Source: Desulfovibrio piger (lineage in GTDB: Bacteria > Desulfobacterota > Desulfovibrionia > Desulfovibrionales > Desulfovibrionaceae). Taken from it: DNA of 64,000 nucleotides. This document shows, in pieces, positions 1 through 64,000 of this stretch (its first letter is position 1; the number at the start of each line of letters is the position of its first letter). The stretch spans positions 1,716,501 to 1,780,500 of the forward strand of contig NZ_LT630450.1 in NCBI RefSeq assembly GCF_900116045.1. The letters run 5' to 3'. Under the pieces are notes generated by a model that was not told the DNA's origin, searched no databases, and saw only the letters and a list, made by a program, of their open reading frames with translations. Made by a program: the position numbers and the translations under genes.

Positions 1-1
1 G

Positions 2-991
2 CGCTCGTTCCAGCGCATAGCGGACTTCGTCATCGAGGAGGCCGTGGCCAGCTCCGGCACGGCCCAGAACCTGGCCGAGATCGCCGCCGCCCTGGATGCC
101 GAGGACGCCGCCCGCACGGGCCGGGCCCCGCAGGAATCCCGCGACGTGCTCAGCTACGGCGGCCTGCGCCGGGCCGTCAAAGAACTGTGCGGCCGCACCC
201 TCAAGGAACGCCGCAGCGTGCCCGGCATCAATCCCAACCGTGCCGACGTCATCGTGGCCGGTGCCGCCATCCTCCAGACCATCATGGAGGATCAGGGCTT
301 CGACAGCGTGCGCATCAGCAACCGCAACCTGCAGAACGGCATCCTGGTGGATTATCTGTCCACCCGCATGCCCCATGCCGACGGCAGCTTCCATCCCGTA
401 CGCAAGGAGAGCGTGCTCCACCTGGCGCGGCGCTGCCGCTTTGAGGAACGCCACTCCCGCCATGTCTCGCGCCTGGCCCTGGACCTGTTCGACAGCGCCA
501 AGGTCATGGGCCTGCACGCCTCCGGCGACCTGGCCCGCGAGCTGCTGCACTATGCGGCCCTGCTGCACGACATCGGCATCTTCATCTCCTTCTCGCGCCA
601 CAATGCCCACAGCCACTACCTGATCCGCAACACCGAGCTGCTGGGCTTCACCCGCCGCGAAGTGGACATCATGGCCGCCCTGACCTACTTCCACCGCAAG
701 CGCCCCTCCAAAAAGGTGCCGCTCTTCATGGAATTCGACCAGGAGACCCGCGAGGAGATCCGCCTGCTCTCCCTCTTTCTGCTGCTGGCCGAGCGCATGG
801 ACAAGAGCCATCGCCAGATCGTGCGCACCGTCCGTTTCGAGGCCCGCAAGGAAGGCGGCCTGCAGCTCTCGCTGCGCGCCCCCGAGGAATGCCCCATCGA
901 GCTGGATCTGGTGCGCGGCAGCGCCAAGCTGGTGCGCAAGGTCTTCCGGCAGGAGATCCCCGTGGAGGTGGTCAGCAGCTTCCGCCGCTGA
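2..991 (+). CDS. Ppx/GppA phosphatase family protein with C-terminal HD domain (5' partial)
   Basis: This is the C-terminal part of an exopolyphosphatase/guanosine pentaphosphatase-type protein; the reading frame is open to the left window edge, so the start lies outside and the internal GTG at 44 is not a real start. The first part carries the end of the Ppx/GppA ASKHA fold, with the family pattern VPGINPNRADVIVAGAAIL followed by RISNRNLQNGILVDYL. An HD-type helical domain follows, with ERHSRHV and the metal-binding ALLHDIG near base 565. Enzymes of this family hydrolyse polyphosphate or pppGpp and link to the stringent response. A strong terminator follows the stop. The family call is firm; substrate choice between polyphosphate and pppGpp cannot be read here. 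Confidence 0.88.
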   Translation, partial: RSFQRIADFVIEEAVASSGTAQNLAEIAAALDAEDAARTGRAPQESRDVLSYGGLRRAVKELCGRTLKERRSVPGINPNRADVIVAGAAILQTIMEDQGFDSVRISNRNLQNGILVDYLSTRMPHADGSFHPVRKESVLHLARRCRFEERHSRHVSRLALDLFDSAKVMGLHASGDLARELLHYAALLHDIGIFISFSRHNAHSHYLIRNTELLGFTRREVDIMAALTYFHRKRPSKKVPLFMEFDQETREEIRLLSLFLLLAERMDKSHRQIVRTVRFEARKEGGLQLSLRAPEECPIELDLVRGSAKLVRKVFRQEIPVEVVSSFRR

Positions 992-1020
992 AACCCGCCG
1001 CACGTCGCCGCATGTCAGGG

Positions 1021-1047
1021 GCCCCGCATGACGCGGGGCTTTTTTTT
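1021..1047 (+). terminator. Intrinsic terminator after the Ppx-HD gene
   Basis: A perfect 7-bp GC stem (GCCCCGC / GCGGGGC) with a 5-nt loop is followed directly by eight T residues, 30 bases after the upstream stop codon. Confidence 0.9.
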
Positions 1048-1138
1048 CACAGGAGCGAACGCCGGCCGTCACCGCTTCGCCATGCTCCGGGGCGCGGGCC
1101 GGGGTATCCTGCCGGGAAATGATGTTCCCGGAGGTCTT

Positions 1139-1531
1139 ATGGACGACGCCCAGCATTCCCTGCAACGCAAACTGGAACAGGAACGGCGGCACCTGGCCTG
1201 CCTGTGCGCCGGATTCGCCCAGCCCCACGGCCACGGCGACGAGGCGGACAACGCCCGTGACGAGATGGCGGAGCTGCTGGCCCGGAGCCATGCCGGCCTG
1301 TGCGCGGCGCGCATCCGCGCCCTGGAAGGCCTGCTGGGCGACCTGCGCTGCAGCGGCCGCCGCCTGTGCATGGACTGCGGTGAAGAGATCCCCCTGTCCC
1401 GCCTGCTGGCCGTGCCCGGGGCCTGCCGCTGCCACGACTGCCAGCAGCTGGCGGAAGAAGAGGCCAGACCCTGCGATCGGCGGCCTCCCTGGCTGCCGGA
1501 CAGCCCGGCGCCGGCCGCGCCGCTGCGCTGA
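1139..1531 (+). CDS. DksA/TraR-type zinc-finger protein
   Basis: A 130-residue protein with a helical, charged N-terminal half and a C4 zinc finger formed by C77-x2-C80 and C98-x2-C101, the arrangement of DksA/TraR C4 proteins. Such proteins usually enter the RNA polymerase secondary channel and modulate initiation; that role is inferred from family, and the DxxDxA tip motif of true DksA is not evident. The ATG at 1139 was chosen because GGAGG lies 6 bases upstream and the coiled N-terminus begins there; an earlier in-frame ATG at 1028 lies inside the preceding terminator. The C-terminal 25 residues after the finger are proline-rich and probably disordered. Confidence 0.8.
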   Translation: MDDAQHSLQRKLEQERRHLACLCAGFAQPHGHGDEADNARDEMAELLARSHAGLCAARIRALEGLLGDLRCSGRRLCMDCGEEIPLSRLLAVPGACRCHDCQQLAEEEARPCDRRPPWLPDSPAPAAPLR

Positions 1532-2098
1532 GAAGGTTGTGCCCGCCGGGACAGCATGATGTCCGCATACGGTGGCCGTTAGCGGCTGGTGGGCCAGCAC
1601 TTTCTTTTTAACACATTAAAATATATTGATTTATTTTTTTTGAGCTCCCGTCAGGGGCCCTTCCGTGCGCTGTCGGCGCATGGTGCGTCCGCCCCCGGAT
1701 CCCAAAAAATATTTTCAAACATGCGGGCTGGCGCTGCCATGATGCCGTGCTCCCCGCCCCATTGCAGCAACGGTCTGCCGTGCCCGTGCGGCGGCCTTTT
1801 CCCCGGCGTTCTTCCCTGTTGTGGCCTGCCATGACTGTCATGTATGCGCGACATGCATGGACAGTGTTCTTGTTATAAAAAGAGATCTTCAATGAATACG
1901 TTATTTATGAAAAAATGCACATGTTTTTGAATACATATTTACTTCATTTACTATAAAATAAAAGCATATAATTCCCTGTTGTGAATTATAGTTTTTTATT
2001 TTTTCTGCATACAAAACAGGTATTCCATGTTATCTTTCCTTCAACAGGAGTATGTTGCGATTTGTAAAAGCATGTAACAAAACAATGAGGGGAGAATC
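1532..2098. other. AT-rich intergenic region upstream of the YeiH gene
   Basis: About 570 bases with no supportable gene. From about 1600 the composition falls sharply to AT-rich runs, especially 1860-2030, typical here of a promoter and untranslated leader. I could not single out one convincing -35/-10 pair or operator. Confidence 0.6.
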
Positions 2099-3166
2099 AT
2101 GGCCAGCTGTGAACACCACGAAGCGTCCTTTGCCCGGAAAAGTCTTTCCGCCCTGCCCGGTATCCTTCTGCTGACAGGCGTCGCCGTTTTTTCGTGGTTC
2201 ATAACACCGCGCCTCATCGCCCTGCATCCCTTCATGAAGTCCCTCAACCTGAGCGACTTCATCGTGGCCATCATCCTGGGCATGCTCATCTGCAATACCG
2301 TCGGCGTGCCCGCCGTCTTCCGGGACGGCCTGCGCTTTTCCACCACCCTGACCAAGACCGGCATCGTGGTCATGGGCTGCAAATATTCCTTCGCCGGGCT
2401 CATCAAGACCGGCTCGGAAGCCATCATCATCATTTCCGTCTTCCTGTTCACCTCGGCCATCATCCTGATGTGGCTCTCCCGCCGCCTCAGCATGTCGCCT
2501 TCGCTGGGGGCCTGCCTGGCCGCCGGCCTGTCCATCTGCGGCGTCTCGGCCTGTGTGGCCATCGCCCCGGCCGTCAGGGCCAAGAACGAGGATATCGCCT
2601 ACACCATCGCCGTGGTGCTCATGTTCGGCCTGCTGGCCCTTTTCGTCTTCCCCTTCATCGGCCACTGGCTCGACCTCAGCCCCAACCAGTTCGGGGCCTT
2701 CGCCGGTGTGGGCATCGTCAACTCGGCCCAGGTGCTGGCGGCGGGCTTCGCCTTCAGCAATGACGCGGGCGTCGTGGCCGGTGTGTACAATATCGGCCGG
2801 GTCATCTGTCTGCCCCTGGTGGTGCTGATGCTGGCCATCATGGTGGCCGCCGAGGATGCCAGGGTGCATTCCCAGCTGGCCAACACCAGCAAGATGCGCA
2901 TCATCCTCGACAAGTTCCCGGTCTTCGTGCTGGGCTTCCTGGCCGTGGTCCTGCTGAACACCTTCGGCTTCATGAGCAAGGAAGAAGCCAAAATGGCCAG
3001 CAATTTCATGAACTGGTGCTTCCTGCTGGGCTTCTCCAGCATCGGCCTCACCACCCACCTCAGCGACATCAAGGCCGCGGGCCTTTCCGGCGCGCTCATC
3101 GGCTTCTGTGTGGCCTCGGTCAAGGCCGGCCTGGCCCTGCTGGTGGTCCTCTGCTTCCTGCAGTAG
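2099..3166 (+). CDS. YeiH/YadS family putative sulfate (anion) exporter
   Basis: A 355-residue polytopic membrane protein of the UPF0324/YeiH family (Cons_hypoth698), with roughly ten hydrophobic segments. Family-typical stretches include GILLLTGVAVFSWF near the start, LGACLAAGLSICGVSACVAI in the middle and GVGIVNSAQVLAAG. Members are annotated as putative sulfate exporters; transport has rarely been shown directly, so the substrate is an inference, though an anion carrier for sulfur compounds suits a sulfate reducer. GGGGAGAATC just upstream of the ATG supplies the ribosome site. Two small genes follow closely on the same strand. Confidence 0.88.
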   Translation: MASCEHHEASFARKSLSALPGILLLTGVAVFSWFITPRLIALHPFMKSLNLSDFIVAIILGMLICNTVGVPAVFRDGLRFSTTLTKTGIVVMGCKYSFAGLIKTGSEAIIIISVFLFTSAIILMWLSRRLSMSPSLGACLAAGLSICGVSACVAIAPAVRAKNEDIAYTIAVVLMFGLLALFVFPFIGHWLDLSPNQFGAFAGVGIVNSAQVLAAGFAFSNDAGVVAGVYNIGRVICLPLVVLMLAIMVAAEDARVHSQLANTSKMRIILDKFPVFVLGFLAVVLLNTFGFMSKEEAKMASNFMNWCFLLGFSSIGLTTHLSDIKAAGLSGALIGFCVASVKAGLALLVVLCFLQ

Positions 3167-3320
3167 AGGGCCCCGCCGCCGGGGGAGGGATGCCCCCGGC
3201 GCACCGTGCCCGGGGATGGCACCATCCCCGCACGGGGGACATCTGCCCATCCCCCACGTTCCGTAACGACCCTTTGCAACCTGTCGCGGCTGGAACACGC
3301 CCGACCCCCGGGAGGACATC

Positions 3321-3413
3321 ATGTGGAACAAGATCTCCAAGAGCAGACAACAGGACATCATCGTCATCGCCTGCGGCATCCTGCTCATCCTGCTGGCCAA
3401 GGTGCTGGCATGA
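3321..3413 (+). CDS. 30-residue single-pass membrane miniprotein
   Basis: A 30-codon reading frame, MWNKISKSRQQD followed by one hydrophobic helix (IIVIACGILLILLAKVLA). A clear GGGAGG sits 7-8 bases before the ATG, and the stop overlaps the ATG of the next gene as ATGA, which suggests translational coupling. The basic N-terminus followed by a single apolar helix fits a small inner-membrane protein with its N-terminus inside. It lies 154 bases after the YeiH-type gene, so a role as a small accessory of that transporter is possible but is only an inference. Confidence 0.6.
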   Translation: MWNKISKSRQQDIIVIACGILLILLAKVLA

Positions 3414-3775
3414 TCTGCTGTCTGGCCTCCGCCGCCTGCCCCCTGCGCGACACGGCCGCCCCGCTGGCCGCCTGCGCCGGAGAGGCCACCATCCGTGCCG
3501 TCTATGATGCCGGCATCGACCTCGGCCATTACGGCGAGGTGGACCAGCTGGCGCCCGCCGGGGCCATGGCGGAATTCACGGCCTATGTGCGCCGCCAGAG
3601 CGCGGAGGAAGCGGAAGCCGCCTTCGCCCCCTTGCGGCAGGCCGCCCGCAGCCGGGGCATGGACATGCGCCTGCATGTGGTCTACGGCCCGGGCGCGGTG
3701 CGCGACCTGCTGCGCCGATGGCGGGAAGAAGGGGACGTGCGCGTCTTTGGCGGGGAAGACATGCCCCTTGCCTGA
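3410..3775 (+). CDS. Small hypothetical protein, possibly a divergent universal-stress-like protein
   Basis: A 121-residue soluble protein whose ATG overlaps the stop of the 30-residue membrane gene. The middle (AEEAEAAFAPLRQAARSRGM then LHVVYGPGAVRDLL) recalls the helix-strand-GP pattern of UspA-type proteins, but the ATP-binding glycine signature of Usp is missing, so this is a weak comparison. Two cysteines sit at positions 3-4 and one more at 10. It ends 50 bases before a terminator, making it the probable last gene of a YeiH - miniprotein - this protein unit. Function unknown. Confidence 0.6.
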   Translation: MICCLASAACPLRDTAAPLAACAGEATIRAVYDAGIDLGHYGEVDQLAPAGAMAEFTAYVRRQSAEEAEAAFAPLRQAARSRGMDMRLHVVYGPGAVRDLLRRWREEGDVRVFGGEDMPLA

Positions 3776-3824
3776 CGTCTCGGCCCCCTGCGGGCCGGAT
3801 CACGACAAAGACACCTGCACAGGG

Positions 3825-3859
3825 AGCGGGAAGGAGGCGGACGTTTCCTTCCCGCTTTT
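3825..3859 (+). terminator. Terminator of the YeiH cluster
   Basis: An 11-bp inverted repeat (AGCGGGAAGGA / TCCTTCCCGCT) with a 10-nt loop runs into a short T tract, 50 bases after the last gene of the cluster. Confidence 0.75.
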
Positions 3860-4114
3860 GCCCCTTACAGGGAGCCCGCCACAGGGGGCACGCGGCAACG
3901 GCGCAAAGGGATGGGCCCCATTCTCCAGACATGCGGCACGCTGTGCGCTGCCGGAAGGACTGCCGCCACCTGGTGGCCCCGCCGCGCCGGGCAAGGACCA
4001 AAAGAGCAAGGAAAGAAGAAGAAAAAAAAAGAAGGAAAGAGCGGGAAGGCCCGCCCCATGGAAGGAGCAGCCGGCCGGCTGCCCGCAGAGGCTCGTCCGG
4101 CAAAAGCCCGTAAC
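3860..4114. other. Intergenic spacer with a purine tract
   Basis: No gene seen. From about 4005 to 4053 the plus strand is almost purely A and G (a run of AAG/GAA blocks around nine consecutive A), which can form unusual helix structure but shows no recognisable binding site. Confidence 0.4.
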
Positions 4115-4147
4115 GAAAAAAGGCTTGCAGCTTTCGCTGCAAGCCTT
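4115..4147 (-). terminator. Terminator of tRNA-Phe
   Basis: On the minus strand a hairpin with arms AAGGCTTGCAGC / GCTGCAAGCCTT and a 4-nt loop ends in six T residues, 10 bases beyond the tRNA 3' end. Confidence 0.9.
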
Positions 4148-4156
4148 TGGATTCCC

Positions 4157-4232
4157 TGGTGCCGAGGGACAGAATTGAACTGCCGACACGGGGATTTTCA
4201 GTCCCCTGCTCTACCAACTGAGCTACCTCGGC
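4157..4232 (-). tRNA. tRNA-Phe (anticodon GAA), CCA encoded
   Basis: The minus strand folds as a 76-nt tRNA: acceptor GCCGAGG pairs with CCTCGGC, the D arm contains AGCTCAGTTGGTAGAGC, the anticodon arm GGGGACTGAAAATCCCC exposes GAA, and the T arm is GTCGGCAGTTCAATTCTG. The discriminator A and 3' CCA are encoded. A terminator lies immediately beyond. Confidence 0.97.
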
Positions 4233-4264
4233 GTGAGGTGGTGTTGTTCGTCACAACGAAGATG

Positions 4265-4293
4265 CTTGTACAGATTTCCCCGAGGGTTGGCAA
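4265..4293 (-). promoter_or_regulatory. Candidate sigma-70 promoter of tRNA-Phe
   Basis: Reading the minus strand, TTGCCA and TACAAG are spaced by 17 bases and end about 33 bases before the mature tRNA 5' end. The -35 is good and the -10 mediocre. Confidence 0.4.
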
Positions 4294-4321
4294 GCACTTT
4301 TTTCCGTTTTTTGCCAGAAAC

Positions 4322-4350
4322 TTGAATTTTTTTTGCCCAGCCTCCATACT
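4322..4350 (+). promoter_or_regulatory. Candidate sigma-70 promoter of the ClC gene
   Basis: TTGAAT and CATACT are separated by 17 bases in an AT-rich stretch about 95 bases before the ClC start codon. Confidence 0.45.
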
Positions 4351-4445
4351 GTCCCTGTCAGGACAGGTATTATCCCCATTTTTTTCAGGCTGTTGCAGGC
4401 ACATCCCGTGCCGCCTGTCCTCTCCCTCATCCCCACAGGATCCTC

Positions 4446-5813
4446 ATGGCCTTCCGCCCTTCCCTGCCCCCCTTCATCCTGGAATCCGCGGCCCTGCGCA
4501 GTCAGGGCGCCTGGACGCTCATGGCCCAGGCCCTGCTCACGGGCCTCGTCTCCGGCGGGGTCATCGGTCTGTTCCGCTGGCTCTATACCATCATCAACAC
4601 GGCCATCCGCGCCCATGTGGCCGGACAGGATCCCCTAGCACCGGCCGCGCTGGCCCTGCTGGCCGCCGGGCTGCTGCTCATGGCCCTGACGGCCGGGCTG
4701 CTCCTGCGCCATGAGCCCCTCATCGGCGGCAGCGGCATCCCGCAGGTGGAGCTCATCGCGGCCGGAAAGCTGCCGCCCATGCGCTGGGCACGGGTGCTCT
4801 GGTGCAAGTTCGTGGCCACCCTGGCCGCGCTCAGCGCCGGTCTGTCCGTGGGGCGCGAGGGCCCCTGCATCATGATGGGCGCCACCGTGGGCGCGGGCGT
4901 GGGCTACATGTGGCACGACCGCTGCCGCGCCAACCGGCCCCGCTATCTGGTGGGCGGCGGCGTGGCAGGCATGACCGCCGCCTTCGGCGCGCCCGTGGCC
5001 GGCATGTTCTTCGCCTTCGAGGAGATGAGGACCCCGCTCACCCTGCCCATGCTGCTCTTCACCAGCCTCTCGGCCCTGTCGGCCTGGTTCATGGTGGACG
5101 TGGTGCTGGGCTTCGGCCTGGTCTTCCCCTTCGCCCGGCTGCCCGGCCTGCACTGGAGCCAGTACTGGCTGCCCCTGCCGGTCGGCATGGCCTGCGGCCT
5201 GCTGGGGGCCGTGTACAATGCGGGCATGATCCGCCTGCTGCGCTGGCAGGACAGGGCCCGTTGGCTGCCCGGCCCCGTGCGCATCGTCTTCCCCTTCGCC
5301 TGCTGCGGCGTGCTGCTCTTCCTCTGGCCGGAGATCATGGGCAATGTCGGCCTCACCGCCCTGCAGCTGGAGCATCTGCGCCTGCCCGTCCTCATGCTGG
5401 CCCTGCTGCTGGCGGGCAAGATCGCCTTTTCCTGCGTGAGTTTCGCCTCGGGCGTTTCCGGCGGCATCCTCATGCCCATCCTGCTGGCGGGCAGCATGGC
5501 CGGCGCCCTGCTGGCCGCGCCCCTGCGCGATGCCGGGCTGGTGGCCCCGGAACAGACGGCCACCCTGCTGGTGCTGGGCATGGCGGGCCTGTTCTCCGCC
5601 TCGGTGCGCACGCCCCTCACCGGGGCCGCCCTGGTCATGGAGATGTGCGGCGGCTTCCATCTGGCCCCGGCCGTGCTGCTGGCCGCCTTCGCCGCGGCCT
5701 TCACGGCCAATGCCTTGCATTCGGCGCCTGTTTACGACAGTCTCAAGGAACGCATCCTGGAGCAGCGCCGCCGGCGCCGGGCCGCTGCTCCCCCCACCGA
5801 GGAGAGACCATGA
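4446..5813 (+). CDS. ClC family chloride channel / H+-Cl- exchanger
   Basis: A 455-residue integral membrane protein with the three ClC selectivity motifs: GSGIP (95-99), GREGP (136-140) and a GVSGGILMP version of the third motif late in the protein. The gating glutamate is E138. The segment FFAFEEMR contains E192/E193 at the place of the internal proton glutamate of ClC-ec1, so proton-coupled exchange rather than a passive channel is likely. These proteins move chloride or related anions across the inner membrane, for example during acid stress. The next gene overlaps by ATGA and encodes an HdeA-like lipoprotein, which would fit an acid-stress pair. The ribosome site before the ATG is weak. 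Confidence 0.92.
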   Translation: MAFRPSLPPFILESAALRSQGAWTLMAQALLTGLVSGGVIGLFRWLYTIINTAIRAHVAGQDPLAPAALALLAAGLLLMALTAGLLLRHEPLIGGSGIPQVELIAAGKLPPMRWARVLWCKFVATLAALSAGLSVGREGPCIMMGATVGAGVGYMWHDRCRANRPRYLVGGGVAGMTAAFGAPVAGMFFAFEEMRTPLTLPMLLFTSLSALSAWFMVDVVLGFGLVFPFARLPGLHWSQYWLPLPVGMACGLLGAVYNAGMIRLLRWQDRARWLPGPVRIVFPFACCGVLLFLWPEIMGNVGLTALQLEHLRLPVLMLALLLAGKIAFSCVSFASGVSGGILMPILLAGSMAGALLAAPLRDAGLVAPEQTATLLVLGMAGLFSASVRTPLTGAALVMEMCGGFHLAPAVLLAAFAAAFTANALHSAPVYDSLKERILEQRRRRRAAAPPTEERP

Positions 5814-6451
5814 CCCGCCTGCTCCCCTGCCTCGTCCTGCTGCTGTGCTGCCTTGCGGCCTGCGCTCCCCGCAGCCTCCCCGACAACGCCGGCCACACGC
5901 CCGTGGCCGCGCCCTGGACATGCGCCACCTATCTGGACAGCAGCGAGAACGCCCTCACGCCCGTACTGATGCTGGACGGCTGGGCCGCCGCCCGCACGCA
6001 GCAGGTGCGCCTCGGCAAGGCGGGGACCGACGCCCTGCTGGATCATCTGGAAGCCTGGTGCCCCACCCATCGCGGGGACAAGCTGGCCGACGTCATCCTG
6101 GCCTGGCGCCGCCGGCATCCCGACAGGGGCAGGATGCTGCCCGCCGTGAGCTGCGCCGCCTGGTACGCCCCGGCCGCACGGCCCATCACGGGCAACGAGC
6201 AGCAGCTGGCCCTTTCCCTCTGGCTTGCGGGCCATGCCCTGGGGCGGGCCGGTCTGGAGGTCCCCCTGCAGGACCAGCGGCGCCTTGACCGCATCTTCGC
6301 CCTGTTCGACAGCGGCGAGAGCCCCCTGCACCAGTACTGCCGCCGCGATCCCGGGGCCCTCGTGCTCCACGGGCTCACGGCCGCGGGCCTGGAAGATGCG
6401 GCGCGCCCCGCCGGTGCGGCAAAGGCGGATACGCTTAAAAATTACAAATAA
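5810..6451 (+). CDS. Lipoprotein with two HdeA-like cysteine-paired repeats
   Basis: A 213-residue lipoprotein translationally coupled to the ClC gene (ATGA overlap). The signal peptide ends in LAAC with lipidated C18. The mature part shows the same pattern twice: C38, a WAA helix, then WC84 followed by a short tail; and C115, WLAGH (138-142), then YC177 followed by DP. A first Cys, a W-x-x-G/A helix and a second Cys before a proline is the layout of HdeA/HdeB periplasmic acid chaperones, so tandem HdeA-like units are proposed. This is pattern similarity by eye, not a proven homology. The gene is about half of HdeA-length per unit plus linker, and no other motif is evident. Confidence 0.7.
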   Translation: MTRLLPCLVLLLCCLAACAPRSLPDNAGHTPVAAPWTCATYLDSSENALTPVLMLDGWAAARTQQVRLGKAGTDALLDHLEAWCPTHRGDKLADVILAWRRRHPDRGRMLPAVSCAAWYAPAARPITGNEQQLALSLWLAGHALGRAGLEVPLQDQRRLDRIFALFDSGESPLHQYCRRDPGALVLHGLTAAGLEDAARPAGAAKADTLKNYK

Positions 6452-6548
6452 CACTTTGATATAATTGTAAAAATAAAATAGTGCTTGCAAATGTGGTTCA
6501 GGTTGCGTAAACAACTGTCCCAAATAAAATTCTACAAGGCGAGGCCGT

Positions 6549-7814
6549 ATGACTCGTAAAGACCGTACCGAAGGCATCTACAGCCGCCGTGAAGTGCTCG
6601 ACGAAAGCGAACGCCGTCAATATTGCCTGATCCAGCTCAAGGACCTGCTCTCCTACGCCTACCGCTACTCCGAAGACGTCAAGAAACGCTTCGACCGTGC
6701 GCAGTTCAACGTGGAGAAGTTCAAGACCCTGTCCGATATCAAGCACATCCCCATCCTCAAGAAAAAGGAACTCATCTTCCTGCAGTCCATGGGCCCGCGT
6801 CTGGGCGGCCTGCTGACCAAGGACATCGGGGACCTGAAGCGCATCTTCCTCTCCCCCGGACCCATCTTCGACCCCGAAGACCGCGGCGAAGACTACTGGG
6901 GCTACACCGAAGCCTTCTATTCCGTGGGCTTCCGTCCCGGTGATGCCGTGCAGAACACCTTCAACTATCAGCTGACCCCGGCCGGCCTGATGTTCGAAGA
7001 GCCCCTGCGCAACCTGGGCTGCGCGGTCATCCCCGCCGGTCCCACCGATGCCTCCACCCAGCTGGACATCATGCAGAAGCTGCGCGTCTCCGGCTATGTG
7101 GGCACGCCCAGCTTCCTCATGCACCTGGCCCAGAAGGCCGAGGAAAAGGGCCTGAACCTGCGCAAGGACCTCTTCCTCGAGGTGGCCTTCGTCACCGGTG
7201 AGCGCCTGTCCGAAAAGATGCGCTCCCAGATGGAAAAGAAGTACGACCTCATCATGCGCCAGGGCTACGGCACCGCCGACGTGGGCTGCATCGGCTACGA
7301 ATGCTTCCACAAGACCGGCCTGCACATCGCCAACCGCTGCTATGTGGAGATCTGCCATCCCGATACCGGCATCCCGCTGAAGGACGGCGAAGTGGGCGAG
7401 ATAGTGGTCACGGCCTTCAACAAGACCTATCCGCTCATCCGCCTGGCCACGGGCGACCTGTCGTACATCGACCGCAGCCCCTGCGCCTGCGGCCGTACCA
7501 GCCCGCGCCTGGGCAACATCGTGGGCCGCGTGGACACCACCGCCCGCATCATGGGCATGTTCGTCTACCCGCATCAGGTGGAACAGGTCATGAGCCGCTT
7601 CGAGGAAGTGAAGCGCTGGCAGATCGAAGTCACCAACCCCGGCGGCATCGACGAGATGACCCTGTTCATCGAGACCAGCGGCTTCAAGCGCGAGGAAGAG
7701 CTGCTCCACCAGTTCCGCGAAAAGATCAAGCTGCGTCCCGAGCTCAAGATCCTGGCGCCGGGCAGCCTGCCCCCGCAGATCCGTCCCATCGAGGACAAGC
7801 GTCACTGGGATTAA
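6549..7814 (+). CDS. Phenylacetate-CoA ligase-like adenylate-forming enzyme
   Basis: A 421-residue protein of the PaaK branch of the AMP-forming acyl-CoA synthetases. Recognisable stretches are VGTPSFLMHLAQKAEEKG, VTGERLS, the adenylate-binding QGYGTADVGCIGYEC and the late-domain RLATGDLSYID with CxCGRTSPRLGNIVGR. The enzyme would activate an aryl or other carboxylate with ATP and transfer it to CoA in the cytoplasm. Its N-terminus lacks the classic phosphate loop in strong form, as is common in this branch. It is a single-gene unit: an AT-rich promoter region precedes it and a terminator follows. The substrate cannot be told; Desulfovibrio genomes often carry several such ligases. Confidence 0.85.
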   Translation: MTRKDRTEGIYSRREVLDESERRQYCLIQLKDLLSYAYRYSEDVKKRFDRAQFNVEKFKTLSDIKHIPILKKKELIFLQSMGPRLGGLLTKDIGDLKRIFLSPGPIFDPEDRGEDYWGYTEAFYSVGFRPGDAVQNTFNYQLTPAGLMFEEPLRNLGCAVIPAGPTDASTQLDIMQKLRVSGYVGTPSFLMHLAQKAEEKGLNLRKDLFLEVAFVTGERLSEKMRSQMEKKYDLIMRQGYGTADVGCIGYECFHKTGLHIANRCYVEICHPDTGIPLKDGEVGEIVVTAFNKTYPLIRLATGDLSYIDRSPCACGRTSPRLGNIVGRVDTTARIMGMFVYPHQVEQVMSRFEEVKRWQIEVTNPGGIDEMTLFIETSGFKREEELLHQFREKIKLRPELKILAPGSLPPQIRPIEDKRHWD

Positions 7815-7826
7815 ACCCGTCATGGA

Positions 7827-7853
7827 GGCCCGGCCCCTGCGCCGGGCCTTTTT
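7827..7853 (+). terminator. Terminator of the CoA ligase gene
   Basis: Perfect 8-bp stem GGCCCGGC / GCCGGGCC with a 6-nt loop and five T residues, 13 bases after the stop. Confidence 0.88.
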
Positions 7854-7898
7854 GCTCTGTGACGGCCGCTCCCCGGCCGTCCCGCAAGGAGGCTCGTC

Positions 7899-8294
7899 AT
7901 GGAAATGTCGCCGCAACTGGCCCGTCTGGTGGCCTGGCTGGAAAAGATGCACGCCCGCGTCATGCAGGCCGAACAGGCGGCCCGGGACGTCGTGGACGAT
8001 ACGCCCGCCTATACGGCCCGCATGCAGGAAAAGGCCCGCCTGCTGGCCTCGCTGGAAGAGGAGGGCGAGACCTATCTTGAGGGGCTGCCCGAACCGCTCC
8101 AGGATCAGGCCGGGCACCGTCTGCACCGTTTTTCGGCCAGCGCCCGCAATGCGCTGCGCATCGGCTCCATCTTCTACATGTCCGCCCTGCTCTATCCCGA
8201 AGACCACAAGCCCGGCCAGCCCGACGACCTGCAGGTCTTCATCCGGCGCCTGCGCGACGAGGGCGAGCACTACACCCTGCACCCGCAGGACTAG
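7899..8294 (+). CDS. Hypothetical helical protein
   Basis: A 131-residue, highly charged, mostly helical protein with no signal peptide or membrane segment. AAGGAGG precedes the ATG by 7 bases. The central portion (RNALRIGSIFYMSALLYPED) is the most structured-looking part. I do not recognise the family. It is followed at once by a copy of the intergenic hairpin repeat. Confidence 0.7.
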   Translation: MEMSPQLARLVAWLEKMHARVMQAEQAARDVVDDTPAYTARMQEKARLLASLEEEGETYLEGLPEPLQDQAGHRLHRFSASARNALRIGSIFYMSALLYPEDHKPGQPDDLQVFIRRLRDEGEHYTLHPQD

Positions 8295-8381
8295 CGGACA
8301 GTTTTTCCGGGGGAAGGAGAGCCCTTGCCAACGCGGGAAGGGGCTCCTTCCCTCTGTCCCCATCCTCCCCCAACGCGCTTT
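8295..8381 (+). repeat. Intergenic hairpin repeat, family A, copy 1
   Basis: Begins right after the stop codon with GCGGACAG and TTTTCCGGGGGAAGG, continues with an imperfect GGGAAGGAG / CTCCTTCCC hairpin, and ends in CCCCCAACGCGCTTT. The same order of parts recurs after the response-regulator gene at 26907-27002. Confidence 0.75.
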
Positions 8382-8572
8382 GGCCGGCAGGATGATGATC
8401 CCGGCGGCGCTCCGGCCTTCCCCTGATGCCGGTCTCCCGGTGCGGCCCCGGAGGTCTCCCGACGGAAGATTTCGGGAAGAGCGCGGCAAGGCCGCCTTCT
8501 TCCCTCTGGTGAAGGCCTCCCGGTCATGGACGACCGGGGCGGCCACACCCTGAACCGACGCAAGGAGTTACC

Positions 8573-8929
8573 ATGAACAAACGTATCCTGGGCGGCCTGC
8601 TCTGCGCCGCCATGCTCTGCGCCGCTCCCGCCCTGGCCATGCCCGGCATGGGTGAAGGCAAGGCCCCTGTGGACAAGTTCCCCATGATGGACGCCGACAA
8701 GAACGGCAGCGTCAGCAAGGAAGAATTCAAGAAGTTCTTCCCCCAGATGCAGGACGGCGCCTTTGCCGCCATCGACAAGAACAAGGACGGCGCCATCAGC
8801 CATGAGGAATGGCAGGGCTTCAGCAAGAGCCACGCCATGGGCCGCGCCGGGCATCCCGGCGCCCAGATGCCCCCGGCCGGCGAGGCCGCGCCCAAGACCA
8901 TGCCGCTGGTCACGCCGCCTTCCAAGTAA
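8573..8929 (+). CDS. Exported EF-hand calcium-binding protein
   Basis: A 118-residue protein with a cleavable signal peptide (residues 1-22, ending APALA) and two canonical EF-hand loops, DADKNGSVSKEE at 40-51 and DKNKDGAISHEE at 68-79, each with Asp at position 1, Gly at 6 and Glu at 12. It would bind two calcium ions in the periplasm. The C-terminal 35 residues are proline and alanine rich and probably unstructured. AAGGAG lies 6 bases before the ATG. It appears monocistronic; partner unknown. Confidence 0.88.
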   Translation: MNKRILGGLLCAAMLCAAPALAMPGMGEGKAPVDKFPMMDADKNGSVSKEEFKKFFPQMQDGAFAAIDKNKDGAISHEEWQGFSKSHAMGRAGHPGAQMPPAGEAAPKTMPLVTPPSK

Positions 8930-9048
8930 CCGTCAGGGGAGCGTCCCCGCGTCCCTGCCGGGCGCTCCCCCTTCCACGGCACCGCGGTGCCGCCCTTTTG
9001 ACCTTTCATCCCCTCCATGTGGCGTCCCCAGGCCGCCAAAGGAAAACC

Positions 9049-12000
9049 ATGCCCTTCTTCCCCAAGCCCCGGCGCCGACCCGCGCCCGCCGATACCGACA
9101 TCAGCACCGCCGACGCCGCGCCCCGTCCTTTCCGTCCGCGTCCGGCCACCGGCACGCAGCCTGCCGACCGTCCCCGCTTCCAGCGCGGGGAACGCAACGA
9201 ATCTTCTTTCCGGGACGGCCGTCCCCGCCGTGAAGACCGCCCCCGTGACGGACGCCGCCCTGCCGGGGACTTCCCGCGTGCCGGGCGTCCCGCGGACCGC
9301 CGCGATGCCCGCCCCGGCTCCCGGTCCCGCAACGAGGCGTTCCAGGACCCGTGGGTGGACGGCCAGCCCCGCTTCCTGCCCATGAGCCGCGCCGAGATGC
9401 AGGCCCTGGGCTGGAAGGAACTGGACGTGCTGCTGGTCAACGGCGACGCCTATGTGGACCACCCGGCCTTCGGGCCCGTGCTGCTGGGCCGCTGGCTGGT
9501 GGCCCACGGTTTCCGCGTGGGCATCGTGGCCCAGCCCCGCTGGCAGTCGCCCGACGACCTGCTGGTCATGGGCCGTCCCCGGCTTTTCGCGGGCGTCAGC
9601 GCGGGCGCGCTGGACTCCATGCTGGCCCACTACACGGCCTTCCGCAAAAAGCGCCACGATGATGCCTACACCCCCGGCGGCAAGGCCGGCGCGCGTCCCA
9701 ACCGCGCCTGTCTGGTCTATGCCAACCTGGCCCGTCAGGCCTTCCCCGGCCTGCCGGTGATCCTGGGCGGCATCGAGGCCTCGCTGCGCCGCACCACCCA
9801 TTACGATTTCTGGACCGACAGCCTGCGCCGCTCCATCCTGCTGGACGCCAAGGCCGACCTGCTCATCTACGGCATGGGCGAGCTGGCCATGCTGGAATGC
9901 GCCCGCCGTCTGGCCGAAGGCAAGAGCCTGCACGGCATCGACGGCACGGCCTGGCTGGCCAAAGTGGACGAGCACAACGTCCCCGTGGACCTGCCCGAAG
10001 AATGGCTCGACCTGCCGCGCATGCAGCTGCCCTCCCACGAGGCCGTGCAGGCCGAGGCCACGGAGCTGCTGCGCCTGACCCAGATGCTGGAGCAGCAGGT
10101 GCACCGCCAGAACGCCTGGGCCCAGCAGATGGTGGGCGACCGCGCCCTGGTGCTGGCGCCCCCGGCCCGGCCCCTGACCACGGAAGAGATGGACCAAATC
10201 TACGCGCTGCCCTACGCCCGCGCGGCCCATCCCCGCTACCGCGAGCCCATCCCTGCCGACGAGATGCTGCGCACCAGCATCACCAGCCATCGCGGCTGCG
10301 GCGGCGGCTGTTCCTTCTGCTCGCTGGCCCTGCACCAGGGGCGCCGCATCAGCTCCCGCAGCCAGGAGTCCATCCTGGCCGAGGCCCGCACGCTGGTGGC
10401 CCAGTCCCGTCGCGGCCAGGTGGCCATCTCCGACGTGGGCGGCCCCACTGCCAACATGTGGCAGGCCCACTGCGCCCTGGATGACGCCACGGCCGCCAGG
10501 GCGGAGCCCGGCGCGCGGCCTTCGTCCCGCTGCCGCCGCAGCAGCTGCTGTTACCCCACGGTCTGCAAGTCCTTCATCACTCCGCAGATGCAGCATGTGG
10601 GCCTGCTGCGCGAGGTGGCGGCCCTGCCCGGCGTGCGGCAGGTGCGCGTGGCCAGCGGCGTGCGCGCCGACCTGGCCCTCAACGATCCTGAGGCCCTGGC
10701 GGCCTATACCGGCGAATTCACCGGCGGCCAGCTCAAGGTGGCCCCGGAGCACTGCGCCGCCCGCGTGCTGGACCTGATGCGCAAGCCGGGCATGGAAGTC
10801 TTCGAGGCCTTCCTCCAGAGCTTCATGGAGCAGAGCCGTCGGGCCGGACGCGAGCAGTATGTGGTGCCCTACATGATGAGCGCCTTCCCCGGCTGTACGG
10901 ACGAGGACATGCACGAGCTGGCCCGCTGGCTGCAACAGCGCCACTGGAGCCCGCAGCAGACCCAGTGTTTCATCCCCACGCCGGGCAGCATCGCCACGGC
11001 CATGTATTACTGCGGCCGCAACGAGGACGGGGAAGAGATCTATGTGGCCCGCAGCGATGCCGACCGCCTGCGCCAGCACCGCATCCTGATGCCCGATTTC
11101 GGCCGCATGCCCGAACGCGGCGGCCATGCCGATGCTGAGGATGCGGGCGAAGGCCACCGCCGCGAGCCCCGCCGGGAAAACACCACCGAGCGCTGGCGCG
11201 ACGAGCGCCGCGGCGCTGACGGCCTGGCCCCCCGGCACGAGGGACGCCGCGCCTTCCGGGAAGACCGCACGCCGCCCTTCCCCCACTTCGATGACGAGCG
11301 GGACGAAGCCCCCCGCCGCGATGTCCGCCGTCCCGACCGCGACGGTTTCCGCAGGCCCGCCTTCCGGCAGGATGCCGACAAACCCTTCCGTCCCCGCCCC
11401 TTCCCCGAAGCCGCCCGTGACGCTGACGAGGCCCCGCAGGCCCGCCCGTCCTTCCGCAGGGACGGGCAGGACGAACGCCCCTTCCGTCCCCGTGCCGACC
11501 GTTTCGTGGACCGCGAGGGAGAAGAAGGGCAGCGTCCCTTCCGGCCGCGCCGCGATGACGAAGAACGGCCTTTCCACAAGGACGGCTTCCGTCCCCGGCG
11601 CTTTGACCATCGCGACGGCAGCGATGGGCAGGAGGCCTGGAAGCGCTCCCGTCCCTTCCCCCGCTTCGATGACGAGCGGGACGAGGCCCCCCGTCGCGAT
11701 GTCCGCCGCCCCGACCGCGACGGTTTCCGCAAGCCCGGCTTCCGGCAGGATGCGGACAGGCCCTTCCGCCCGCGTCCCTTCCCCGGTGCCGCCCGTGACG
11801 CTGACGAGGCCCCGCAGGCCCGCCCCTCCTTCCGCAGGGACGGGCAGGACGAACGCCCCTTCCGTCCCCGTGCCGACCGTTTCGTGGACCGCGAGGGAGG
11901 AGAAGGGCAGCGTCCCTTCCGGCCGCGCCGCGATGACGAAGAACGGCCTTTCCACAAGGACGGCTTCCGTCCCCGGCGCTTCGACCATCGCGACGGCAGC

Positions 12001-12621
12001 GATGGGCAGGAGGCCTGGAGGCGCTCCCGTCCCTTCTCCCGCTTCGATGACGAGCGGGACGAGGCCCCCCGCCGCGATGTCCGCCGTCCCGACCGCGACG
12101 GTTTCCGCAAGCCCGCCTTCCGGCAGGATGCGGACAGGCCCTTCCGTCCCCGCCCCTTCCCCGACGCCGCCCGTGACGGTGACGAGGCCCCGCAGGCCCG
12201 CCCCTCCTTCCGCAGGGATGGTCAGGGCGAACGTCCCTTCCGTCCCCGTGGCGACCGTTTCATGAGCCGCGATGGGGAAGAGGGGCAGCGTCCCTTCCGC
12301 CCGCGTCGCGATGACGAGGGACGGTCTTTCCGCAAGGACGGTTTCCGTCCCCGGCGCTTCGACCATCACGACGGCAGCGAAGGACAGGGCGAACGGGAAC
12401 GCCGTGCGCCTTTCCCCCGCTTCGATGACGGGCAGGGCGGCGCGCCCCGCCGCGATGTCCGCCGTCACGACCGCGACGGTTTCCGCAAGCCCGGCTTCCG
12501 GCAGGATGCCGACAAGCCCTTCCGCAAGAACACGTTCCGCAGGGACGGCAAGCCCGCCTTCGGCTCCCGCCGTCGGGACAGGGGCTTTGACGGCCCGGCG
12601 CTGAACGACGACGAAGAATGA
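9049..12621 (+). CDS. ygiQ: YgiQ family radical SAM protein with long repetitive Arg-rich tail
   Basis: A 1190-residue protein. Residues 1-100 are an arginine/proline-rich low-complexity arm. From about 110 to 690 lies the YgiQ core: an N-terminal domain (WKELDVLLVNGDAYVDHPAF), the radical-SAM CxxxCxxC at C417, C421 and C424 followed by LALHQGRRISSRSQ, a second cysteine cluster (CCYPTVCKSF), and APEHCAARVLDLMRKPG. The family reaction is unknown. Usual YgiQ proteins are about 600-750 residues; this one adds some 440 residues of charged tail built from 126-residue repeats. The start at 9049 is supported by AAGGA and the loss of sense further upstream. The tail resembles RNA-binding Arg/Asp-rich extensions of RNA helicases, an inference. 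Confidence 0.88.
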   Translation: MPFFPKPRRRPAPADTDISTADAAPRPFRPRPATGTQPADRPRFQRGERNESSFRDGRPRREDRPRDGRRPAGDFPRAGRPADRRDARPGSRSRNEAFQDPWVDGQPRFLPMSRAEMQALGWKELDVLLVNGDAYVDHPAFGPVLLGRWLVAHGFRVGIVAQPRWQSPDDLLVMGRPRLFAGVSAGALDSMLAHYTAFRKKRHDDAYTPGGKAGARPNRACLVYANLARQAFPGLPVILGGIEASLRRTTHYDFWTDSLRRSILLDAKADLLIYGMGELAMLECARRLAEGKSLHGIDGTAWLAKVDEHNVPVDLPEEWLDLPRMQLPSHEAVQAEATELLRLTQMLEQQVHRQNAWAQQMVGDRALVLAPPARPLTTEEMDQIYALPYARAAHPRYREPIPADEMLRTSITSHRGCGGGCSFCSLALHQGRRISSRSQESILAEARTLVAQSRRGQVAISDVGGPTANMWQAHCALDDATAARAEPGARPSSRCRRSSCCYPTVCKSFITPQMQHVGLLREVAALPGVRQVRVASGVRADLALNDPEALAAYTGEFTGGQLKVAPEHCAARVLDLMRKPGMEVFEAFLQSFMEQSRRAGREQYVVPYMMSAFPGCTDEDMHELARWLQQRHWSPQQTQCFIPTPGSIATAMYYCGRNEDGEEIYVARSDADRLRQHRILMPDFGRMPERGGHADAEDAGEGHRREPRRENTTERWRDERRGADGLAPRHEGRRAFREDRTPPFPHFDDERDEAPRRDVRRPDRDGFRRPAFRQDADKPFRPRPFPEAARDADEAPQARPSFRRDGQDERPFRPRADRFVDREGEEGQRPFRPRRDDEERPFHKDGFRPRRFDHRDGSDGQEAWKRSRPFPRFDDERDEAPRRDVRRPDRDGFRKPGFRQDADRPFRPRPFPGAARDADEAPQARPSFRRDGQDERPFRPRADRFVDREGGEGQRPFRPRRDDEERPFHKDGFRPRRFDHRDGSDGQEAWRRSRPFSRFDDERDEAPRRDVRRPDRDGFRKPAFRQDADRPFRPRPFPDAARDGDEAPQARPSFRRDGQGERPFRPRGDRFMSRDGEEGQRPFRPRRDDEGRSFRKDGFRPRRFDHHDGSEGQGERERRAPFPRFDDGQGGAPRRDVRRHDRDGFRKPGFRQDADKPFRKNTFRRDGKPAFGSRRRDRGFDGPALNDDEE
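11287..12530 (+). repeat. In-frame 378-bp tandem repeats within the YgiQ tail
   Basis: The landmark TTCGATGACG recurs at 11287, 11665, 12043 and 12421, an exact 378-bp (126-codon) period. Three full units and about 110 bases of a fourth are present. Units are nearly the same at nucleotide level over long stretches, especially the second and third. Each unit encodes RFDDERDEAPRRDVRRPDRD, then RPFRPRPFP and RFVDREG-type segments. Confidence 0.92.
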
Positions 12622-12761
12622 TAAAACGGGCGGTACCCGCAAGGGTATCGCCCGGAAACATACGGATGGACGCATGTCGCGCCACGGCCCCGCCGCCGCG
12701 GGCGTGCGCCGCACGCAGGGGCATCGGCCCGGCCACAGGCGCGGGACGCCGAGGAGAGCTC

Positions 12762-12995
12762 ATGGATCAGGAAGAACGCATCATCCGGCTGGAAGAACTG
12801 GCCTATTTTCAGGAAGAACGCCTGCGCGAACTCAACGAGGCCCTGACGGCCCAGCAACAGCAGATCGACATGCTGGAACACCGCCTGGCCGAGACCATGG
12901 AGCTGGCCCGCAACCTGCGCGACCAGCTGGGGCAGACCGGCAACGGTGCCCCGGTCAACGATCTGCCGCCCCACTACATGCCCGAGCGTTACTGA
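12762..12995 (+). CDS. slyX: SlyX family coiled-coil protein
   Basis: A 77-residue, acidic, heptad-rich protein: ERIIRLEELAYFQEERLREL is the typical SlyX opening (paired EExLAYQEE type), and the C-terminus LPPHYMPERY matches the family's PPHY ending. SlyX proteins are short coiled coils of unknown function. The ATG at 12762 has GAGGAGA just upstream. It lies 140 bases after the YgiQ gene. Confidence 0.88.
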   Translation: MDQEERIIRLEELAYFQEERLRELNEALTAQQQQIDMLEHRLAETMELARNLRDQLGQTGNGAPVNDLPPHYMPERY

Positions 12996-13029
12996 TCGGA
13001 CCGGGCGACAGGCAGTTAAGCATATCTAT

Positions 13030-13081
13030 GCGAGGGGGAGGGGGAAACCGTTTTGAAAAACGGTTTCCCCCTCCCCCTCGC
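13030..13081. repeat. Perfect 24-bp inverted repeat
   Basis: Arms GCGAGGGGGAGGGGGAAACC plus GTTT and the exact reverse complement flank a 4-nt loop TGAA, 35 bases after the slyX stop. It is very stable as RNA but lacks a T run, so it is not a classical terminator. Its G-run arm resembles the other intergenic hairpins of the window, but the AACGCGCTTT end box is absent. Confidence 0.9.
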
Positions 13082-13262
13082 GCTCCCCCGCTCCCTTCCC
13101 AAAACTTTTACAGGGGGCCATGACGGGCATCATGACCCCCTGGCCTGTGCCCGCCCGTCACGTCCCCCGGCGGCATGGGGAAAACAGCCGGCATGCGGTC
13201 GAACGGCATGAGCGGCGCCGGGACGGACAACGTCCCCTGTCATTCCTGACTACGAAAACGGT

Positions 13263-13291
13263 AAAAGCCGCGCCATGCCAGCGCGGCTTTT
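13263..13291. terminator. Candidate bidirectional terminator
   Basis: AAAAGCCGCGC and GCGCGGCTTTT form a perfect 11-bp stem with a 7-nt loop, giving a short U run on either strand. It lies between slyX (plus) and the MBOAT/SGNH pair (minus). Nothing else was found in 13082-13451. Confidence 0.7.
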
Positions 13292-13451
13292 GCCGTTGCG
13301 ATACAGGAAGATACGAACAAAGGGCCGCATGGCATACGGCCCCAAGCGCCCCCGCCGTCCCCCGGACCTTGCGCCCAGTGACAGGGCGGAGCAGTACGGC
13401 GCGGCCATTCGGCTCTTCCTCCGTATGTCTCCTGTCTGTCCTCCTGCGGCC

Positions 13452-14669
13452 CTAAAAGCGGGGCGTTGCCTCGCCGCGACGTTTCTTGGCGCAGTGCAGG
13501 CCCAGGAAATCCGCTTCGGGCAGGGCTGTCAGGCGTTCGTCAGGCACGGCTGCCAGACCGCGCCGGTCGCGCAGCACATGGCTCAGATACTCCCGATGCA
13601 GCGTATCCCGCAGCCAGGGCTGCCGGTCGCCCATGTCGCGCACCAGGCTGGCGCCGATGACGTCCCCGCCGTGCAGGCCGTCCATCATCTCGCAATCGCC
13701 GGAGCCGTAGACACGGGGATCCGAAAAATCCATGCTCTCCACGCCGCAGTCCAGCAGGCCCTGCCGCAGGGCGGACAGCCATCCGGCATCGCCGCCGTTC
13801 CTTTCGGCAAGGGCCCCCAGCACGGGCGTGGCCAGGGGCGGCAGGAAGACGATGGTGCGGATGCCGCGCGACCGCAGGCGGCAGCAGATCTCGGCAAAGG
13901 CCTCCAGACGCGCCCTGTCCGGCGCAAGGCTCCCGGCCCAGATGCCGCTGCCGCTTGCCAGCCCGCGCAGCGTGCGGGCAAAGGCATGGTCCGGCGCAGG
14001 CAGGCGGCCATCCAGCACCGCGCCCTCATAGAGCGAGCCGTCCGGCCCGTACCCCGTATCACGGAGCTGTGCCTCCAGCCCGTAACGGTCGGCACGCAGA
14101 CGGCCTTGCAGGGGGGCCGGCATGTCCGCCGGGGCGATGCGCCCCTGCGCCAGCCAGAGCCAGGGGGCCCGCAGGGTGGACGCATCCAGCAGGGAGGGCC
14201 GCACGGCCTGCCCGGGACGCCCGGCCGGGGAACCTTCCGTCAGCCACCAGAAGTCCAGGCCCAGCAGCACGACCTTGGGCCTGTGGACGGCCAGCATCCT
14301 GTCCACCAGCAGGCGCAGGCTCTCCAGATCCGTGGCGGCCCCGGCCATGTTCACGAAGGGGCGCTCGAAAAAGGCTGCGCGCACGTTCCCCGCCCGCGAC
14401 GAGCCCAGCACCACCACTTCCGGCCTCACGGCCGCATACAGGGCCAGCTTGTAGGCCATGATGTCCTGCGGCAGGCCCGGCCCGAACAGGACGAATTCCC
14501 CCTGCGCCTGCCGGGCCACGACCTCGTCCTGATCCAGCTCGCCGCTGGCCGTCAGCCAGCAGACGGCCCAGGGGACCAGCAGCAGCCCCGCCAGCAGGGC
14601 CAGGATCACCAGGGAAAGGAAGAAACGTTTCAGCCAGCCGTCAGGGGCCGGATGCACTGTCTCGGACAT
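13452..14669 (-). CDS. Membrane-anchored SGNH-like protein, partner of MBOAT acyltransferase
   Basis: A 405-residue protein with a short cytoplasmic N-terminus, one transmembrane anchor (about 17-40) and an extracytoplasmic domain. VVVLGSSR (86-92) supplies the GxSR nucleophile-like motif and MDGLHGGD near the C-terminus may provide the Asp-x-x-His of SGNH/DltD/AlgX-type enzymes. Such proteins complete O-acetylation or alanylation begun by an MBOAT partner, and the gene directly upstream is an MBOAT with only 11 bases between. GGAGG sits before the ATG at 14669. The target polymer is unknown. Confidence 0.78.
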   Translation of the reverse strand: MSETVHPAPDGWLKRFFLSLVILALLAGLLLVPWAVCWLTASGELDQDEVVARQAQGEFVLFGPGLPQDIMAYKLALYAAVRPEVVVLGSSRAGNVRAAFFERPFVNMAGAATDLESLRLLVDRMLAVHRPKVVLLGLDFWWLTEGSPAGRPGQAVRPSLLDASTLRAPWLWLAQGRIAPADMPAPLQGRLRADRYGLEAQLRDTGYGPDGSLYEGAVLDGRLPAPDHAFARTLRGLASGSGIWAGSLAPDRARLEAFAEICCRLRSRGIRTIVFLPPLATPVLGALAERNGGDAGWLSALRQGLLDCGVESMDFSDPRVYGSGDCEMMDGLHGGDVIGASLVRDMGDRQPWLRDTLHREYLSHVLRDRRGLAAVPDERLTALPEADFLGLHCAKKRRGEATPRF

Positions 14670-14680
14670 GGGGGCCTCCG

Positions 14681-16171
14681 TCAAAAGCGGAAAGAAAGGA
14701 AGGCATGGCCCTGCATCAGCAGCAGGGAGGCCAGCGCCGGCAGGGCCAGGGCCACGGCCCAGGGCAGGGTGGGCTGCCAGTGCAGCCGGGGGCGGCTGCC
14801 GTCGGCGCGGCCCAGCATCACATGCTGGCTGCAGGGCAGGGCCCAGACGATGACGGCGCAGACGGCCAGCAGCGGCAGCAGCAGCCGGGGCTCCAGCAGA
14901 CCGCCGGGCAGCAGGGCCTCCAGCCCCTGTTGCAGGGGCAGGGGGTGGCCGTCGCTCCAGAGGAACATGCTCTGCCAGACATGCAGGGCCGTGCCCGTGT
15001 CCCCGGCGCGGAACAGCACCCAGGCCGCGGTCAGGCACAGGAAGGTCACCAGCACGCACAGGGCCCGCAGGGGCGGCAGGGCCAGCACGCGTTCGGCCAG
15101 GCTGCCGCGCAGCAGGTGCCGGAAGGCGTGGTTGACCAGCAGGAGCAGGCCGTGCAGGGCCCCCCAGAGGAGGAAGGTCAGCCCGGCCCCGTGCCAGACG
15201 CCGCAGACCAGCATGGTCAGCAGCAGGTTGGCGTACTGCCGCACCCGGCCGTGACGGCTGCCGCCCAGGGGCAGGTACAGGCAGTCATGCAGCCAGCGGC
15301 CCAGGGTCATGTGCCAGCGCCGCCAGAAGTCCACGATGCCCGTGGCCCTGTAGGGCGCGGCAAAATTCTCCGGCAGGCGCAGGCCCAGCATGAGGGCGGC
15401 CCCCACGGCCATGTCCGTATAGCCGGAAAAATCGAAATAGATCTGGAAAGTATAGCTCAGGGCCCCCAGCCAGGCCTCGGCCGTGCTCAGGGGCAGGCCC
15501 TGGGCGGCGGCATGGAACACGGCGTCCGCCGCCGGGGCCAGGCTGTCGGCCAGCAGCACCTTCTTGGCCAGGCCCAGCACCAGCAGGCCCAGGCCCCGCG
15601 CCAGATCGTCGGCCCGCGGCATGTCCAGGGCATCGAACTGCGGGCCCGTCTCCTCGTAGCGGACCAGCGGGCCGGACAGGGCATAGGGGAAACAGGTGGT
15701 GAACAGGGCCTGCCGCACGATGCCCCCGGGCCGGATGCGGCGCTGGTAGACGCCCAGCAGCCAGGCCAGCTGGATGAGCACGGCAAAGGAGAAGCCCGCG
15801 GGCATGGCCGCGGGCGCCAGGACGGGCAGGACGTCCTGCCACTGGGCCAGCCAGGCCGACAGGGCCGGCAGGTGGCGGAAACGGCTCCAGACCAGCACAT
15901 TGAGCAGCACGGCCAGGAGCAGCAGGCCACGACGGCCCAGACGGCGACGGCGGTGCCCCTCATCGGCCAGCAGCAGGCCGAACAGATAGTTGACCGCGCT
16001 CAGGCCCAGCAGGAGCAGCAGGGCCTCCAGGCCCTGACAGGCCCCAAAGAGCAGCGAGGCCCCCAGCAGGAGCACGGACAGCCTGCTTTTGTCTTCTCCG
16101 GCAGCCAGTTTCCAGAGCCAGACGAGGACGGGCAGGAAGAGGAACAGGAAGGGGAAGGAAGGGAACAGCAT
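14681..16171 (-). CDS. MBOAT family O-acyltransferase (AlgI/DltB type)
   Basis: A 496-residue polytopic membrane protein with the MBOAT hallmarks: YFDFSGYTDMAVG, FWRRWHMTLGRWLHD (H287) and CGVWHGAGLTFLLWG with the invariant H327. It would pass acyl groups across the inner membrane for a surface glycan or teichoic-like polymer together with the adjacent SGNH-like protein. The ATG at 16171 was chosen over GTG 16195 because GGGAG is correctly spaced and the MLFPSFPFLFLFLP N-terminus is typical of AlgI homologues. The neighbouring genes do not identify the acceptor. Confidence 0.9.
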   Translation of the reverse strand: MLFPSFPFLFLFLPVLVWLWKLAAGEDKSRLSVLLLGASLLFGACQGLEALLLLLGLSAVNYLFGLLLADEGHRRRRLGRRGLLLLAVLLNVLVWSRFRHLPALSAWLAQWQDVLPVLAPAAMPAGFSFAVLIQLAWLLGVYQRRIRPGGIVRQALFTTCFPYALSGPLVRYEETGPQFDALDMPRADDLARGLGLLVLGLAKKVLLADSLAPAADAVFHAAAQGLPLSTAEAWLGALSYTFQIYFDFSGYTDMAVGAALMLGLRLPENFAAPYRATGIVDFWRRWHMTLGRWLHDCLYLPLGGSRHGRVRQYANLLLTMLVCGVWHGAGLTFLLWGALHGLLLLVNHAFRHLLRGSLAERVLALPPLRALCVLVTFLCLTAAWVLFRAGDTGTALHVWQSMFLWSDGHPLPLQQGLEALLPGGLLEPRLLLPLLAVCAVIVWALPCSQHVMLGRADGSRPRLHWQPTLPWAVALALPALASLLLMQGHAFLSFRF

Positions 16172-16266
16172 AAAACAAATCTCCCGGCGCGGCACATCTC
16201 AAGACGGCCACCCCGGGAGAGAACGAGGAGACTGATACGTTGGATCGTCCCGAATGCCGCGCGATC

Positions 16267-16554
16267 TCAGGAATTGAGTTCGGCTCTGAACTTGCGGGAC
16301 AGACGGAAGACGACGACCTTGCGCGGCGGCAGCGTGATGGCTTCATCCGTCTGCGGATTGCGGCCCTTGCGCGATGCCTTGTCGTAGGCCTCAAACTTGC
16401 CGAACCCACTGATCAGAAGAGCATTGTCCTTTTTGATGGCGTTCTTCATGATCTCCAGCAGTTTTTCGACCACATTCTTCACGTCAACCCGATTTTTGTC
16501 TGTACTCTCGTAGATCCGCTCGACGATGTCAGCTTTGGTCAATGTTTTCTTCAT
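16267..16554 (-). CDS. Integration host factor / HU family DNA-binding protein
   Basis: A 95-residue nucleoid protein with the DNABII fold: TKADIVERIYE N-terminal helices, ALLISGFGKFEAYDKASRKG and the DNA-intercalating arm GRNPQTDEAITLPPRKVVVF. The GRNPxT arm is typical of IHF-alpha and many delta-proteobacterial HU/IHF proteins. It bends DNA and would assist sigma-54 promoters such as those seen in this window. The ATG at 16554 is preferred over TTG 16560 because AAGGA lies six bases upstream. It is transcribed divergently from the radical-SAM gene. Confidence 0.92.
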   Translation of the reverse strand: MKKTLTKADIVERIYESTDKNRVDVKNVVEKLLEIMKNAIKKDNALLISGFGKFEAYDKASRKGRNPQTDEAITLPPRKVVVFRLSRKFRAELNS

Positions 16555-16687
16555 GTCCAATCCTTATGCCACAGGCACGCTTCACATATGCACAACTTTT
16601 TTGTAGGATATACTTAACTTGCATTTCCGGCAAGATTTTTGTCTCCGCGTGAAGCCTGCCAAGCCTTGCTACTGCTCGCTTTCTGCC

Positions 16688-17809
16688 ATGTCTCGTGTTT
16701 CGCTTACTTTTTTGTGGGAGATTCCTGCAAGGACAGTCCCGGTCTTCAGCGTTTTCATCCCTTTTTTCGGCTGTCCCCGCCGCTGCGTCTTCTGTTCCCA
16801 GCATGACCAGACGGGCCAGCAGGCCGTCCCCCTGGACGAGATACTGGCCCGCGCGGCCGCCGGTCTGCGCTCCCGGCGGACACAGGGCAGGCCGCCGGCG
16901 GAGCTGGCCTTTTACGGCGGCACCTTCACGGCCCTGGCCCCCCGCGATCTGGACGCCTGCCTGGACATGGCCGACAGCCTCCGCCGTGACGGCTGCATCA
17001 CCCGTTTCCGCTGCTCCACCCGCCCCGACTGCCTGGATGCGGCCCTGCTGGCGCGCCTGCGCCGCCACGGCTGCCGCACGGTGGAACTGGGCATCCAGAG
17101 CTTTTCCGACACGGCCCTGCAGGCCGCCGAACGCCACTACAGCGGCAGGCAGGCCGCCGGGGCCTGCCGTCTGGTGCGGGACGCGGGCCTGGCCCTGGGC
17201 GTGCAGCTGCTGCCCGGCATGCCGGGCCATGAGCCGGAAGACTTTTTGGCCGATGTGCGCCGCGCCCTGGCCCTGGGGGCGGACATGCTGCGCTTCTATC
17301 CCTGCCTGGTGCTGGCGGGCACGGAACTGGCCCGCCGCTGGCAGCAGGGCCTCTATACGCCCTGGCCCCTGCCGCTCACCCTCTCCCTGCTGGCGCGCGG
17401 CTGGCTGGACGCCCGTCGTGCCGGGGTGCCCGTCATCCGCATGGGCCTTGCCCCCGAACCCGGCATGGAGGCGGCCCTGCTGGCCGGGCCCGCCGACAGG
17501 AACCTGGGCGGGCGCGTGCTGGGCCGGGCCCTGTGGCTGCATGTCTGCGCCTGCCTGCTGCGGGCGCGGGGGGAGGAGGCGGCCCGCAGCGAAGTACGGG
17601 CCGCGGCCCTGCTGGACGCCCTGCTGGCGGACGGGGAAGTCCCCGGCGGGCTGCCCCGGGCACGGGCCCTGTACCTGCCGCGCGCCTGCCAGGGGTTCTT
17701 CCGCGGGCCGGGCGACGAGCTGGGCAGGGCCTGGGCGGCCCTGGGCATCACGCGCCGCGCCCTTGTCTGGACGGCAGGACAGGCCGCCTGCCTGCATCTT
17801 GATGCCTGA
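16688..17809 (+). CDS. Elp3-like radical SAM protein
   Basis: A 373-residue radical-SAM enzyme with C29-x3-C33-x2-C36 (GCPRRCVFCSQ), FYGGTFTAL (the GGE-like strand), ELGIQSFSD and a glycine-rich LLPGMPG segment. The layout is that of bacterial elongator-3-like and oxygen-independent coproporphyrinogen oxidase-like proteins without a GNAT domain. Substrate unknown. The start is uncertain: the ATG at 16688 has no clear ribosome site, and a TTG at 16619 is an alternative that would add 23 residues. Confidence 0.8.
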   Translation: MSRVSLTFLWEIPARTVPVFSVFIPFFGCPRRCVFCSQHDQTGQQAVPLDEILARAAAGLRSRRTQGRPPAELAFYGGTFTALAPRDLDACLDMADSLRRDGCITRFRCSTRPDCLDAALLARLRRHGCRTVELGIQSFSDTALQAAERHYSGRQAAGACRLVRDAGLALGVQLLPGMPGHEPEDFLADVRRALALGADMLRFYPCLVLAGTELARRWQQGLYTPWPLPLTLSLLARGWLDARRAGVPVIRMGLAPEPGMEAALLAGPADRNLGGRVLGRALWLHVCACLLRARGEEAARSEVRAAALLDALLADGEVPGGLPRARALYLPRACQGFFRGPGDELGRAWAALGITRRALVWTAGQAACLHLDA

Positions 17810-17862
17810 TCCGCTTTTTCCTCCAACCTGCGGCCCAGCCCGCATCCCACCACGAGGTGACC

Positions 17863-18534
17863 ATGTCCGCCGCCCCTTCCGGGTCCCTGCCGCCACTCAC
17901 CGATGAAGAACGCGCCATCTTTGCCAATGCCGTCCGGCAGGCCCGCATGCTGCAACGGACCCTGGGGCCGCTGTGCGAGGTCGCCATCCATGATTTCCGC
18001 GACCTCGACCACTCCCTCGTCCATCTGGAAGGCAGCCTCACCGGGCGCAAGCTGGGCGCGCCCATCACCAACATCGTGGTCAAGGCCTGGCGCCAGCAGG
18101 GCGATGCCGTGGCGGACCTCGTGGGCTATCCCTCGTCCACGCCGGGCGGCAAATCCCTCAAGTCCTCCACCTCGTTCCTGCGCAGGGCCGACGGCCGCGT
18201 CATCGGCGCCTTCTGCATGAACGTCGACCTTTCCGACCTGCTGCACTTCCAGGCCGTGCTGCATCCCCTGCTGCATGTGGACCCGCTGGAACGCGACGTG
18301 AGCGAGACCTTTGCCGCCTGCACCGGCGATACCAGCCTTGCCATCCTTGAGGCGGCCATCCGGCGCGCCGGCAAGCACCCCTCCCTCATGAACCGCGAGG
18401 AAAAAAAGGACTTCATCCGCATCCTCGACGAGGAAGGCGCCTTCCTCATCAAGGGCGTGGTGCAGCATGTGGCCAAGGAGATGCAGGTCTCCATCTACAC
18501 GGTCTATAATTACATGCGCCAATTAAAAAAATAG
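17863..18534 (+). CDS. YheO/DauR-type PAS-HTH transcriptional regulator
   Basis: A 223-residue regulator. The N-terminal half is a YheO-like PAS domain (LGPLCEVAIHDFRDLDHSLVH, ITNIVV, GRVIGAFCMNVDLS) and the C-terminal third carries the HTH_22 domain ending VAKEMQVSIYTVYNYMRQLK. DauR of Pseudomonas represses D-arginine catabolism, and other members sit by amino-acid degradation genes. Here it stands directly upstream of a serine dehydratase and transporter, so local control of serine use is inferred. GAGGTG precedes the ATG at 17863; GTG 17857 is a less likely start. Confidence 0.88.
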   Translation: MSAAPSGSLPPLTDEERAIFANAVRQARMLQRTLGPLCEVAIHDFRDLDHSLVHLEGSLTGRKLGAPITNIVVKAWRQQGDAVADLVGYPSSTPGGKSLKSSTSFLRRADGRVIGAFCMNVDLSDLLHFQAVLHPLLHVDPLERDVSETFAACTGDTSLAILEAAIRRAGKHPSLMNREEKKDFIRILDEEGAFLIKGVVQHVAKEMQVSIYTVYNYMRQLKK

Positions 18535-18581
18535 TGATTATCTTTACTATTTAAAATATTTTTTAAATTAAAAAATATTGA

Positions 18582-18614
18582 CACATCCCCGGACTCAAGG
18601 CACAAGGGGATGTG
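18582..18614. promoter_or_regulatory. Inverted repeat upstream of sdaA, candidate operator or leader hairpin
   Basis: CACATCCCC and GGGGATGTG form a perfect 9-bp inverted repeat with a 15-nt spacer, at the edge of an AT-rich block and overlapping a TTGACA-like hexamer at 18578-18583. It lies between the YheO/DauR-type regulator and sdaA, so it may be the regulator's site. Confidence 0.4.
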
Positions 18615-18710
18615 CTGCAATGGGGCGCCCTTCTGTTTCTCCCTCTCCTTCCCCGGCGCGCTCCGCGTCCGCCCCACGCCAGGCACAGCCATCCCACACA
18701 AGGAGACACC

Positions 18711-20120
18711 ATGACTCCCACGACGCACAAGCCCCTGACGCCCCTGCACGTCCGGCCGGCCATCGAGACCTCGCTCTTCGACTTTTTCAAGATCGGCCCC
18801 GGCCCCTCCAGCTCCCATACCATCGGCCCCATGCGCGCCGGGCATGACTTCGTCCTGCGCTGTGACGCCCTCGACCCCGACCTGGTACGCCGCGCCGCCC
18901 GCATCCATGTGGTGCTGCTGGGCTCGCTGAGCGCCACGGGCATGGGCCACGGCACCAATACCGCCGTGCTGGCGGGCCTGCTGCGCACCAGCCCCGAGAC
19001 CTGTCCCGCGGGCCTGCTGGACACACTGGGCCGCGACGCGGACGCCCGGCACGAGCTGCGCATCCACGACGTCCCCTTGCAGGTGGGCCTTGCCGACATC
19101 GAGCACGGCCCCATCATCCACGACGCCCCCTACAGCAACACCCTGCGCGTCAGCCTGGAGGATGCCGGCGGCCGGGCCCTGTTCAGCATGGAATACTATT
19201 CCGTGGGCGGCGGCTTCATCCAGTGGAAGGGCTGGACCCCGCCCGAACGCGGCAAGCCCGTGCATCCCTACGGCACCATGCGCCAGCTGCGCGAACAGCT
19301 GGCCAGGACAGGCCTGACCCTGCACGAACTGATCCTGGACAACGAGAGCGCCATCACCGGCATGTCCCGCCCGGACATCTTCCAGAACCTGGAACAGATC
19401 ATGGAATCCATGTACGCCAGCGTGCGCCGCGGCCTTGAGGCCGAAGGCCGGCTGCCCGGCACCCTGGGCGTGTGGCGCAAGGGCCACACCCTGCTGGAAC
19501 GCGCCCGCGAGATGCCCCTGGCCGTGGACCGCTTCCTGGGCCAGGTCAACGCCTATGCCTTTGCCGTGGCCGAGGAGAACGCCTCGGGCGGCGTCATCGT
19601 CACCGCGCCCACCTGCGGGGCCGCGGGCGTCATGCCCGCCCTGCTCTACGCCATGCGCTACAACATGAACATCGGTGACCGGGCCCTGCGCGAAGGCGTG
19701 CTGGCCTCGGCGGCCGTGGGCTTCCTGGCCAAGCACAACGCCGGTATCGCCGGTGCCGAGGTGGGCTGTCAGGGCGAAGTGGGCGTGGCCTCCAGCATGG
19801 CCGCCGCCATGCTGGCCCATGCGCGCGGCTATGCCGTGGATGTGGTGGAGAACGCCGCCGAAGTGGCCCTGGAACACCACCTGGGCCTCACCTGCGACCC
19901 CGTGGGCGGCTATGTGCAGATCCCCTGCATCGAGCGCAACGCCGTGGGCGCCATCAAGGCCTACAATGCCTGCCTGCTGGCCACCTGCGAAAAGGCCTCG
20001 CAGCACATGGTCAGCCTGGACGCCGTCATCATGGCCATGAACGAGACCGGCCGCGAGATGAACGCCAAATTCAAGGAAACCAGCGAAGGCGGCCTGGCCG
20101 TCAGCCTGGTGGAATGCTGA
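18711..20120 (+). CDS. sdaA: Iron-sulfur L-serine ammonia-lyase (L-serine dehydratase)
   Basis: A 469-residue single-chain [4Fe-4S] serine dehydratase converting L-serine to pyruvate and ammonia. GPSSSHT (31-37) opens the beta domain, and the alpha domain shows [33 protein letters not shown] and [16 protein letters not shown], with the cysteines of PTCGAAG and the late C-x-x-K region expected to hold the cluster. AAGGAGA lies before the ATG. It is followed by a serine-type transporter and preceded by a YheO/DauR regulator, forming a catabolic unit that feeds pyruvate metabolism. Confidence 0.95.
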
Positions 20121-20299
20121 CCGGGAGCCGCGCGCTCCCCCGGGGCCGTCTTCGTCCATCCGATGAAGGCGGCCCCTTCCGTCCCCGGACAGGAACAGGA
20201 AGGGCACCCGCCGCTGCCGGATGCCCCCAGCATGCCCCTGCCACGGGCCCGGGACCTGTTCCCCTGCTTTTCCAACCTTTTCACCTGCAAGGAACCTTC

Positions 20300-21559
20300 A
20301 TGGCACAGACCCCTGAGACCGGCCACGCCGCCTGCGGCCGCTGGACGAAATTCGACGTCGTCTGGATGCTCAACCTTTTCGGCACCGCGGTGGGCGCGGG
20401 CATCCTTTTCCTGCCCATCAATGCGGGCATGTCCGGCATCTGGCCCCTGGTCGTCATCACCCTGCTGGTGGGCCCCATGACCTATTTCGCCCACCGGGGC
20501 CTGGCCCGCTTCGTGCTGTCCTCCTCCCGTGCCGACAGCGACATCACCGCCGTGGTGGAAGAGCATTTCGGCCTTTCCGCAGGCAAGCTCATCACCCTGC
20601 TCTATTTCTTCGCCATCTATCCCATCCTGCTCATCTATGCCGTGGGCATCACCAACACGGTGGAATCCTTCATCGTCAACCAGCTGCAGCTGGCCGCGCC
20701 GCCGCGCCTGCTGCTTTCCGGCGTGCTGGTGGCGGCCCTGATGGCCGTCATCCTGCTGGGCGAGAGCTTCATGCTCAAATTCAACGAGTGGCTGGTCTAC
20801 CCCCTGTGCGCCATCCTCTTCTGTCTGTCGCTCTACCTCGTCCCGCACTGGAACACCTCCGCCCTGGGGCAGATGCCTGACGCCGGCAGCTTCCTGGGCA
20901 CCCTCTGGCTCACCCTGCCGGTGCTGGTCTTCGCCTTCAACCATTCGCCCGCCATCTCCTCCTTTGCCCTGGCCCAGCGCCGCCACTACGGCGACACGGC
21001 CGAACAGAAGGCCGCCCGGACCCTGCGCGGCACGGCCTGTATCCTGGTGCTCTTCGTCATGGCCTTCGTCTTCAGCTGCGTGCTCAGCCTCAGCCCCGCC
21101 CAGCTGATGGAAGCCAAGGCCCAGAACATCCCCGTGCTCTCCTATCTGGCCAACCAGTTCGACAATCCCGTCATTTCCTGGTTCGGTCCGCTCATCGCCT
21201 TCCTGGCCATCGGCAGCTCGTTCTTCGGCCACTACCTGGGCGCCCGCGAAGGCCTGCACGGCATCCTGGTCCAGATGTCCTCCACCCCCGAAACCACGGC
21301 CACCTCGCGCCGCGTGCGCACCGGCATCGCCCTGTTCTTCTTCGTGACCCTCTGGCTGGCCGGCTGGCTCAACCCCGGCATCCTGGACATCATCGAGTCC
21401 CTCAGCGGCCCGGTCATCGCCGTGATCCTGTTCATCATGCCCATGTACGCCGTGCACAAGGTCCCGGCCATGCGCCGCTACCGCGGCCAGTGGAGCAATG
21501 CCTTCGTGCTGGCCGCCGGCTGCGTGGCCATCTCTTCCCTGCTCTACAAGCTGTTCTGA
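20300..21559 (+). CDS. HAAAP family serine/threonine:proton symporter
   Basis: A 419-residue inner-membrane transporter with about eleven helices, of the hydroxy/aromatic amino acid permease family (SdaC/TdcC/YhaO). Typical parts are [17 protein letters not shown] at the start and [19 protein letters not shown] in the middle. It probably brings serine to the dehydratase encoded 180 bases upstream. AAGGAA precedes the ATG. A strong terminator ends the unit. Confidence 0.9.
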
Positions 21560-21587
21560 TCCCGGGCGCCGCATCCGCCCGACGGCA

Positions 21588-21624
21588 AAGGCGTCCGCCG
21601 CCCCGTGCGGTGGACGCCTTTTTT
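21588..21624 (+). terminator. Terminator of the serine unit
   Basis: AAGGCGTCC pairs with GGACGCCTT, extended by GCCG/CGGT pairing around a small loop, followed by a six-T run. Confidence 0.9.
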
Positions 21625-22342
21625 GTGTCCGCGGGCCGGGCCGATGCCGTGGCGCACAGGATGGCGGAGCCTGCGGGAGGAACGATGACGGCATGCACCG
21701 CGCCCGCCGGAGGGCATGGCGTCCGGGGAGGAAGCGGCCGCTGTCCGAAAACGGCAGGTGCGAAGACCGCCCCGCCCGCCGGCCCGGACGGACTGCCGCG
21801 CCGCTGAAGACCGGGGGCGCCCGGGGAGGAAGGGCCCTCCCCCGTCCCGGCGTCCGGCAGCGCAGGCCGCAGGCCCCGGGCACAGGCGGGCCCCTGTCCC
21901 CCGGGGGCACACCCTGCCGCCGGACGGACAGGAAGGCGGACCGGCCGGAGCAGCGGCCGGAAAAAGACGACCGGCTGCCCAGGGGGAGGGGCAGCCGGCC
22001 AAAGAGGGAGGATGTTCTGATGGTTAGAGGTTATGGTGAAGGAGGAGGATGCTCTTGTGAGCCCCGGCAGGACCAAGGGGGATCGCCCTGCCGGATATGG
22101 TGTCCGCCAGAGGCGGGGAGGGGCTATCTCGGGGTGTACACCTGCCTTTTTCGGAAAGGCCCGGCCGGAGCCAGGGGAGATCCCCGGCCGGGGTAGACGT
22201 TCCAGAGGACTGCATTTCTTGCGGAGCGCGGGCTCCGGTTAAAGGTGCCTGTCAAAGGAGGTTGCTGTTCTCGGGAGCCTGGCCGGAGGGAGGAGGATCT
22301 TCCGGCCAGATATTTCTTGCTGCCGTTGGCAGGTATCAGCGC
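21625..22342. other. Long GC-rich intergenic region without a supportable gene
   Basis: About 720 bases between convergent units. Open frames exist on both strands but have no plausible composition or start signals. Several hairpins are visible, for example GGCTGCCC / GGGCAGCC near 21973-21996 and CGGCAGG / CCTGCCG near 22064-22094. From 22010 the sequence turns G-rich on the plus strand. I saw no RNase P, tmRNA or riboswitch signature. Confidence 0.45.
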
Positions 22343-22903
22343 TTAGTAGTGGCCGCGATAGGGGCCGTCGTAGCAGCCGGCGCCACCGCGGGGGCCGTCA
22401 AAGGCGGGGCCGCGATCGCCACGGGGACCACGGGGGCCACGGGGGCCGTCCTTGAAGCCTTCCGGCACGCCCACTTCGGCAGCCAGCTTGTCGCCCAGGG
22501 CGTCATGCAGGTCGGCCATCTCGTTGCGCAGGCGGGTCATTTCGGTAGCGGCCTCGCGCACGGCCTTCACATCGGGGTTGGTGGCGTTTTCCAAAGCCCG
22601 CAGTTCCTGGCGCTTGACATAGATGCTGTCGCGCAGCTGTTCCATGCGGGGAGCGAACTCTTCCATGATCTTGTCGAACTTGGCGCGCTGCGCGTCCGAC
22701 ATGGCCCGGTAACCCCAGCCGCGGGCGTGACCGTGATGTCCCCAGCCGCCTTCCCAGCAGCCACCGTCGCCGTAACCGTAACAGGGACCGTAACCGTTGC
22801 CCTGACCGCGATGGTGGGGACCGGCGAAAGCGTCGGAGGTCATGGTTCCGCCGATGAGGGCAGCAGCCAGCAGGGCAGGGATCATCACACGGGAAGTCTT
22901 CAT
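22343..22903 (-). CDS. ZraP/CpxP-like periplasmic metal-responsive protein
   Basis: A 186-residue exported protein: signal peptide 1-27 (ending DAFA), then a Gly/His/Tyr-rich region with PHHRG and WGHHGHARGWG suitable for metal binding, then a helical hairpin (MSDAQRAKFDKIMEEF, EQLRDSIYVKRQELRALENA, TRLRNEMADLHDAL) characteristic of ZraP and heavy-metal sensor/Spy-CpxP proteins. The C-terminus is a GPRGPRG-type collagen-like tail. ZraP is a zinc-binding periplasmic chaperone that feeds back on ZraSR. A sigma-54 promoter lies 76-92 bases upstream and a ZraSR-like pair lies 1 kb away. Confidence 0.88.
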   Translation of the reverse strand: MKTSRVMIPALLAAALIGGTMTSDAFAGPHHRGQGNGYGPCYGYGDGGCWEGGWGHHGHARGWGYRAMSDAQRAKFDKIMEEFAPRMEQLRDSIYVKRQELRALENATNPDVKAVREAATEMTRLRNEMADLHDALGDKLAAEVGVPEGFKDGPRGPRGPRGDRGPAFDGPRGGAGCYDGPYRGHY

Positions 22904-22978
22904 ATATGTGCTCCTTTGTCTCTTTGCAGAGTGGATTGTCTTTGGGCTTTGGGTCTTGCCCTTTGTGCTCTGTTTTAT

Positions 22979-22995
22979 AGCAACCCCCGTGCCAA
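22979..22995 (-). promoter_or_regulatory. Sigma-54 promoter of the first ZraP-like gene
   Basis: On the minus strand TTGGCACGGGGGTTGCT matches the YTGGCACGNNNNTTGCW consensus at every fixed position. It predicts a start about 12 bases downstream and a leader near 65 bases ending in AAAGGAGC before the ATG. Confidence 0.9.
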
Positions 22996-23183
22996 ATATA
23001 ATTTTTTAATATAAATCAATATGTTGAATACACAACCCGGCAAACATGCCGTTTCCGGCGGGCGGGCGGGGGCCCCGGATGTCCAGTTTTTATGCAGCCG
23101 GCGGGCGGATCTGGCTAAAAATTATACAGCAGACAAATTTTCATACACCCCGGCACAGGGCCCCGACGCCGGAGCCCGGGCAC

Positions 23184-23208
23184 AAAAAAAGCCCCGTCCG
23201 GGCGGGGC
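23184..23208 (-). terminator. Terminator of the second ZraP-like gene
   Basis: On the minus strand GCCCCG and CGGGGC flank a 6-nt loop and run into seven T residues, 28 bases past the stop. Confidence 0.88.
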
Positions 23209-23236
23209 ATGGATAGTCGGCGAAGGTCGGCGGGCG

Positions 23237-23713
23237 TTACGGGCAGGGTTCGAGGCTTTCCTGCAGGGAATAGGCATGGATCACGTCCTGCCGGATCATG
23301 CTGTTGCAGCCCCGGCTCTTGCCGGCACGGCGAAAGCTCACGCCCACCTCGTCCAGCAGGCGGCCCTCCAGCTGCGCCAGCTGCAGGCGCAGGCGGTCGC
23401 GCAGGTCCTGCAGTTCCCAGCCCAGGCGGGAAAGCGTCTCGGCGGACGAATCCTCCGCATAATCGAAATGGGCCAGCTCTTCCCGCTTCTGGCGTATGCG
23501 CCAGCGGGTATCCTCGATGCCGGGGCGGGCTTCTTCAAGGATGGCACGGGCCTTGACCTGCTGTTCCTCGGGCAGGCTCTGGAGCCACTGGTCGACATTG
23601 CGATAGCCGCGCGGCCCGTGACCGCCGCCATGATGTCCCCCGGCAGCCGCCAGGAGCGGCAGCAGCAGGAGCGATGTCATCACCAGACCACTGACAACTA
23701 TATTCTTCCACAT
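23237..23713 (-). CDS. Second ZraP/CpxP-like periplasmic protein
   Basis: A 158-residue exported protein. A signal peptide (about 1-23) leads to a His/Gly block (GGHHGGGHGPRG), then two helices typical of the Spy/CpxP/ZraP group (WLQSLPEEQQVKARAILEEA, IRQKREELAHFDYAED) and a third, LQDLRDRLRLQLAQLEGRLL. The end carries two cysteines absent from the first paralogue. It lies next to and divergent from the sensor kinase, the usual position of zraP. No sigma-54 element with correct spacing was seen in front of it, unlike the first paralogue. Confidence 0.82.
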   Translation of the reverse strand: MWKNIVVSGLVMTSLLLLPLLAAAGGHHGGGHGPRGYRNVDQWLQSLPEEQQVKARAILEEARPGIEDTRWRIRQKREELAHFDYAEDSSAETLSRLGWELQDLRDRLRLQLAQLEGRLLDEVGVSFRRAGKSRGCNSMIRQDVIHAYSLQESLEPCP

Positions 23714-23894
23714 AGGCAAACCTTGTTCTGTTGGGCCATGCTTCTGGCATATCAAGCCTGTGTCCGCGGCGCAAGGAAAGGCCGCGCACGGGCCGTGGCA
23801 TTTTTTTCGTCTTTTCCTGTTCCTGCAAAAAACATGCAAGCCAAATATCCGACGGCAAGGTGACAGGGGCCCCAACCATGCTTATAGTGCAGGC

Positions 23895-25565
23895 ATGAAC
23901 TTTTTCCGCCGCTGCCTTTCCGCCGCTGCCGCCCTGCTGGACCCCCGCCGCCACAGGCTGGCCCGCGCCGCCCGCCGGCCCCGCCAGACGCCGGGGCCTT
24001 CCGCGTCCGGTCAGGACAGCGGCGGCATGGTGGCCAATGACCAGGCCGTGCGCGAGAACGACTGCTCGCAGGCCCGTTCGCAGCTGGCCCAGCAGCAGAA
24101 CACCCCGCTGGGACTGCTGCTGGGCGGGACGGCCTTCGTCCTCATCCTGCTGGTCACCCTGCTGGCCCTGGCCTCCATCGAACGCAACGAGCGCGCCATG
24201 TCGCGCCTGCTGGCCGAAAAGGGCAGCTCCCTGATCATGGCTTTCGAGAGCATGCTGCGCACCAGCATGCGCGGCGAGGCCCGGGTGCGCCTGCAGATCC
24301 TGCTCAAGGAGATGGCCAGCACCTCGGACGTGCAGTTCATCGCCGTCACCATGCCCGACGGCACCATCCTGGCCCACAGCAACGGCAACCGCCTGGGCGA
24401 GATACTGCGCATCAACGGCGAAGAGGCTGACGAGAAGACCATGAAGATGCTGGCCCCCGGCAGCCGGACCCGCTCCGCCGTCCTCAATATGGAAGGGCAG
24501 CGCGTGTTCGTGGTCTACCGCTATTTCATGCAGCCCCCGCAGGGGCAGCAGCTGCCGCCGGGCCTGCCGCAACCCGTCATCTTCCTGGGCCTCGACCTCT
24601 CGCCCTTCGAGATCACCCGCAGCCAGGACAGGGACCACGTCTTCATGCTGGCCGGGGTGGCCATGCTGGTGGGCCTGGCCTGCCTGCTGGCCCTGTACTA
24701 TGCCCAGCGCGCCCGCGAGTCCCGCCGCCGCCAGCGCCGGGCCGAAGGCGAGATACGCCGCCTGGAAGAAGAGATCCGCCGCAAGGAAAAGCTGGCCGCC
24801 GTGGGCACGCTGGCCGCCGGGGTGGCCCACGAGATCCGCAACCCGCTCAGTTCCATCAAGGGCTACGCCACCTATTTCGGCATGCGTTTCCCCGAAGGCA
24901 GCGAGGACCGCAAGGCCGCGGGCGTCATGGTGCGCGAGGTGGAGCGCCTCAACCGCGTCATCAGCGAGCTCATCGGGCTCTCGCGCCCCAGTGACGTGCG
25001 TCCCGTGGCCGCGCCGCTGGAAGACAGCGTGGCCCATGTGCTGCGCCTCATCGCCCAGGATGCCGAAAAACGCGGCGTCCGGCTGGTGAACAGCCTCCCG
25101 GCCGATCTGCCCCCGGCCCGCATGGACCCCGACAGGCTGGGGCAGGCCCTGCTCAACATCTGCCTCAACGCCCTGGACGCCATGCCCGGCGGCGGCACCC
25201 TGACCCTGGACTGCACGGTGGAGAAACAGCATCTCGTCCTTTCGGTCACGGATACCGGGCAGGGCATCGCGCCCGGGAACCTCAGCCACATCTTCGACCC
25301 CTATTTCACCACCAAGGGGCACGGCACGGGCCTGGGGCTGGCCACGGTCCACAAGATCGTGGAGGCGCTCGGGGGCGAAGTCTATGTGCAGTCCCGTCAG
25401 GCCACGGCGGACACGCCCGGCCGGACCACGTTTTTCATACGCCTGCCGCAGGCCGGCAAGGCGGCGGGCCATCCGGCGGACGGCCCGGACAGGCAGGCCG
25501 GGGGGCCTGCCGCCAACAGGCAGAAGGGGGAGGACCAGGGTGAACACCAGCATTCTCGTGGTTGA
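23895..25565 (+). CDS. Sensor histidine kinase, ZraS type
   Basis: A 556-residue membrane kinase. Two hydrophobic segments (about 75-97 and 250-275) bracket a periplasmic sensor domain of about 150 residues containing [15 protein letters not shown], a dCache/PAS-like ligand domain. The cytosolic part has the H box [15 protein letters not shown] with H312, then N, G1 (DTGQGI) and G2 ([14 protein letters not shown]) boxes. This is the NtrB/ZraS class pairing with sigma-54 activators. The response regulator overlaps by 26 bases. The first 60 residues are basic and atypical; a later start cannot be excluded as the ribosome site at 23895 is weak. Confidence 0.9.
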
Positions 25566-26904
25566 CGATGACGATGCCCACCGCGGCATGTTGCGCATGA
25601 TGCTCCAGGCCTGGGGCTACAGCGTGGACGAGGCGGCCGACGGCGACCTGGCCGTGGAGGCCGTGCGCGCCAAACCCTACGACGTGGTGCTGACCGACGT
25701 GCGCATGGGGCGCATGGACGGCATCCACGCCCTGCGCGGCATCCTGGACTACAATCCGGCCCTGCCCGTGGTGCTGATGACGGCCTATTCCTCCGTGGAG
25801 ACCGCCGTGGAGGCCCTGCGCCTGGGCGCCTACGATTATCTGACCAAGCCGCTGGACTTCGACGCCCTGCGCGAGACCCTGCAGCGGGCCGTGGACCACT
25901 CCCGCATGAGCGTGGAGAACCGCGAGCTGCGCCGCCAGCTCAGCGAGGCCGCCGCCGGGCCCGAGATCCTGGGCCGCAGCCCCGCCATCAGCGCCATGCG
26001 CGAGATCATCGCCACCGTGGCGCCCACCGAGGCCACGGTGCTCATCACCGGGGAATCCGGCACCGGCAAGGAACTGGTGGCCCGCGCCGTCCACGGTGCC
26101 AGCGCCCGTGCGGGCAAGCCCCTGGTCACGGTCAACTGCGCCGCCCTGGCCGAGAACCTGCTGGAATCCGAACTGTTCGGCCATGAGCGCGGGGCCTTCA
26201 CCGGCGCCGACCGCCGCCGCGAGGGCCGCTTCCTGCAGGCCGACGGCGGCACCCTCTTCCTGGACGAGATAGGCGAGATGCCCCTTTCCCTCCAGGCCAA
26301 GCTGCTGCGCGCCCTGCAGCAGGGCGAGGTGCAGCGCGTTGGCTCGGACTCGCCCATCACGGTGGACGTGCGCGTCATCGCCGCCACCAACCGCAACCTG
26401 CAGGAAGAAGTGGAGCAGAAACGTTTCCGCGAAGACCTGTTCTTCCGCCTCAACGTCATCAGCATCGAGGTGCCCCCCCTGCGCGAACGCAGCGAGGACA
26501 TCCCCCTGCTGGCGGCCCACTTCCTGGAAAAATTCGCGGCCCGCAACCGCAAGAACGTCAAGGGCTTTGCCCCGCAGGCCCTGGACATGCTGCGCCGCTA
26601 CGCCTGGCCCGGCAACGTGCGCGAGCTCCAGAACGCCGTGGAGCGCGCCGTGATCCTCTGCACCGGCGACCTCATCACCGGCCCGGAACTGCCCGCCAGC
26701 GTCACCGGTGCCGCCGAGCAGGCCGCCCCGGCAACGGAGACCGCCGAGGCCTCCCTGGCGGGCCTGTCCCTGGAAGCCCTGGAACGCCGCGCCATCGAGG
26801 ACACCCTGCGCCAGACCGAGGACAACAAGAGCGAGGCCGCCCGCCGCCTGGGCATCACCCGCGCCACCCTGCACAACAAATTGCGCAAGTACGGGCTGGA
26901 ATAA
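25540..26904 (+). CDS. Sigma-54-dependent response regulator, ZraR/NtrC type
   Basis: A 454-residue activator. The receiver holds acidic VVDDDDAH and phospho-acceptor D53 (LTDVRMG). The AAA+ domain has Walker A GESGTGK (171-177), the sigma-54 contact loop GAFTGA (218-223), Walker B LFLDEIG and the R finger region. The end is a Fis-type HTH ([23 protein letters not shown]). GTG 25540 is chosen because GGAGG precedes it and it starts the receiver cleanly. Partner of the overlapping kinase, and the likely activator of the sigma-54 promoter before the first ZraP-like gene. Confidence 0.94.
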
Positions 26905-26906
26905 GA

Positions 26907-27002
26907 GCGGACAGGGATTTTCCGGGGGAAGGGAACCCCCTTGGCTCGCGCGCAAGGGGGTTCCCTTCCCCCCGGCCCCCCATCCCTCCCCCAACGCGCT
27001 TT
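26907..27002 (+). repeat. Intergenic hairpin repeat, family A, copy 2
   Basis: Starts three bases after the stop with GCGGACAGG and TTTTCCGG, then a perfect 19-bp hairpin (26925-26943 with 26953-26971) around the loop GCTCGCGCG, and ends in CCCCCAACGCGCTTT. Confidence 0.88.
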
Positions 27003-27186
27003 GCCCAGGAGGATGGCCAGGCCCGGAAACGCCACGGCCTTGCCTGGATGGCCGTCCCCCGAAAAAAACACCGCCTGCCGGCGGCTGGGCAAGGACGGAA
27101 AGGGGCGGACGATGGCGCGCGCCGGACAGTTTTCACACAAATCAGCAACGGAGGGGGCGCCGCGCTCCATCCATAAGGAAACACAC

Positions 27187-27816
27187 ATGGCACAGGACAG
27201 CCCAAACAAAAGCACCCCCGCAGCGGACCTGCCCGATGCGCGGCAGCTGGAACGCATCACGGACTTTTTCCACGAGGCGGGCCATCTGCGCCACACGCCG
27301 CGCAGCGGCTATGCCTTTCTGGGCTCCGGCAGCGAGAACGTGGCCGAGCATTCCTACCGTACCAGCGTCATCGGCTACACCCTGGCCAAACTGGCGGGAG
27401 CCGACGCCGCCCGCGTGACCTTCCTCTGCCTTTTCCATGACCTGCATGAAGCCCGTACCGGCGACTTCAACTATGTGAACCACCGCTACGACACCTGCCG
27501 CGACCGCGAGGCCCTGCAGGATGCCGTGGACGGCACCGGACTGGAACAGGACATCCTCGACGGCTGGGACGAATGGCAGGAACGCCGGAGCCTGGAGGCC
27601 AGGCTGGCCCATGATGCCGACCAGCTGGACCTGATCTGCAACCTCAAGGCCGAGCTGGACAAGGGCAACAAATTTGCCGCCGACTGGCTGGAAAGCGCGG
27701 TCAAACGCCTGCGCAGCCCGCAGGCCCAGGCCCTGTGCGAGGTCATCCTGCGCACGGACCACAACCGCTGGTGGTACGGCCGCGTGGACAAAACATGGTG
27801 GATCGACCGCAAGTAG
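27187..27816 (+). CDS. HD-domain nucleotidase/phosphohydrolase, YfbR/HDDC2 type
   Basis: A 209-residue soluble protein. The HD signature is complete: ENVAEHSYRTS gives the first His, FLCLFHDLHEARTGD the HD doublet, and AHDADQLDLICNL the late Asp. The nearest functional relatives are 5'-deoxynucleotidases such as YfbR and HDDC2, which dephosphorylate deoxynucleoside monophosphates; that activity is inferred. AAGGAAA precedes the ATG. Single gene with its own hairpin terminator. Confidence 0.88.
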   Translation: MAQDSPNKSTPAADLPDARQLERITDFFHEAGHLRHTPRSGYAFLGSGSENVAEHSYRTSVIGYTLAKLAGADAARVTFLCLFHDLHEARTGDFNYVNHRYDTCRDREALQDAVDGTGLEQDILDGWDEWQERRSLEARLAHDADQLDLICNLKAELDKGNKFAADWLESAVKRLRSPQAQALCEVILRTDHNRWWYGRVDKTWWIDRK

Positions 27817-27865
27817 GATGCCCGCCCGGCCCTCTCCGGGGACATCCCTCTCGCCACAACGCAGC

Positions 27866-27900
27866 AGCCCGGCCTCGACGGAGGCCGGGCTGTTTCATTA
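27866..27900 (+). terminator. Terminator of the HD nucleotidase gene
   Basis: AGCCCGGCCTC pairs perfectly with GAGGCCGGGCT around GACG; the tail GTTTCATT is only moderately U-rich. Confidence 0.7.
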
Positions 27901-28030
27901 CTGATTTCAACGAAGTATAAAAAATAAAATTATAAAGCCAAGATGCATCTTATTACTGCCCTTGCCTGTACGGACAAGATATCACATAGTCATTTCAGGT
28001 GAGGGATATCCGCGTCCAGGAGGAGAACTC

Positions 28031-28627
28031 ATGAGAAAGCTACTATGTGTGATGATTCTATTCATGATTACAGGATGTGCGAGTACTGACCTTACAGGCT
28101 ATGTCGATCCTGCTTATCAGCACCATAACCTTGGGAAAACGATCGTCTGCATCAAGGGAGCTGATATGGGAGAAATTTTTGAAGCAGAAGAAAAAATTTC
28201 CCTGATGCTTGCCGACTACAATATCAAATCGCTCAAATATTCTAAAATTATCTTGCCTACAAGAGAAAATCGTGCAGCAGAAGGGACCCTACTGCGTTCT
28301 TCTGGGGCAGATAGCCTACTTTTAGTTGCCGTAGCAAAAGGATCTGTCGAGGATTATGTTCCACCAACTTATACATATGGAAAATACGGGACAACCGTTT
28401 CTGGCGGCTATTACACAACAGATTTGATTATGTCAACAAAAGTAACTGTATTTGATATGCATACTGGCAATCAAATTTATACAGCCGATGGCAAAAGTGA
28501 TGGAGGATTATCCTATATCTCACTGCTCCTGAATGCCGCAAAAACAGCACTCAAAGACATGGAAGAAAAAGGCTTGATACACAAGCTACCTGCCCCACGA
28601 GAGAATATCTCGGATGCAAACTTGTAG
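28031..28627 (+). CDS. Low-GC lipoprotein of unknown function
   Basis: A 198-residue lipoprotein: signal peptide MRKLLCVMILFMITGC with lipidated C16, then a mixed alpha/beta domain containing GKTIVCIKGADMGEIF, LLRSSGADSLLLVAVAKG and a Tyr-rich TYTYGKYGTTVSGGYYTT strand region, close in style to lipoproteins that assemble secretion or surface structures (for instance DUF4136-like). Codon use is strikingly AT-rich: two sampled 60-base lines (28141 and 28381) have 23 G+C each, 38 percent, against well over 60 percent in neighbours. AGGAG precedes the ATG. Recent acquisition is likely; no mobile element is seen beside it. Confidence 0.8.
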   Translation: MRKLLCVMILFMITGCASTDLTGYVDPAYQHHNLGKTIVCIKGADMGEIFEAEEKISLMLADYNIKSLKYSKIILPTRENRAAEGTLLRSSGADSLLLVAVAKGSVEDYVPPTYTYGKYGTTVSGGYYTTDLIMSTKVTVFDMHTGNQIYTADGKSDGGLSYISLLLNAAKTALKDMEEKGLIHKLPAPRENISDANL

Positions 28628-28756
28628 CGCTGCCACCTAAGTCCTCATTAGGTCAAAAGCTGTCTCTTGGAGGCTGCCAGTATCAATCCTTGTTCCGAGA
28701 GACCGACGGTTGTGCGACGTTAATCGCCCGCATACAATCCTGTCACAGACCTGAGT

Positions 28757-28858
28757 AAAGCGCGTTGGGGGGAGGAAGGGGGACGGGGGAAGGAGGGACC
28801 CTTGCGCGCTGGCCAAGGGTCCCTCCTTCCCCCGTTTCGTTCTTCTTCCCGCTCAAAA
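28757..28858 (-). repeat. Intergenic hairpin repeat, family A, copy 3
   Basis: Oriented with nth: immediately after the nth stop the minus strand reads GAGCGGGAAG, then a perfect 19-bp hairpin (28785-28803 with 28815-28833) and ends in CCCCCAACGCGCTTT at 28757. Confidence 0.85.
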
Positions 28859-28859
28859 A

Positions 28860-29528
28860 TCACCTGCCCCTGGGCGGTTCGCGGCGAGGACAGAAGTCCG
28901 CCATCTCGCATTCCGCGCAGCGGGGGCCGCGGGCGTGGCAGACATCGCGGCCGAACCAGACCATGCGGTGGTTGACGTCGCCCCATTCGGCACGGGGGAA
29001 AAGACGCATCAGATCCTGTTCGATGTCCACGGGATCGGTATGGGCGGTGAGGCCCAGACGGTAGCTGATGCGCTTGACGTGGGTGTCCACGGCCAGGCCC
29101 TCGTTGATGCCGAAGGCGCCGAACAGCACCACATTGGCCGTTTTGCGGGCCACGCCGGGCAGGGTGATGAGCTCGTCCAGCCGGGGCGGCACCTGGCCGC
29201 CATAGACGGACACCACACGCTGCGCCGCGCCCAGCAGGTTGCGGGCCTTGCTGTGATAGAAGCCCGTGGAGCGGATGACGCTTTCCAGCTCCTCCTGCGT
29301 GGCCAGGGCCAGCTCGGCCGGGCCGGGCCAGCGCCGGAACAGCTCCGGGGTCACGGTATTGACGCGGGCGTCGGTACACTGGGCGGCCAGCACCGTGGCC
29401 ACCAGGAGTTCCCAGGCGTTGCCGGCCTCAAGGTGGGTCGCGGGACGGGGGTAGCGGGCCTGAAGGGCCGCCAGGACTTTTTCGGCGCGGGCCAGGGCAC
29501 CGCGCGGCAGGGATTTTTTTGCGCTCAT
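28860..29528 (-). CDS. nth: Endonuclease III
   Basis: A 222-residue base-excision DNA glycosylase/AP lyase for oxidised pyrimidines. It has the helix-hairpin-helix LPGVARKTANVVL with catalytic K129, the catalytic aspartate D148 in VDTHV, and the [4Fe-4S] ligands C197-x6-C204-x2-C207-x5-C213 at the end. AAQCTDARVN is the usual early signature. The ATG at 29528 is chosen over upstream codons because the family begins near it. It is divergent from cutA. Confidence 0.96.
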   Translation of the reverse strand: MSAKKSLPRGALARAEKVLAALQARYPRPATHLEAGNAWELLVATVLAAQCTDARVNTVTPELFRRWPGPAELALATQEELESVIRSTGFYHSKARNLLGAAQRVVSVYGGQVPPRLDELITLPGVARKTANVVLFGAFGINEGLAVDTHVKRISYRLGLTAHTDPVDIEQDLMRLFPRAEWGDVNHRMVWFGRDVCHARGPRCAECEMADFCPRREPPRGR

Positions 29529-29641
29529 GAGCCTGCTATGCCACAGGAAGGCAGGGGGGGCAAGGCAGGCCATGCTTGGTTTTTGCGGCCCGCTGGTGTA
29601 TCTTCTGTCCGTTTTTCCCACTTCCCCAACAGGAGGACGCC

Positions 29642-29974
29642 ATGAGCCTGCTTGCCTGTGTGACCGTGCCCGACGGAGCGACCGCCCGAACCCTGGCCCA
29701 TCTGATGGTGGAACGACGGCTGGCCGCCGGAGTGAACATCCTGCCCGGAGTCCTTTCCGTCTACCGCTGGGACGGCAAGGTCCGCGAGAGCCGCGAATGC
29801 CTGCTGCTGGCCCAGGTCAGCCGGGCGGCGTGGGAAGATTTCCGTGCCGCCGTGGAGGCGGCCCATCCCTACGAAGTGCCCTGTATCGTGGGCATGCCGC
29901 TGGAAAAGGGCAACGCGCCCTTCCTGGCGTGGATCGCCCAAAACAGCTCGCCCGCAGGGCAGCCCAACGAATAA
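29642..29974 (+). CDS. cutA: Divalent-cation tolerance protein CutA
   Basis: A 110-residue cytoplasmic protein of the CutA1 family, a trimeric PII-like fold: CVTVPDGATARTLAHLMVERRLAAGVNI, then VYRWDGKV and a HPYEVPCIVGMPLEKGN segment. Members are linked with copper tolerance, but their biochemical job is uncertain. AGGAGG lies before the ATG. It is 11 bases from the kinase gene that follows, so co-transcription is likely. Confidence 0.93.
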   Translation: MSLLACVTVPDGATARTLAHLMVERRLAAGVNILPGVLSVYRWDGKVRESRECLLLAQVSRAAWEDFRAAVEAAHPYEVPCIVGMPLEKGNAPFLAWIAQNSSPAGQPNE

Positions 29975-29985
29975 AAGGAACGAAG

Positions 29986-30933
29986 ATGGCCATTTATGTT
30001 TCCGGTTCCCTGGCTTTTGACCGCATCATGACCTTTGGCGGCAACCTGCAGGACCATGTGCTCATGGACAAGCTGCACATGCTGAGCGTCAGCTTCATGG
30101 TGGACAGCATGGACGAACGCCGCGGCGGCTGCGCGGGCAACATCGCCTACACCCTGGCCCTGCTGGGCGAAAAGCCCATCGTGGTCTCCGCCGCCGGCCG
30201 CGACTTCACCGGCTATGCGGCGGCCTGGGAAAAGCTGGGCCTGTCCCTGGAGGGCATCCGGCGTGATTCCGACGTGTTCACGGCCCTGTGCTACATCACC
30301 ACGGACCAGAACAACAACCAGATCACGGGCTTCTACCCCGGCGCCATGAGCCAGCCCGCCACCTACACCTTCCCCGACCTCGATCCCGCCAGGGACTGGG
30401 CCATCGTCTCCCCCGGCAGCGTGGACGACATGCGCCGCCTGCCCGGCTTCTTCCGTGAAAAGGGCGTGCGGTACATCTTCGACCCCGGCCAGCAGCTGCC
30501 CGTGCTCTCGGGCGACGACCTCTGCGACGCCATCCGCGGTTCCTACGCCTGCGTGACCAATGATTACGAGCTGGGCATGGTCTGCAAGAAGACGGGCAGG
30601 AGCGAAGAGGAACTGGTGGCCATGACCGGCTGGCTGGTGACCACGCTGGGCGGTGACGGCCAGCGCATCCGCAATGCCCGGGGCGTGGACGTGCATGTGC
30701 CCGCCATCCCCTGCGACGGCGTCAAGGATCCCACCGGCGCGGGCGACTCCCACCGCGCGGGCCTGCTCAAGGGCCTGGTCTGCGGCCTGGAGATGCCCGA
30801 AGCCGCCAAGCTGGGCGCGGTGAGCGCCTGCTACGCCATCGAGCAGCTGGGCACGCAGGAACATCACTTCAGCAAGGACGAGTTCCGCAAGCGCTACGAG
30901 GCCAGCTTCGGCCCCCTGCCCATCACCCTGTAA
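29986..30933 (+). CDS. PfkB family carbohydrate/nucleoside kinase
   Basis: A 315-residue ribokinase-fold kinase. RRGGCAGNIAYTLALLG is the N-terminal signature (GGxxxN) and DPTGAGDSHRAG carries the anion hole and catalytic aspartate of the second signature, with Ser-His-Arg in place of the common AFxAG. Closest by overall pattern to adenosine kinase-like members with an internal lid (NNNQITGFYPGAM), so adenosine or a sugar is the likely substrate; AMP released by APS reductase makes adenylate salvage plausible, but this is speculative. AAAGGAA precedes the ATG. Confidence 0.88.
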   Translation: MAIYVSGSLAFDRIMTFGGNLQDHVLMDKLHMLSVSFMVDSMDERRGGCAGNIAYTLALLGEKPIVVSAAGRDFTGYAAAWEKLGLSLEGIRRDSDVFTALCYITTDQNNNQITGFYPGAMSQPATYTFPDLDPARDWAIVSPGSVDDMRRLPGFFREKGVRYIFDPGQQLPVLSGDDLCDAIRGSYACVTNDYELGMVCKKTGRSEEELVAMTGWLVTTLGGDGQRIRNARGVDVHVPAIPCDGVKDPTGAGDSHRAGLLKGLVCGLEMPEAAKLGAVSACYAIEQLGTQEHHFSKDEFRKRYEASFGPLPITL

Positions 30934-31057
30934 ACCCGAGCGGAAGGGCCTGCGCGGCAGGCCCCCTCCCCCCAGGACGGGGAGGAGCTCCGTCCTGCCG
31001 CCGGCCATCACCGTCACCGGCAGGACGGGGCTTTTTCCCACAAAGGAGCATCCAGCC

Positions 31058-31534
31058 ATGCGCACCGAAGCCGTCAGGGCCCAGCTGGCCGCCCGCGGTC
31101 TGGGCGACCGCTACCGCGAGTTCACCGTCTCCAGCGCCACTGTGGCGCTGGCGGCCGAGGCCCTGCACTGCGAGGCGGGCCGTATCGCCAAGACGCTGTC
31201 CATCCTCACCGCCACCGGTCCCGTGCTGGTGGTGGCCATGGGTCTGGCCCGTCTGGACAACCGCAAGTTCAAGGATCTTTTCCACGAAAAGGCCCGCTTC
31301 ATCCCCGTGGAGGATGTGGAACGCCTCACCGGCCATCCCCAGGGCGGGGTCTGTCCCTTTGCCCTGCCGGAAGGGGTGCGCGTGTTCCTGGACGAGAGCC
31401 TCAGGCGCTATGACGTGGTCTACCCCGCCGCCGGTGCGCCCAACAACGCCGTGCAGCTGACCCCGGACGAGCTGGCCGCCGTCACCGGCGGGCAATGGGT
31501 CGACCTTTGCAAGCTCCCGGAAGAGCTGGCCTGA
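31058..31534 (+). CDS. YbaK/EbsC family aminoacyl-tRNA deacylase
   Basis: A 158-residue protein of the YbaK/ProX/INS trans-editing family. The conserved lysine lies in AGRIAKTLSI, followed by LDNRKFKDLF and GGVCPFALPEGVRVFLDESL, and the family's closing NNAVQLTPDEL. Such proteins clear mischarged tRNA, typically Cys-tRNA-Pro or Ala-tRNA-Pro; which one here is unknown. AAAGGAG precedes the ATG. It ends in a terminator shared with the convergent aroA-like gene. Confidence 0.92.
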   Translation: MRTEAVRAQLAARGLGDRYREFTVSSATVALAAEALHCEAGRIAKTLSILTATGPVLVVAMGLARLDNRKFKDLFHEKARFIPVEDVERLTGHPQGGVCPFALPEGVRVFLDESLRRYDVVYPAAGAPNNAVQLTPDELAAVTGGQWVDLCKLPEELA

Positions 31535-31594
31535 CGGGACCCATCCCGTGGGCAGGACAGGGCAGAAGAAGCCCGCCGCCGCTTGCCGCCAGCA

Positions 31595-31634
31595 AAAAAG
31601 GGCGTCCATCCGCGAAGGATGGGCGCCCTTTTCG
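31595..31634. terminator. Bidirectional terminator between YbaK and the AroA-like gene
   Basis: AAAGGGCGTCCATCC and GGATGGGCGCCCTTT form a 15-position stem with one mismatch and a short CGA loop; the A run on the left and T run on the right give U tails to transcripts from both sides. Confidence 0.88.
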
Positions 31635-31701
31635 TCTGCATACCGGAGAGCCGCCACGGCCCGGACCGCACGGTCCGGCCATGCGGCGGAGCTGCCCGGT
31701 C

Positions 31702-33510
31702 CTAGTAATCTTCGTCTTCAAGCGGAGGCGGCACGGCTACGGCGCTGGTGATGACGCGGCGGCGGCTCTTGACCGGCTCGGTGGGCACTTCCTTGTTCTC
31801 GCGCGTCATGTGCGGTTCGGGCAGGTTGTTGTACAGCACCCAGAAAGGCGGATAAAGCTCGGTCAGCACGCCGGGGTTGCCCAGCTTGAAGCCTTCCTGC
31901 CTGCCGCGGGCGCAGGCCGCCAGGGCCAGGGCCACGGCCCAGGGGGCGTCGGGGGCGTTCCAGCCGCGGGCCTGCAGGGCGGGACGGGGCTTGCGCACGG
32001 GGCGGCCCTCCTCGTCCTGTTCCTCGGCGTCTTCCATCTCGTCACCGGGCTTCCGGGCCACAAGGCGGCCTTCGGCATCCAGGGCCAGACCGGCGGCGTG
32101 CAGGTAGCTCTCCACCACGTTCTCTTCGGCTTCCAGACCGGCGGGCAGCACGGCACGACCGCCGCGCAGGGCCGTCATGGCGCTCAGGGCCACGGCCAGC
32201 GGGCGCCAGGAGACGGGCAGGCCTTCGGGCAGGGCAAAGGCGGCGGGCAGTTCGGCCAGCGGCTTCAGGCTGCGGACCAGGATCCCGGTTTCCGAGCATT
32301 CCACCCTGGCACCGGTCCGGCGCAGCAGGTCCAGACCGGCTTCGGTGCCGGGCCAGGCGGGCCACTGGCCTTCCAGACGCACTTCACCGCCCAGGGCGGG
32401 GGCAAGGCCCATCAGGAACACGGCCAGTTCCGGTTCCACGGGCAGGGCGGGTTCGGCGGGGATGCTCAGGGTGCAGGGCCGGAAGTGGAGCACGTCCCCT
32501 TCGCGGCGCATGTCGGCACCGGCAGCCGTCAGCACGGGCAGGATGCGGGCAAAGGCCAGCTCGCGTTCGGGCATGGCGGAAAGGTCCAGGGTGATGGGGC
32601 GCTCGTAGGAAGGCGCGGCCAGCAGGATGCCTTCGGCCAGCTCCACCGGGGCATCGGCGGGGAAGACCACCTTGCCGGGCAGCACGCCGGAGCATTCGAT
32701 ACGCACCGGGAAGCCGTCGGACTTGGGCACCACATGCACCAGCCGCGCGCCCATGAGGGGCAGGAAGCGGCGGGTGGCGCCGAGATCGGCCAGCTTGAGG
32801 GCCGCGCCGCCGGTGAACTTGGTACGCGAGGGGCGGCCCAGGTAATGGCCCAGGACCAGATAGAAGTTCCAGGAGCTGTCGCCCACATGCAGCACCTTGT
32901 CCGGGGTGCCCAGGGGCGCACCGGCGGCCACATGCACGGCACCGTCATCACGGTTGGCATGGGCGCCCAGCTGGTTGAGCAGCTTGACGCAGTCCACCAC
33001 GGGATCGTTCATCAGGGCGGGGGCGATGCGCACGGCCTGGCCGGTGCAGGCGGCCAGCGTGGCCCAGGCCCGGGTCAGGCGGCAGGCGCGCGGGGCGGGC
33101 ATGGACAGGCGCACGGGCATGTCGGCGGGGGCGAGGTTGAAGGCGGGGCGCTGGGCTTCGCCGTCCTCACCGGGGCGGGGCAGGAATTCCGCCTCCTGCA
33201 TCAGGGTGAAGAAACGGCCGCTCAGGCGCGGGTCGCGGCTGACGCGGGAAACGGCGGCTTCCCACGACTCGCGGATGCTCTTTTCTTCCGCGGGCTCCAG
33301 GAAGCCCTTGGCATTGTACATGCGTTTGATGAGATTGTGGCGGCGCATGAGCATGCGCAGGATATCGCGGTCGATGTCACAGACGGTCTCGCGCAGGCTG
33401 CGGCGCGGACGTTCGGGCTTGCCGTCGGTTCTGGCCTCGAAACGTCCTTCGGGGCGGTCGCTGCGTTTGTCCGGCCTCTGGGCAGGTCGGAATTCGTGGT
33501 GCTCGTTCAT
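31702..33510 (-). CDS. Chorismate mutase - EPSP-synthase-like fusion protein
   Basis: A 602-residue protein. Residues about 1-37 are a basic disordered arm, 38-115 match a class II chorismate mutase helix set (LRETVCDIDRDILRMLMRRHNLIKRM), and 130-595 resemble the two-domain EPSP synthase fold (AroA) that joins shikimate-3-phosphate and PEP. However, the usual N-terminal GSKSxxNR motif, LGNAGT and RERPM motifs are not recognisable, and the region GGAALKLADLGATRRFLPLMGA takes their place. So the second domain is highly divergent and may be altered in activity. Desulfovibrio are known for aromatic-pathway fusions. GAGGAG precedes the ATG at 33510. Confidence 0.75.
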   Translation of the reverse strand: MNEHHEFRPAQRPDKRSDRPEGRFEARTDGKPERPRRSLRETVCDIDRDILRMLMRRHNLIKRMYNAKGFLEPAEEKSIRESWEAAVSRVSRDPRLSGRFFTLMQEAEFLPRPGEDGEAQRPAFNLAPADMPVRLSMPAPRACRLTRAWATLAACTGQAVRIAPALMNDPVVDCVKLLNQLGAHANRDDGAVHVAAGAPLGTPDKVLHVGDSSWNFYLVLGHYLGRPSRTKFTGGAALKLADLGATRRFLPLMGARLVHVVPKSDGFPVRIECSGVLPGKVVFPADAPVELAEGILLAAPSYERPITLDLSAMPERELAFARILPVLTAAGADMRREGDVLHFRPCTLSIPAEPALPVEPELAVFLMGLAPALGGEVRLEGQWPAWPGTEAGLDLLRRTGARVECSETGILVRSLKPLAELPAAFALPEGLPVSWRPLAVALSAMTALRGGRAVLPAGLEAEENVVESYLHAAGLALDAEGRLVARKPGDEMEDAEEQDEEGRPVRKPRPALQARGWNAPDAPWAVALALAACARGRQEGFKLGNPGVLTELYPPFWVLYNNLPEPHMTRENKEVPTEPVKSRRRVITSAVAVPPPLEDEDY

Positions 33511-34048
33511 GCTGGATGCTCCTCTCGACCGCCGGACGGCGCGTCGCTCTATGAATTTGTGGGGGATGCTGTATCCCGAAACGGTCTCACTGGCAAGCCC
33601 CCGGAGGGGCTTTCCCGGCGCCATGTGAAAGAGAGTGCAAGCTCGGAACCCAGGCGAAAAGCACAGCGGAAGGGCGGGCCGCCCCTCCGGGAGGGGACTC
33701 CATAAAAGTTGTTCATTTTCAAATAGTTACAATCAACTGTTTGATTTAATTGGATAATTTTTGCATTTTTTGCCGTATTTCCTGCCCCCGGACCGGGCGG
33801 CACCATAATCCCATGAAAAAGTCATGCTTTCGCCACGGAAAGCAGTCCATCATTAACTTATTGTAATTTAATGATTTTTAAACAAAAGCCCAGGCATGCC
33901 GGCAAGAGCGTATGCAGGATAACCCACTGATAAAAATGCTTTTTCGTGCTCCCGGGCGCGTTTTTGCCGTGGAGCTCGCGCAAAACGCGCCGCGCCTTTA
34001 CACGGCATAAAAATTATGCTAGGAGGAATGCGCAAGGATTATAGTGGG
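33511..34048. other. AT-rich divergent control region between the AroA-like gene and aprBA
   Basis: Over 500 bases without a gene. It alternates GC-rich hairpins (for example around 33673-33700) with AT-rich blocks at 33704-33780 and 33840-33890 that probably hold the promoter of the minus-strand AroA-like gene and upstream sequences of aprBA. I could not assign single sites with confidence. Confidence 0.5.
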
Positions 34049-34066
34049 TTGTGCCGTTTTTCACCA
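34049..34066. promoter_or_regulatory. Possible Rex (redox) operator upstream of aprBA
   Basis: TTGTG-N8-CACCA with a T-rich right half resembles the Rex palindrome TTGTGAAnnnnTTCACAA with three departures. It lies 31 bases upstream of the candidate -35. Rex control of sulfate-reduction genes is known in Desulfovibrio vulgaris; application here is inference. Confidence 0.25.
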
Positions 34067-34096
34067 AGAGTTCCCACGAATTTTTCAAAAGGGGGC

Positions 34097-34125
34097 TTGA
34101 CGTAAAGAGGGGTAGCTTGTTACTA
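34097..34125 (+). promoter_or_regulatory. Candidate aprBA promoter
   Basis: TTGACG and TTACTA are separated by exactly 17 bases, about 130 bases before aprB. The leader that follows contains a perfect 8-bp hairpin, CACTCGGG / CCCGAGTG, at 34182-34200. Confidence 0.5.
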
Positions 34126-34255
34126 AAAACACAAGCGCACGACCGGGGCGCTGTTGCCCGGGGTCGTGATCCACAAGACGGCACTCGGGCGGCCCGAGTG
34201 GCTGCCCATACGGTCAAGATTGACCTGAAACACTTTAAGAGTTGGAGGATACGTT

Positions 34256-34744
34256 ATGCCTACGTTTGTCGATCCGTCCAAATGCGACGGCTGCAAGGGT
34301 GGCGAAAAGACGGCCTGCATGTACATCTGCCCGAACGACCTGATGATCCTCGATCCTCAGGAAATGAAGGCGTACAACCAGGAACCCGACGCCTGCTGGG
34401 AATGCTATTCCTGCGTGAAGATCTGCCCCCAGGGCGCCATCACCGCTCGTCCCTACGCCGACTTTGCTCCCATGGGCGGCACCTGTATCCCCATGCGCTC
34501 TGCCGACTCCATCATGTGGACCGTGCAGTTCCGCAACGGCAGCGTGAAACGCTTCAAGTTCCCCATCCGCACCACTCCTGAAGGCTCCATCAAGCCCTTC
34601 GAAGGCAAACCGGAAGGCGCCAACCTCGACGACGAACTGCTGTTCACCGAAGAAAAGCTGGCCACCCCCATCGAAGTCCTGGGCAAGAAGTTCGAAGTGA
34701 CTGAAGCCGACAAGGTCTTCACCGCCATGGAACAGGGCCGCTAG
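34256..34744 (+). CDS. aprB: Adenylylsulfate reductase, beta subunit
   Basis: A 162-residue iron-sulfur subunit of APS reductase. It holds two [4Fe-4S] clusters: C10, C13, C21, C25 in CDGCKGGEKTACMYIC and C47, C50, C53, C57 in CWECYSCVKIC. The C-terminal tail (GKPEGANLDDELLFTEEKL) wraps the alpha subunit in known structures. It passes electrons from QmoABC to the FAD of AprA for reduction of APS to sulfite and AMP in the cytoplasm. GGAGG precedes the ATG; aprA starts 37 bases on. Confidence 0.98.
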   Translation: MPTFVDPSKCDGCKGGEKTACMYICPNDLMILDPQEMKAYNQEPDACWECYSCVKICPQGAITARPYADFAPMGGTCIPMRSADSIMWTVQFRNGSVKRFKFPIRTTPEGSIKPFEGKPEGANLDDELLFTEEKLATPIEVLGKKFEVTEADKVFTAMEQGR

Positions 34745-34781
34745 AGAGCAGTAACCGCGTAGAGCTTAAGGAGAAACCACT

Positions 34782-36770
34782 ATGCCTATGATTCCCGTCA
34801 AGGAAGCGATGAAAGGCGTTGCCATTGCTGAACCGGAAGTGAAGGAACATGACCTCGACCTGCTGATCGTGGGTGGTGGCATGGGCGCCTGCGGCGCGGC
34901 TTTCGAAGCCGTGCGCTGGGGCGAAAAACACGGTCTGAAAATGATGCTGTGCGACAAGGCCGCCCTCGAGCGCTCCGGCGCCGTGGCCCAGGGCCTGTCC
35001 GCCATCAACACCTACCTCGGCAAAAATACCGCCGACGACTACGTCCGCATGGTCCGCACCGACCTTATGGGTCTGGTCCGCGAAGACCTGATCTTCGACG
35101 TGGGCCGTCACGTTGACGACTCCGTGCATCTGTTCGAAGAATGGGGCCTGCCCTGCTGGATCAAGGACGAAAACGGCCACAACATGAACGGCGCCGCCGC
35201 CAAGGCTGCCGGCAAGAGCCTGCGCAAGGGCGACGAACCCGTCCGCTCCGGCCGCTGGCAGATCATGATCAACGGTGAATCCTACAAGTGCATCGTGGCC
35301 GAAGCCGCCAAGAATGCCCTGGGTGAAGACCGCATCATGGAACGCATCTTCATCGTGAAGCTGCTGCTCGACAAGAACACCCCCAACCGCGTCGCTGGTG
35401 CCGTGGGCTTCAACCTGCGTGCCAACGAAGTGCACATCTTCAAAGCCAACGCCATCATGGTGGCCGCCGGCGGTGCCGTTAACGTGTACCGTCCCCGCTC
35501 CACCGGTGAAGGCATGGGCCGCGCCTGGTACCCCGTGTGGAACGCCGGTTCCACCTACACCATGTGCGCTCAGGTCGGCGCCGAAATGACCATGATGGAA
35601 AACCGCTTCGTGCCCGCCCGCTTCAAGGACGGTTACGGCCCTGTGGGCGCCTGGTTCCTGCTGTTCAAGGCCAAAGCCACCAACTGCAAGGGCGAAGACT
35701 ACTGCGCCACCAACCGCGCCATGCTGAAGCCCTACGAAGATCGCGGCTACGCCAAGGGCCATGTGATCCCCACCTGCCTGCGTAACCACATGATGCTTCG
35801 TGAAATGCGCGAAGGCCGCGGCCCCATCTACATGGACACCAAGACCGCCCTGCTGACCACCTTCGCCACCCTGACCGAAGAACAGCAGAAAGACCTCGAG
35901 TCCGAAGCCTGGGAAGACTTCCTGGACATGTGCGTGGGCCAGGCCAACCTGTGGGCCGCCACCAACACCGCTCCTGAAGAACGCGGTTCCGAAATCATGC
36001 CCACCGAACCTTACCTGCTCGGCTCCCACTCCGGCTGCTGCGGCATCTGGGTCTCCGGTCCCGACGAAGCCTGGGTGCCCGAAGACTACAAGGTCCGCGC
36101 CGCCAACGGCAAGGTCTACAACCGCATGACCACCGTGGAAGGCCTGTTCACCTGCGCCGACGGCGTGGGCGCTTCCGGCCACAAGTTCTCCTCCGGTTCC
36201 CATGCTGAAGGCCGTATCGCCGGCAAGCAGATGGTCCGCTGGTGCGTCGACCACAAGGACTTCAAGCCCGAGTTCAAGGAAACCGCCGAAGAACTGAAGC
36301 AGCTGATCTACCGTCCTTACTACAACTACCTGGCCGGCAAGGACGCCTCCACCGACCCCGTGGTGAACCCCAACTACATCACGCCCAAGAACTTCATGAT
36401 GCGTCTCGTGAAGTGCACCGACGAATACGGCGGCGGCGTGGGTACCTACTACACCACCTCCAAGGCTCTGCTGGACACCGGCTTCTATCTGCTGGGCATG
36501 ATGGAAGAAGACTCCGCCAAGCTGGCCGCCCGCGACCTGCACGAACTGCTGCGTTGCTGGGAAAACTACCATCGTCTGTGGACCGTGCGCCTGCACATGC
36601 AGCACATCGCCTTCCGTGAAGAGTCCCGCTACCCCGGCTTCTACTACCGCGCTGACTTCCTGGGTATCGACGACAGCAAGTGGAAGTGCTTCGTGAACTC
36701 CAAGTACGATCCCGCCACCGGCGAAACCAAGATCTTCAAGAAGCCCTACTACCAGATCATCCCTGACTAG
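34782..36770 (+). CDS. aprA: Adenylylsulfate reductase, alpha subunit
   Basis: A 662-residue FAD enzyme of the fumarate reductase/succinate dehydrogenase flavoprotein family, the usual AprA length. The dinucleotide motif GGGMGACG is at 31-38, with AAGGAVNVYRPRSTGEGMGRAWYP and GSHSGCCGIWVSGPDEAW as further AprA signatures. It reduces adenylyl sulfate to sulfite and AMP, the second step of dissimilatory sulfate reduction. AAGGAG precedes the ATG. Codon choice is highly biased towards GAA, AAG and CTG, as expected for an abundant protein. A terminator follows. Confidence 0.99.
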   Translation: MPMIPVKEAMKGVAIAEPEVKEHDLDLLIVGGGMGACGAAFEAVRWGEKHGLKMMLCDKAALERSGAVAQGLSAINTYLGKNTADDYVRMVRTDLMGLVREDLIFDVGRHVDDSVHLFEEWGLPCWIKDENGHNMNGAAAKAAGKSLRKGDEPVRSGRWQIMINGESYKCIVAEAAKNALGEDRIMERIFIVKLLLDKNTPNRVAGAVGFNLRANEVHIFKANAIMVAAGGAVNVYRPRSTGEGMGRAWYPVWNAGSTYTMCAQVGAEMTMMENRFVPARFKDGYGPVGAWFLLFKAKATNCKGEDYCATNRAMLKPYEDRGYAKGHVIPTCLRNHMMLREMREGRGPIYMDTKTALLTTFATLTEEQQKDLESEAWEDFLDMCVGQANLWAATNTAPEERGSEIMPTEPYLLGSHSGCCGIWVSGPDEAWVPEDYKVRAANGKVYNRMTTVEGLFTCADGVGASGHKFSSGSHAEGRIAGKQMVRWCVDHKDFKPEFKETAEELKQLIYRPYYNYLAGKDASTDPVVNPNYITPKNFMMRLVKCTDEYGGGVGTYYTTSKALLDTGFYLLGMMEEDSAKLAARDLHELLRCWENYHRLWTVRLHMQHIAFREESRYPGFYYRADFLGIDDSKWKCFVNSKYDPATGETKIFKKPYYQIIPD

Positions 36771-36789
36771 TAGGCGGAAGAACATCCCT

Positions 36790-36820
36790 GGGGTGGCCGC
36801 CTAGGCCACCCCATTTTTTT
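36790..36820 (+). terminator. Terminator of aprBA
   Basis: GGGGTGGCC / GGCCACCCC with a short loop, then A and seven T residues, 20 bases after the aprA stop. Confidence 0.93.
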
Positions 36821-36991
36821 CGGCGCGGCGGGTGTGCGACATGCAAGCTCCCCGCCGCGCCTTGGAATATGCGCCGCGCGGCAGGGCCCAGGGCTCTCAA
36901 TTGCGCCGCCCGGCAATCCCATACAACCGGGCAGGCGTGCGCGCCGCCCCGCAGAGGGGCCACGGCGCTGCAACGCAGGAGGATATCCAGG

Positions 36992-38227
36992 ATGTCCAAC
37001 TCCATTCTCGTCGTGGGCGGCGGCTTTGCAGGCCTTACTGCCGCCATCGAAGCGGCGGAACTGGGCCACGATGTGTATATCGTGGAAAAGTCGCCCTACC
37101 TGGGCGGCCGTGTGGCCCAGCTCAACAAATATTTCCCCAAACTCTGTCCCCCCTCCTGCGGTCTGGAAATCCAGTTCCAGCGCATCAGGAAGAATCCCCG
37201 CATCAAATTTTTCACCATGGCCGAAGTGACCAAGCTGGTCGGCTGCAAGGGTGACTACACCGCCACCGTGAGCATCAAGCCCCGCAAGGTGGCCGCCCAC
37301 AACGTGGACTTCACCCTCCTTGCCTCCAGCCTGGAAGGCACCGTGCCCAACGAGTTCGATTTCGGGCTGTCCCGGCGCAAGGCCCTGTACAAGTCCATGC
37401 CTTTCGCCTTCCCCAACCGCTTCGTGCTGGATACCGACGCCCTGAGCAAGGCTGACGCCGCCCGCGTCGCCGGCCAGAAGTTCCTGGACCAGAACGAGCC
37501 CGCCCGCGAGATCGAGCTCAATGTGGGCGCCATCGTGGTGGCCACCGGCTGGAAGCCCTACGACGTCACCAACCTGGCCAACCTGGGCGCCGGCAAGGTC
37601 AAGAACTGCGTCACCAACATGCAGCTCGAACGCCTGGCCTCCCCCTTCGGCCCCACCGGCGGCAAGATCGTCCGTCCCACCGACGGCCGCCGTCCCAAGC
37701 GCATCGCCTTCGTGCAGTGCGCCGGTTCCCGTGACCAGAACCACCTGAACTACTGCTCCTACATCTGCTGTATGGCCACCCTCAAGCAGTGCCAGTACAT
37801 CTGCGAGCAGTACCCCGAGACCCAGATCTCGGTGTTCTACATCGACCTGCGCGCCCCGGGCCGCTACGTGAAGGTCCTGGACAAGGTGAAGGCCGCCCCC
37901 AATGTGCGCTTCATCAAGGGCAAGGTGGCCGACGTGGCCCAGGCCGCTGACGACAACGTCACCGTGACCGTTGAGGATGCCATCCGCGGCGAAAAACTGC
38001 ATCTGGATTATGACATGGTGGTGCTGGCCACGGGCATGCAGCCCAGCCTGGCCACCGACAGCCTGCCCCTGCCCCTGCCCCTGGACGAAGACGGCTTCGT
38101 CATGGGCGGTGAAGAGGCTGGCATTTTTGCCGCCGGTTGCGCCCGCATGCCGCTGGACGTGATGCGTACCGCGCAGTCCGGCACGGCCGCCGCCCTCAAG
38201 GCGGTGCAAACGGTGAAAGGGAGGTAG
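36992..38227 (+). CDS. qmoA: Quinone-interacting membrane-bound oxidoreductase, subunit A
   Basis: A 411-residue HdrA-like flavoprotein. FAD motif GGGFAG at 9-14, then EKSPYLGGRVAQLNKYFPKLCPPSCGLEIQ, and a second FAD region VLATGMQPSL. Cysteines cluster in NYCSYICCMATLKQC, as in HdrA. QmoABC links the menaquinone pool to AprBA and is essential for sulfate reduction in D. vulgaris. GGAGG lies 9 bases before the ATG. qmoB starts 5 bases after the stop. The 170 bases between the apr terminator and this gene hold no clear promoter motif. Confidence 0.97.
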   Translation: MSNSILVVGGGFAGLTAAIEAAELGHDVYIVEKSPYLGGRVAQLNKYFPKLCPPSCGLEIQFQRIRKNPRIKFFTMAEVTKLVGCKGDYTATVSIKPRKVAAHNVDFTLLASSLEGTVPNEFDFGLSRRKALYKSMPFAFPNRFVLDTDALSKADAARVAGQKFLDQNEPAREIELNVGAIVVATGWKPYDVTNLANLGAGKVKNCVTNMQLERLASPFGPTGGKIVRPTDGRRPKRIAFVQCAGSRDQNHLNYCSYICCMATLKQCQYICEQYPETQISVFYIDLRAPGRYVKVLDKVKAAPNVRFIKGKVADVAQAADDNVTVTVEDAIRGEKLHLDYDMVVLATGMQPSLATDSLPLPLPLDEDGFVMGGEEAGIFAAGCARMPLDVMRTAQSGTAAALKAVQTVKGR

Positions 38228-38232
38228 GCGGC

Positions 38233-40494
38233 ATGGCCAGCAAGATCGGCGTCTATTTTGACGTACAGAACATCGGCGGCGGCCTGGATGTGGAAGCCCT
38301 GGCCGAACAGGTCCGCGGCAAATGGAGCGACCTTGCCCCCGTGGTGAAGGTGCTGCCCATGCTGAGCGCGGCCGAAGACGAAGTGCGTGCCGACATCGAG
38401 GCCAGCGGCCTTGACGGCGTGCTCTTCTGCGGCGCCAGCCCCCGCGACGAAGCCACCCCCTGGCAGCTGCCCGTGCAGGTGGAACATGTGAACCTGCGCG
38501 AACAGTGCGTGCTCGCCTACAAGAACCCCGACGGTTCCGCCGTCAGCGGCGCGGCTCCCGCCCTGCTGACCCAGATGGCCACCGACTATGTGAACATGGG
38601 CGTGGTCAAACTGCAGAAGAGCAACGTGCCCGACTCCGCGGCCATCGAAGGCATCAAGCGCATCCTGGTCATCGGTGGCGGCTGGACCGGCCTCACCGCC
38701 GCCCAGGAAGCCGCCAGGACCGGCTATGAGGTCATCCTGGTGGAAAAGGCCGACAAGCTCGGCGGCGCGGTCAACAACATGCCCGTGGGCTCGCCCCTGC
38801 AGGCTCCCTGGGAAGACCGCCAGCCCACCAACCTGGCCGACAAGATCGCCGCTGTCACCGGCGACAGCAGCATCACCGTGCTGCTCAACGCCCACATGGC
38901 CAAACTGGAAGGCCAGCCCGGCGAGTTCAAGGCCACCGTGGCCACCGCCGACGGCGAACAGACCTTCGACATCGGCTCCGTGGTCCTGGCCACCGGCTGG
39001 GTGCCGCTGGCTGAAAAGTATCTGGAAAGCATGGGCCTGGGCGTGAACCCCAAGGTCGTCCATGCCGCCCAGTTCGCCAAGATGCTGGGCGAAGGCAAGG
39101 TCGACGCCCGCCGCATCGCCTTCGTGCTCGACACCACCATCGCTGAAGAAGCCCTGCAGAAGGCCGCTGACGAAGCCGCCGCCGCCGAGGCCGAAGCCCC
39201 CGCCGCCGAAGCTCCCGCCGAGGAGGAGGAAAAGGGCTTCGTCAAGGAGAACCTGGAAAGCATCAAGCACCTGCGTTACTCCAACGCCGTCAACAGCGTG
39301 GGCATGCTGCGCATGGCCAACATCATCTGCGACAAGACCAATGACGCCGTGCAGGCCTTCGTGCTGTACAAGGACATGACCATCCCCGGCATCCTGGAAC
39401 GCTTCTACAAGAAGATGCAGGACCGTCTGGGCCTGATGATGACCAAGGCCGACGTGACCGACATCCGTGACGCCGGCAACCACATGGTGGTCAGCTGCAA
39501 GAACACCCTGCTGGGCATGGACTTCGATCTGGACGTGGATCTGGTGGTGCTGCCCACGGGCGTAGTGCCCACGACCGCCAAGGACGTGGTGGTGGAATTC
39601 GACTACCGCCAGGGCCCCGACTTCCCGGATCTGCAGCTCTTCGACGGTTTCGCGGACTCCAACTACATCTGCTTCCCCTACGAAACCCGCCGTACCGGTG
39701 TCTACGCCGCCGGCTGCGTGCGTCAGCCCCAGACCCTGGACGCCTGTGAAGAAGACGCCCGCGGTGCCGTGCTCAAAGCCATCCAGTGTGTGGAAGCCGC
39801 TTCCCACGGTGTGGCCGTGCACCCCCGCTCCGGCGACAATTCCTACCCGGTGTTCAACTTCGTGCGCTGCACCCAGTGCAAGCGCTGCACCGAAGAATGC
39901 CCCTTCGGCGCCCTGGACGACGACGAAAAGGGTACGCCCAAACCCAACCCGGCCCGCTGCCGTCGTTGCGGTACCTGCTTCGGCGCCTGCCCCGAGCGCG
40001 TGATCTCCTTTGCCAACTACAACATCGACCAGATCGGTTCCATGATCCGCGAAGTTGTGGTGCCCAAGGACTTCAAGAAGGAAGGCCCCCGCATCCTCAT
40101 CCTGGCCTGCGAAAACGACGCCTACCCCGCCCTGGACATGGCCGGTATGCGCCGCAAGGCCTGGAGCCCGTACTGCCGCATCATCCCCGTGCGCTGCCTT
40201 GGCTCCGTCAACGCCATCTGGGTGTCTGACGCCATGAGCAAGGGCTTCGACGGCGTGCTGCTGCTGGGCTGCAAATATGGCGAAGACTACCAGTGCCACT
40301 TCATCAAGGGTTCCGAGATCTGCAACCGCCGCAAGGAAAACATCGCCGAGACCCTGAACCGTCTGGGCGTGCAGCCCGAGCGCGTTGACCAGCTCGAAGT
40401 GGCCATCGACGAATATGACAAGGTGCCGGACATGATCGACGAATTCGTCGCTCGCATCGTGGAACTCGGCCCCAACCCGTTCAAGGGCATGTAG
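38233..40494 (+). CDS. qmoB: Quinone-interacting membrane-bound oxidoreductase, subunit B
   Basis: A 753-residue HdrA/MvhD fusion. FAD motif VIGGGWTGLTAAQEA near residue 140, two ferredoxin clusters at about 545-585 (CTQCKRCTEEC and CRRCGTCFGAC), and a C-terminal MvhD-like part with LGCKYGEDYQCHFIKGSEIC. A low-complexity Ala/Glu linker (about 310-335) joins two halves. It passes electrons between QmoC and AprBA. GGGAGG overlaps the qmoA stop and drives its translation. Confidence 0.97.
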   Translation: MASKIGVYFDVQNIGGGLDVEALAEQVRGKWSDLAPVVKVLPMLSAAEDEVRADIEASGLDGVLFCGASPRDEATPWQLPVQVEHVNLREQCVLAYKNPDGSAVSGAAPALLTQMATDYVNMGVVKLQKSNVPDSAAIEGIKRILVIGGGWTGLTAAQEAARTGYEVILVEKADKLGGAVNNMPVGSPLQAPWEDRQPTNLADKIAAVTGDSSITVLLNAHMAKLEGQPGEFKATVATADGEQTFDIGSVVLATGWVPLAEKYLESMGLGVNPKVVHAAQFAKMLGEGKVDARRIAFVLDTTIAEEALQKAADEAAAAEAEAPAAEAPAEEEEKGFVKENLESIKHLRYSNAVNSVGMLRMANIICDKTNDAVQAFVLYKDMTIPGILERFYKKMQDRLGLMMTKADVTDIRDAGNHMVVSCKNTLLGMDFDLDVDLVVLPTGVVPTTAKDVVVEFDYRQGPDFPDLQLFDGFADSNYICFPYETRRTGVYAAGCVRQPQTLDACEEDARGAVLKAIQCVEAASHGVAVHPRSGDNSYPVFNFVRCTQCKRCTEECPFGALDDDEKGTPKPNPARCRRCGTCFGACPERVISFANYNIDQIGSMIREVVVPKDFKKEGPRILILACENDAYPALDMAGMRRKAWSPYCRIIPVRCLGSVNAIWVSDAMSKGFDGVLLLGCKYGEDYQCHFIKGSEICNRRKENIAETLNRLGVQPERVDQLEVAIDEYDKVPDMIDEFVARIVELGPNPFKGM

Positions 40495-40507
40495 GAGGAA
40501 GGCTGCA

Positions 40508-41692
40508 ATGGCACAGAATATTCTCAAGCCGGATTCCACCTTTACGCGGGAGCTGATGGAAGCGGGCGGCGAAAGCCTGAAAAAATGCTATCAGTGCGCC
40601 ACCTGCTCCGTGGCCTGCCCCATGGCTCCGGAAAACGCTCCCTACCCCCGCAAGGAAATGGTGTGGGCGTCCTGGGGCCTCAAGGAAAAGCTGGCCACCG
40701 ACGTGGACCTGTGGCTCTGCCACAACTGCGGCAACTGCGCGGACCTCTGCCCCCGCGGCGCCCGTCCCGCCGACGTCATGGGCGCCGCCCGCAACATGGT
40801 CTACCGCGATCTGACCGAGCCCACCATCGTGGGCAAGTGGATGAGCAAGCCCTCCGGCCTGCCCTTCCTCTTCGCCATCCCGGCCCTGCTGTGGCTCTTC
40901 ATCTGGTGGATCCGCGCCGGCTTCAATGACGGCAACTGGTTCCCCCGCGCCGCCGACGGCCGCATCGTGTTCGGTCAGGTGTTCTATGGTGACTACACCA
41001 TCGACCCCATCTTCATGATCACCTTCTTCGGGGCCTGCTTCATCCTCTACAAGGGCGTGCGCAAGCTCTGGGGCATGTTCAAGCCTGAAGGCCGCCTGAC
41101 CGTGCTTGGCAAGACCAAGGCCTGGTACTGGCACCTGCTGGACGTGCTCATCGACGAAGTGGTCACCCACCGCAAGTTCGACGACTGCGAAGCTGGTCCC
41201 AAGACCGGTACCTATGTGCCCAACCGCAAGGCCGGCCACATGATCCTGGTCTACAGCTTCGTCATCCTGGCCTTCGTGACGGCTGTGGTGGCCCTGGGCC
41301 ACTGGGGCGGCAAGATCATCCCGCTCATCAAGATCGAGACCCCCATGCCGCTGCTGTACCCTGTGAAGATCCTGGCCAACCTCGGCGCCATCATGCTGGT
41401 CTGCGGCCTGGCCATGCTCACCGCCCGCCGCCTGAAGCTGAACCCCAAGCATCAGGGTTCGAGCTGGTATGACTGGTACCTGCTGGGCATCATCTGGCTG
41501 GTGGCCGTGACGGGCATCCTGTCCCAGGTCTTCCGCCTGGCCGATGCCATCCACCCCGCCTTTGTGGTGTACTACCTGCATCTGGTCTTTGTGTGGATGC
41601 TCTTCGCCTACCTGCCGTGGTCCAAGCTCGGTCACTTCGTGTACCGTACCGCGGCCCTGCTGTTCGTCCGCATGTACGGGCGCGGCTACTAG
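40508..41692 (+). CDS. qmoC: Quinone-interacting membrane-bound oxidoreductase, subunit C
   Basis: A 394-residue HdrC-HdrE fusion. The N-terminal domain binds two [4Fe-4S] clusters: C27, C30, C33, C37 (CYQCATCSVAC) and C71, C74, C77, C81 (CHNCGNCADLC). From about 120 there are six membrane helices of a cytochrome b (NarI-like) type that oxidise menaquinol. This is the membrane anchor of the Apr electron path. AGGAGGAAGG overlaps the end of qmoB. Confidence 0.97.
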   Translation: MAQNILKPDSTFTRELMEAGGESLKKCYQCATCSVACPMAPENAPYPRKEMVWASWGLKEKLATDVDLWLCHNCGNCADLCPRGARPADVMGAARNMVYRDLTEPTIVGKWMSKPSGLPFLFAIPALLWLFIWWIRAGFNDGNWFPRAADGRIVFGQVFYGDYTIDPIFMITFFGACFILYKGVRKLWGMFKPEGRLTVLGKTKAWYWHLLDVLIDEVVTHRKFDDCEAGPKTGTYVPNRKAGHMILVYSFVILAFVTAVVALGHWGGKIIPLIKIETPMPLLYPVKILANLGAIMLVCGLAMLTARRLKLNPKHQGSSWYDWYLLGIIWLVAVTGILSQVFRLADAIHPAFVVYYLHLVFVWMLFAYLPWSKLGHFVYRTAALLFVRMYGRGY

Positions 41693-41777
41693 GATGGTCT
41701 TCCGGGCCGTCGCCCCGTGACGGCGGCCCGCACAGGCTCACACTGCAAAACACCGTTCTCCGAGGAGGAGGCCGAAA

Positions 41778-42497
41778 ATGTCTGATACCGCTCGCAAAAT
41801 GTTCCCTGTGGAAACCGTCCTGGCCCTGGCCGTCGCCAAGAAGGGCGCGGACGTGAAAGATATCGCCGGTTACATCACCGGTCGCAGCATCGTCTGTGAC
41901 GCCTGCGCCGCCGCCGTGGCTCCCTTCGCCGCTGCCTGGCTGGCCAAGCTGTCCCCCAAGTTCCTGGACATGAACTACAAAGACGGTGACAACTGGGGCG
42001 ACTTCGTCAACCAGGGTGCCCGTCTGCTGGGCGACACCATCTCCCTGCCCCCCATGGACGACTGCCTGAAAAACGCCGTCGCCACCGTGCTCGACATGAT
42101 GGACGACATGCACGGCACCATGGTCAGCCAGCGCGCCGAGATCGCCGACCTGCGCCAGCAGGTGGAGACCCTGGCCCCCTATCAGGGCAAGACCGAAGAA
42201 CTGCAGAAGAAGTGCGACAAGCTGGAAGACACCATCAAGACCATGAAGACCGACATGGGCGGTCTGCGTCGCCAGGTGGCCGAGTTCCAGGGCAAGGTCG
42301 CCATCAACCATGACGAACTGATGCAGAGCATCAAGGACGCCATCAAGGACAACCTGAAGAACATCACCGTGGGCGTGGCCGCTGCCGGCGTGGCCGGTGA
42401 AGCCGCCGCCGAAGAACCCGCCCAGGAAGAAGGCGGCGTGCCGGACGATTTCGGTTTCGGCACCAGCGGCGCCAACTCCGACGGCTTCGGCTTCTAG
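41778..42497 (+). CDS. qmoD: Qmo operon fourth gene, QmoD-like coiled-coil protein
   Basis: A 239-residue soluble protein. The N-terminal half includes CDACAAAVAPFAAAW, and 115-180 form heptad-rich coiled coil (QRAEIADLRQQVETL, LQKKCDKLEDTIKTMKTDMG). The end is acidic and ends FGFGTSGANSDGFGF. It follows qmoC by 85 bases and precedes the operon terminator, the position of the D. vulgaris gene reported to be needed for normal sulfate reduction and named qmoD. Biochemical role unknown. AGGAGGAGG lies before the ATG. Confidence 0.9.
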   Translation: MSDTARKMFPVETVLALAVAKKGADVKDIAGYITGRSIVCDACAAAVAPFAAAWLAKLSPKFLDMNYKDGDNWGDFVNQGARLLGDTISLPPMDDCLKNAVATVLDMMDDMHGTMVSQRAEIADLRQQVETLAPYQGKTEELQKKCDKLEDTIKTMKTDMGGLRRQVAEFQGKVAINHDELMQSIKDAIKDNLKNITVGVAAAGVAGEAAAEEPAQEEGGVPDDFGFGTSGANSDGFGF

Positions 42498-42521
42498 TCC
42501 CAAGTCAAGGCATCGCCTTTC

Positions 42522-42555
42522 AAGGCGCGTCCGTTCCGGCGGGCGCGCCTTTTTT
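42522..42555 (+). terminator. Terminator of the qmo operon
   Basis: AAGGCGCG / CGCGCCTT, extended by partial pairing around TTCC, with a six-T tail, 24 bases after the last stop. Confidence 0.9.
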
Positions 42556-43053
42556 CATGGTCGCTGGCGCGGGGCAAAAGGGGCAGTGCCATATGGCAGC
42601 CCCTGCCCGGGATGAGGGGGAGCCGTAGCGCGACAACCTCCGTCCAATGGCGGTTATTACTCGCTACGGGGAGGAGAAAACTCGCGTAGCGCGACAGCCA
42701 GCCGTCCGCTGGATGGCCGCTGCCCGGCCCCCGGGCCTGGTCGCCTCCGCGGCGGAGCGGCAAGGGGTCGGGGCCTGCGCGGCCCCAGCCCCCCTGCACC
42801 CCCGTGCCCCGCGTCTGGTCCCCGGTTTCATCACGGCGCGCCGAAGGCGGGGCGGCACCACGCCTTCGGCGTACGCCGCCCAAGCGGCGCGCTCAATACA
42901 TGGGGAAAACAGCCCAAGAGATATAAGAGGCCGCACGGCTGGAAAAAGGGATCATGGGGAGGCAGGCCATGCGCGGCAGGGCTGGGCAGAAGCAGGGCGA
43001 ATGGTCCAGCCAGAGAAAAAGACAGGCCGCTCCGTCAGGGCGGCCTGTCCGAT
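42556..43053. other. Repeat-bearing intergenic region without genes
   Basis: About 500 bases with no plausible gene. GTAGCGCGACA recurs at 42626 and 42687, each followed by a GTCC - TGG hairpin-like segment, possibly degenerate REP-type units. A perfect 10-bp inverted repeat GACAGGCCGC / GCGGCCTGTC lies at 43021-43049, just before the family A repeat. Confidence 0.5.
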
Positions 43054-43140
43054 AAAGCGCGTTTGGAGGAGGATGGGAGGAGCTTGAGGGGGGAAGGAGG
43101 GACCTTTAGCTCGCGCGTAAAGGTCCCTCCTTCCCCCCTC
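43054..43140 (-). repeat. Intergenic hairpin repeat, family A, copy 4
   Basis: Oriented with the AEC gene that ends at 43181. A perfect 23-bp hairpin (43086-43108 with 43118-43140) surrounds a loop reading GCTCGCGCG on the plus strand, the same nine bases as in copy 2; the element ends in CCAAACGCGCTTT. Confidence 0.88.
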
Positions 43141-43180
43141 AACAACTCCGGGCTCCCGCTCTCGCCCCTCCCCTTCAGCG

Positions 43181-44122
43181 CTAGAGCGAAAGCAGGGTCA
43201 TGGCCACAGGGATGGTGACGGCGGAGATCAGGGTCGAGAGGCTGACCATCAGGGCGCCGAATTCGGCATCGGTCTTGTAATAGGCGCTCAGGATGGAGAT
43301 CTGCATCATGCAGGGCAGGCCGGACTGGATGATGAACACCTTTTCCATGAGTTCGGGCAGCTCCACAAAGTGCAGCATGCCGGCCAGGATCAGGGGGCAG
43401 GCCACCATCTTGCCCAGCAGGGCCAGCACCAGGTCACGCGACAGGCGCAGGTGGCGCAGGTCCATCTTCCAGAGGCAGACACCGATGAAGATCAGGGCCA
43501 GCGGCGTGGTGAGGTTGCCCAGATAACGGGCGACATCCTGCAGGAAGCCCGGCAGGCGGAAATCCAGCAGGGTCAGGGCAGCCCCGGCCAGAAAGCCCAG
43601 CATGGGCGGCGAAAAGACATGGCGCACATTGTCCAGCACGCTGTCGTGGCCGCGCAGCTCTTCGTTGTCGTGGCTCACGGCATAGTTGCCTATGGTCCAG
43701 AAAAAGGTGGTGTTGGCAAAGAAATACAGCAGGACATAGGGGGCCGCGCTTTCTCCGAACAGGGCCAGGTTGACCGGCAGGCCGATGAAGACCGTATTGG
43801 AGGTGGCGAAGCTGGTGCAGAACAGGCCGAGATGCCGCCGCTCCACGCGTGCTATCCTGGCCACCAGCAGGGCCACGGCAAAGGTCAGCAGGATGCTGAG
43901 CAGCGGGAACAGCGAGCCGTAGAGCAGATGGACGAGATCGTCCCGCCCGAAGGAATGGATGATGGTATAGAAAAGATAGGGCGGCAGGGCCACGGAGGTG
44001 ACCAGCCGGGGCAGCAGGATCTGGGTCTCGGGCGAGAACCAGCCCTTGCGCGCTAGCATGTAGCCCAGCGAGACGATGAGCAGCAAACCGAAGATCCCCT
44101 GAAGGGCATGCAGAAAAACCAT
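43181..44122 (-). CDS. AEC (auxin efflux carrier) family transporter
   Basis: A 313-residue membrane protein with about ten helices: FGLLLIVSLGYMLARKGWF at the start, then TSFATSNTVFIGLPVNLALFG and the closing IQSGLPCMMQISILSAYY with YKTDAEFGALMVSLSTLIS, all typical of the AEC/PIN-like family in bacteria, which export malate, malonate or other carboxylates. Substrate not known. The ATG at 44122 is taken because it starts the first helix and AGGTG lies upstream. It is downstream of ilvD on the same strand but separated by 228 bases. Confidence 0.9.
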   Translation of the reverse strand: MVFLHALQGIFGLLLIVSLGYMLARKGWFSPETQILLPRLVTSVALPPYLFYTIIHSFGRDDLVHLLYGSLFPLLSILLTFAVALLVARIARVERRHLGLFCTSFATSNTVFIGLPVNLALFGESAAPYVLLYFFANTTFFWTIGNYAVSHDNEELRGHDSVLDNVRHVFSPPMLGFLAGAALTLLDFRLPGFLQDVARYLGNLTTPLALIFIGVCLWKMDLRHLRLSRDLVLALLGKMVACPLILAGMLHFVELPELMEKVFIIQSGLPCMMQISILSAYYKTDAEFGALMVSLSTLISAVTIPVAMTLLSL

Positions 44123-44350
44123 GGCGGCACCTGTGCGGCAGGAAGAGGGTCTGTCCGGGAAAGACAGTCCCGCACTGCGCCGGCGGCAATGCGGGACCAT
44201 CGGCAAAGAGCGGGCGTCCTCCGGCGTGCGGGCATCACGGCGGCCCCAGAGGGCCGGGGATGCCCGCAGGGAACAGGCGCCCCGGGGCACGGACACCGGC
44301 AGGCTGCCCTGCCGGCCGCCCTGGGCGCCTGCTCCGGCCGGGAAAGCGTC

Positions 44351-46030
44351 CTAGACTTTCTTGTACATGGCGCCGCTGTCGGCGGAGCTCACCATGCTGG
44401 CGTAACGGCGCAGCACGGGATAGGGGCATTCCTTCTGCGGCGGCACCAGCCCGGCGCGACGGCGGGCCAGTTCGGCCTCGTCCACCAGCAGGTCCAGCTT
44501 GCGGTTGGGGATGTCCACCAGGATGCGGTCGCCGTCGCGCACCAGGGCGATGGGGCCACCGTTGGCGGCTTCAGGCGAGATGTGGCCGATGGCCGCACCG
44601 TTGGTACCGCCGGAGAAGCGGCCGTCGGTGAACAGGGCCACGTCCTTGCCCAGGCCCATGCCGGTGATGGCGGCGGTGGGGGACAGCATCTCGCGCATGC
44701 CGGGGCCGCCCTTGGGACCTTCGTAGCGCACCACCACACCGTCGCCGGGCTTGATCTTGCCGTCGAGGATGGCGCGCATGGCGTCTTCCTCGCTTTCGAA
44801 CACGCGGGCGGTCACTTCGCGGCGCATCATCTCGGGCGCCACGGCGGACTGCTTGACCACGGCGCCGTCAGGGGCCAGCGAGCCGCGCAGGATGGCGATG
44901 CCGCCTTCCCTGGAATAGGCGTTGTCGATGGTGTGGATCACGTCCGTATCCAGGATATGGGCGTTGCGCTCCTTCAGGTTCTCGCCCACGGTCTTGCCGG
45001 TGACGGTCATGCAGTCCTTGCGGATCAGGCCCAGCTTGTCCAGCTCGCTCATGACGGCCGGGATGCCGCCGGCGTTCTCCAGGTCCACCATGTAGTGGCG
45101 GCCGGCGGGCGAGAGCTTGCAGAGGTTGGGGCTCTTGCGGCTCACGTCGTCGAAGACGGACAGGTCGATGTCCAGACCGGCTTCATGGAAGATGGCGGGC
45201 AGGTGCAGGGTGGTGTTGGTGGAGCAGCCCAGGGCCATGTCCACGGCGATGGCGTTCTCCACGGCGCCGCGGGTCACGATGTCGCGGGGGCGGATGTTGC
45301 GCTTCACCAGGTCCATGACGCGCATGCCGGCCTGCTTGGCCAGGCGCACACGGGCCGCATGCACGGCCGGGATGGTGCCGTTGCCGGGCAGGGCCACGCC
45401 GATGGTCTCGGCCAGGCAGTTCATGGAGTTGGCCGTGAACATGCCCGCACAGGAACCGCAGCCGGGGCAGGCGCGTTCTTCCCACTGGGTCAGTTCTTCT
45501 TCGGTCATCTGGCCGTTGCGCACGCGGCCCACGCCCTCGAACAGGGTGATGAGGTCGCCCTGCTTGCCGGGGGCCAGGGTGCCGGGCAGCATGGGGCCGC
45601 CGGAGACCAGCACCGAGGGGATGTTCAGACGCATCATGGCCATGAGCATGCCGGGCACGCACTTGTCGCAGTTGGGGATGAAGACCAGGGCGTCGAAGGC
45701 ATGGGCGCGGGCCATGATCTCGATGGAGTCGGCGATGAACTCGCGCGAGGGCAGGGAGAAGCGCATGCCTTCGTGGTTCATGGCGATGCCGTCGCACACG
45801 GCGATGGCGGGGAATTCCAGGGGGGTGCCGCCGGCCATGCGCACGCCGGCCTTGACGGCCTCGGCCAGCTTGCCCAGGTGCAGGTGGCCGGGCACCACTT
45901 CACTGGCGGCGTTGACCACGCCCACCAGAGGACGTTCCATTTCCTCGCGGGTCAGGCCCAGGGCATAAAGCAGGGAACGGTGAGGGGCCTTTTCCAGGCC
46001 GGATTTCATTTTTTTGCTGTTCTCTTCCAT
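44351..46030 (-). CDS. ilvD: Dihydroxy-acid dehydratase
   Basis: A 559-residue enzyme of branched-chain amino acid and pantothenate precursor synthesis, converting dihydroxy-acids to 2-oxo acids with an Fe-S cluster. Cluster region CDKCVPGM and [19 protein letters not shown] are intact, as are [20 protein letters not shown] and [14 protein letters not shown] near the end. AAAGGA lies before the ATG. Start and length match the family. Upstream region is a 339-base divergent spacer shared with the flippase. Confidence 0.97.
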
Positions 46031-46369
46031 GACGGTATCCTTTGGACGTTTGTCGGCAGCCCGCACGGCGGCAGGAGTCCGCAAAGGGGTCGTACGGGGG
46101 TCTTGTGCATGGGCGTCACGGGGGCAGCGGCGCGGCAGCCCGCCGCATGGTGGCGTTGGGGGCGGGGCGGGACCGCCGGTAAGGCGGCCGCTCCCGGCGC
46201 GGCAGGGCCGCGTCCTCCGGTGCGCTGTTTGTGCGTGCGCTCAATGTTTTTTCATACGCAAAAAGCCGGGGGCCGTAAACACTTGAGCCCTGTGCCGGAG
46301 GCCCCGGCAGGGCGTTCCGGGCCCCATTCCCGGCTTGTGGCACGCCGCAAAGTGGGCTAGGTTTCCCGC
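46031..46369. other. Divergent spacer between ilvD and the flippase gene
   Basis: No gene. Most is GC-rich; a short AT-rich patch around 46230-46265 (TGTTTTTTCATACGCAAAAAG) may hold promoter elements. No leucine/isoleucine attenuator peptide was evident on the ilvD side. Confidence 0.4.
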
Positions 46370-47941
46370 ATGGAAAACAGGACGACTCCCCCCTCAACGC
46401 CAAGCCTGGCGCGTCGCTATATATGCAAGCTGCTGGCCAACGTGGCCTCCGTGCCGGTCTATCTGGCCATGGAAGCCATCCTGCCCCGTGCCCTGGGCCC
46501 GGCCATGTACGGCAATTACAGCTTTGCCACCAATTTTTTCCAGCAGCTGTTCATGTTCCTGGACATGGGCACGTCCACCTGTTTCTACAATGCCCTGTCC
46601 CGGCGCCAGTCAGAGACGGGCCTCATCAGCTTCTACATGCGGCTCAGCCTGCTCATCGCCGTCATCAGCCTGCTCATCGCCGGAGCCATGCAGGTGCCCG
46701 CCATCGGCAGCCGGCTCATGCCCGACGTGCCCCTGTGGCTGGCGCCGCTGGCCGCCATCTGGGCCTTTTTGACCTGGTGGGGCCGCGTGCTCCGCTCCAT
46801 GAACGATGCCGTGGGCGCCACCGTGCAGTCCGAGATGGTGCGCACCGTGGTCTCGCTTTCGGCCGTGTTCCTGCTCATCGGCCTGTTCCTGCTGGACTGG
46901 CTGAACATCTTCAGCCTTTTCGGCCAGCAGTACGCCATGCTGGGCGTCACGGCCCTGGGCTACTGGATCGTCACCCGGCGCCACTGGGAACGCTGCTACG
47001 GCGGCCCGGACGCCACCTTCTGCCTGCGCCTGAGCGCCGACAGCAACAAGGCCTACTGCCACGAGTTCTTCACCTACAGTCATCCGCTCTTCGTCCAGGC
47101 CCTGCTTATCTTCCTCATGGCCGCCGCGGAACGCTGGCTGCTGCAGTGGTTCGACGGCAGCGCCGAGCAGGGCTATTTTGCCCTGGGCCACAAGGTCTGC
47201 CTGGCCTGCCTGATGTTCGTCTCGGCCATGACGCCGCTGGTCATGCGTGAGCTCTCCATCGCCTGGGGGCAGCGCGACCTCCAGCTCATGGGCCGTCTGG
47301 TCAACCGCTTCGCCCCCCTGATCTACGCCGTGGCCGCCTACTTCGCCTGCTTCAGCATGGCCGAGGGCCCGGCCCTGGTGCGCATCTTCGGGGGCGCGGA
47401 GTTCACGGCCGCCATCCTGCCCGTGCAGATCATGGCCCTCTACCCCCTGCACCAGTCCTATCTGCAGCTGGCCAGCTCCGTGTTCCACGCCTCGGGCCGC
47501 ACCCGCGAACTGCGCAACCTCACCCTGCTGGAATGCGTCTACGGCATGACCACGGCCTGGTTCCTGCTGGCGCCCGAAGCCTACGGCGGCCTGCATCTGG
47601 GGGCCGTGGGCCTGTCCATCAAGACCATCGCCGTGCAGTGCGTGACCGTCAATATCTGCCTCTGGCGCGCCTCGCGCTTCGTGCCCATCCGCCTGCTGCC
47701 CATCATGCTGCACGAGATCTGGTGCGTGCTGGTGCTGGCCGCCGTGGCCTTTGCCTGCCGCGAGCTCACCCTCATGCTGGGCCTGGGCGGCATCGACTCC
47801 CTGCTGCGCTTCCTGGTCTCCGGCGTCGTCTACACCCTGGCCGCCGCGCTCACGGCCCTGCTCATCCCCCAGCTGCTGGGCATGAGCCGCGCCGAGATGC
47901 GCGAAAAGATCCAGAAGCTGCGTGCCCGCCTGGGACGCTGA
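46370..47941 (+). CDS. Polysaccharide (lipid-linked oligosaccharide) flippase-like protein
   Basis: A 523-residue membrane protein of the MOP superfamily (Wzx/RfbX-like) with twelve to fourteen helices. Opening LANVASVPVYLAMEAILPRALGPAMYGNYSFATNFFQ fits the family, as do FALGHKVCLACLMFVSAMTPLVMREL and VQIMALYPLHQSYLQLASSVFHASGRT. It would move a lipid-linked glycan across the inner membrane. No glycosyltransferases are beside it, so its glycan is unknown. Only AGG is seen before the ATG. Confidence 0.85.
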   Translation: MENRTTPPSTPSLARRYICKLLANVASVPVYLAMEAILPRALGPAMYGNYSFATNFFQQLFMFLDMGTSTCFYNALSRRQSETGLISFYMRLSLLIAVISLLIAGAMQVPAIGSRLMPDVPLWLAPLAAIWAFLTWWGRVLRSMNDAVGATVQSEMVRTVVSLSAVFLLIGLFLLDWLNIFSLFGQQYAMLGVTALGYWIVTRRHWERCYGGPDATFCLRLSADSNKAYCHEFFTYSHPLFVQALLIFLMAAAERWLLQWFDGSAEQGYFALGHKVCLACLMFVSAMTPLVMRELSIAWGQRDLQLMGRLVNRFAPLIYAVAAYFACFSMAEGPALVRIFGGAEFTAAILPVQIMALYPLHQSYLQLASSVFHASGRTRELRNLTLLECVYGMTTAWFLLAPEAYGGLHLGAVGLSIKTIAVQCVTVNICLWRASRFVPIRLLPIMLHEIWCVLVLAAVAFACRELTLMLGLGGIDSLLRFLVSGVVYTLAAALTALLIPQLLGMSRAEMREKIQKLRARLGR

Positions 47942-48250
47942 GGCTGCGGCAGCGGGAAGGAACGGGCCGCATCCCTCCTTCGCCCCGCGCTCCCCCCTCC
48001 TCGCCCACACCGTCCCTGTCACGGGAACAGGGCTGGGCGCAGGAGACCTTCCCGGACACAGGCCCCCGGGAACGGCGGGCGCAGGCCGCTCCTGTGAGGG
48101 AGGGGTGCCGGGCCCCGTCACCCGGGAGGGCAGGCCGGGCATGGGCACGGGAGCCGCCCCGGCAAGGCTCCTGGCAGGGACGGCGCAGGGAAAATCCTCC
48201 GGCGGGGGAGCTGCCCCCTTGCAATATTTCCGTCCCGGGACTAGTTTTTT
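47942..48250. other. Intergenic region upstream of the TPP riboswitch
   Basis: About 310 GC-rich bases with no plausible gene. TTGCAATATTTCCG around 48220 is the only AT-rich patch and probably lies near the thi promoter. Confidence 0.4.
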
Positions 48251-48358
48251 GCTTCCGGCTGGGGGAGCCTGCGGGCTGAGAAAGGGTGCAAGGACCCTGA
48301 CCCCTAGGATCGCCGTGCGATCCTGTACCTGATGCAGATAGTGCTGTCGAAGGGAAGC
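48251..48358 (+). promoter_or_regulatory. TPP riboswitch (THI element)
   Basis: GCTTCC at the start pairs with GGAAGC at the end as P1. The core has GGGGAGCCTGCGGGCTGAGAA with the THI-box GGCTGAGA, a stem with GGGT/ACCC, a variable P3a hairpin (AGGATCGCCGTGCGATCCT), and GTACCTGATGCAGATAGTGCTG matching the ACCTGATC..TAATGC box. Thiamine pyrophosphate binding would promote the downstream terminator and shut off thiSGH. Confidence 0.93.
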
Positions 48359-48390
48359 TGGCAACGTGCGCTTTTTGTGCGCCCAACGTG

Positions 48391-48427
48391 CCCGTTTCGC
48401 CCTCTTGCAAGGTGGACGGGTTTTTTT
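48391..48427 (+). terminator. Riboswitch expression-platform terminator
   Basis: CCCGT..CGCC pairs with GGTGGACGGG and is followed by seven T residues, ending 11 bases before the thiS start. Its place between aptamer and gene shows transcriptional control. Confidence 0.85.
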
Positions 48428-48438
48428 GTGGAGGCAGT

Positions 48439-48639
48439 ATGCAACTCACCATCAATGGCGAAGCCTGTACCTGTGCCGAAGGCCTGACCGTGGCGGCCCT
48501 GCTGCGGGAGCGGGAACACGATGCCACCGCCGTGGTCGTGGAACACAACGGCCGGATCGTGCCCGCCGCGGACTTCGCGGCCACCGCCCTGAACGAAGGC
48601 GACGTGCTGGAGATCGTGCAGTTCGTGGGCGGCGGTTAG
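48439..48639 (+). CDS. thiS: Sulfur carrier protein ThiS
   Basis: A 66-residue ubiquitin-like protein that carries the sulfur for the thiazole of thiamine as a C-terminal thiocarboxylate. It has the beta-grasp pattern ([50 protein letters not shown]) and ends in the required Gly-Gly. GGAGG lies before the ATG, exposed only when the upstream terminator is not formed. First gene of thiSGH. Confidence 0.95.
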
Positions 48640-48715
48640 CCGCCGGCGCGACGACGTTTTTTCTTCCCCTGCGCCTGTGCGCACCGCGCGGCCCGGTCGG
48701 CCGCAGGAGACCATC

Positions 48716-49501
48716 ATGAGCGATTTTCAGAACAACGATCCCCTCATCATCGGCGGCGTGGAACTGCAGAGCCGCCTGTTCATCGGCACCGGCAAATACA
48801 GCAATGACGCCCTCATCCCCGACGTCTGCGCCAGCAGCGGCGCGCAGGTGATCACCGTGGCCATGCGCCGCGTGGAAAAAGGCCGGCAGGGCATCATGGG
48901 CCACATCCCCTCCCACATGCGGCTGCTGCCCAACACCTCCGGCGCCCGCACCGCCGAAGAGGCCGTGCGCCTGGCCCGGCTGGCCCGTGCCGCCGGCTGC
49001 GGCGACTGGATCAAGATCGAGGTCATCTCCGATACCCGCCACCTGCTGCCCGACGGCTACGAGACCGCCAAGGCCACCGAGATCCTGGCCAGGGAGGGCT
49101 TCACCGTGCTGCCCTACATCAATCCCGACCTCTATGTGGCCCGCGCCTGCGTGGATGCCGGTGCCGCCGCCGTCATGCCCCTGGGCGCGCCCATCGGCAC
49201 CAACCGCGGCCTGCGCACCCGCGAGATGATCGGCATCCTCATCGAAGAGATCGACCTGCCCATCGTGGTGGACGCCGGTATCGGCCTGCCCTCCCATGCC
49301 TGCGAGGCCATGGAGATGGGCGCCGCCGCCTGCCTGGTGAACACCGGCATCGCCTCGTCCACCGATCCTGTGCTCATGGGCCGCGCCTTCCGCCAGGCCG
49401 TGGAAGCCGGTCGCGCCGCCTGGCTGGCCGGTCCCGGTGCCGTGAGCGCCAGCGGCGAAGGCGCCCGGGCTTCCTCCCCGCTGACGGGCTTCCTGCGCTA
49501 G
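48716..49501 (+). CDS. thiG: Thiazole synthase ThiG
   Basis: A 261-residue TIM-barrel enzyme that builds the thiazole phosphate from 1-deoxy-D-xylulose 5-phosphate, dehydroglycine and ThiS thiocarboxylate. The Schiff-base lysine is K100 in [53 protein letters not shown] and [20 protein letters not shown] are typical. AGGAGA precedes the ATG. Confidence 0.97.
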
Positions 49502-49514
49502 GTCGGAGGCAGAC

Positions 49515-50636
49515 ATGGAAAACTTTCAGCAATATCTGGAGAGCTGGCCGCGCGAACGCCGCAGCCGGATAGCCGCCGGCGCCACCGAAGACCAGGTGCG
49601 CGCCGTGCTGCGCAAGGACTACCTGCAGCCCGCCGACTTCCTGACCCTGCTTTCGCCCGCGGCCGCGCCCCTGCTGGAGCAGATGGCCCAGCGCGCCCAT
49701 GAGCTGACCCTGCGCTACTTCGGCCGGGCCGTGAACCTGTTCACGCCGCTCTATGTGTCGGACTACTGCACCAACCAGTGCCGTTACTGCGGCTTCAATG
49801 CCAACAACACGCAGCCGCGCCGCCACCTGAGCCCCGACGAGGCCTACGAAGAGGCCAGGGCCATCGCCGACATGGGCCTGCAGCACATCCTGCTGCTCAC
49901 CGGCGATGCCCGCAAGCTCTCCTCGCCCGAGTACATCGCGGAGATCGCCCGCCGCATCAAGCCCCTGTTCGCCAGCGTGGGCATCGAAGTCTATTCCATG
50001 ACCGAGGACGAATACCGTCTCATGGTGGAAAGCGGCGTGGACAGCATGACCATGTTCCAGGAGACCTACAATCCCGAGCTCTACGACTGGCTGCATCCGG
50101 TGGGCCCCAAGAAGGACTACGCCTTCCGCCTCAACGCCCCCGAACGCGCCGCCCGCGCGGGCATGCGCTCCCTGGGCCTGGGCGCCCTGCTGGGCCTGGA
50201 CGAGTTCGAACAGGACGCCTTCGCCACCGGCCTGCACGCCTGGTGGCTGCTGCGCCATTACCCCGGCGTGGACGTGGGCCTGTCCATCCCCCGCATCTGC
50301 TCGCACGAGGGCAGCTTCGACATCCCGCACGCCCTCGATGACCGCCGCTTCGTGCAGTATGTGACGGCCCTGCGCTGCTTCCTGCCGCGCTCGTCCATCA
50401 CCTGCTCCAGCCGCGAGAGCGCCTTCATGCGCGACCACCTGATCCCGCTGGGCGTGACCCGCGTCTCGGCCGGCGTGTCCACCGCCGTGGGCGGCCGCAA
50501 GACCCACGCCGACAACAGCGGCCAGTTCGACATCACCGACCACCGCAGCGTGGCGCAGATGATCGCCGACCTGGCCAGGAACGGCTACCAGGCCGTCATC
50601 AAGGACTGGGAAGACCCCACCCTGACCCACGCCTAG
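49515..50636 (+). CDS. thiH: Tyrosine lyase ThiH (radical SAM)
   Basis: A 373-residue radical-SAM enzyme that cleaves tyrosine to dehydroglycine and p-cresol for the thiazole ring, the anaerobic route. The cluster motif is C85-x3-C89-x2-C92 (DYCTNQCRYCGF). ITCSSRESAFMRDHLIPLGVTRVSAGVSTAVGG near the end matches ThiH rather than the related HydG. It starts 13 bases after thiG. Downstream are repeats that split it from thiF. Confidence 0.97.
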   Translation: MENFQQYLESWPRERRSRIAAGATEDQVRAVLRKDYLQPADFLTLLSPAAAPLLEQMAQRAHELTLRYFGRAVNLFTPLYVSDYCTNQCRYCGFNANNTQPRRHLSPDEAYEEARAIADMGLQHILLLTGDARKLSSPEYIAEIARRIKPLFASVGIEVYSMTEDEYRLMVESGVDSMTMFQETYNPELYDWLHPVGPKKDYAFRLNAPERAARAGMRSLGLGALLGLDEFEQDAFATGLHAWWLLRHYPGVDVGLSIPRICSHEGSFDIPHALDDRRFVQYVTALRCFLPRSSITCSSRESAFMRDHLIPLGVTRVSAGVSTAVGGRKTHADNSGQFDITDHRSVAQMIADLARNGYQAVIKDWEDPTLTHA

Positions 50637-50639
50637 GCA

Positions 50640-50882
50640 GAGTGTTGCTGAGGGGAGGGGGACCCCATCGCTGCTGTCGATGCCCGTAGCTTCCTTTGTC
50701 GCAACGGGCACGGCTTTGCAGGCCGTATTTTGAGGGGAGGGGGGACCCCTCGCGCTGCTGTCGATGCCCGTAGCTTCCTTTGTCGCAACGGGCACGGCCC
50801 TGCGGGCCGCCATTCGGTCGCTGCTGGCGCGAGAGGGGTCCCCCCTCCCCTCAAGCTCCCCTCCCCCTCCCCAGCGCGCTTT
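50640..50882 (+). repeat. Family A hairpin with two nested REP-like (family B) units
   Basis: A left arm TTGAGGGGAGGGGGGACCCC near 50730 and its complement GGGGTCCCCCCTCCCCTCAA near 50836 flank a family B unit (GCCCGTAGCTTCCT..GTCGCAACGGGC at 50766-50793) that lies in the place of the loop. A second B unit at 50682-50709 precedes it. The element ends in CCCCAGCGCGCTTT at 50882. It sits immediately 3' of thiH. Confidence 0.85.
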
Positions 50883-51081
50883 ATTCGGGAGGGACGTCTT
50901 TCCGCCGGAAAGACGTCCCTCCTTTTCATACGGGGGCGGGCAGACCACCTCTTCATGAGGGGCCGGGTTCGCCCGTTGTGGCCGGGTCCCTGTCCATTCC
51001 TGCGGATGCGGCCCGGAAAAGGCTGTTTCAGGATGAAGTGTGGACGCATCCATCCGTAAACCGTTTTTCAGGGAGTCTGCC

Positions 51082-51693
51082 ATGAGTGAGAACGTGTTGC
51101 GTCAGGGCCTGACGCGCTATCTTTCCCCGGCCCGGCTGGAGGCCCTGCGTGCCGCCCGGGTGGGCGTGGCCGGTGCGGGCGGCCTGGGCTCCAATGCCGT
51201 CCTGATGCTGGCCCGCAGCGGTGTGGAACATTTCCTGCTCATCGACGATGACGTGGTGGATGCGTCCAACCTCAACCGGCAGCAGTTCTGGCCCCGGCAT
51301 CTGGGCCGCCCCAAGGTGGAGGCCCTGGCCGAACTGGTGCGGGAGCTGAACCCCGATGCCCGGGTGGAGACCTGCCGCCTGCGCATCGACGCCGCCAACG
51401 TGGACGGGCTGGTGGCCCGCTGCCCCCTGTGGCTGGAAGCCCTGGACGGCGCGGCGGACAAGCGCCTGCTGGTGGAAAGGGCCATGCTCTCGGGCCGCCG
51501 CATCGCCAGTGCCTCGGGCATGGGCGGCTTTGGCGGCAAGCCCATGCAAAAACGCGTGCTGGGCAATCTGGTGCTGGTGGGCGACTTCGAGACCGACATC
51601 CTCGAATATCCGCCCCTGGCCCCGCGCGTGACCGAGGCCGCGGCCCTGCTGGCCGACGCCATGCTGGGATTCATCCTCACCGGCGTGGGATAG
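51082..51693 (+). CDS. thiF: ThiS adenylyltransferase ThiF (short form)
   Basis: A 203-residue E1-like enzyme that adenylates the ThiS C-terminus. The nucleotide loop GAGGLGS is at 31-37, with DDDVVDASNLNRQQFWPRHLGRPKVEAL as the E1 signature. This is the short version: it lacks the CxxC zinc sites of E. coli ThiF, as in other anaerobes. GGGAG lies before the ATG at 51082. It follows the thiH repeats by 200 bases and may be read from the same riboswitch-controlled transcript. Confidence 0.93.
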   Translation: MSENVLRQGLTRYLSPARLEALRAARVGVAGAGGLGSNAVLMLARSGVEHFLLIDDDVVDASNLNRQQFWPRHLGRPKVEALAELVRELNPDARVETCRLRIDAANVDGLVARCPLWLEALDGAADKRLLVERAMLSGRRIASASGMGGFGGKPMQKRVLGNLVLVGDFETDILEYPPLAPRVTEAAALLADAMLGFILTGVG

Positions 51694-51774
51694 GTCTTTT
51701 CTGGGGGGGCTCCTTCCCTTGATGCCTTGCGCCTGACGCGGCCTGAAAAGGAGGACGTGCCCATCCCACAGCTG

Positions 51775-51818
51775 CCTGTATCGCCAACGGGTACGGCCTG
51801 CGGCTGCCTTACGTCGCT
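51775..51818 (+). repeat. Degenerate family B unit
   Basis: TATCGCCAACGGGTACGGCC and TGCGGCTGCC align part by part with the second half of the B unit after thiH (GTCGCAACGGGCACGGCCCT and GCGGGCCGCC), including a closing GTCGCT. Confidence 0.5.
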
Positions 51819-51906
51819 ACGGACAAAGGGATGGCCCGCCCCTTTTTCTCCATGTTTCTCCATAACGACAGGATGGCCCTTGTCGGCACCTGCCCAGAGC
51901 CATGAC

Positions 51907-51951
51907 GAACGTACGGCCCCGGACTGCATGGCAGTCCGGGGCCGTACGTTC
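51907..51951. repeat. Perfect 21-bp inverted repeat
   Basis: GAACGTACGGCCCCGGACTGC and its complement flank ATG. It separates the thiF end from family A copy 6. There is no T run; it could stop or stabilise transcripts. Confidence 0.9.
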
Positions 51952-51955
51952 TGAT

Positions 51956-52035
51956 AAAGCGCGCTGGGGAGGGGGAGGGGAGCTTGAGGGGAGGGGGGAC
52001 CTCCTCTCGCGCTAGGCGAGGGGTCCCCTCTCCCC
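51956..52035 (-). repeat. Intergenic hairpin repeat, family A, copy 6
   Basis: Oriented with the aldolase gene ending at 52045. TTGAGGGGAGGGGGGACC pairs with GGTCCCCTCTCCCCTCAA with one mismatch around a loop that includes CTCGCGCT; it ends in CCCCAGCGCGCTTT. Confidence 0.82.
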
Positions 52036-52044
52036 TCAATAAAA

Positions 52045-52692
52045 CTACAGCCCGGCCAGCAGCTGGATAGCGGCCAGATGTTCCAGTTCTTCGCTGAGGG
52101 TGAGGGCCTGGCCCGGACAGGGGGCCGAGGCGCACAGGCCGTGGCGGGCCATCCACACGGCCTCGAAATCGCGGGCGGCCTGCCCCACGGCCTCGGCCAG
52201 CTGGCGGGTGCCGGGTTCGAAGGCCGGAGCGTAGCCCAGCCGGGCCCGCCAGACGCCGGACTCGAAGACCGGCAGTTTCAAAAAGCGCTCCTGCCAGTCC
52301 TCCCGGCTCTCCAGCTTCAGGGCCAGGGCCAGCAGCTGCCGGGGATGGGTGTGCAGGATGGCCCCGCACTGGGGGCGGGCCGCGTAGACTTCCAGATGCA
52401 TGAGGCCTTCGCTGGACGACGGCCCGCCGTACAGGGTGGCGCCGCTCCGGGCATCCAGCACGCACAGGTCCCGGAGCGTCAGGCGCCCCTTGGCCGCGCC
52501 GCTGCGGGTGATGACGATGCGCTCGCCTTCGGGGCTTTGCCAGCGGCAGCTGGCGTTACCGTTGCAGCCGGCCAGCATGCCGCCGTGCCAGGCTTCGCGG
52601 CAGACGTCGGCCAGCTCCCGGACGATGGACGACGGCAGCCCGGCCAGGGCGATGTCCCGGCCCCGGCGCTGATGGAAACAGGGAAAAGGCAT
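52045..52692 (-). CDS. Class II aldolase/adducin family protein
   Basis: A 215-residue zinc-dependent aldolase or epimerase of the FucA/AraD family. GCNGNAS (42-48) binds phosphate, E95 in PSSSEGLMH is the catalytic acid/base position, and H114, H116 (HTHP) with H184 (ARHGL) are the metal ligands. Substrate unclear; related enzymes act on fuculose, rhamnulose or methylthioribulose phosphates. It starts 3 bases after thiL. Last gene of the uvrD-thiL unit. Confidence 0.9.
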   Translation of the reverse strand: MPFPCFHQRRGRDIALAGLPSSIVRELADVCREAWHGGMLAGCNGNASCRWQSPEGERIVITRSGAAKGRLTLRDLCVLDARSGATLYGGPSSSEGLMHLEVYAARPQCGAILHTHPRQLLALALKLESREDWQERFLKLPVFESGVWRARLGYAPAFEPGTRQLAEAVGQAARDFEAVWMARHGLCASAPCPGQALTLSEELEHLAAIQLLAGL

Positions 52693-52695
52693 GGT

Positions 52696-53745
52696 CTAGG
52701 CCTCCGCGGATACGGCAAAATGGTCGAAGCCCCGGAGCGTGTCCAGCGGCTCGTTGTTGCAGGTCAGTTCCCCGTCATCGGTGATGGTGCCGATGCTCAT
52801 GAAGCCGGGGATGGCCGCGTGCAGGATGGGCAGCATGTCCGGGGCGCAGGAGCCCAGCAGGGCGTAATCCTCGCCGCCCAGCAGGGCCTCGTGCACGGGG
52901 TTGAGCCCGTTCTCGCGGGCATGGCGCACCACTTCGGGATGGAGCATGCCCTGCGGCAGCAGGATGGCCGCCCCCAGACCGCTGTCCGTGGCGGTGCCCG
53001 TGTCGCCTTCGCGCCGGGCCCGGCTCTCGCCGGTACGGCCCAGCAGGCGCGGCAGGTCGCGCATGATGCCGTCGGAAAGGTCCATCAGTGCCGGGGGACG
53101 GGCATTGGCGCCCGCCCGGGCCAGCATGAGCCCGGCATCCACCTGCGGCACGGGCAAAAGATGTGCGGCGCAGGCAGCGGGCCAGCGCTCCAGCGCGGCC
53201 CGGCCTTCCCGCTCCAGCACCTGCAGGCCCACGCGGGCCAGGCCCGGACGCCCCACCACGAACAGGCTGTCCCCGGGCATGGAGCCGCCCCGCACGAGGA
53301 AGTCCCCGCCCGTGTAGGATTCGCCCCAGATGGTGATGCACACATGCAGGAAAGGGCTGCGGGACAAATCGCCGCCCGCCAGGGCCAGGCGCTGTTCCTG
53401 CGCCAGGGCGGCCATGCCGGAGAAAAAGCGGTCGAGCCACAGCGCATCCACGTCATCGGGCAGGCCCAGGGCCAGGGTGAAGGCCAGCGGACGGCCGCCG
53501 CAGGCCGCGATGTCGCTCACATTGACGGCCAGGGCCTTGTGGCCGATCTCCTCGGGCGTGAAATAGGACCGCCGGAAGTGGACATCCTCCAGAAAAAGGT
53601 CGCTGCTCACGCACAGGGGCGTGCCGGCCTTGAGCACGGCGCAGTCGTCGCCCCTGCCCAGCAGCAGGGAAGGGTGCGTGGCCGGGAAATGCCGGGCCAG
53701 GCAGGCAAGGATGCTGTCCTCGGAAGCGCGCGAAGGCTGGGACAT
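52696..53745 (-). CDS. thiL: Thiamine-monophosphate kinase ThiL
   Basis: A 349-residue enzyme that makes thiamine pyrophosphate from the monophosphate. Family traits: LLGRGDDCAVL, SSDLFLEDVHFRRSYFTPEEIGHKALAVNVSDIAACGG, and GGDLSRSP. It ends with DGELTCNNEPLDTLRGFDHF. It is separated from the thiSGHF cluster and not under that riboswitch; instead it follows the helicase with a 1-base gap. GGAGG before the ATG lies within the helicase stop region. Confidence 0.95.
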   Translation of the reverse strand: MSQPSRASEDSILACLARHFPATHPSLLLGRGDDCAVLKAGTPLCVSSDLFLEDVHFRRSYFTPEEIGHKALAVNVSDIAACGGRPLAFTLALGLPDDVDALWLDRFFSGMAALAQEQRLALAGGDLSRSPFLHVCITIWGESYTGGDFLVRGGSMPGDSLFVVGRPGLARVGLQVLEREGRAALERWPAACAAHLLPVPQVDAGLMLARAGANARPPALMDLSDGIMRDLPRLLGRTGESRARREGDTGTATDSGLGAAILLPQGMLHPEVVRHARENGLNPVHEALLGGEDYALLGSCAPDMLPILHAAIPGFMSIGTITDDGELTCNNEPLDTLRGFDHFAVSAEA

Positions 53746-53746
53746 A

Positions 53747-56110
53747 TCAGTCCTCCAGTTGCAGATAGTCGGCCAGGATGACCTTGACCCCGAAACCGGC
53801 AAAGTTCACCTGCACCTTGTTCGGGGGCATGAGGCCGAGGATCTTGCCCCGGCCGAAGATCTTGTGGCGGCAGAAGCAGGGCCGCCTGCCCGCGGCCACG
53901 GCCCCGGCGGCCGCCAGCACCGAACCTCCGGCAGCCTCACCGGCGGGAGCGGCAGGGGCGGACGCGGCAGGGCGCCCGCTGCCCGCAGCGCCTCCCGGCC
54001 GTTCGTCCGGGGGCAGCTGGCAGTCATCGGCATCCTGCAGGGCGCGGGTGGCGGCCAGACGCCGGGCCGGGCTCAGCCCGGCAGGGGCGGCAAGGCCCGT
54101 ATGGCGGCCGCGCCCGAAGCCCGCGCCGGGGCCGGACGGGGCCGCACGCCCGGCGAAGGGATCGGCGGACATGCCGCCGCGCGCCCGTTTGCTCAGGCCG
54201 CCGCCGTAACTTTCCACCCACTCTTCGGTCAGACCGGCGGGCAGCTCGCGCACAAAGGGGCTCTGGGCCACATGCTGCGTGCCTTGCTCGGCCTTGCTGT
54301 AGATGGTGGCCGGCGAATACAGGTCCAGCTCCTGCCGGGCGCGGGTGCAGGCCACGTACATCAGGCGGCGTTCCTCTTCAAAGTCCTCGGGGCGCGCCAG
54401 AGCGTGGCGCGAGGGGAAGCGGTCCTCCACCAGGTCGATGATCAGCACGGCGTTCCACTCCAGGCCCTTGGCCGAGTGCACCGTGGAAAGGGTGATGCGG
54501 CCCTCGTTGTCCTCGTCTTCCTCGTCGGGGGAGTCCAGGGCCAGGTCGGCCAGGAACAGATCAAGGTCGTTGTAGCCCGAGGCCATCTGCAGGATCTCTT
54601 CCAGGCCCTGCTGGCGGCGGGGCCAGTCTTCGGGATAGCGGCTCTCCAGCACGGGGCGGTAATGGTCCACGATGAGCTCCAGCGCCGTCACCGGATGCAG
54701 CGGGCGGGCGCGCATCTCGGCGATGAAGCGCAGGTCCTCGCGGAAGGAGGGGAAGCGGGCGCAGGCCTTGTCCAGGGCCGGACCGTCGGCGCTCTGGGCC
54801 ACGTTGTAGAGCTTGAGCACGGTCTTGGGGCCGATGCCCTCGTGCAGCTCGGCCACGCGCGAGAAGGCGGGCATGTCCAGCGGGTTGAGCAGCAGGCGGG
54901 CGTAGGCCATGACGTCCTTGACGTGGGCCGCCTCGGTGTAGCGCAGGCCGCCGTACTTGCGGAAGGCGATGCCCGCCTGGTTGAGGGCCATCTCCAGATG
55001 GTAGGAATGGAAACCCGCCCGGAAGAGCACGGCGATCTCGTGCGGCAGGTGCCGGGTCAGCAGGTCCTCGATGCGGCGCACCACCAGCCTGGCCTGGCTC
55101 ATGTCGCTGAGGGGCGTCACCAGGCGCACCGGCGCGCCGCCCTCCCTGCGGGTGAACAGTTTTTTGCGGAACGATTCCGTGGCGTGTTCCAGCAGGTTGT
55201 TGGCCACGTCCAGGATGGGCCTGGTGGAGCGGTAGTTCTCCTCCAGCCGGATGATGCGGGCCCCGGGGAAAAGCTTGGGGAAATCGAGGATGTTGCGCAC
55301 ATTGGCGCCCCGGAAGGCATAGATGGACTGGGCCTCGTCGCCCACGGCCATGACGTTGCCCGGCGGCAGGCCTTCGCCCTCCGGCCCGGCCAGCAGACGC
55401 ACGATGCGGGCCTGCACCAGGTTGGTGTCCTGATATTCGTCCACCAGGATGTGCGTGTAGCGGCGGCGCAGGTTCCCGGCCGCGCGTTCGTTGGTGCGCA
55501 GCAGATGCTCCAGCTCGAACAGCAGGTCGTCGTAGTCCAGCAGGCCCTTTTCCTTGCGGTAGGCATCGTAGGCCTCGCCCAGCCGCATCAGCGGCTCGGC
55601 ATAGGGCAGCAGGTGGAAGGCCTCGCGCTGCAGGACCTCGTCCAGGCGCATCTCCTTGTTCCGGGCCTTGCTCAAAAAGCCCACGATGGCCTGGGTGCGC
55701 GGGAAGGAACGGTCCCCCTTGCCCAGCCGGAGCTCGTCCTTGCAGGCCTTGACCGCCGCGTTGATGTCCGCGCTGTCCATGACCGTGAAGGGGCGGTCCT
55801 CCAGCCAGTCGGGCCGGTAACGGCGCAGCACGCCGAAGGCGAAGGAATGGAAGGTGCCCCCCTGCACCAGGCTCAGGGCATGGTCGGACAGGGCCGCGGC
55901 CCGTTGCAGCATCTCCTGCGCCGCCTTGCGGGTGAAGGTGAGCAGCAGCATGGATTCCGGCGGGACACCGTGATCCGCCAGCCAGGACAGGCGGTAGGTG
56001 ATGGTGCGGGTCTTGCCGGAACCGGCACCGGCCACGACCAGGACCGGCCCGTCGCCGCAGGTGGCGGCCTCGTACTGGGCGCTGTTGAGCGCGTGCGCGT
56101 AATCAATCAT
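53747..56110 (-). CDS. uvrD: UvrD/PcrA-type DNA helicase
   Basis: A 787-residue superfamily 1 helicase. Q motif LNSAQYEAA, Walker A GAGSGKT (28-34), DEYQDTN (motif II), AVGDEAQSIYAFRGA (motif III), EENYRST (IV), STVHSAKGLEWNAV (V) and MYVACTRARQELDLY (VI) are all present. The end holds the PcrA-type C-terminal Tudor-like domain (HKIFGRGKILGL, VNFAGFGVKVILADYLQLE) after a proline/alanine-rich linker. It unwinds DNA in repair. First gene of a three-gene unit with thiL and the aldolase. Confidence 0.95.
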   Translation of the reverse strand: MIDYAHALNSAQYEAATCGDGPVLVVAGAGSGKTRTITYRLSWLADHGVPPESMLLLTFTRKAAQEMLQRAAALSDHALSLVQGGTFHSFAFGVLRRYRPDWLEDRPFTVMDSADINAAVKACKDELRLGKGDRSFPRTQAIVGFLSKARNKEMRLDEVLQREAFHLLPYAEPLMRLGEAYDAYRKEKGLLDYDDLLFELEHLLRTNERAAGNLRRRYTHILVDEYQDTNLVQARIVRLLAGPEGEGLPPGNVMAVGDEAQSIYAFRGANVRNILDFPKLFPGARIIRLEENYRSTRPILDVANNLLEHATESFRKKLFTRREGGAPVRLVTPLSDMSQARLVVRRIEDLLTRHLPHEIAVLFRAGFHSYHLEMALNQAGIAFRKYGGLRYTEAAHVKDVMAYARLLLNPLDMPAFSRVAELHEGIGPKTVLKLYNVAQSADGPALDKACARFPSFREDLRFIAEMRARPLHPVTALELIVDHYRPVLESRYPEDWPRRQQGLEEILQMASGYNDLDLFLADLALDSPDEEDEDNEGRITLSTVHSAKGLEWNAVLIIDLVEDRFPSRHALARPEDFEEERRLMYVACTRARQELDLYSPATIYSKAEQGTQHVAQSPFVRELPAGLTEEWVESYGGGLSKRARGGMSADPFAGRAAPSGPGAGFGRGRHTGLAAPAGLSPARRLAATRALQDADDCQLPPDERPGGAAGSGRPAASAPAAPAGEAAGGSVLAAAGAVAAGRRPCFCRHKIFGRGKILGLMPPNKVQVNFAGFGVKVILADYLQLED

Positions 56111-56297
56111 CGTTACAGATTAGCATAAAGGCGCCGGGCAGGCCAGAGGAGCCCACGGGCGCATCCCGCCCGGGCGGCGCCCGTGCGGGCCGGAAGGCCG
56201 CTGCGGGACCTTTCCCCCCACCGCGGCCCCGCCTCTCGGCGCATCCTTTCCCCATCCGTTCTTCTTCCCGGTAGAAAAAGGAAAATCCCTCCACCAG

Positions 56298-56326
56298 TTG
56301 ACGCCGCCGGACGGGAATCGTAAAGT
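56298..56326 (+). promoter_or_regulatory. Candidate sigma-70 promoter
   Basis: TTGACG and TAAAGT separated by exactly 17 bases, 32 bases before the start of the hypothetical gene at 56358. The -35 is good, the -10 fair. Confidence 0.55.
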
Positions 56327-56357
56327 AGCTTGAAATTTTTTGCACAAAGGATTTTCC

Positions 56358-56879
56358 ATGCCTACGCCTCAAGAAGAATTCCAGAATGCCGTCCTGCGCA
56401 TCCTGGAAGCCGTGATGTTCGAGAACTGGATCCGTTTCTACTTCCTCACCGAAAAGCTGGATGCGCCTGTGGAAGAAGGCGCGGAAAAGCCCCTGTTCGT
56501 GGCCATCCCCGAGCAGGGCATGCAGCGCATCAGGGAGCTGTATCCCGAGCTGCTGCCCCTGGCCGAGAGCCTGAACGGCAAGGAGATCAGCTTTGCCCTG
56601 TCGCAGCAGGCCGTCTGTTCCTTCGTCATGGAACATCTGGACGGCAAGGTCATGCCCCAGCGCATGGCCGAGACCGTGTTCGACAGCACCACCTTCCAGA
56701 CCCGCATGCAGCTGTTCAACGCCTGGGTGCAGATGCACGAGAACCAGCTTGACCAGAGCTTCATGGAGTTCGGCAGCTGGCGCGAACTGTTCGCCCAGTG
56801 GTGTTCCACGGACCAGGTGAAGGAACTGGCCACCCGCATGGCCGCGCCGCGCGCCGAAGGTAACGGCACCACCCACTAG
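56358..56879 (+). CDS. Conserved-looking hypothetical protein
   Basis: A 173-residue soluble acidic protein, largely helical, with no signal peptide. Parts such as LRILEAVMFENWIRFYFL, PLFVAIPEQGMQRIRELYP and FMEFGSWRELFAQWC have the look of a folded domain. I do not recognise it. A clear promoter and AAAGGA before the ATG show it is a real gene. The frameshifted methyltransferase begins two bases after its stop. Confidence 0.8.
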   Translation: MPTPQEEFQNAVLRILEAVMFENWIRFYFLTEKLDAPVEEGAEKPLFVAIPEQGMQRIRELYPELLPLAESLNGKEISFALSQQAVCSFVMEHLDGKVMPQRMAETVFDSTTFQTRMQLFNAWVQMHENQLDQSFMEFGSWRELFAQWCSTDQVKELATRMAAPRAEGNGTTH

Positions 56880-56881
56880 TC

Positions 56882-57630
56882 ATGGCAGATCCTGTGGCCG
56901 CCTCCGGGGCGGCAAGCCCATTCCGCGCCGGGACGGTCCTGCGACCGCCCCGGCCTTCGCTTCTGGACGCCGTGGCGCACAGCGGCGTGCTCCGGGCCCT
57001 GGCCGCCTGGGGCGACAGCGGCGGCGGGCAGCCCCCCTGCTGCTGGACGGCACGGCCGGCAACGGTCACGACTGCCTTTTCCTGGCCCGCCAGGCCCCGG
57101 CGGGCAGCCTGCTGCTGGCCCTGGACATCCAGGAGGCCGCCCTGCGGGCCAGCCGGGCACGGCTGGAACAGGCAGGCCTGGCTGTGCGCTGCTGTGCCTC
57201 TGCCGCGGCGGCCTGTGCCCTGCCCCCCCTCCCTTCCCACATGACGGACATCCGTCTCGTCCTCCATTCCCATGCGGCCCTGCCGGAGCTGCTGGACGCC
57301 CTGTCCGAAGAAGACAGGCAGCGGCCCCTGCTGGCGGGCATCTTCAATTTCGGCTACCTGCCGGGCACGGACAAACGCCGCACCACCACGGCGGCGGGCA
57401 GCCTGGCGGCCGTGGATGCCCTGCTGGAGCGGCTGGCCCCGCAAGGCTGCCTGAGCCTGCACTGCTACACCGGCCACGAAGGCGGCGCGGCCGAAGAGGC
57501 CGCCCTTGCCCAAAGACTGGCCCGTCTGGAGCCCCGGCGCTGGCGTGTGCTGCACTGCCGGGACGCCAACAGGGAAAGCCGCGGCGAAAGCATTCTGCTG
57601 GCCGAGCGCCTGCCTGTGCGGCAGCGCTGA
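56882..57630 (+). pseudogene. SAM-dependent methyltransferase (MnmM/YtqB-like), frameshifted
   Basis: Two frames together give one class I methyltransferase. The first (from ATG 56882) ends RPSLLDAVAHSGVLRALAAWGDSGGGQ; then, after a run of six C at about 57032-57037, the coherent reading moves one base back into LLLDGTAGNGHDCLFLARQ, the SAM-binding motif I, and continues to 57630 with LALDIQEAALRASRARLEQ, LVLHSHA, FNFGYLPG and LERLAPQGCLSLHCYTGHEGG. This is the YtqB/MnmM family acting on the tRNA wobble uridine modification. Either an indel, a sequencing error at the C run, or slippage is needed to make a whole protein. A terminator follows. Confidence 0.8.
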
Positions 57631-57643
57631 TCCCAGCCTGAAA

Positions 57644-57667
57644 GAGCCCCGGAAGGGGCTTTTTTTA
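57644..57667 (+). terminator. Terminator of the methyltransferase unit
   Basis: AGCCCC / GGGGCT with a GGAA tetraloop and a seven-T tail, 14 bases after the stop. Confidence 0.9.
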
Positions 57668-57930
57668 CAGGATTTTCCCGTCAGAAAAAGTTTGAAAAAA
57701 TATTTTATGAATTATTTTATGATATAAAAATAGTTATTAAATTCAATAAATTAAAAGAAAGTTTCGTTAGCGAAAAAAAGCGAAAATAGCCTCCTTTTTA
57801 TCCCTAACCTATTGCATTTTCATCATTGCCAGCATAATCTTAGCGTTAAGGATGTATTTGTGTCGCCTGTCCTCGGGCAGGGGCCGGACGGACCGACGGC
57901 ACGCTTTTTTTTAGTAGAAGGGAGAGAAAG
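57668..57930. other. AT-rich leader/promoter region of the lactate permease
   Basis: Strongly AT-rich from 57690 to 57800, with no gene. The later part is GC-richer and ends in AGAAGGGAGAG before the ATG. I could not choose a single promoter among several AT-rich hexamers, and no sigma-54 motif is present. Confidence 0.5.
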
Positions 57931-59565
57931 ATGGCTTGGACTCAGGTTTACGAACCCCTGGGAGGCATCGGCCTGTCGGCCCTGGCGGCATCCGTTCCGC
58001 TGATCATTCTGTTCTACATGCTGGCCTTCCGGCAGGCGAAAGGCCATATCGCCGCCGTGGCCGGTCTGGTGGGCGCCCTGCTGGTGGCCGTCCTGGTCTG
58101 GAAGATGCCGGTAGGCCTGGCAGTCAATTCCGTGGCGCTGGGGGCCTGCTTCGGCCTGTTCCCCATCGTCTGGATCGTCATCACGGCCGTGTGGGTCTAC
58201 AACATGACCGTGGAATCCGGTGAGTTCGAGATCATCAAGGACTCCCTGGCCCGCCTGACGGACGACCGCCGCCTGCAGGCCCTGTTCATCGCCTTTGCCT
58301 TCTCCTGCTTCATCGAAGGCACCGCCGGTTTCGGCACGCCCGTGGCCATCGCCGCCGCCATGCTGGTGGGCCTGGGCTTCACCCCGCTGTGGGGCGCCGG
58401 TATCGCCCTGATCGCCAACACCGCCCCCGTGGCCTTCGGCGCCATCGGCGTGCCGCTGATCGTGGCCGCCCAGGTGTCCGGCCTTGACCAGATGACCGTC
58501 TCCGCCATTGCCGGTCGCCAGCTGCCCCTGCTGTCCCTGATCGTGCCCCTGTGGGTGTGCGTGGTCATGTGCGGCTTCAAGCGTTCCATGGAAGTGCTGC
58601 CCGCCATCATCGTGGCCGGTGTGGCCTTTGGCGGCGCGCAGTTCCTGCTGGCCAACTTCCACGGCCCGACCCTGCCCGACATCGCTTCCGCCATCGCCAC
58701 CATCGTGGCCCTGATGCTGCTGCTCAAGGTCTGGCAGCCCAAGAGCATCTTCCGCTTCGAAGGCGAAGCCCCCTCCAATCTGGAAGGCCAGGGCTATCCC
58801 CTGTCCGTGGTCATGCGCGCCTGGGCTCCGTACCTGGTGCTGGCCGTGTTCGTGTTCTTCTGGGGCCTGGGTTCCTTCAAGGCCATCCTCAACGGCATTC
58901 CCGGTACCGTGTTCAACATCTCCTGGCCCGGCCTGGACGGCGAGATCATGAAGACCGCCCCCATCGTGCAGGCTGATACCGTGTACGGTGCCAAGTTCAC
59001 CTTCAACTGGCTGTCCGCCGGTGGTACCGCCATCCTGCTGTCCGGTCTGGTGTCCGTGCCCTTCATGCCCAAGTACGGTTACGGCAAGGCCATCGCCTGC
59101 TTCATGCGCACCCTGAAGCAGCTGACCTTCCCCATCCTGACCATCGCCATGATCCTGGGCCTGGCCTACCTGATGAACTACTCCGGCATGAGCTCCACCC
59201 TGGGTCTGGCCTTCACCCACACCGGCTGGCTGTTCCCCTTCTTCTCTCCCCTGCTGGGCTGGCTGGGCGTGTTCCTGACCGGTTCCGACACGTCCTCCTG
59301 CGCCCTGTTCGGCGGCATGCAGAAGGACACCGCCCTGGCCGTGGGCATGCGCCCCGAACTGGCCGTGGCCTCCAACGCCTCTGGTGGCGTGACCGCCAAG
59401 ATGATCTCGCCCCAGTCCCTGTCCGTGGCCACCGCCGCCACCAACAATGCCGGTCAGGAAGGCAAGCTCTTCCGCTTCACCATCGGTCACAGCATCGGCA
59501 TGACCCTGGTGCTCTGCGTGCTGGCCTACCTGCAGGCTGGTCCCCTTTCCTGGATGCTGCCCTAA
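57931..59565 (+). CDS. lldP: L-lactate permease, LldP/LctP family
   Basis: A 544-residue transporter with about fourteen helices: FIEGTAGFGTPVAIAAAMLVGLGF, LIANTAPVAFGAIGVPLIVAAQ and GWLGVFLTGSDTSSCALFGGMQ are family signatures, as is ATNNAGQEGKLFRFTIGHS near the end. It imports lactate with protons, the main electron donor and carbon source of many Desulfovibrio. GGGAGAG precedes the ATG. Codon use is strongly biased, as for a highly expressed gene. It is monocistronic. Confidence 0.97.
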   Translation: MAWTQVYEPLGGIGLSALAASVPLIILFYMLAFRQAKGHIAAVAGLVGALLVAVLVWKMPVGLAVNSVALGACFGLFPIVWIVITAVWVYNMTVESGEFEIIKDSLARLTDDRRLQALFIAFAFSCFIEGTAGFGTPVAIAAAMLVGLGFTPLWGAGIALIANTAPVAFGAIGVPLIVAAQVSGLDQMTVSAIAGRQLPLLSLIVPLWVCVVMCGFKRSMEVLPAIIVAGVAFGGAQFLLANFHGPTLPDIASAIATIVALMLLLKVWQPKSIFRFEGEAPSNLEGQGYPLSVVMRAWAPYLVLAVFVFFWGLGSFKAILNGIPGTVFNISWPGLDGEIMKTAPIVQADTVYGAKFTFNWLSAGGTAILLSGLVSVPFMPKYGYGKAIACFMRTLKQLTFPILTIAMILGLAYLMNYSGMSSTLGLAFTHTGWLFPFFSPLLGWLGVFLTGSDTSSCALFGGMQKDTALAVGMRPELAVASNASGGVTAKMISPQSLSVATAATNNAGQEGKLFRFTIGHSIGMTLVLCVLAYLQAGPLSWMLP

Positions 59566-59608
59566 CGGGTACAGCGCAGGCCTGAGGGCCTGACAGACCA
59601 ATATCGGC

Positions 59609-59638
59609 AAGGGCCCCGGTTTTCCGGGGCCCTTTTCG
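59609..59638 (+). terminator. Terminator of lldP
   Basis: AAGGGCCCCGG / CCGGGGCCCTT, perfect 11-bp stem with a TTTT loop and a short T tail. Confidence 0.88.
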
Positions 59639-60223
59639 CATGGGATCGGGGGCCCGCGCCGCCGGTCACGGGCGCCCCCCGGCGCGCACGGCGCAGGGCA
59701 ACATCATCGACTTTCTTGAAATCTGCGATGAGGCGCGCACGGCGCAGGGCCCTCAAAAGGCCGGATGCGCTCACGGCAGGCAGAACGCTCCCTCCCTTTC
59801 CCCGGGAGCTTTTTCCGGGCCCCCCTGCCGCAGGGGGCCCTGCCCCGGGAAAGGCGACATCCCCGGACCAGGGCGCAGGGAGCGCAGCGGCGGGGACCGT
59901 TTTTTGACCATGCCCGCTTTTTTCTTGCAGCGGCCCTGCTCCCCATAGTATTGGGAGGCGGGACGGACGGCCCTCCGGGCCCGGCCAGTTCCGGGAAGCC
60001 GGAAAAACAATGCCCGGAACGCTGTCCTGGCCGCCGGGACAACCGGCCGCCAGCGGTCCTCCGCCGTCCCGGCGGCGCGGAGGTGCGGGGCTGTGCAATA
60101 TTTTTGTCCCCCCGTATGGCTCCGGCAGGCCTCATGTAAAAAAAATTAAACGGCCCTTCTGCCTGAATCAAAATAAAAAACAGTAAAAACAGTAAGATAG
60201 AAAAATATTCCGAGCTGGATATC
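59639..60223. other. Intergenic region with an 18-bp direct repeat
   Basis: Nearly 600 bases without a supportable gene. GCGCGCACGGCGCAGGGC appears twice, near 59682 and 59731, about 49 bases apart. From 60125 the composition becomes AT-rich, with CAGTAA-like motifs near 60180-60195, ahead of a sigma-54 promoter. Confidence 0.5.
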
Positions 60224-60240
60224 TTGGCACGCCTTATGCA
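60224..60240 (+). promoter_or_regulatory. Sigma-54 promoter of the agmatinase-family gene
   Basis: TTGGCACGCCTTATGCA matches YTGGCACGNNNNTTGCW at all fixed positions but one, with exact GG-to-GC spacing. It lies 90 bases before the start codon. Confidence 0.85.
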
Positions 60241-60280
60241 GTAAGCTAAGTACCTTCCTTTCTTACTGACAGTTCAACCG

Positions 60281-60312
60281 AAACGGCCTGCCCCCCCAGC
60301 AGGCCGTTTTTC
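60281..60312 (+). promoter_or_regulatory. Terminator-like leader hairpin upstream of the agmatinase gene
   Basis: ACGGCCTGC and GCAGGCCGT form a perfect stem around a C-rich loop and run into TTTTTC. It lies between the sigma-54 start and the gene, so it would act as an attenuator. A 7-bp inverted repeat CAGTAAG / CTTACTG at 60239-60268 sits just before it. Confidence 0.6.
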
Positions 60313-60329
60313 TGTCTGGAGACACGAGC

Positions 60330-61250
60330 ATGTCCAGCCCCGACACCGTCTGTCATCAGGAATTCGACGAAAGCCGTTTCCTGTCCTCGGAATACGTACC
60401 AGCCCGGCCGGAAAAGGCCGCCTTCCACATCATCCCCGTCCCGCTGGAGCAAAGCGTCTCCTACGGCGGCGGTACCGCCCGCGGGCCGGCCGCCATCCTG
60501 GCCGCCTCGCAGCAGCTGGAGGCCTGGGACGGCATCAGCGCCCCGGGAGAAGCGGGCCTGTACACGGCCCCTGCCGTGGACTGTGACGCCCCCATCGGGA
60601 CCGTGCTGGAGCGCATCGAGGCCGCCACGGCCCATGCCCTGCACTGCAAGGCCCTGCCCGTCATCCTGGGCGGTGAGCATACCGTGACCCTGGGCGCCCT
60701 GCGTGCCCTGGCCGCCGAGGCCGCGCGCACGGGCGAGCCCTTTGGCGTGGTGCAGTTCGATGCCCATGCGGACCTGCGTTCCCAGTATGAGGGCTCCATC
60801 TATTCCCACGCCAGCGTCATGCACCGGGCCGTGGCCGACCTGGGCCTGCCGCTGGCCCAGTTCGCCATGCGCGACTTCTGCCGCGAAGAAGTGGACGTGC
60901 GCCGCCGGTACAATGTCTTGCACTACGATGCCGACATCCTCTTCCGCCAGGGCCTGCCGGAACGGCCCCTGCCCGAGGATTTTCCCCGCCGTCTTTACAT
61001 CACCTTCGACGTGGACGGCCTGGACGCCTCGCTGATGCCCGCCACGGGCACGCCCTCGCCCGGCGGCCTGTTCTGGCATCAGGCCCTGCTGCTCATCGAG
61101 CGCTGCCTGAAGGGCCGCAGCATGGCCGGCATGGACGTGGTGGAGCTGGCTCCCCTGCCGGGCCTGCACCACGCGGACTTCACCGCCGCCAAACTCACCC
61201 ACGCCCTCATGGGCTTTGCCCAGCGCGCCGGTCTGCCCCGCAAGGCATAA
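60330..61250 (+). CDS. speB: Arginase/agmatinase family ureohydrolase
   Basis: A 306-residue manganese enzyme. Metal ligands are in GGEHT, FDAHADLRSQYEG (D-x-H-x-D) and ITFDVDGLDASLMPATGTPSPGG (D-x-D). The pattern fits agmatinase best, which turns agmatine to putrescine and urea; guanidinobutyrase and related enzymes cannot be excluded. CTGGAGA precedes the ATG. Transcription from a sigma-54 promoter with a leader hairpin suggests control by nitrogen or by polyamine-related signals. A family B repeat array follows. Confidence 0.88.
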   Translation: MSSPDTVCHQEFDESRFLSSEYVPARPEKAAFHIIPVPLEQSVSYGGGTARGPAAILAASQQLEAWDGISAPGEAGLYTAPAVDCDAPIGTVLERIEAATAHALHCKALPVILGGEHTVTLGALRALAAEAARTGEPFGVVQFDAHADLRSQYEGSIYSHASVMHRAVADLGLPLAQFAMRDFCREEVDVRRRYNVLHYDADILFRQGLPERPLPEDFPRRLYITFDVDGLDASLMPATGTPSPGGLFWHQALLLIERCLKGRSMAGMDVVELAPLPGLHHADFTAAKLTHALMGFAQRAGLPRKA

Positions 61251-61299
61251 CGGCCGGAGCCCCCTTTGGGAGGAAAAGGCCCCCGCAACGCTGCCGCCG

Positions 61300-61641
61300 A
61301 TGCCCGTAGCTTCCTGCGTCGCAACGGGCGCTCCCCTCCGGGTCGCCATCCGGTCGCATCTCTGCTGGCGATGCCCGTAGCTTCCTGCGTCGCAACGGGC
61401 GCTCCCCTCCGGGTCGCCATCCGGTCGCATCTCTGCTGGCGATGCCCGTAGCTTCCTGTGTCGCAACGGGCGCTCCCCTCCGGGTCGCCATCCGGTCGCA
61501 TCTCTGCTGGCGATGCCCGTAGCTTCCTGCGTCGCAACGGGCACTCCCCTCCGGGTCGCCATCCGGTCGCATCTCTGCTGGCGATGCCCGTAGCTTCCTG
61601 CGTCGCAACGGGCACTCCCCTCCGGGTCGCCATCCGGTCGC
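61300..61641 (+). repeat. Tandem array of five 71-bp REP-like (family B) units
   Basis: GCCCGTAGCTTCCT starts at 61302, 61373, 61444, 61515 and 61586, an exact 71-bp period. Each unit has GCCCGT - ACGGGC arms, then CTCCCCTCCGGGTCGCCATC and CGGTCGC. Units differ at few positions (a T in the third, A for G after the arm in the last two). The flanks, CCCCCTTTGGGAGG before and CCTCCCCCTC with CGGCGCGCGTTG after, look like the ends of a family A hairpin. It lies just 3' of the agmatinase gene. Confidence 0.95.
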
Positions 61642-61683
61642 TGCCTCCCCCTCAAACATCCCCTTTCCCGGCGCGCGTTGCCT

Positions 61684-61715
61684 GCCTGTGTCCTGAAACG
61701 GGACACAGGCTTTTT
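61684..61715 (+). terminator. Terminator beyond the repeat array
   Basis: GCCTGTGTCC / GGACACAGGC with a short loop and TTTTT, followed by CTGTTTT. It ends transcription from the agmatinase gene and array. Confidence 0.88.
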
Positions 61716-61879
61716 CTGTTTTGCGGCATTTTCCCCCCGCGCTCCTCCTGCACGCGTCAGAGACCCGCTCCCTGTCCTGCCCTCATGGCTATCCCGGCTT
61801 TTTTGCTGGACTTTTATCCCTGTCTGTGCCATAGGAAACGGGCCGTCGACCTGACGGCCATGTCACGCAAGGAGTTCCC

Positions 61880-61936
61880 ATGTCATCCGACAGTCCCCTC
61901 CCTTCCAGTAGCCAGGTATCTGTCCCGTCACGCTGA
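61880..61936 (+). CDS. Short leader ORF 1 (18 residues)
   Basis: AAGGAG sits 6 bases before an ATG that opens MSSDSPLPSSSQVSVPSR. It is Ser/Pro-rich with one acidic residue ahead of PLP. Length and content recall magnesium leader peptides, but it may be chance. Confidence 0.3.
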   Translation: MSSDSPLPSSSQVSVPSR

Positions 61937-61992
61937 CCGCCTGCCTTGCGTCCCCCTTCCCGCAGGCAGTGCCAGCCCTGCGAGGAGGTCCC

Positions 61993-62145
61993 ATGTCCCG
62001 TTCCCGCATCTTCCTGCCGGCCGTCCGGCAGCACGTCCCCGTCCGTGACCGGATCCTCGTCCGGGCACGCCGTCATGTCCTGCATCCTTCCCGCTCGTCC
62101 ATCCCTGTCATGGGCCGGACATCCGTGATGCGCGCTGCCTGCTGA
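61993..62145 (+). CDS. Short ORF 2 in the mgtE leader (50 residues)
   Basis: GAGGAGG precedes the ATG by 5 bases. The product (MSRSRIFLPAVRQHVPVRD, then an Arg/His-rich chain) is very basic and has no recognisable domain. It could be a leader peptide or a remnant. Confidence 0.3.
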   Translation: MSRSRIFLPAVRQHVPVRDRILVRARRHVLHPSRSSIPVMGRTSVMRAAC

Positions 62146-62374
62146 CAGGCCGTCACCTTCCTTTCGCCGTCCTCCGCCGGGCCCCGTCCCGCGGGATGGC
62201 CTTTCCCTCATCGTTCATCGTTGCCTGCGGCGCCAGGCCCGCATGGGATCATTCTGCGGCAATGGCCTGCGCACCTCCTGTACCGGTGCGTAACGGCATG
62301 CCCGCCGTCATGCCGTGCGTCTACGTCCGCCGGAAAGGCTTTTCACGAACCCCTCTGACCAAAGGAGCCGACGC

Positions 62375-62527
62375 ATGGACAGTCACCCTGCCCCCCTCCC
62401 GTCGTCCGCTGCCGCGCCTGCTTCCGCACGCGCCTGCCCCCGTCATCCCAACCCTGGTGAGGTCTGTCATGATCCTCAAACAACCACAGCAGGCCCGCCG
62501 GGCCGCCCTGGGCGCCACCGTCCATGA
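62375..62527 (+). CDS. Short ORF 3 in the mgtE leader, MgtL-like start
   Basis: AAAGGAG precedes the ATG by 7 bases. The product begins MDSHPAPLPSSAAAPASAR and is proline-rich throughout (50 residues). E. coli MgtL begins MEPDPTPLP: methionine, an acidic second residue, P5, P7, L8 and P9 coincide. The ORF lies about 160 bases ahead of mgtE, in the same transcript if the leader is read through. Confidence 0.4.
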   Translation: MDSHPAPLPSSAAAPASARACPRHPNPGEVCHDPQTTTAGPPGRPGRHRP

Positions 62528-62666
62528 CCCGGACCTGATCCATTCCGTACCCCGGACGCATAACGGCTTTCTCCTCTTCCGTGCCCGGCCCCATGACCCC
62601 GGATCGCGGACAGCCTTCGGGCGGCGCCTGCCGTCCTTCTGCTGCCGTCCCCATCCCGCACGCTGA
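62469..62666 (+). CDS. Short ORF 4 in the mgtE leader (65 residues)
   Basis: Overlaps ORF 3 in another frame; GTGAGG precedes the ATG. Product MILKQPQQARRAALG... is basic with two late cysteines, ending 20 bases before mgtE. No domain recognised. It might couple translation to mgtE, or be a chance frame. Confidence 0.25.
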   Translation: MILKQPQQARRAALGATVHDPDLIHSVPRTHNGFLLFRARPHDPGSRTAFGRRLPSFCCRPHPAR

Positions 62667-62685
62667 AGAAAAAAGGAGAATGCCC

Positions 62686-64000
62686 ATGATCCGCGAGAAC
62701 CTGCTGCGCACTGTGCGCGACCTGTCCGCCCGCCACGACACCACGGCCTTTGCCGCACTGGCGGAAAGCGTTCATCCCTCCGACATGGCCGAGGCCCTGG
62801 AGAGCCTGAAGAGCCGTGATGCGGCCCGCCTGCTGCCCTGCCTGAAGGCCGGGACGCTGGCCGACGTGTTCGTGTATTTTTCTGAGGAGCACCAGAGCCG
62901 CCTGCTGCGGGAACTGCCCCGCGAGACCGTGGTGGCCCTGTTCGAAGGCATGGCCGCCGACGAGCGCGTGGACCTGTTCCACGACCTGGACGCGGCCGCC
63001 CGCCAGCGTCTGCTGTCCGCTCTGGCCCACGGCGAACGCGAGGACATCCTGCGCCTGGCCGCCTATGCCGAAGGCAGCGTGGGTTCGGTGACCACCTCGG
63101 ACTATGTGTCCGTGCTGCCGGACATGCGCGTGGCACGGGCCCTGGCCCATGTGCGGGCCACCGCCGCCGGCAGGGAGACCATCTACGTCATCTATGTGCA
63201 GGACAGGGAGGGGCATCTGTGCGGCACCCTCTCCCTGCGCGACCTGCTGCTGGCCGATGATGCCCTGGCCATCAGGGACATCATGCGCCGCGACCCCGTG
63301 TTCGCACGGGCCCAGTGGCCCCGGAGCAGGGCTTCCGAACTCATCGGCCGTTATGACCTGCTGGCCCTGCCCGTCATCAACGGTGGAGAAAAGATGGTCG
63401 GCATCGTCACCGTGGACGACGCCATGGACATCGAAAAGCAGGAAGACGCCACCCAGCTGGCCCGCTTCGGCGGCACGGTCGGCAGCGACGACACCGATCT
63501 GGACATCCTGGCGTCCCCCTTCCGCACGATGTTCCGCGTGCGCGTGTTCTGGCTGGTGCTGCTGACCCTGTTCGGCGTCGTCACCAGCACCTTCGTGGCC
63601 GCGCAGGAAGAGATATTGTCACAGGTCATCGTGCTGGCGGCCTTCATCGCGCCCATCGTGGACATGGGCGGCAATGCGGGCAGCCAGTCGGCCACCCTCG
63701 TCATCCGGGCCATGGCCCTGGGCGACGTGCGCCTGTGCTGGCAGGACGTCTGGCGCGTGGTCCGGCGCGAGCTGCCCGTGGCCGCCGCCCTGGGCCTGGT
63801 GGTGGCCGGCATGGAGACCGTGCTTGCCCGGTTCTCCAAGGGCATCGGTCTGGACGTGCTGCTGGTGGTGGGCCTGAGCATGCTGGTCTGCACCGTGCTG
63901 GGCGGCATCATCGGTGTGCTCCTGCCCTTCGCGGCCCGGCGCATGGGCACGGACCCCGCCACCCTGTCCTCGCCCCTCATCACCTCCGTCATGGATCTGG
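62686..64000 (+). CDS. mgtE: Magnesium transporter MgtE (3' partial)
   Basis: The first 438 codons of MgtE; the frame is open to the window end. An N-terminal superhelical domain (SDMAEALESL, LLRELPRETVVALFEGMAADERVDLFHDL) is followed by paired CBS domains (about 130-250), which sense cytosolic magnesium, and then membrane helices, including APIVDMGGNAGSQSATLVIRAMALGD with the conserved pore signature. It imports Mg2+ as a gated homodimer. AAAGGAGA gives a 7-base spacing to ATG 62686, better than to ATG 62680. Confidence 0.95.
   Translation, partial: MIRENLLRTVRDLSARHDTTAFAALAESVHPSDMAEALESLKSRDAARLLPCLKAGTLADVFVYFSEEHQSRLLRELPRETVVALFEGMAADERVDLFHDLDAAARQRLLSALAHGEREDILRLAAYAEGSVGSVTTSDYVSVLPDMRVARALAHVRATAAGRETIYVIYVQDREGHLCGTLSLRDLLLADDALAIRDIMRRDPVFARAQWPRSRASELIGRYDLLALPVINGGEKMVGIVTVDDAMDIEKQEDATQLARFGGTVGSDDTDLDILASPFRTMFRVRVFWLVLLTLFGVVTSTFVAAQEEILSQVIVLAAFIAPIVDMGGNAGSQSATLVIRAMALGDVRLCWQDVWRVVRRELPVAAALGLVVAGMETVLARFSKGIGLDVLLVVGLSMLVCTVLGGIIGVLLPFAARRMGTDPATLSSPLITSVMDL

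Follow-up and report, generated by a model that had tools for sequence, protein, structure and literature searches.

A candidate translation-coupled leader with short acidic reading frames ahead of mgtE in Desulfovibrio piger and other Desulfobacterota

The mgtE locus and its upstream region

The window (the whole stretch of 64,000 nt of Desulfovibrio piger DNA analysed here) ends inside mgtE, a gene for an Mg2+ transporter with Pfam matches to MgtE_N, CBS and MgtE on residues 1-438. An intrinsic terminator (61684-61710) forms the 5′ boundary of the mgtE leader, and approximately 970 bases without an ordinary gene separate the two. The initial annotation had described this stretch as C-rich, G-poor and carrying several short ORFs with good ribosome sites, and the description holds. 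The sense strand has a skew of -0.24 (C/G 1.63; mgtE itself approximately 0), and we have identified four ATG ORFs of at least 8 codons led by a Shine-Dalgarno (SD) sequence in 61840-62672, whereas 1000 dinucleotide shuffles gave 0.049 on average and never as many as four. Two of the four have an acidic, polar start (shuffle mean 0.0). ORF1 at 61880 and ORF3 at 62375, the latter starting MDSHPAPLP, lie and begin as had been proposed. The following features were assigned:

61807..61835, + strand, probable promoter: -35-like TGGACT, 17-nt spacer, -10-like CATAGG; weak, aligned by eye
61839..61859, + strand, putative 5′ hairpin of the transcript, GGCCGTC-GACCT-GACGGCC; by eye, from the sequence and relatives
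61869..61874, + strand, SD of ORF1, AAGGAG; overlaps CGCAAGG (61866-61872), able to pair with 61944-61950
61880..61936, + strand, ORF1, candidate leader peptide MSSDSPLPSSSQVSVPSR; kept in 20/20 leaders of sufficient length
61944..61966, + strand, hairpin CCTTGCG...CCCGCAGG, directly 3′ of the ORF1 stop and before the ORF2 SD; aligned in 20 leaders
61983..61989, + strand, SD of ORF2, AGGAGGT; from the sequence
61993..62145, + strand, ORF2, 50 codons; start hydrophobic in many relatives, little conservation of the peptide
62362..62367, + strand, SD of ORF3, AAGGAG; from the sequence
62375..62527, + strand, ORF3, candidate leader peptide MDSHPAPLP..., 50 codons; overlaps the ORF4 start
62469..62666, + strand, ORF4, 65 codons; ends 20 nt before the mgtE start
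62564..62580, + strand, predicted anti-SD of the mgtE site, CGGCTTTCTCCTCTTCC; falls within the ORF4 codons for GFLLF
62674..62680, + strand, SD of mgtE, AGGAGAA, predicted hidden site; from the sequence and its complementarity to the anti-SD
62686..64000, + strand, mgtE, Mg2+ transporter, running past the window end; 460 aa in full (Pfam; length from L001)

The promoter was placed solely by the by-eye alignment, in which TTGACA-N17-CATAGG-like or GGCTA-like sites stand at the matching place of other leaders; a sigma-70 consensus scan of the window returned no promoter there. The stem of the 5′ hairpin is retained, with changes, in D. piger (G069), G091, G154 and G114, and is absent or different elsewhere. 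No Pfam family matched ORF2, ORF3 or ORF4 at E<=0.001 (ORF1 is too short for the scan) and no Rfam family matched 60000-64000 at E<=1. An M-box or other Rfam element in the leader was ruled out by this lack of a covariance-model match.

Elsewhere in the window, two tandem arrays (61284-61641, 71-bp unit x 5.0, in the spacer after a gene ending at 61250; and 50649-50809, 84-bp unit x 1.9) have a common core, GATGCCCGTAGCTTCCT..GTCGCAACGGGC, and look like a dispersed intergenic repeat. Another array (11275-12525) has a 378-bp unit in 3.3 copies with 91% matches.

Distribution of MgtE and its leaders

Of the 79 genomes searched in the genus, 11 encode MgtE of the window type (E<=1e-60), as do 19 of 247 in the family (E<=1e-90). 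Most other searched genomes of the genus encode a more distant MgtE (~27-30% identity to the query). Twelve upstream regions of such distant MgtE were read, some from the genus and some from the order (L017-L022, L024-L027, L029 and L030), and eleven of them are without an SD-led ORF of the leader kind; L029 has an SD-led ORF starting MRENQGHM, which passes the looser rule used later and has no acidic cluster. The plasmid collection gave no MgtE protein match at E<=1e-40 and no megablast match to 61700-63999.

The MgtE of Silanimonas lenta (Gammaproteobacteria) is 67% identical to that of the window, and the MgtE of other families of the window's own order, among those compared, reaches up to 40%. 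Lateral transfer of the Silanimonas gene is likely, as judged from these sequences. Upstream of it we noted by eye, in this one case, a GTG ORF (xGQDSSDSCSP, at -1193) and, at -913, MDPDPGRLR preceded by an SD, with an apparent longer gene between those ORFs and mgtE.

We read the leaders of 21 Desulfovibrionaceae and, in addition, the one of Silanimonas lenta; one of the 21 (G191) has 405 nt of upstream sequence and therefore stands outside the ORF1 count of 20. ORF1 was found in 18 of the 20 by the SD rule alone and in G092 and G223 by the start motif. It has 16-20 codons, and residues 2-5 after M read [SP][SA][DE][SN] in all 20. In 12 of the 20 its SD region pairs with the post-stop stretch at p<0.05 (p=0.037 in the window), and the stretch after ORF1 folds better than shuffles, by a script score, at p<0.05 in 11 of 20 (window p=0.06). 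An SD-led ORF2 start lies 96-116 nt past the ORF1 start in the leaders where both could be read; pairing of the ORF2 SD with the stretch upstream of it reaches p<0.05 in 8 leaders of the 20 (p=0.153 in the window). Late in ORF2, a block near CATCCTTCCCGCTCGTCCATCCC (62085-62112; peptide HPSRSSIPV-like) is shared by D. piger and G154, and parts of it are kept in G114 and G098.

The ORF3 start had drawn attention through its residue-by-residue agreement with the proline-rich MgtL peptide (P5, P7, L8 and P9), and this agreement is not kept across the leaders. Only 3/21 leaders have a proline-rich start: the window's own and those of the nearest two relatives, D. piger (G069) and G091, the last with P in place of L8. 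On this count we dropped the motif as a key feature. Residue 2 is acidic in 19/21 leaders (MDSHS, MESHS, MDNHS, MENPD and others; the exceptions are G093 and G007), so that the conserved part of the start is the acidic residue and not an MgtL-like proline run. The notion of MgtL-like leader peptides therefore stands for the acidic N-terminal residue and its conservation, with ORF1 and ORF3 starts kept in other genera, and is not supported for the proline run.

An SD-led ORF occurs at the place of ORF4 in 12 of 13 g1/g19/g25 leaders (G007 excluded), G093 being the exception; ORF4 overlaps the mgtE start in G097 and G067. In genus g54 ORF4 is absent and ORF3 overlaps the mgtE start. Pairing of the window's anti-SD with the mgtE SD beats shuffles (p=0.015). 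In the 13 g1/g19/g25 leaders without G007 it reached p<0.05 in 11 and p=0.06 in the remaining two; p<0.05 was not reached in G007, and was reached in 1/7 g54 leaders and in 12/21 overall.

We have also scanned 288 family genomes with the two start patterns. The ORF3-type pattern gave 18 places (1 for the pattern reversed) and the looser ORF1-type pattern 41 (2 reversed). Among the 18 are seven mgtE leaders and one sequence ahead of a broken mgtE (G094); the 41 include 17 leaders of found mgtE genes, one near a contig end (G021) and one of a lost mgtE (G090). Some of the remaining matches were opened: L074, L075, L079, L081, L089, L108, L110 and L112 are starts of long frames, and L076, L077 and L080 are short frames. 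Leaders are kept despite mgtE decay (L071, L040, L049). G090 retains ORF1 and the ORF2 start with mgtE absent, G094 retains ORF3 ahead of mgtE in pieces, and the mgtE match of G091 covers 365/438 residues with an internal stop.

Upstream ORFs across Desulfobacterota

A simple form of the leader is found in the phylum, with a single upstream ORF (uORF) 120-260 nt ahead of mgtE that begins with acidic residues and in most cases has an AGT serine codon. With the SD demand relaxed, its starts include MSESDGSHSC, MSDSDGSHSC, MNDSDSSSL, MDPDGSRP, MDDGSSST, MEEGGSTR, MIDPDSRR and MDLPSS; DPD starts are seen in L007, L009, L011, L146, L156 and L158. We scanned 93 further mgtE upstream regions of the order and the phylum, 14 and 79 (of 80) from two fetched sets; some mgtE places, mostly with E from 1e-62 to 1e-50, lie outside the scan. 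Of the 67 upstream regions of close mgtE genes 43 matched a fixed uORF rule, compared with a shuffle mean of 7.1 (60 runs, highest 17) and 6 on the reverse strand. When an AGT codon was also required, 36 of 67 matched (shuffle mean 1.0, highest 7; reverse strand 2). Upstream of the 26 distant mgtE genes the rule gave 5 matches vs 3.2 in shuffles and 4 in reverse, and with AGT 0 vs 0.5 and 0.

The rule was derived from this first set and then applied unchanged to 15 held-out loci (L204-L208 from an earlier order search, L203 and the rest from other searches), where it was matched in 10; eight of these were judged clear, L198 and L205 were set aside as unclear, and the other five gave no match. 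All 15 belong to one phylum and several are kin of first-set loci (L199, L206, L207), so they serve as a check and are not a wholly independent sample. In the first set 47/93 regions matched; L016, L183 and L184 were removed as chance matches, and L005, L007, L008, L116 and L120-L122, missed by the rule and sharing their starts with neighbours, were added by eye, which gave 51 loci. Where a locus had several candidates, one was kept by a score weighting acidic and polar residues, ATG, SD and AGT. L118 was dropped (no start codon), and L061 and L062, with partial mgtE matches, stand outside the leader set; L061 was scanned separately.

In the resulting 59 uORFs acidic residues occupy position 2 in 58%, position 3 in 68%, position 5 in 39%, position 4 in 15% and positions 6-25 in 0-15%, an enrichment that is partly built in, as uORFs were chosen partly for acidic, polar starts. 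They sit at positions 2, 3 and 5 regardless of uORF length. The acidic cluster thus adjoins the start codon, the place that early ribosome destabilisation would need. The preference for AGT serine codons at the uORF start is seen in L004, L136, L154 and others, some of which have a small hairpin, GGCAGUCAUAGUUGCC, there.

Competing pairings around the mgtE ribosome site

In the single-uORF leaders the mgtE SD (segment 3) is complementary to a segment soon after the uORF stop (segment 2), e.g., GGUUCACCUCC...GGAGGUGAACC, and segment 2 can equally well pair with the uORF's 3′ half (segment 1), to which it too is complementary. The pairing of segments 1 and 2 reached p<0.05 in 32/51 loci against codon-shuffled uORFs, and that of segments 2 and 3 in 32/51 against shuffled segments, with 19/51 missing in each case; the loci are related and not independent, so combined p-values for the 51 are inexact. 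In the eight clear held-out loci the 1:2 pairing was found at p<=0.05 in seven and the 2:3 pairing at p<0.05 in all eight. The best 1:2 and 2:3 duplexes share segment 2 nucleotides in 57/59 loci.

Covariation was counted in rows picked by eye for similar segments (20 rows for the larger 2:3 set, 11 for the smaller 2:3 set and for 1:2), so that the counts lean towards structures. For the 2:3 pairing, both-side changes occur in 5/11 pairs, which 0/500 shuffles reached (3/11 pairs and 15/500 shuffles in a smaller set), and for the 1:2 pairing in 4/12 pairs (6/500 shuffles); a count of further 1:2 pair types was less telling (73/500 shuffles).

In equilibrium folding of the full leader the mgtE SD is mostly hidden, with a mean accessibility of 0.18 vs 0.13 when uORF bodies were shuffled, and accessibility exceeds that of the shuffled control in 31/44 loci (Wilcoxon p=0.0009). 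We rejected this as proof of a switch: the effect is small, and a free uORF that raises SD access only slightly counts against one. Also counting against it, the evidence for a segment 1 within a uORF comes from relatives and not from the window's own short ORF1, and the mgtE SD lacks an anti-SD match in 6/7 g54 leaders.

Comparison with known Mg2+-responsive leaders

The comparisons below follow the accessible parts of the cited papers. Acidic residues destabilise ribosomes, and Mg2+ matters for MgtL (PMC11552253, PMC11282234). Acidic codons of mgtQ promote translation of mgtB, in the Salmonella mgtCBRU operon, via alternative stems (PMC8092293). The mgtQ-mgtB and mgtE leaders are alike in having a short uORF, led by an SD and with acidic codons close to the start, and alternative stems in which the ribosome-binding site (RBS) of the transporter is hidden; mgtQ-mgtB acts on translation, with the RBS freed by destabilised translation (PMC8092293). 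An upstream segment able to hide the RBS was found in 32/51 relatives, in 8/8 clear held-out loci, in 11/13 leaders of the window group without G007, and in 1/7 of g54. A competing stem overlapping the uORF was likewise found in relatives (32/51; 4/12 covarying pairs) and is weaker in the ORF1 module of the window. They differ in that MgtB imports Mg2+ using ATP and that mgtQ, of 8 codons, is located between two genes (PMC8092293), whereas the present leaders precede MgtE in another phylum and have uORFs of 16-62 codons with the AGT-serine mark, and four tandem ORFs in the window. We assume an independent origin of the two.

MgtL-mgtA of Salmonella and E. coli also has an acidic leader peptide of an Mg2+ transporter, and uORF translation represses that transporter, but it acts by Rho-dependent transcription termination and carries an EPDP motif (PMC11552253, PMC11282234); the proline match of the window to MgtL is not conserved in relatives. 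Short leaders with SD-hiding hairpins occur in many relatives, which points towards control of translation, so that the closest described device is mgtQ of Salmonella mgtB (PMC8092293) and not MgtL of mgtA.

The SRC-65-1 'mgtE motif' of Thioalkalivibrio, likewise an RNA motif upstream of mgtE, places the SD and the AUG where a large stem has its base; as described in the accessible part of the paper, it is a riboswitch candidate in one genus with no uORF named, and we compared it by this description (PMC11109978). It may be related to the present leaders. The M-box (ykoK), which includes mycobacterial mgtE-type M-boxes, is a Mg2+-responsive leader of MgtE-type transporters but an RNA aptamer binding Mg2+ (PMC12810186), and the window gave no Rfam match. 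Titles and abstract beginnings of open-access literature, with subscription papers mostly outside this search, yielded no mgtE leader peptide of this kind; only two mgtE leader controls were met in these partial sources, the M-box riboswitch and a single orphan motif.

Proposed mechanism and alternatives

Sequence establishes that the ORFs exist and are conserved, that two pairings compete in relatives, and that the mgtE SD has a complementary segment by which it is hidden. On balance they lean towards the stretch being a transcribed mgtE 5′ leader that works as a translation-coupled switch. The best reading, by analogy, would be a translational attenuator like Salmonella mgtQ-mgtB, with Mg2+ probably sensed through ribosome drop-off on acidic codons. 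We infer that the leader is transcribed and its ORFs translated. A ribosome would initiate on a uORF with acidic first residues. If it completed the uORF, it would cover the 3′ half (segment 1), segment 2 would pair with the mgtE site (segment 3), and mgtE would be off. In low Mg2+, unstable ribosomes would drop off at the acidic N-terminus, segments 1 and 2 would pair, and the mgtE site would be free; that abortion should free the site, and thus the direction of the switch, is taken by analogy with mgtQ-mgtB and MgtL. The window would be an elaborated form, with ORF1 (own SD), hairpin and ORF2, followed by ORF3, ORF4 and the anti-SD inside ORF4. It seems to repeat the single-uORF design, with weaker support than in single-uORF relatives, and the order of steps among its four ORFs would follow from that likeness.

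A ribosome positioned at the uORF stop would mask some of segment 2, and the mgtE site could then open rather than close. Completion of the uORF would then melt the anti-SD near the stop, mgtE would need full translation of the leader peptide, and acidic starts would lower mgtE when ribosomes are unstable. This positive coupling fits with the anti-SD pairing beginning 0-23 nt past the uORF stop in 54/59 loci, with the last uORF overlapping the mgtE start (ORF3 in g54, where it suggests such coupling; ORF4 in G097 and G067), and with the effect of covering 12 nt past the stop, which raised SD access in 28/44 loci (Wilcoxon p=0.02; 0.18 vs 0.13). It gives, however, no reason for the conserved pairing of the uORF end with segment 2 (32/51 loci, covariation) and would turn off an importer at low Mg2+, and we regard it as a serious though unlikely rival.

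Less probable still is that the uORF start is kept as RNA or codons, e.g., as a slow AGU serine codon or an RNA element, rather than for a destabilising peptide. The codon usage speaks for it: in the 59 uORFs AGT makes up 86/144 serine codons in residues 2-11 vs 7/141 in the rest (AGT was weighted in candidate choice), and codon 5 of ORF1 is AGT in 19/20 leaders and AAT in one. Yet in the ORF1 codon table, for which ORF1 was located with a loose start motif, codons 2-4 of the 20 sequences vary mainly at third positions, the kind of bias that the initial annotation had proposed to look for: codon 2 is TCN (all four forms) or CCN, codon 3 is TCN or GCN, and codon 4 is GAC, GAG or GAA, with amino-acid changes confined to D/E, S/P and S/A. 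This variation points to a peptide-level constraint and opposes a purely RNA or DNA explanation; constraints on peptide and on RNA or codons may both be true.

An MgtL-like device, in which Rho termination in the C-rich leader depends on translation of the leader ORFs, appears decidedly improbable. C is in strong excess over G in the leaders of the window's group and of genus g54, a gap of ~230 nt between ORF2 and ORF3 has no SD-led ORF in the window, and MgtL and CorL offer precedents in the accessible part of PMC11552253. But the skew is near zero (-0.01 to -0.03) in leaders G092, G095 and G097, which have the same ORFs, and the short leaders with SD-hiding hairpins in many relatives speak against it as well. 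Rho termination may act together with a translational switch. An unrecognised Mg2+ riboswitch that hides the mgtE SD, with the ORFs incidental, would agree with a structured, covarying SD hairpin and with the Thioalkalivibrio motif, filed as a riboswitch candidate with its SD in a large stem (accessible part of PMC11109978), but is very improbable given the lack of an Rfam match in the window and a uORF start that is conserved and far above chance.

Implications

MgtE ranks among the main types of Mg2+ transporter in bacteria. A broader possibility, which we put forward tentatively, is that the translational attenuator favoured above is an old, phylum-wide Mg2+ sensor of MgtE, in which the ribosome itself would sense Mg2+ and an AGU-marked acidic start would abort translation at low Mg2+ and flip a three-segment switch; it would have grown into a cascade of four ORFs in Desulfovibrionaceae, have reached Silanimonas with mgtE, and would explain the Thioalkalivibrio candidate. 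The conservation of the AGT serine codon offers a fresh clue that can be put to the test. If ribosome instability does sense Mg2+ for MgtE in a second phylum, dozens of natural leaders would become available for learning which nascent-chain starts make ribosomes fall off, and the principle of MgtL and mgtQ would be convergent and general.
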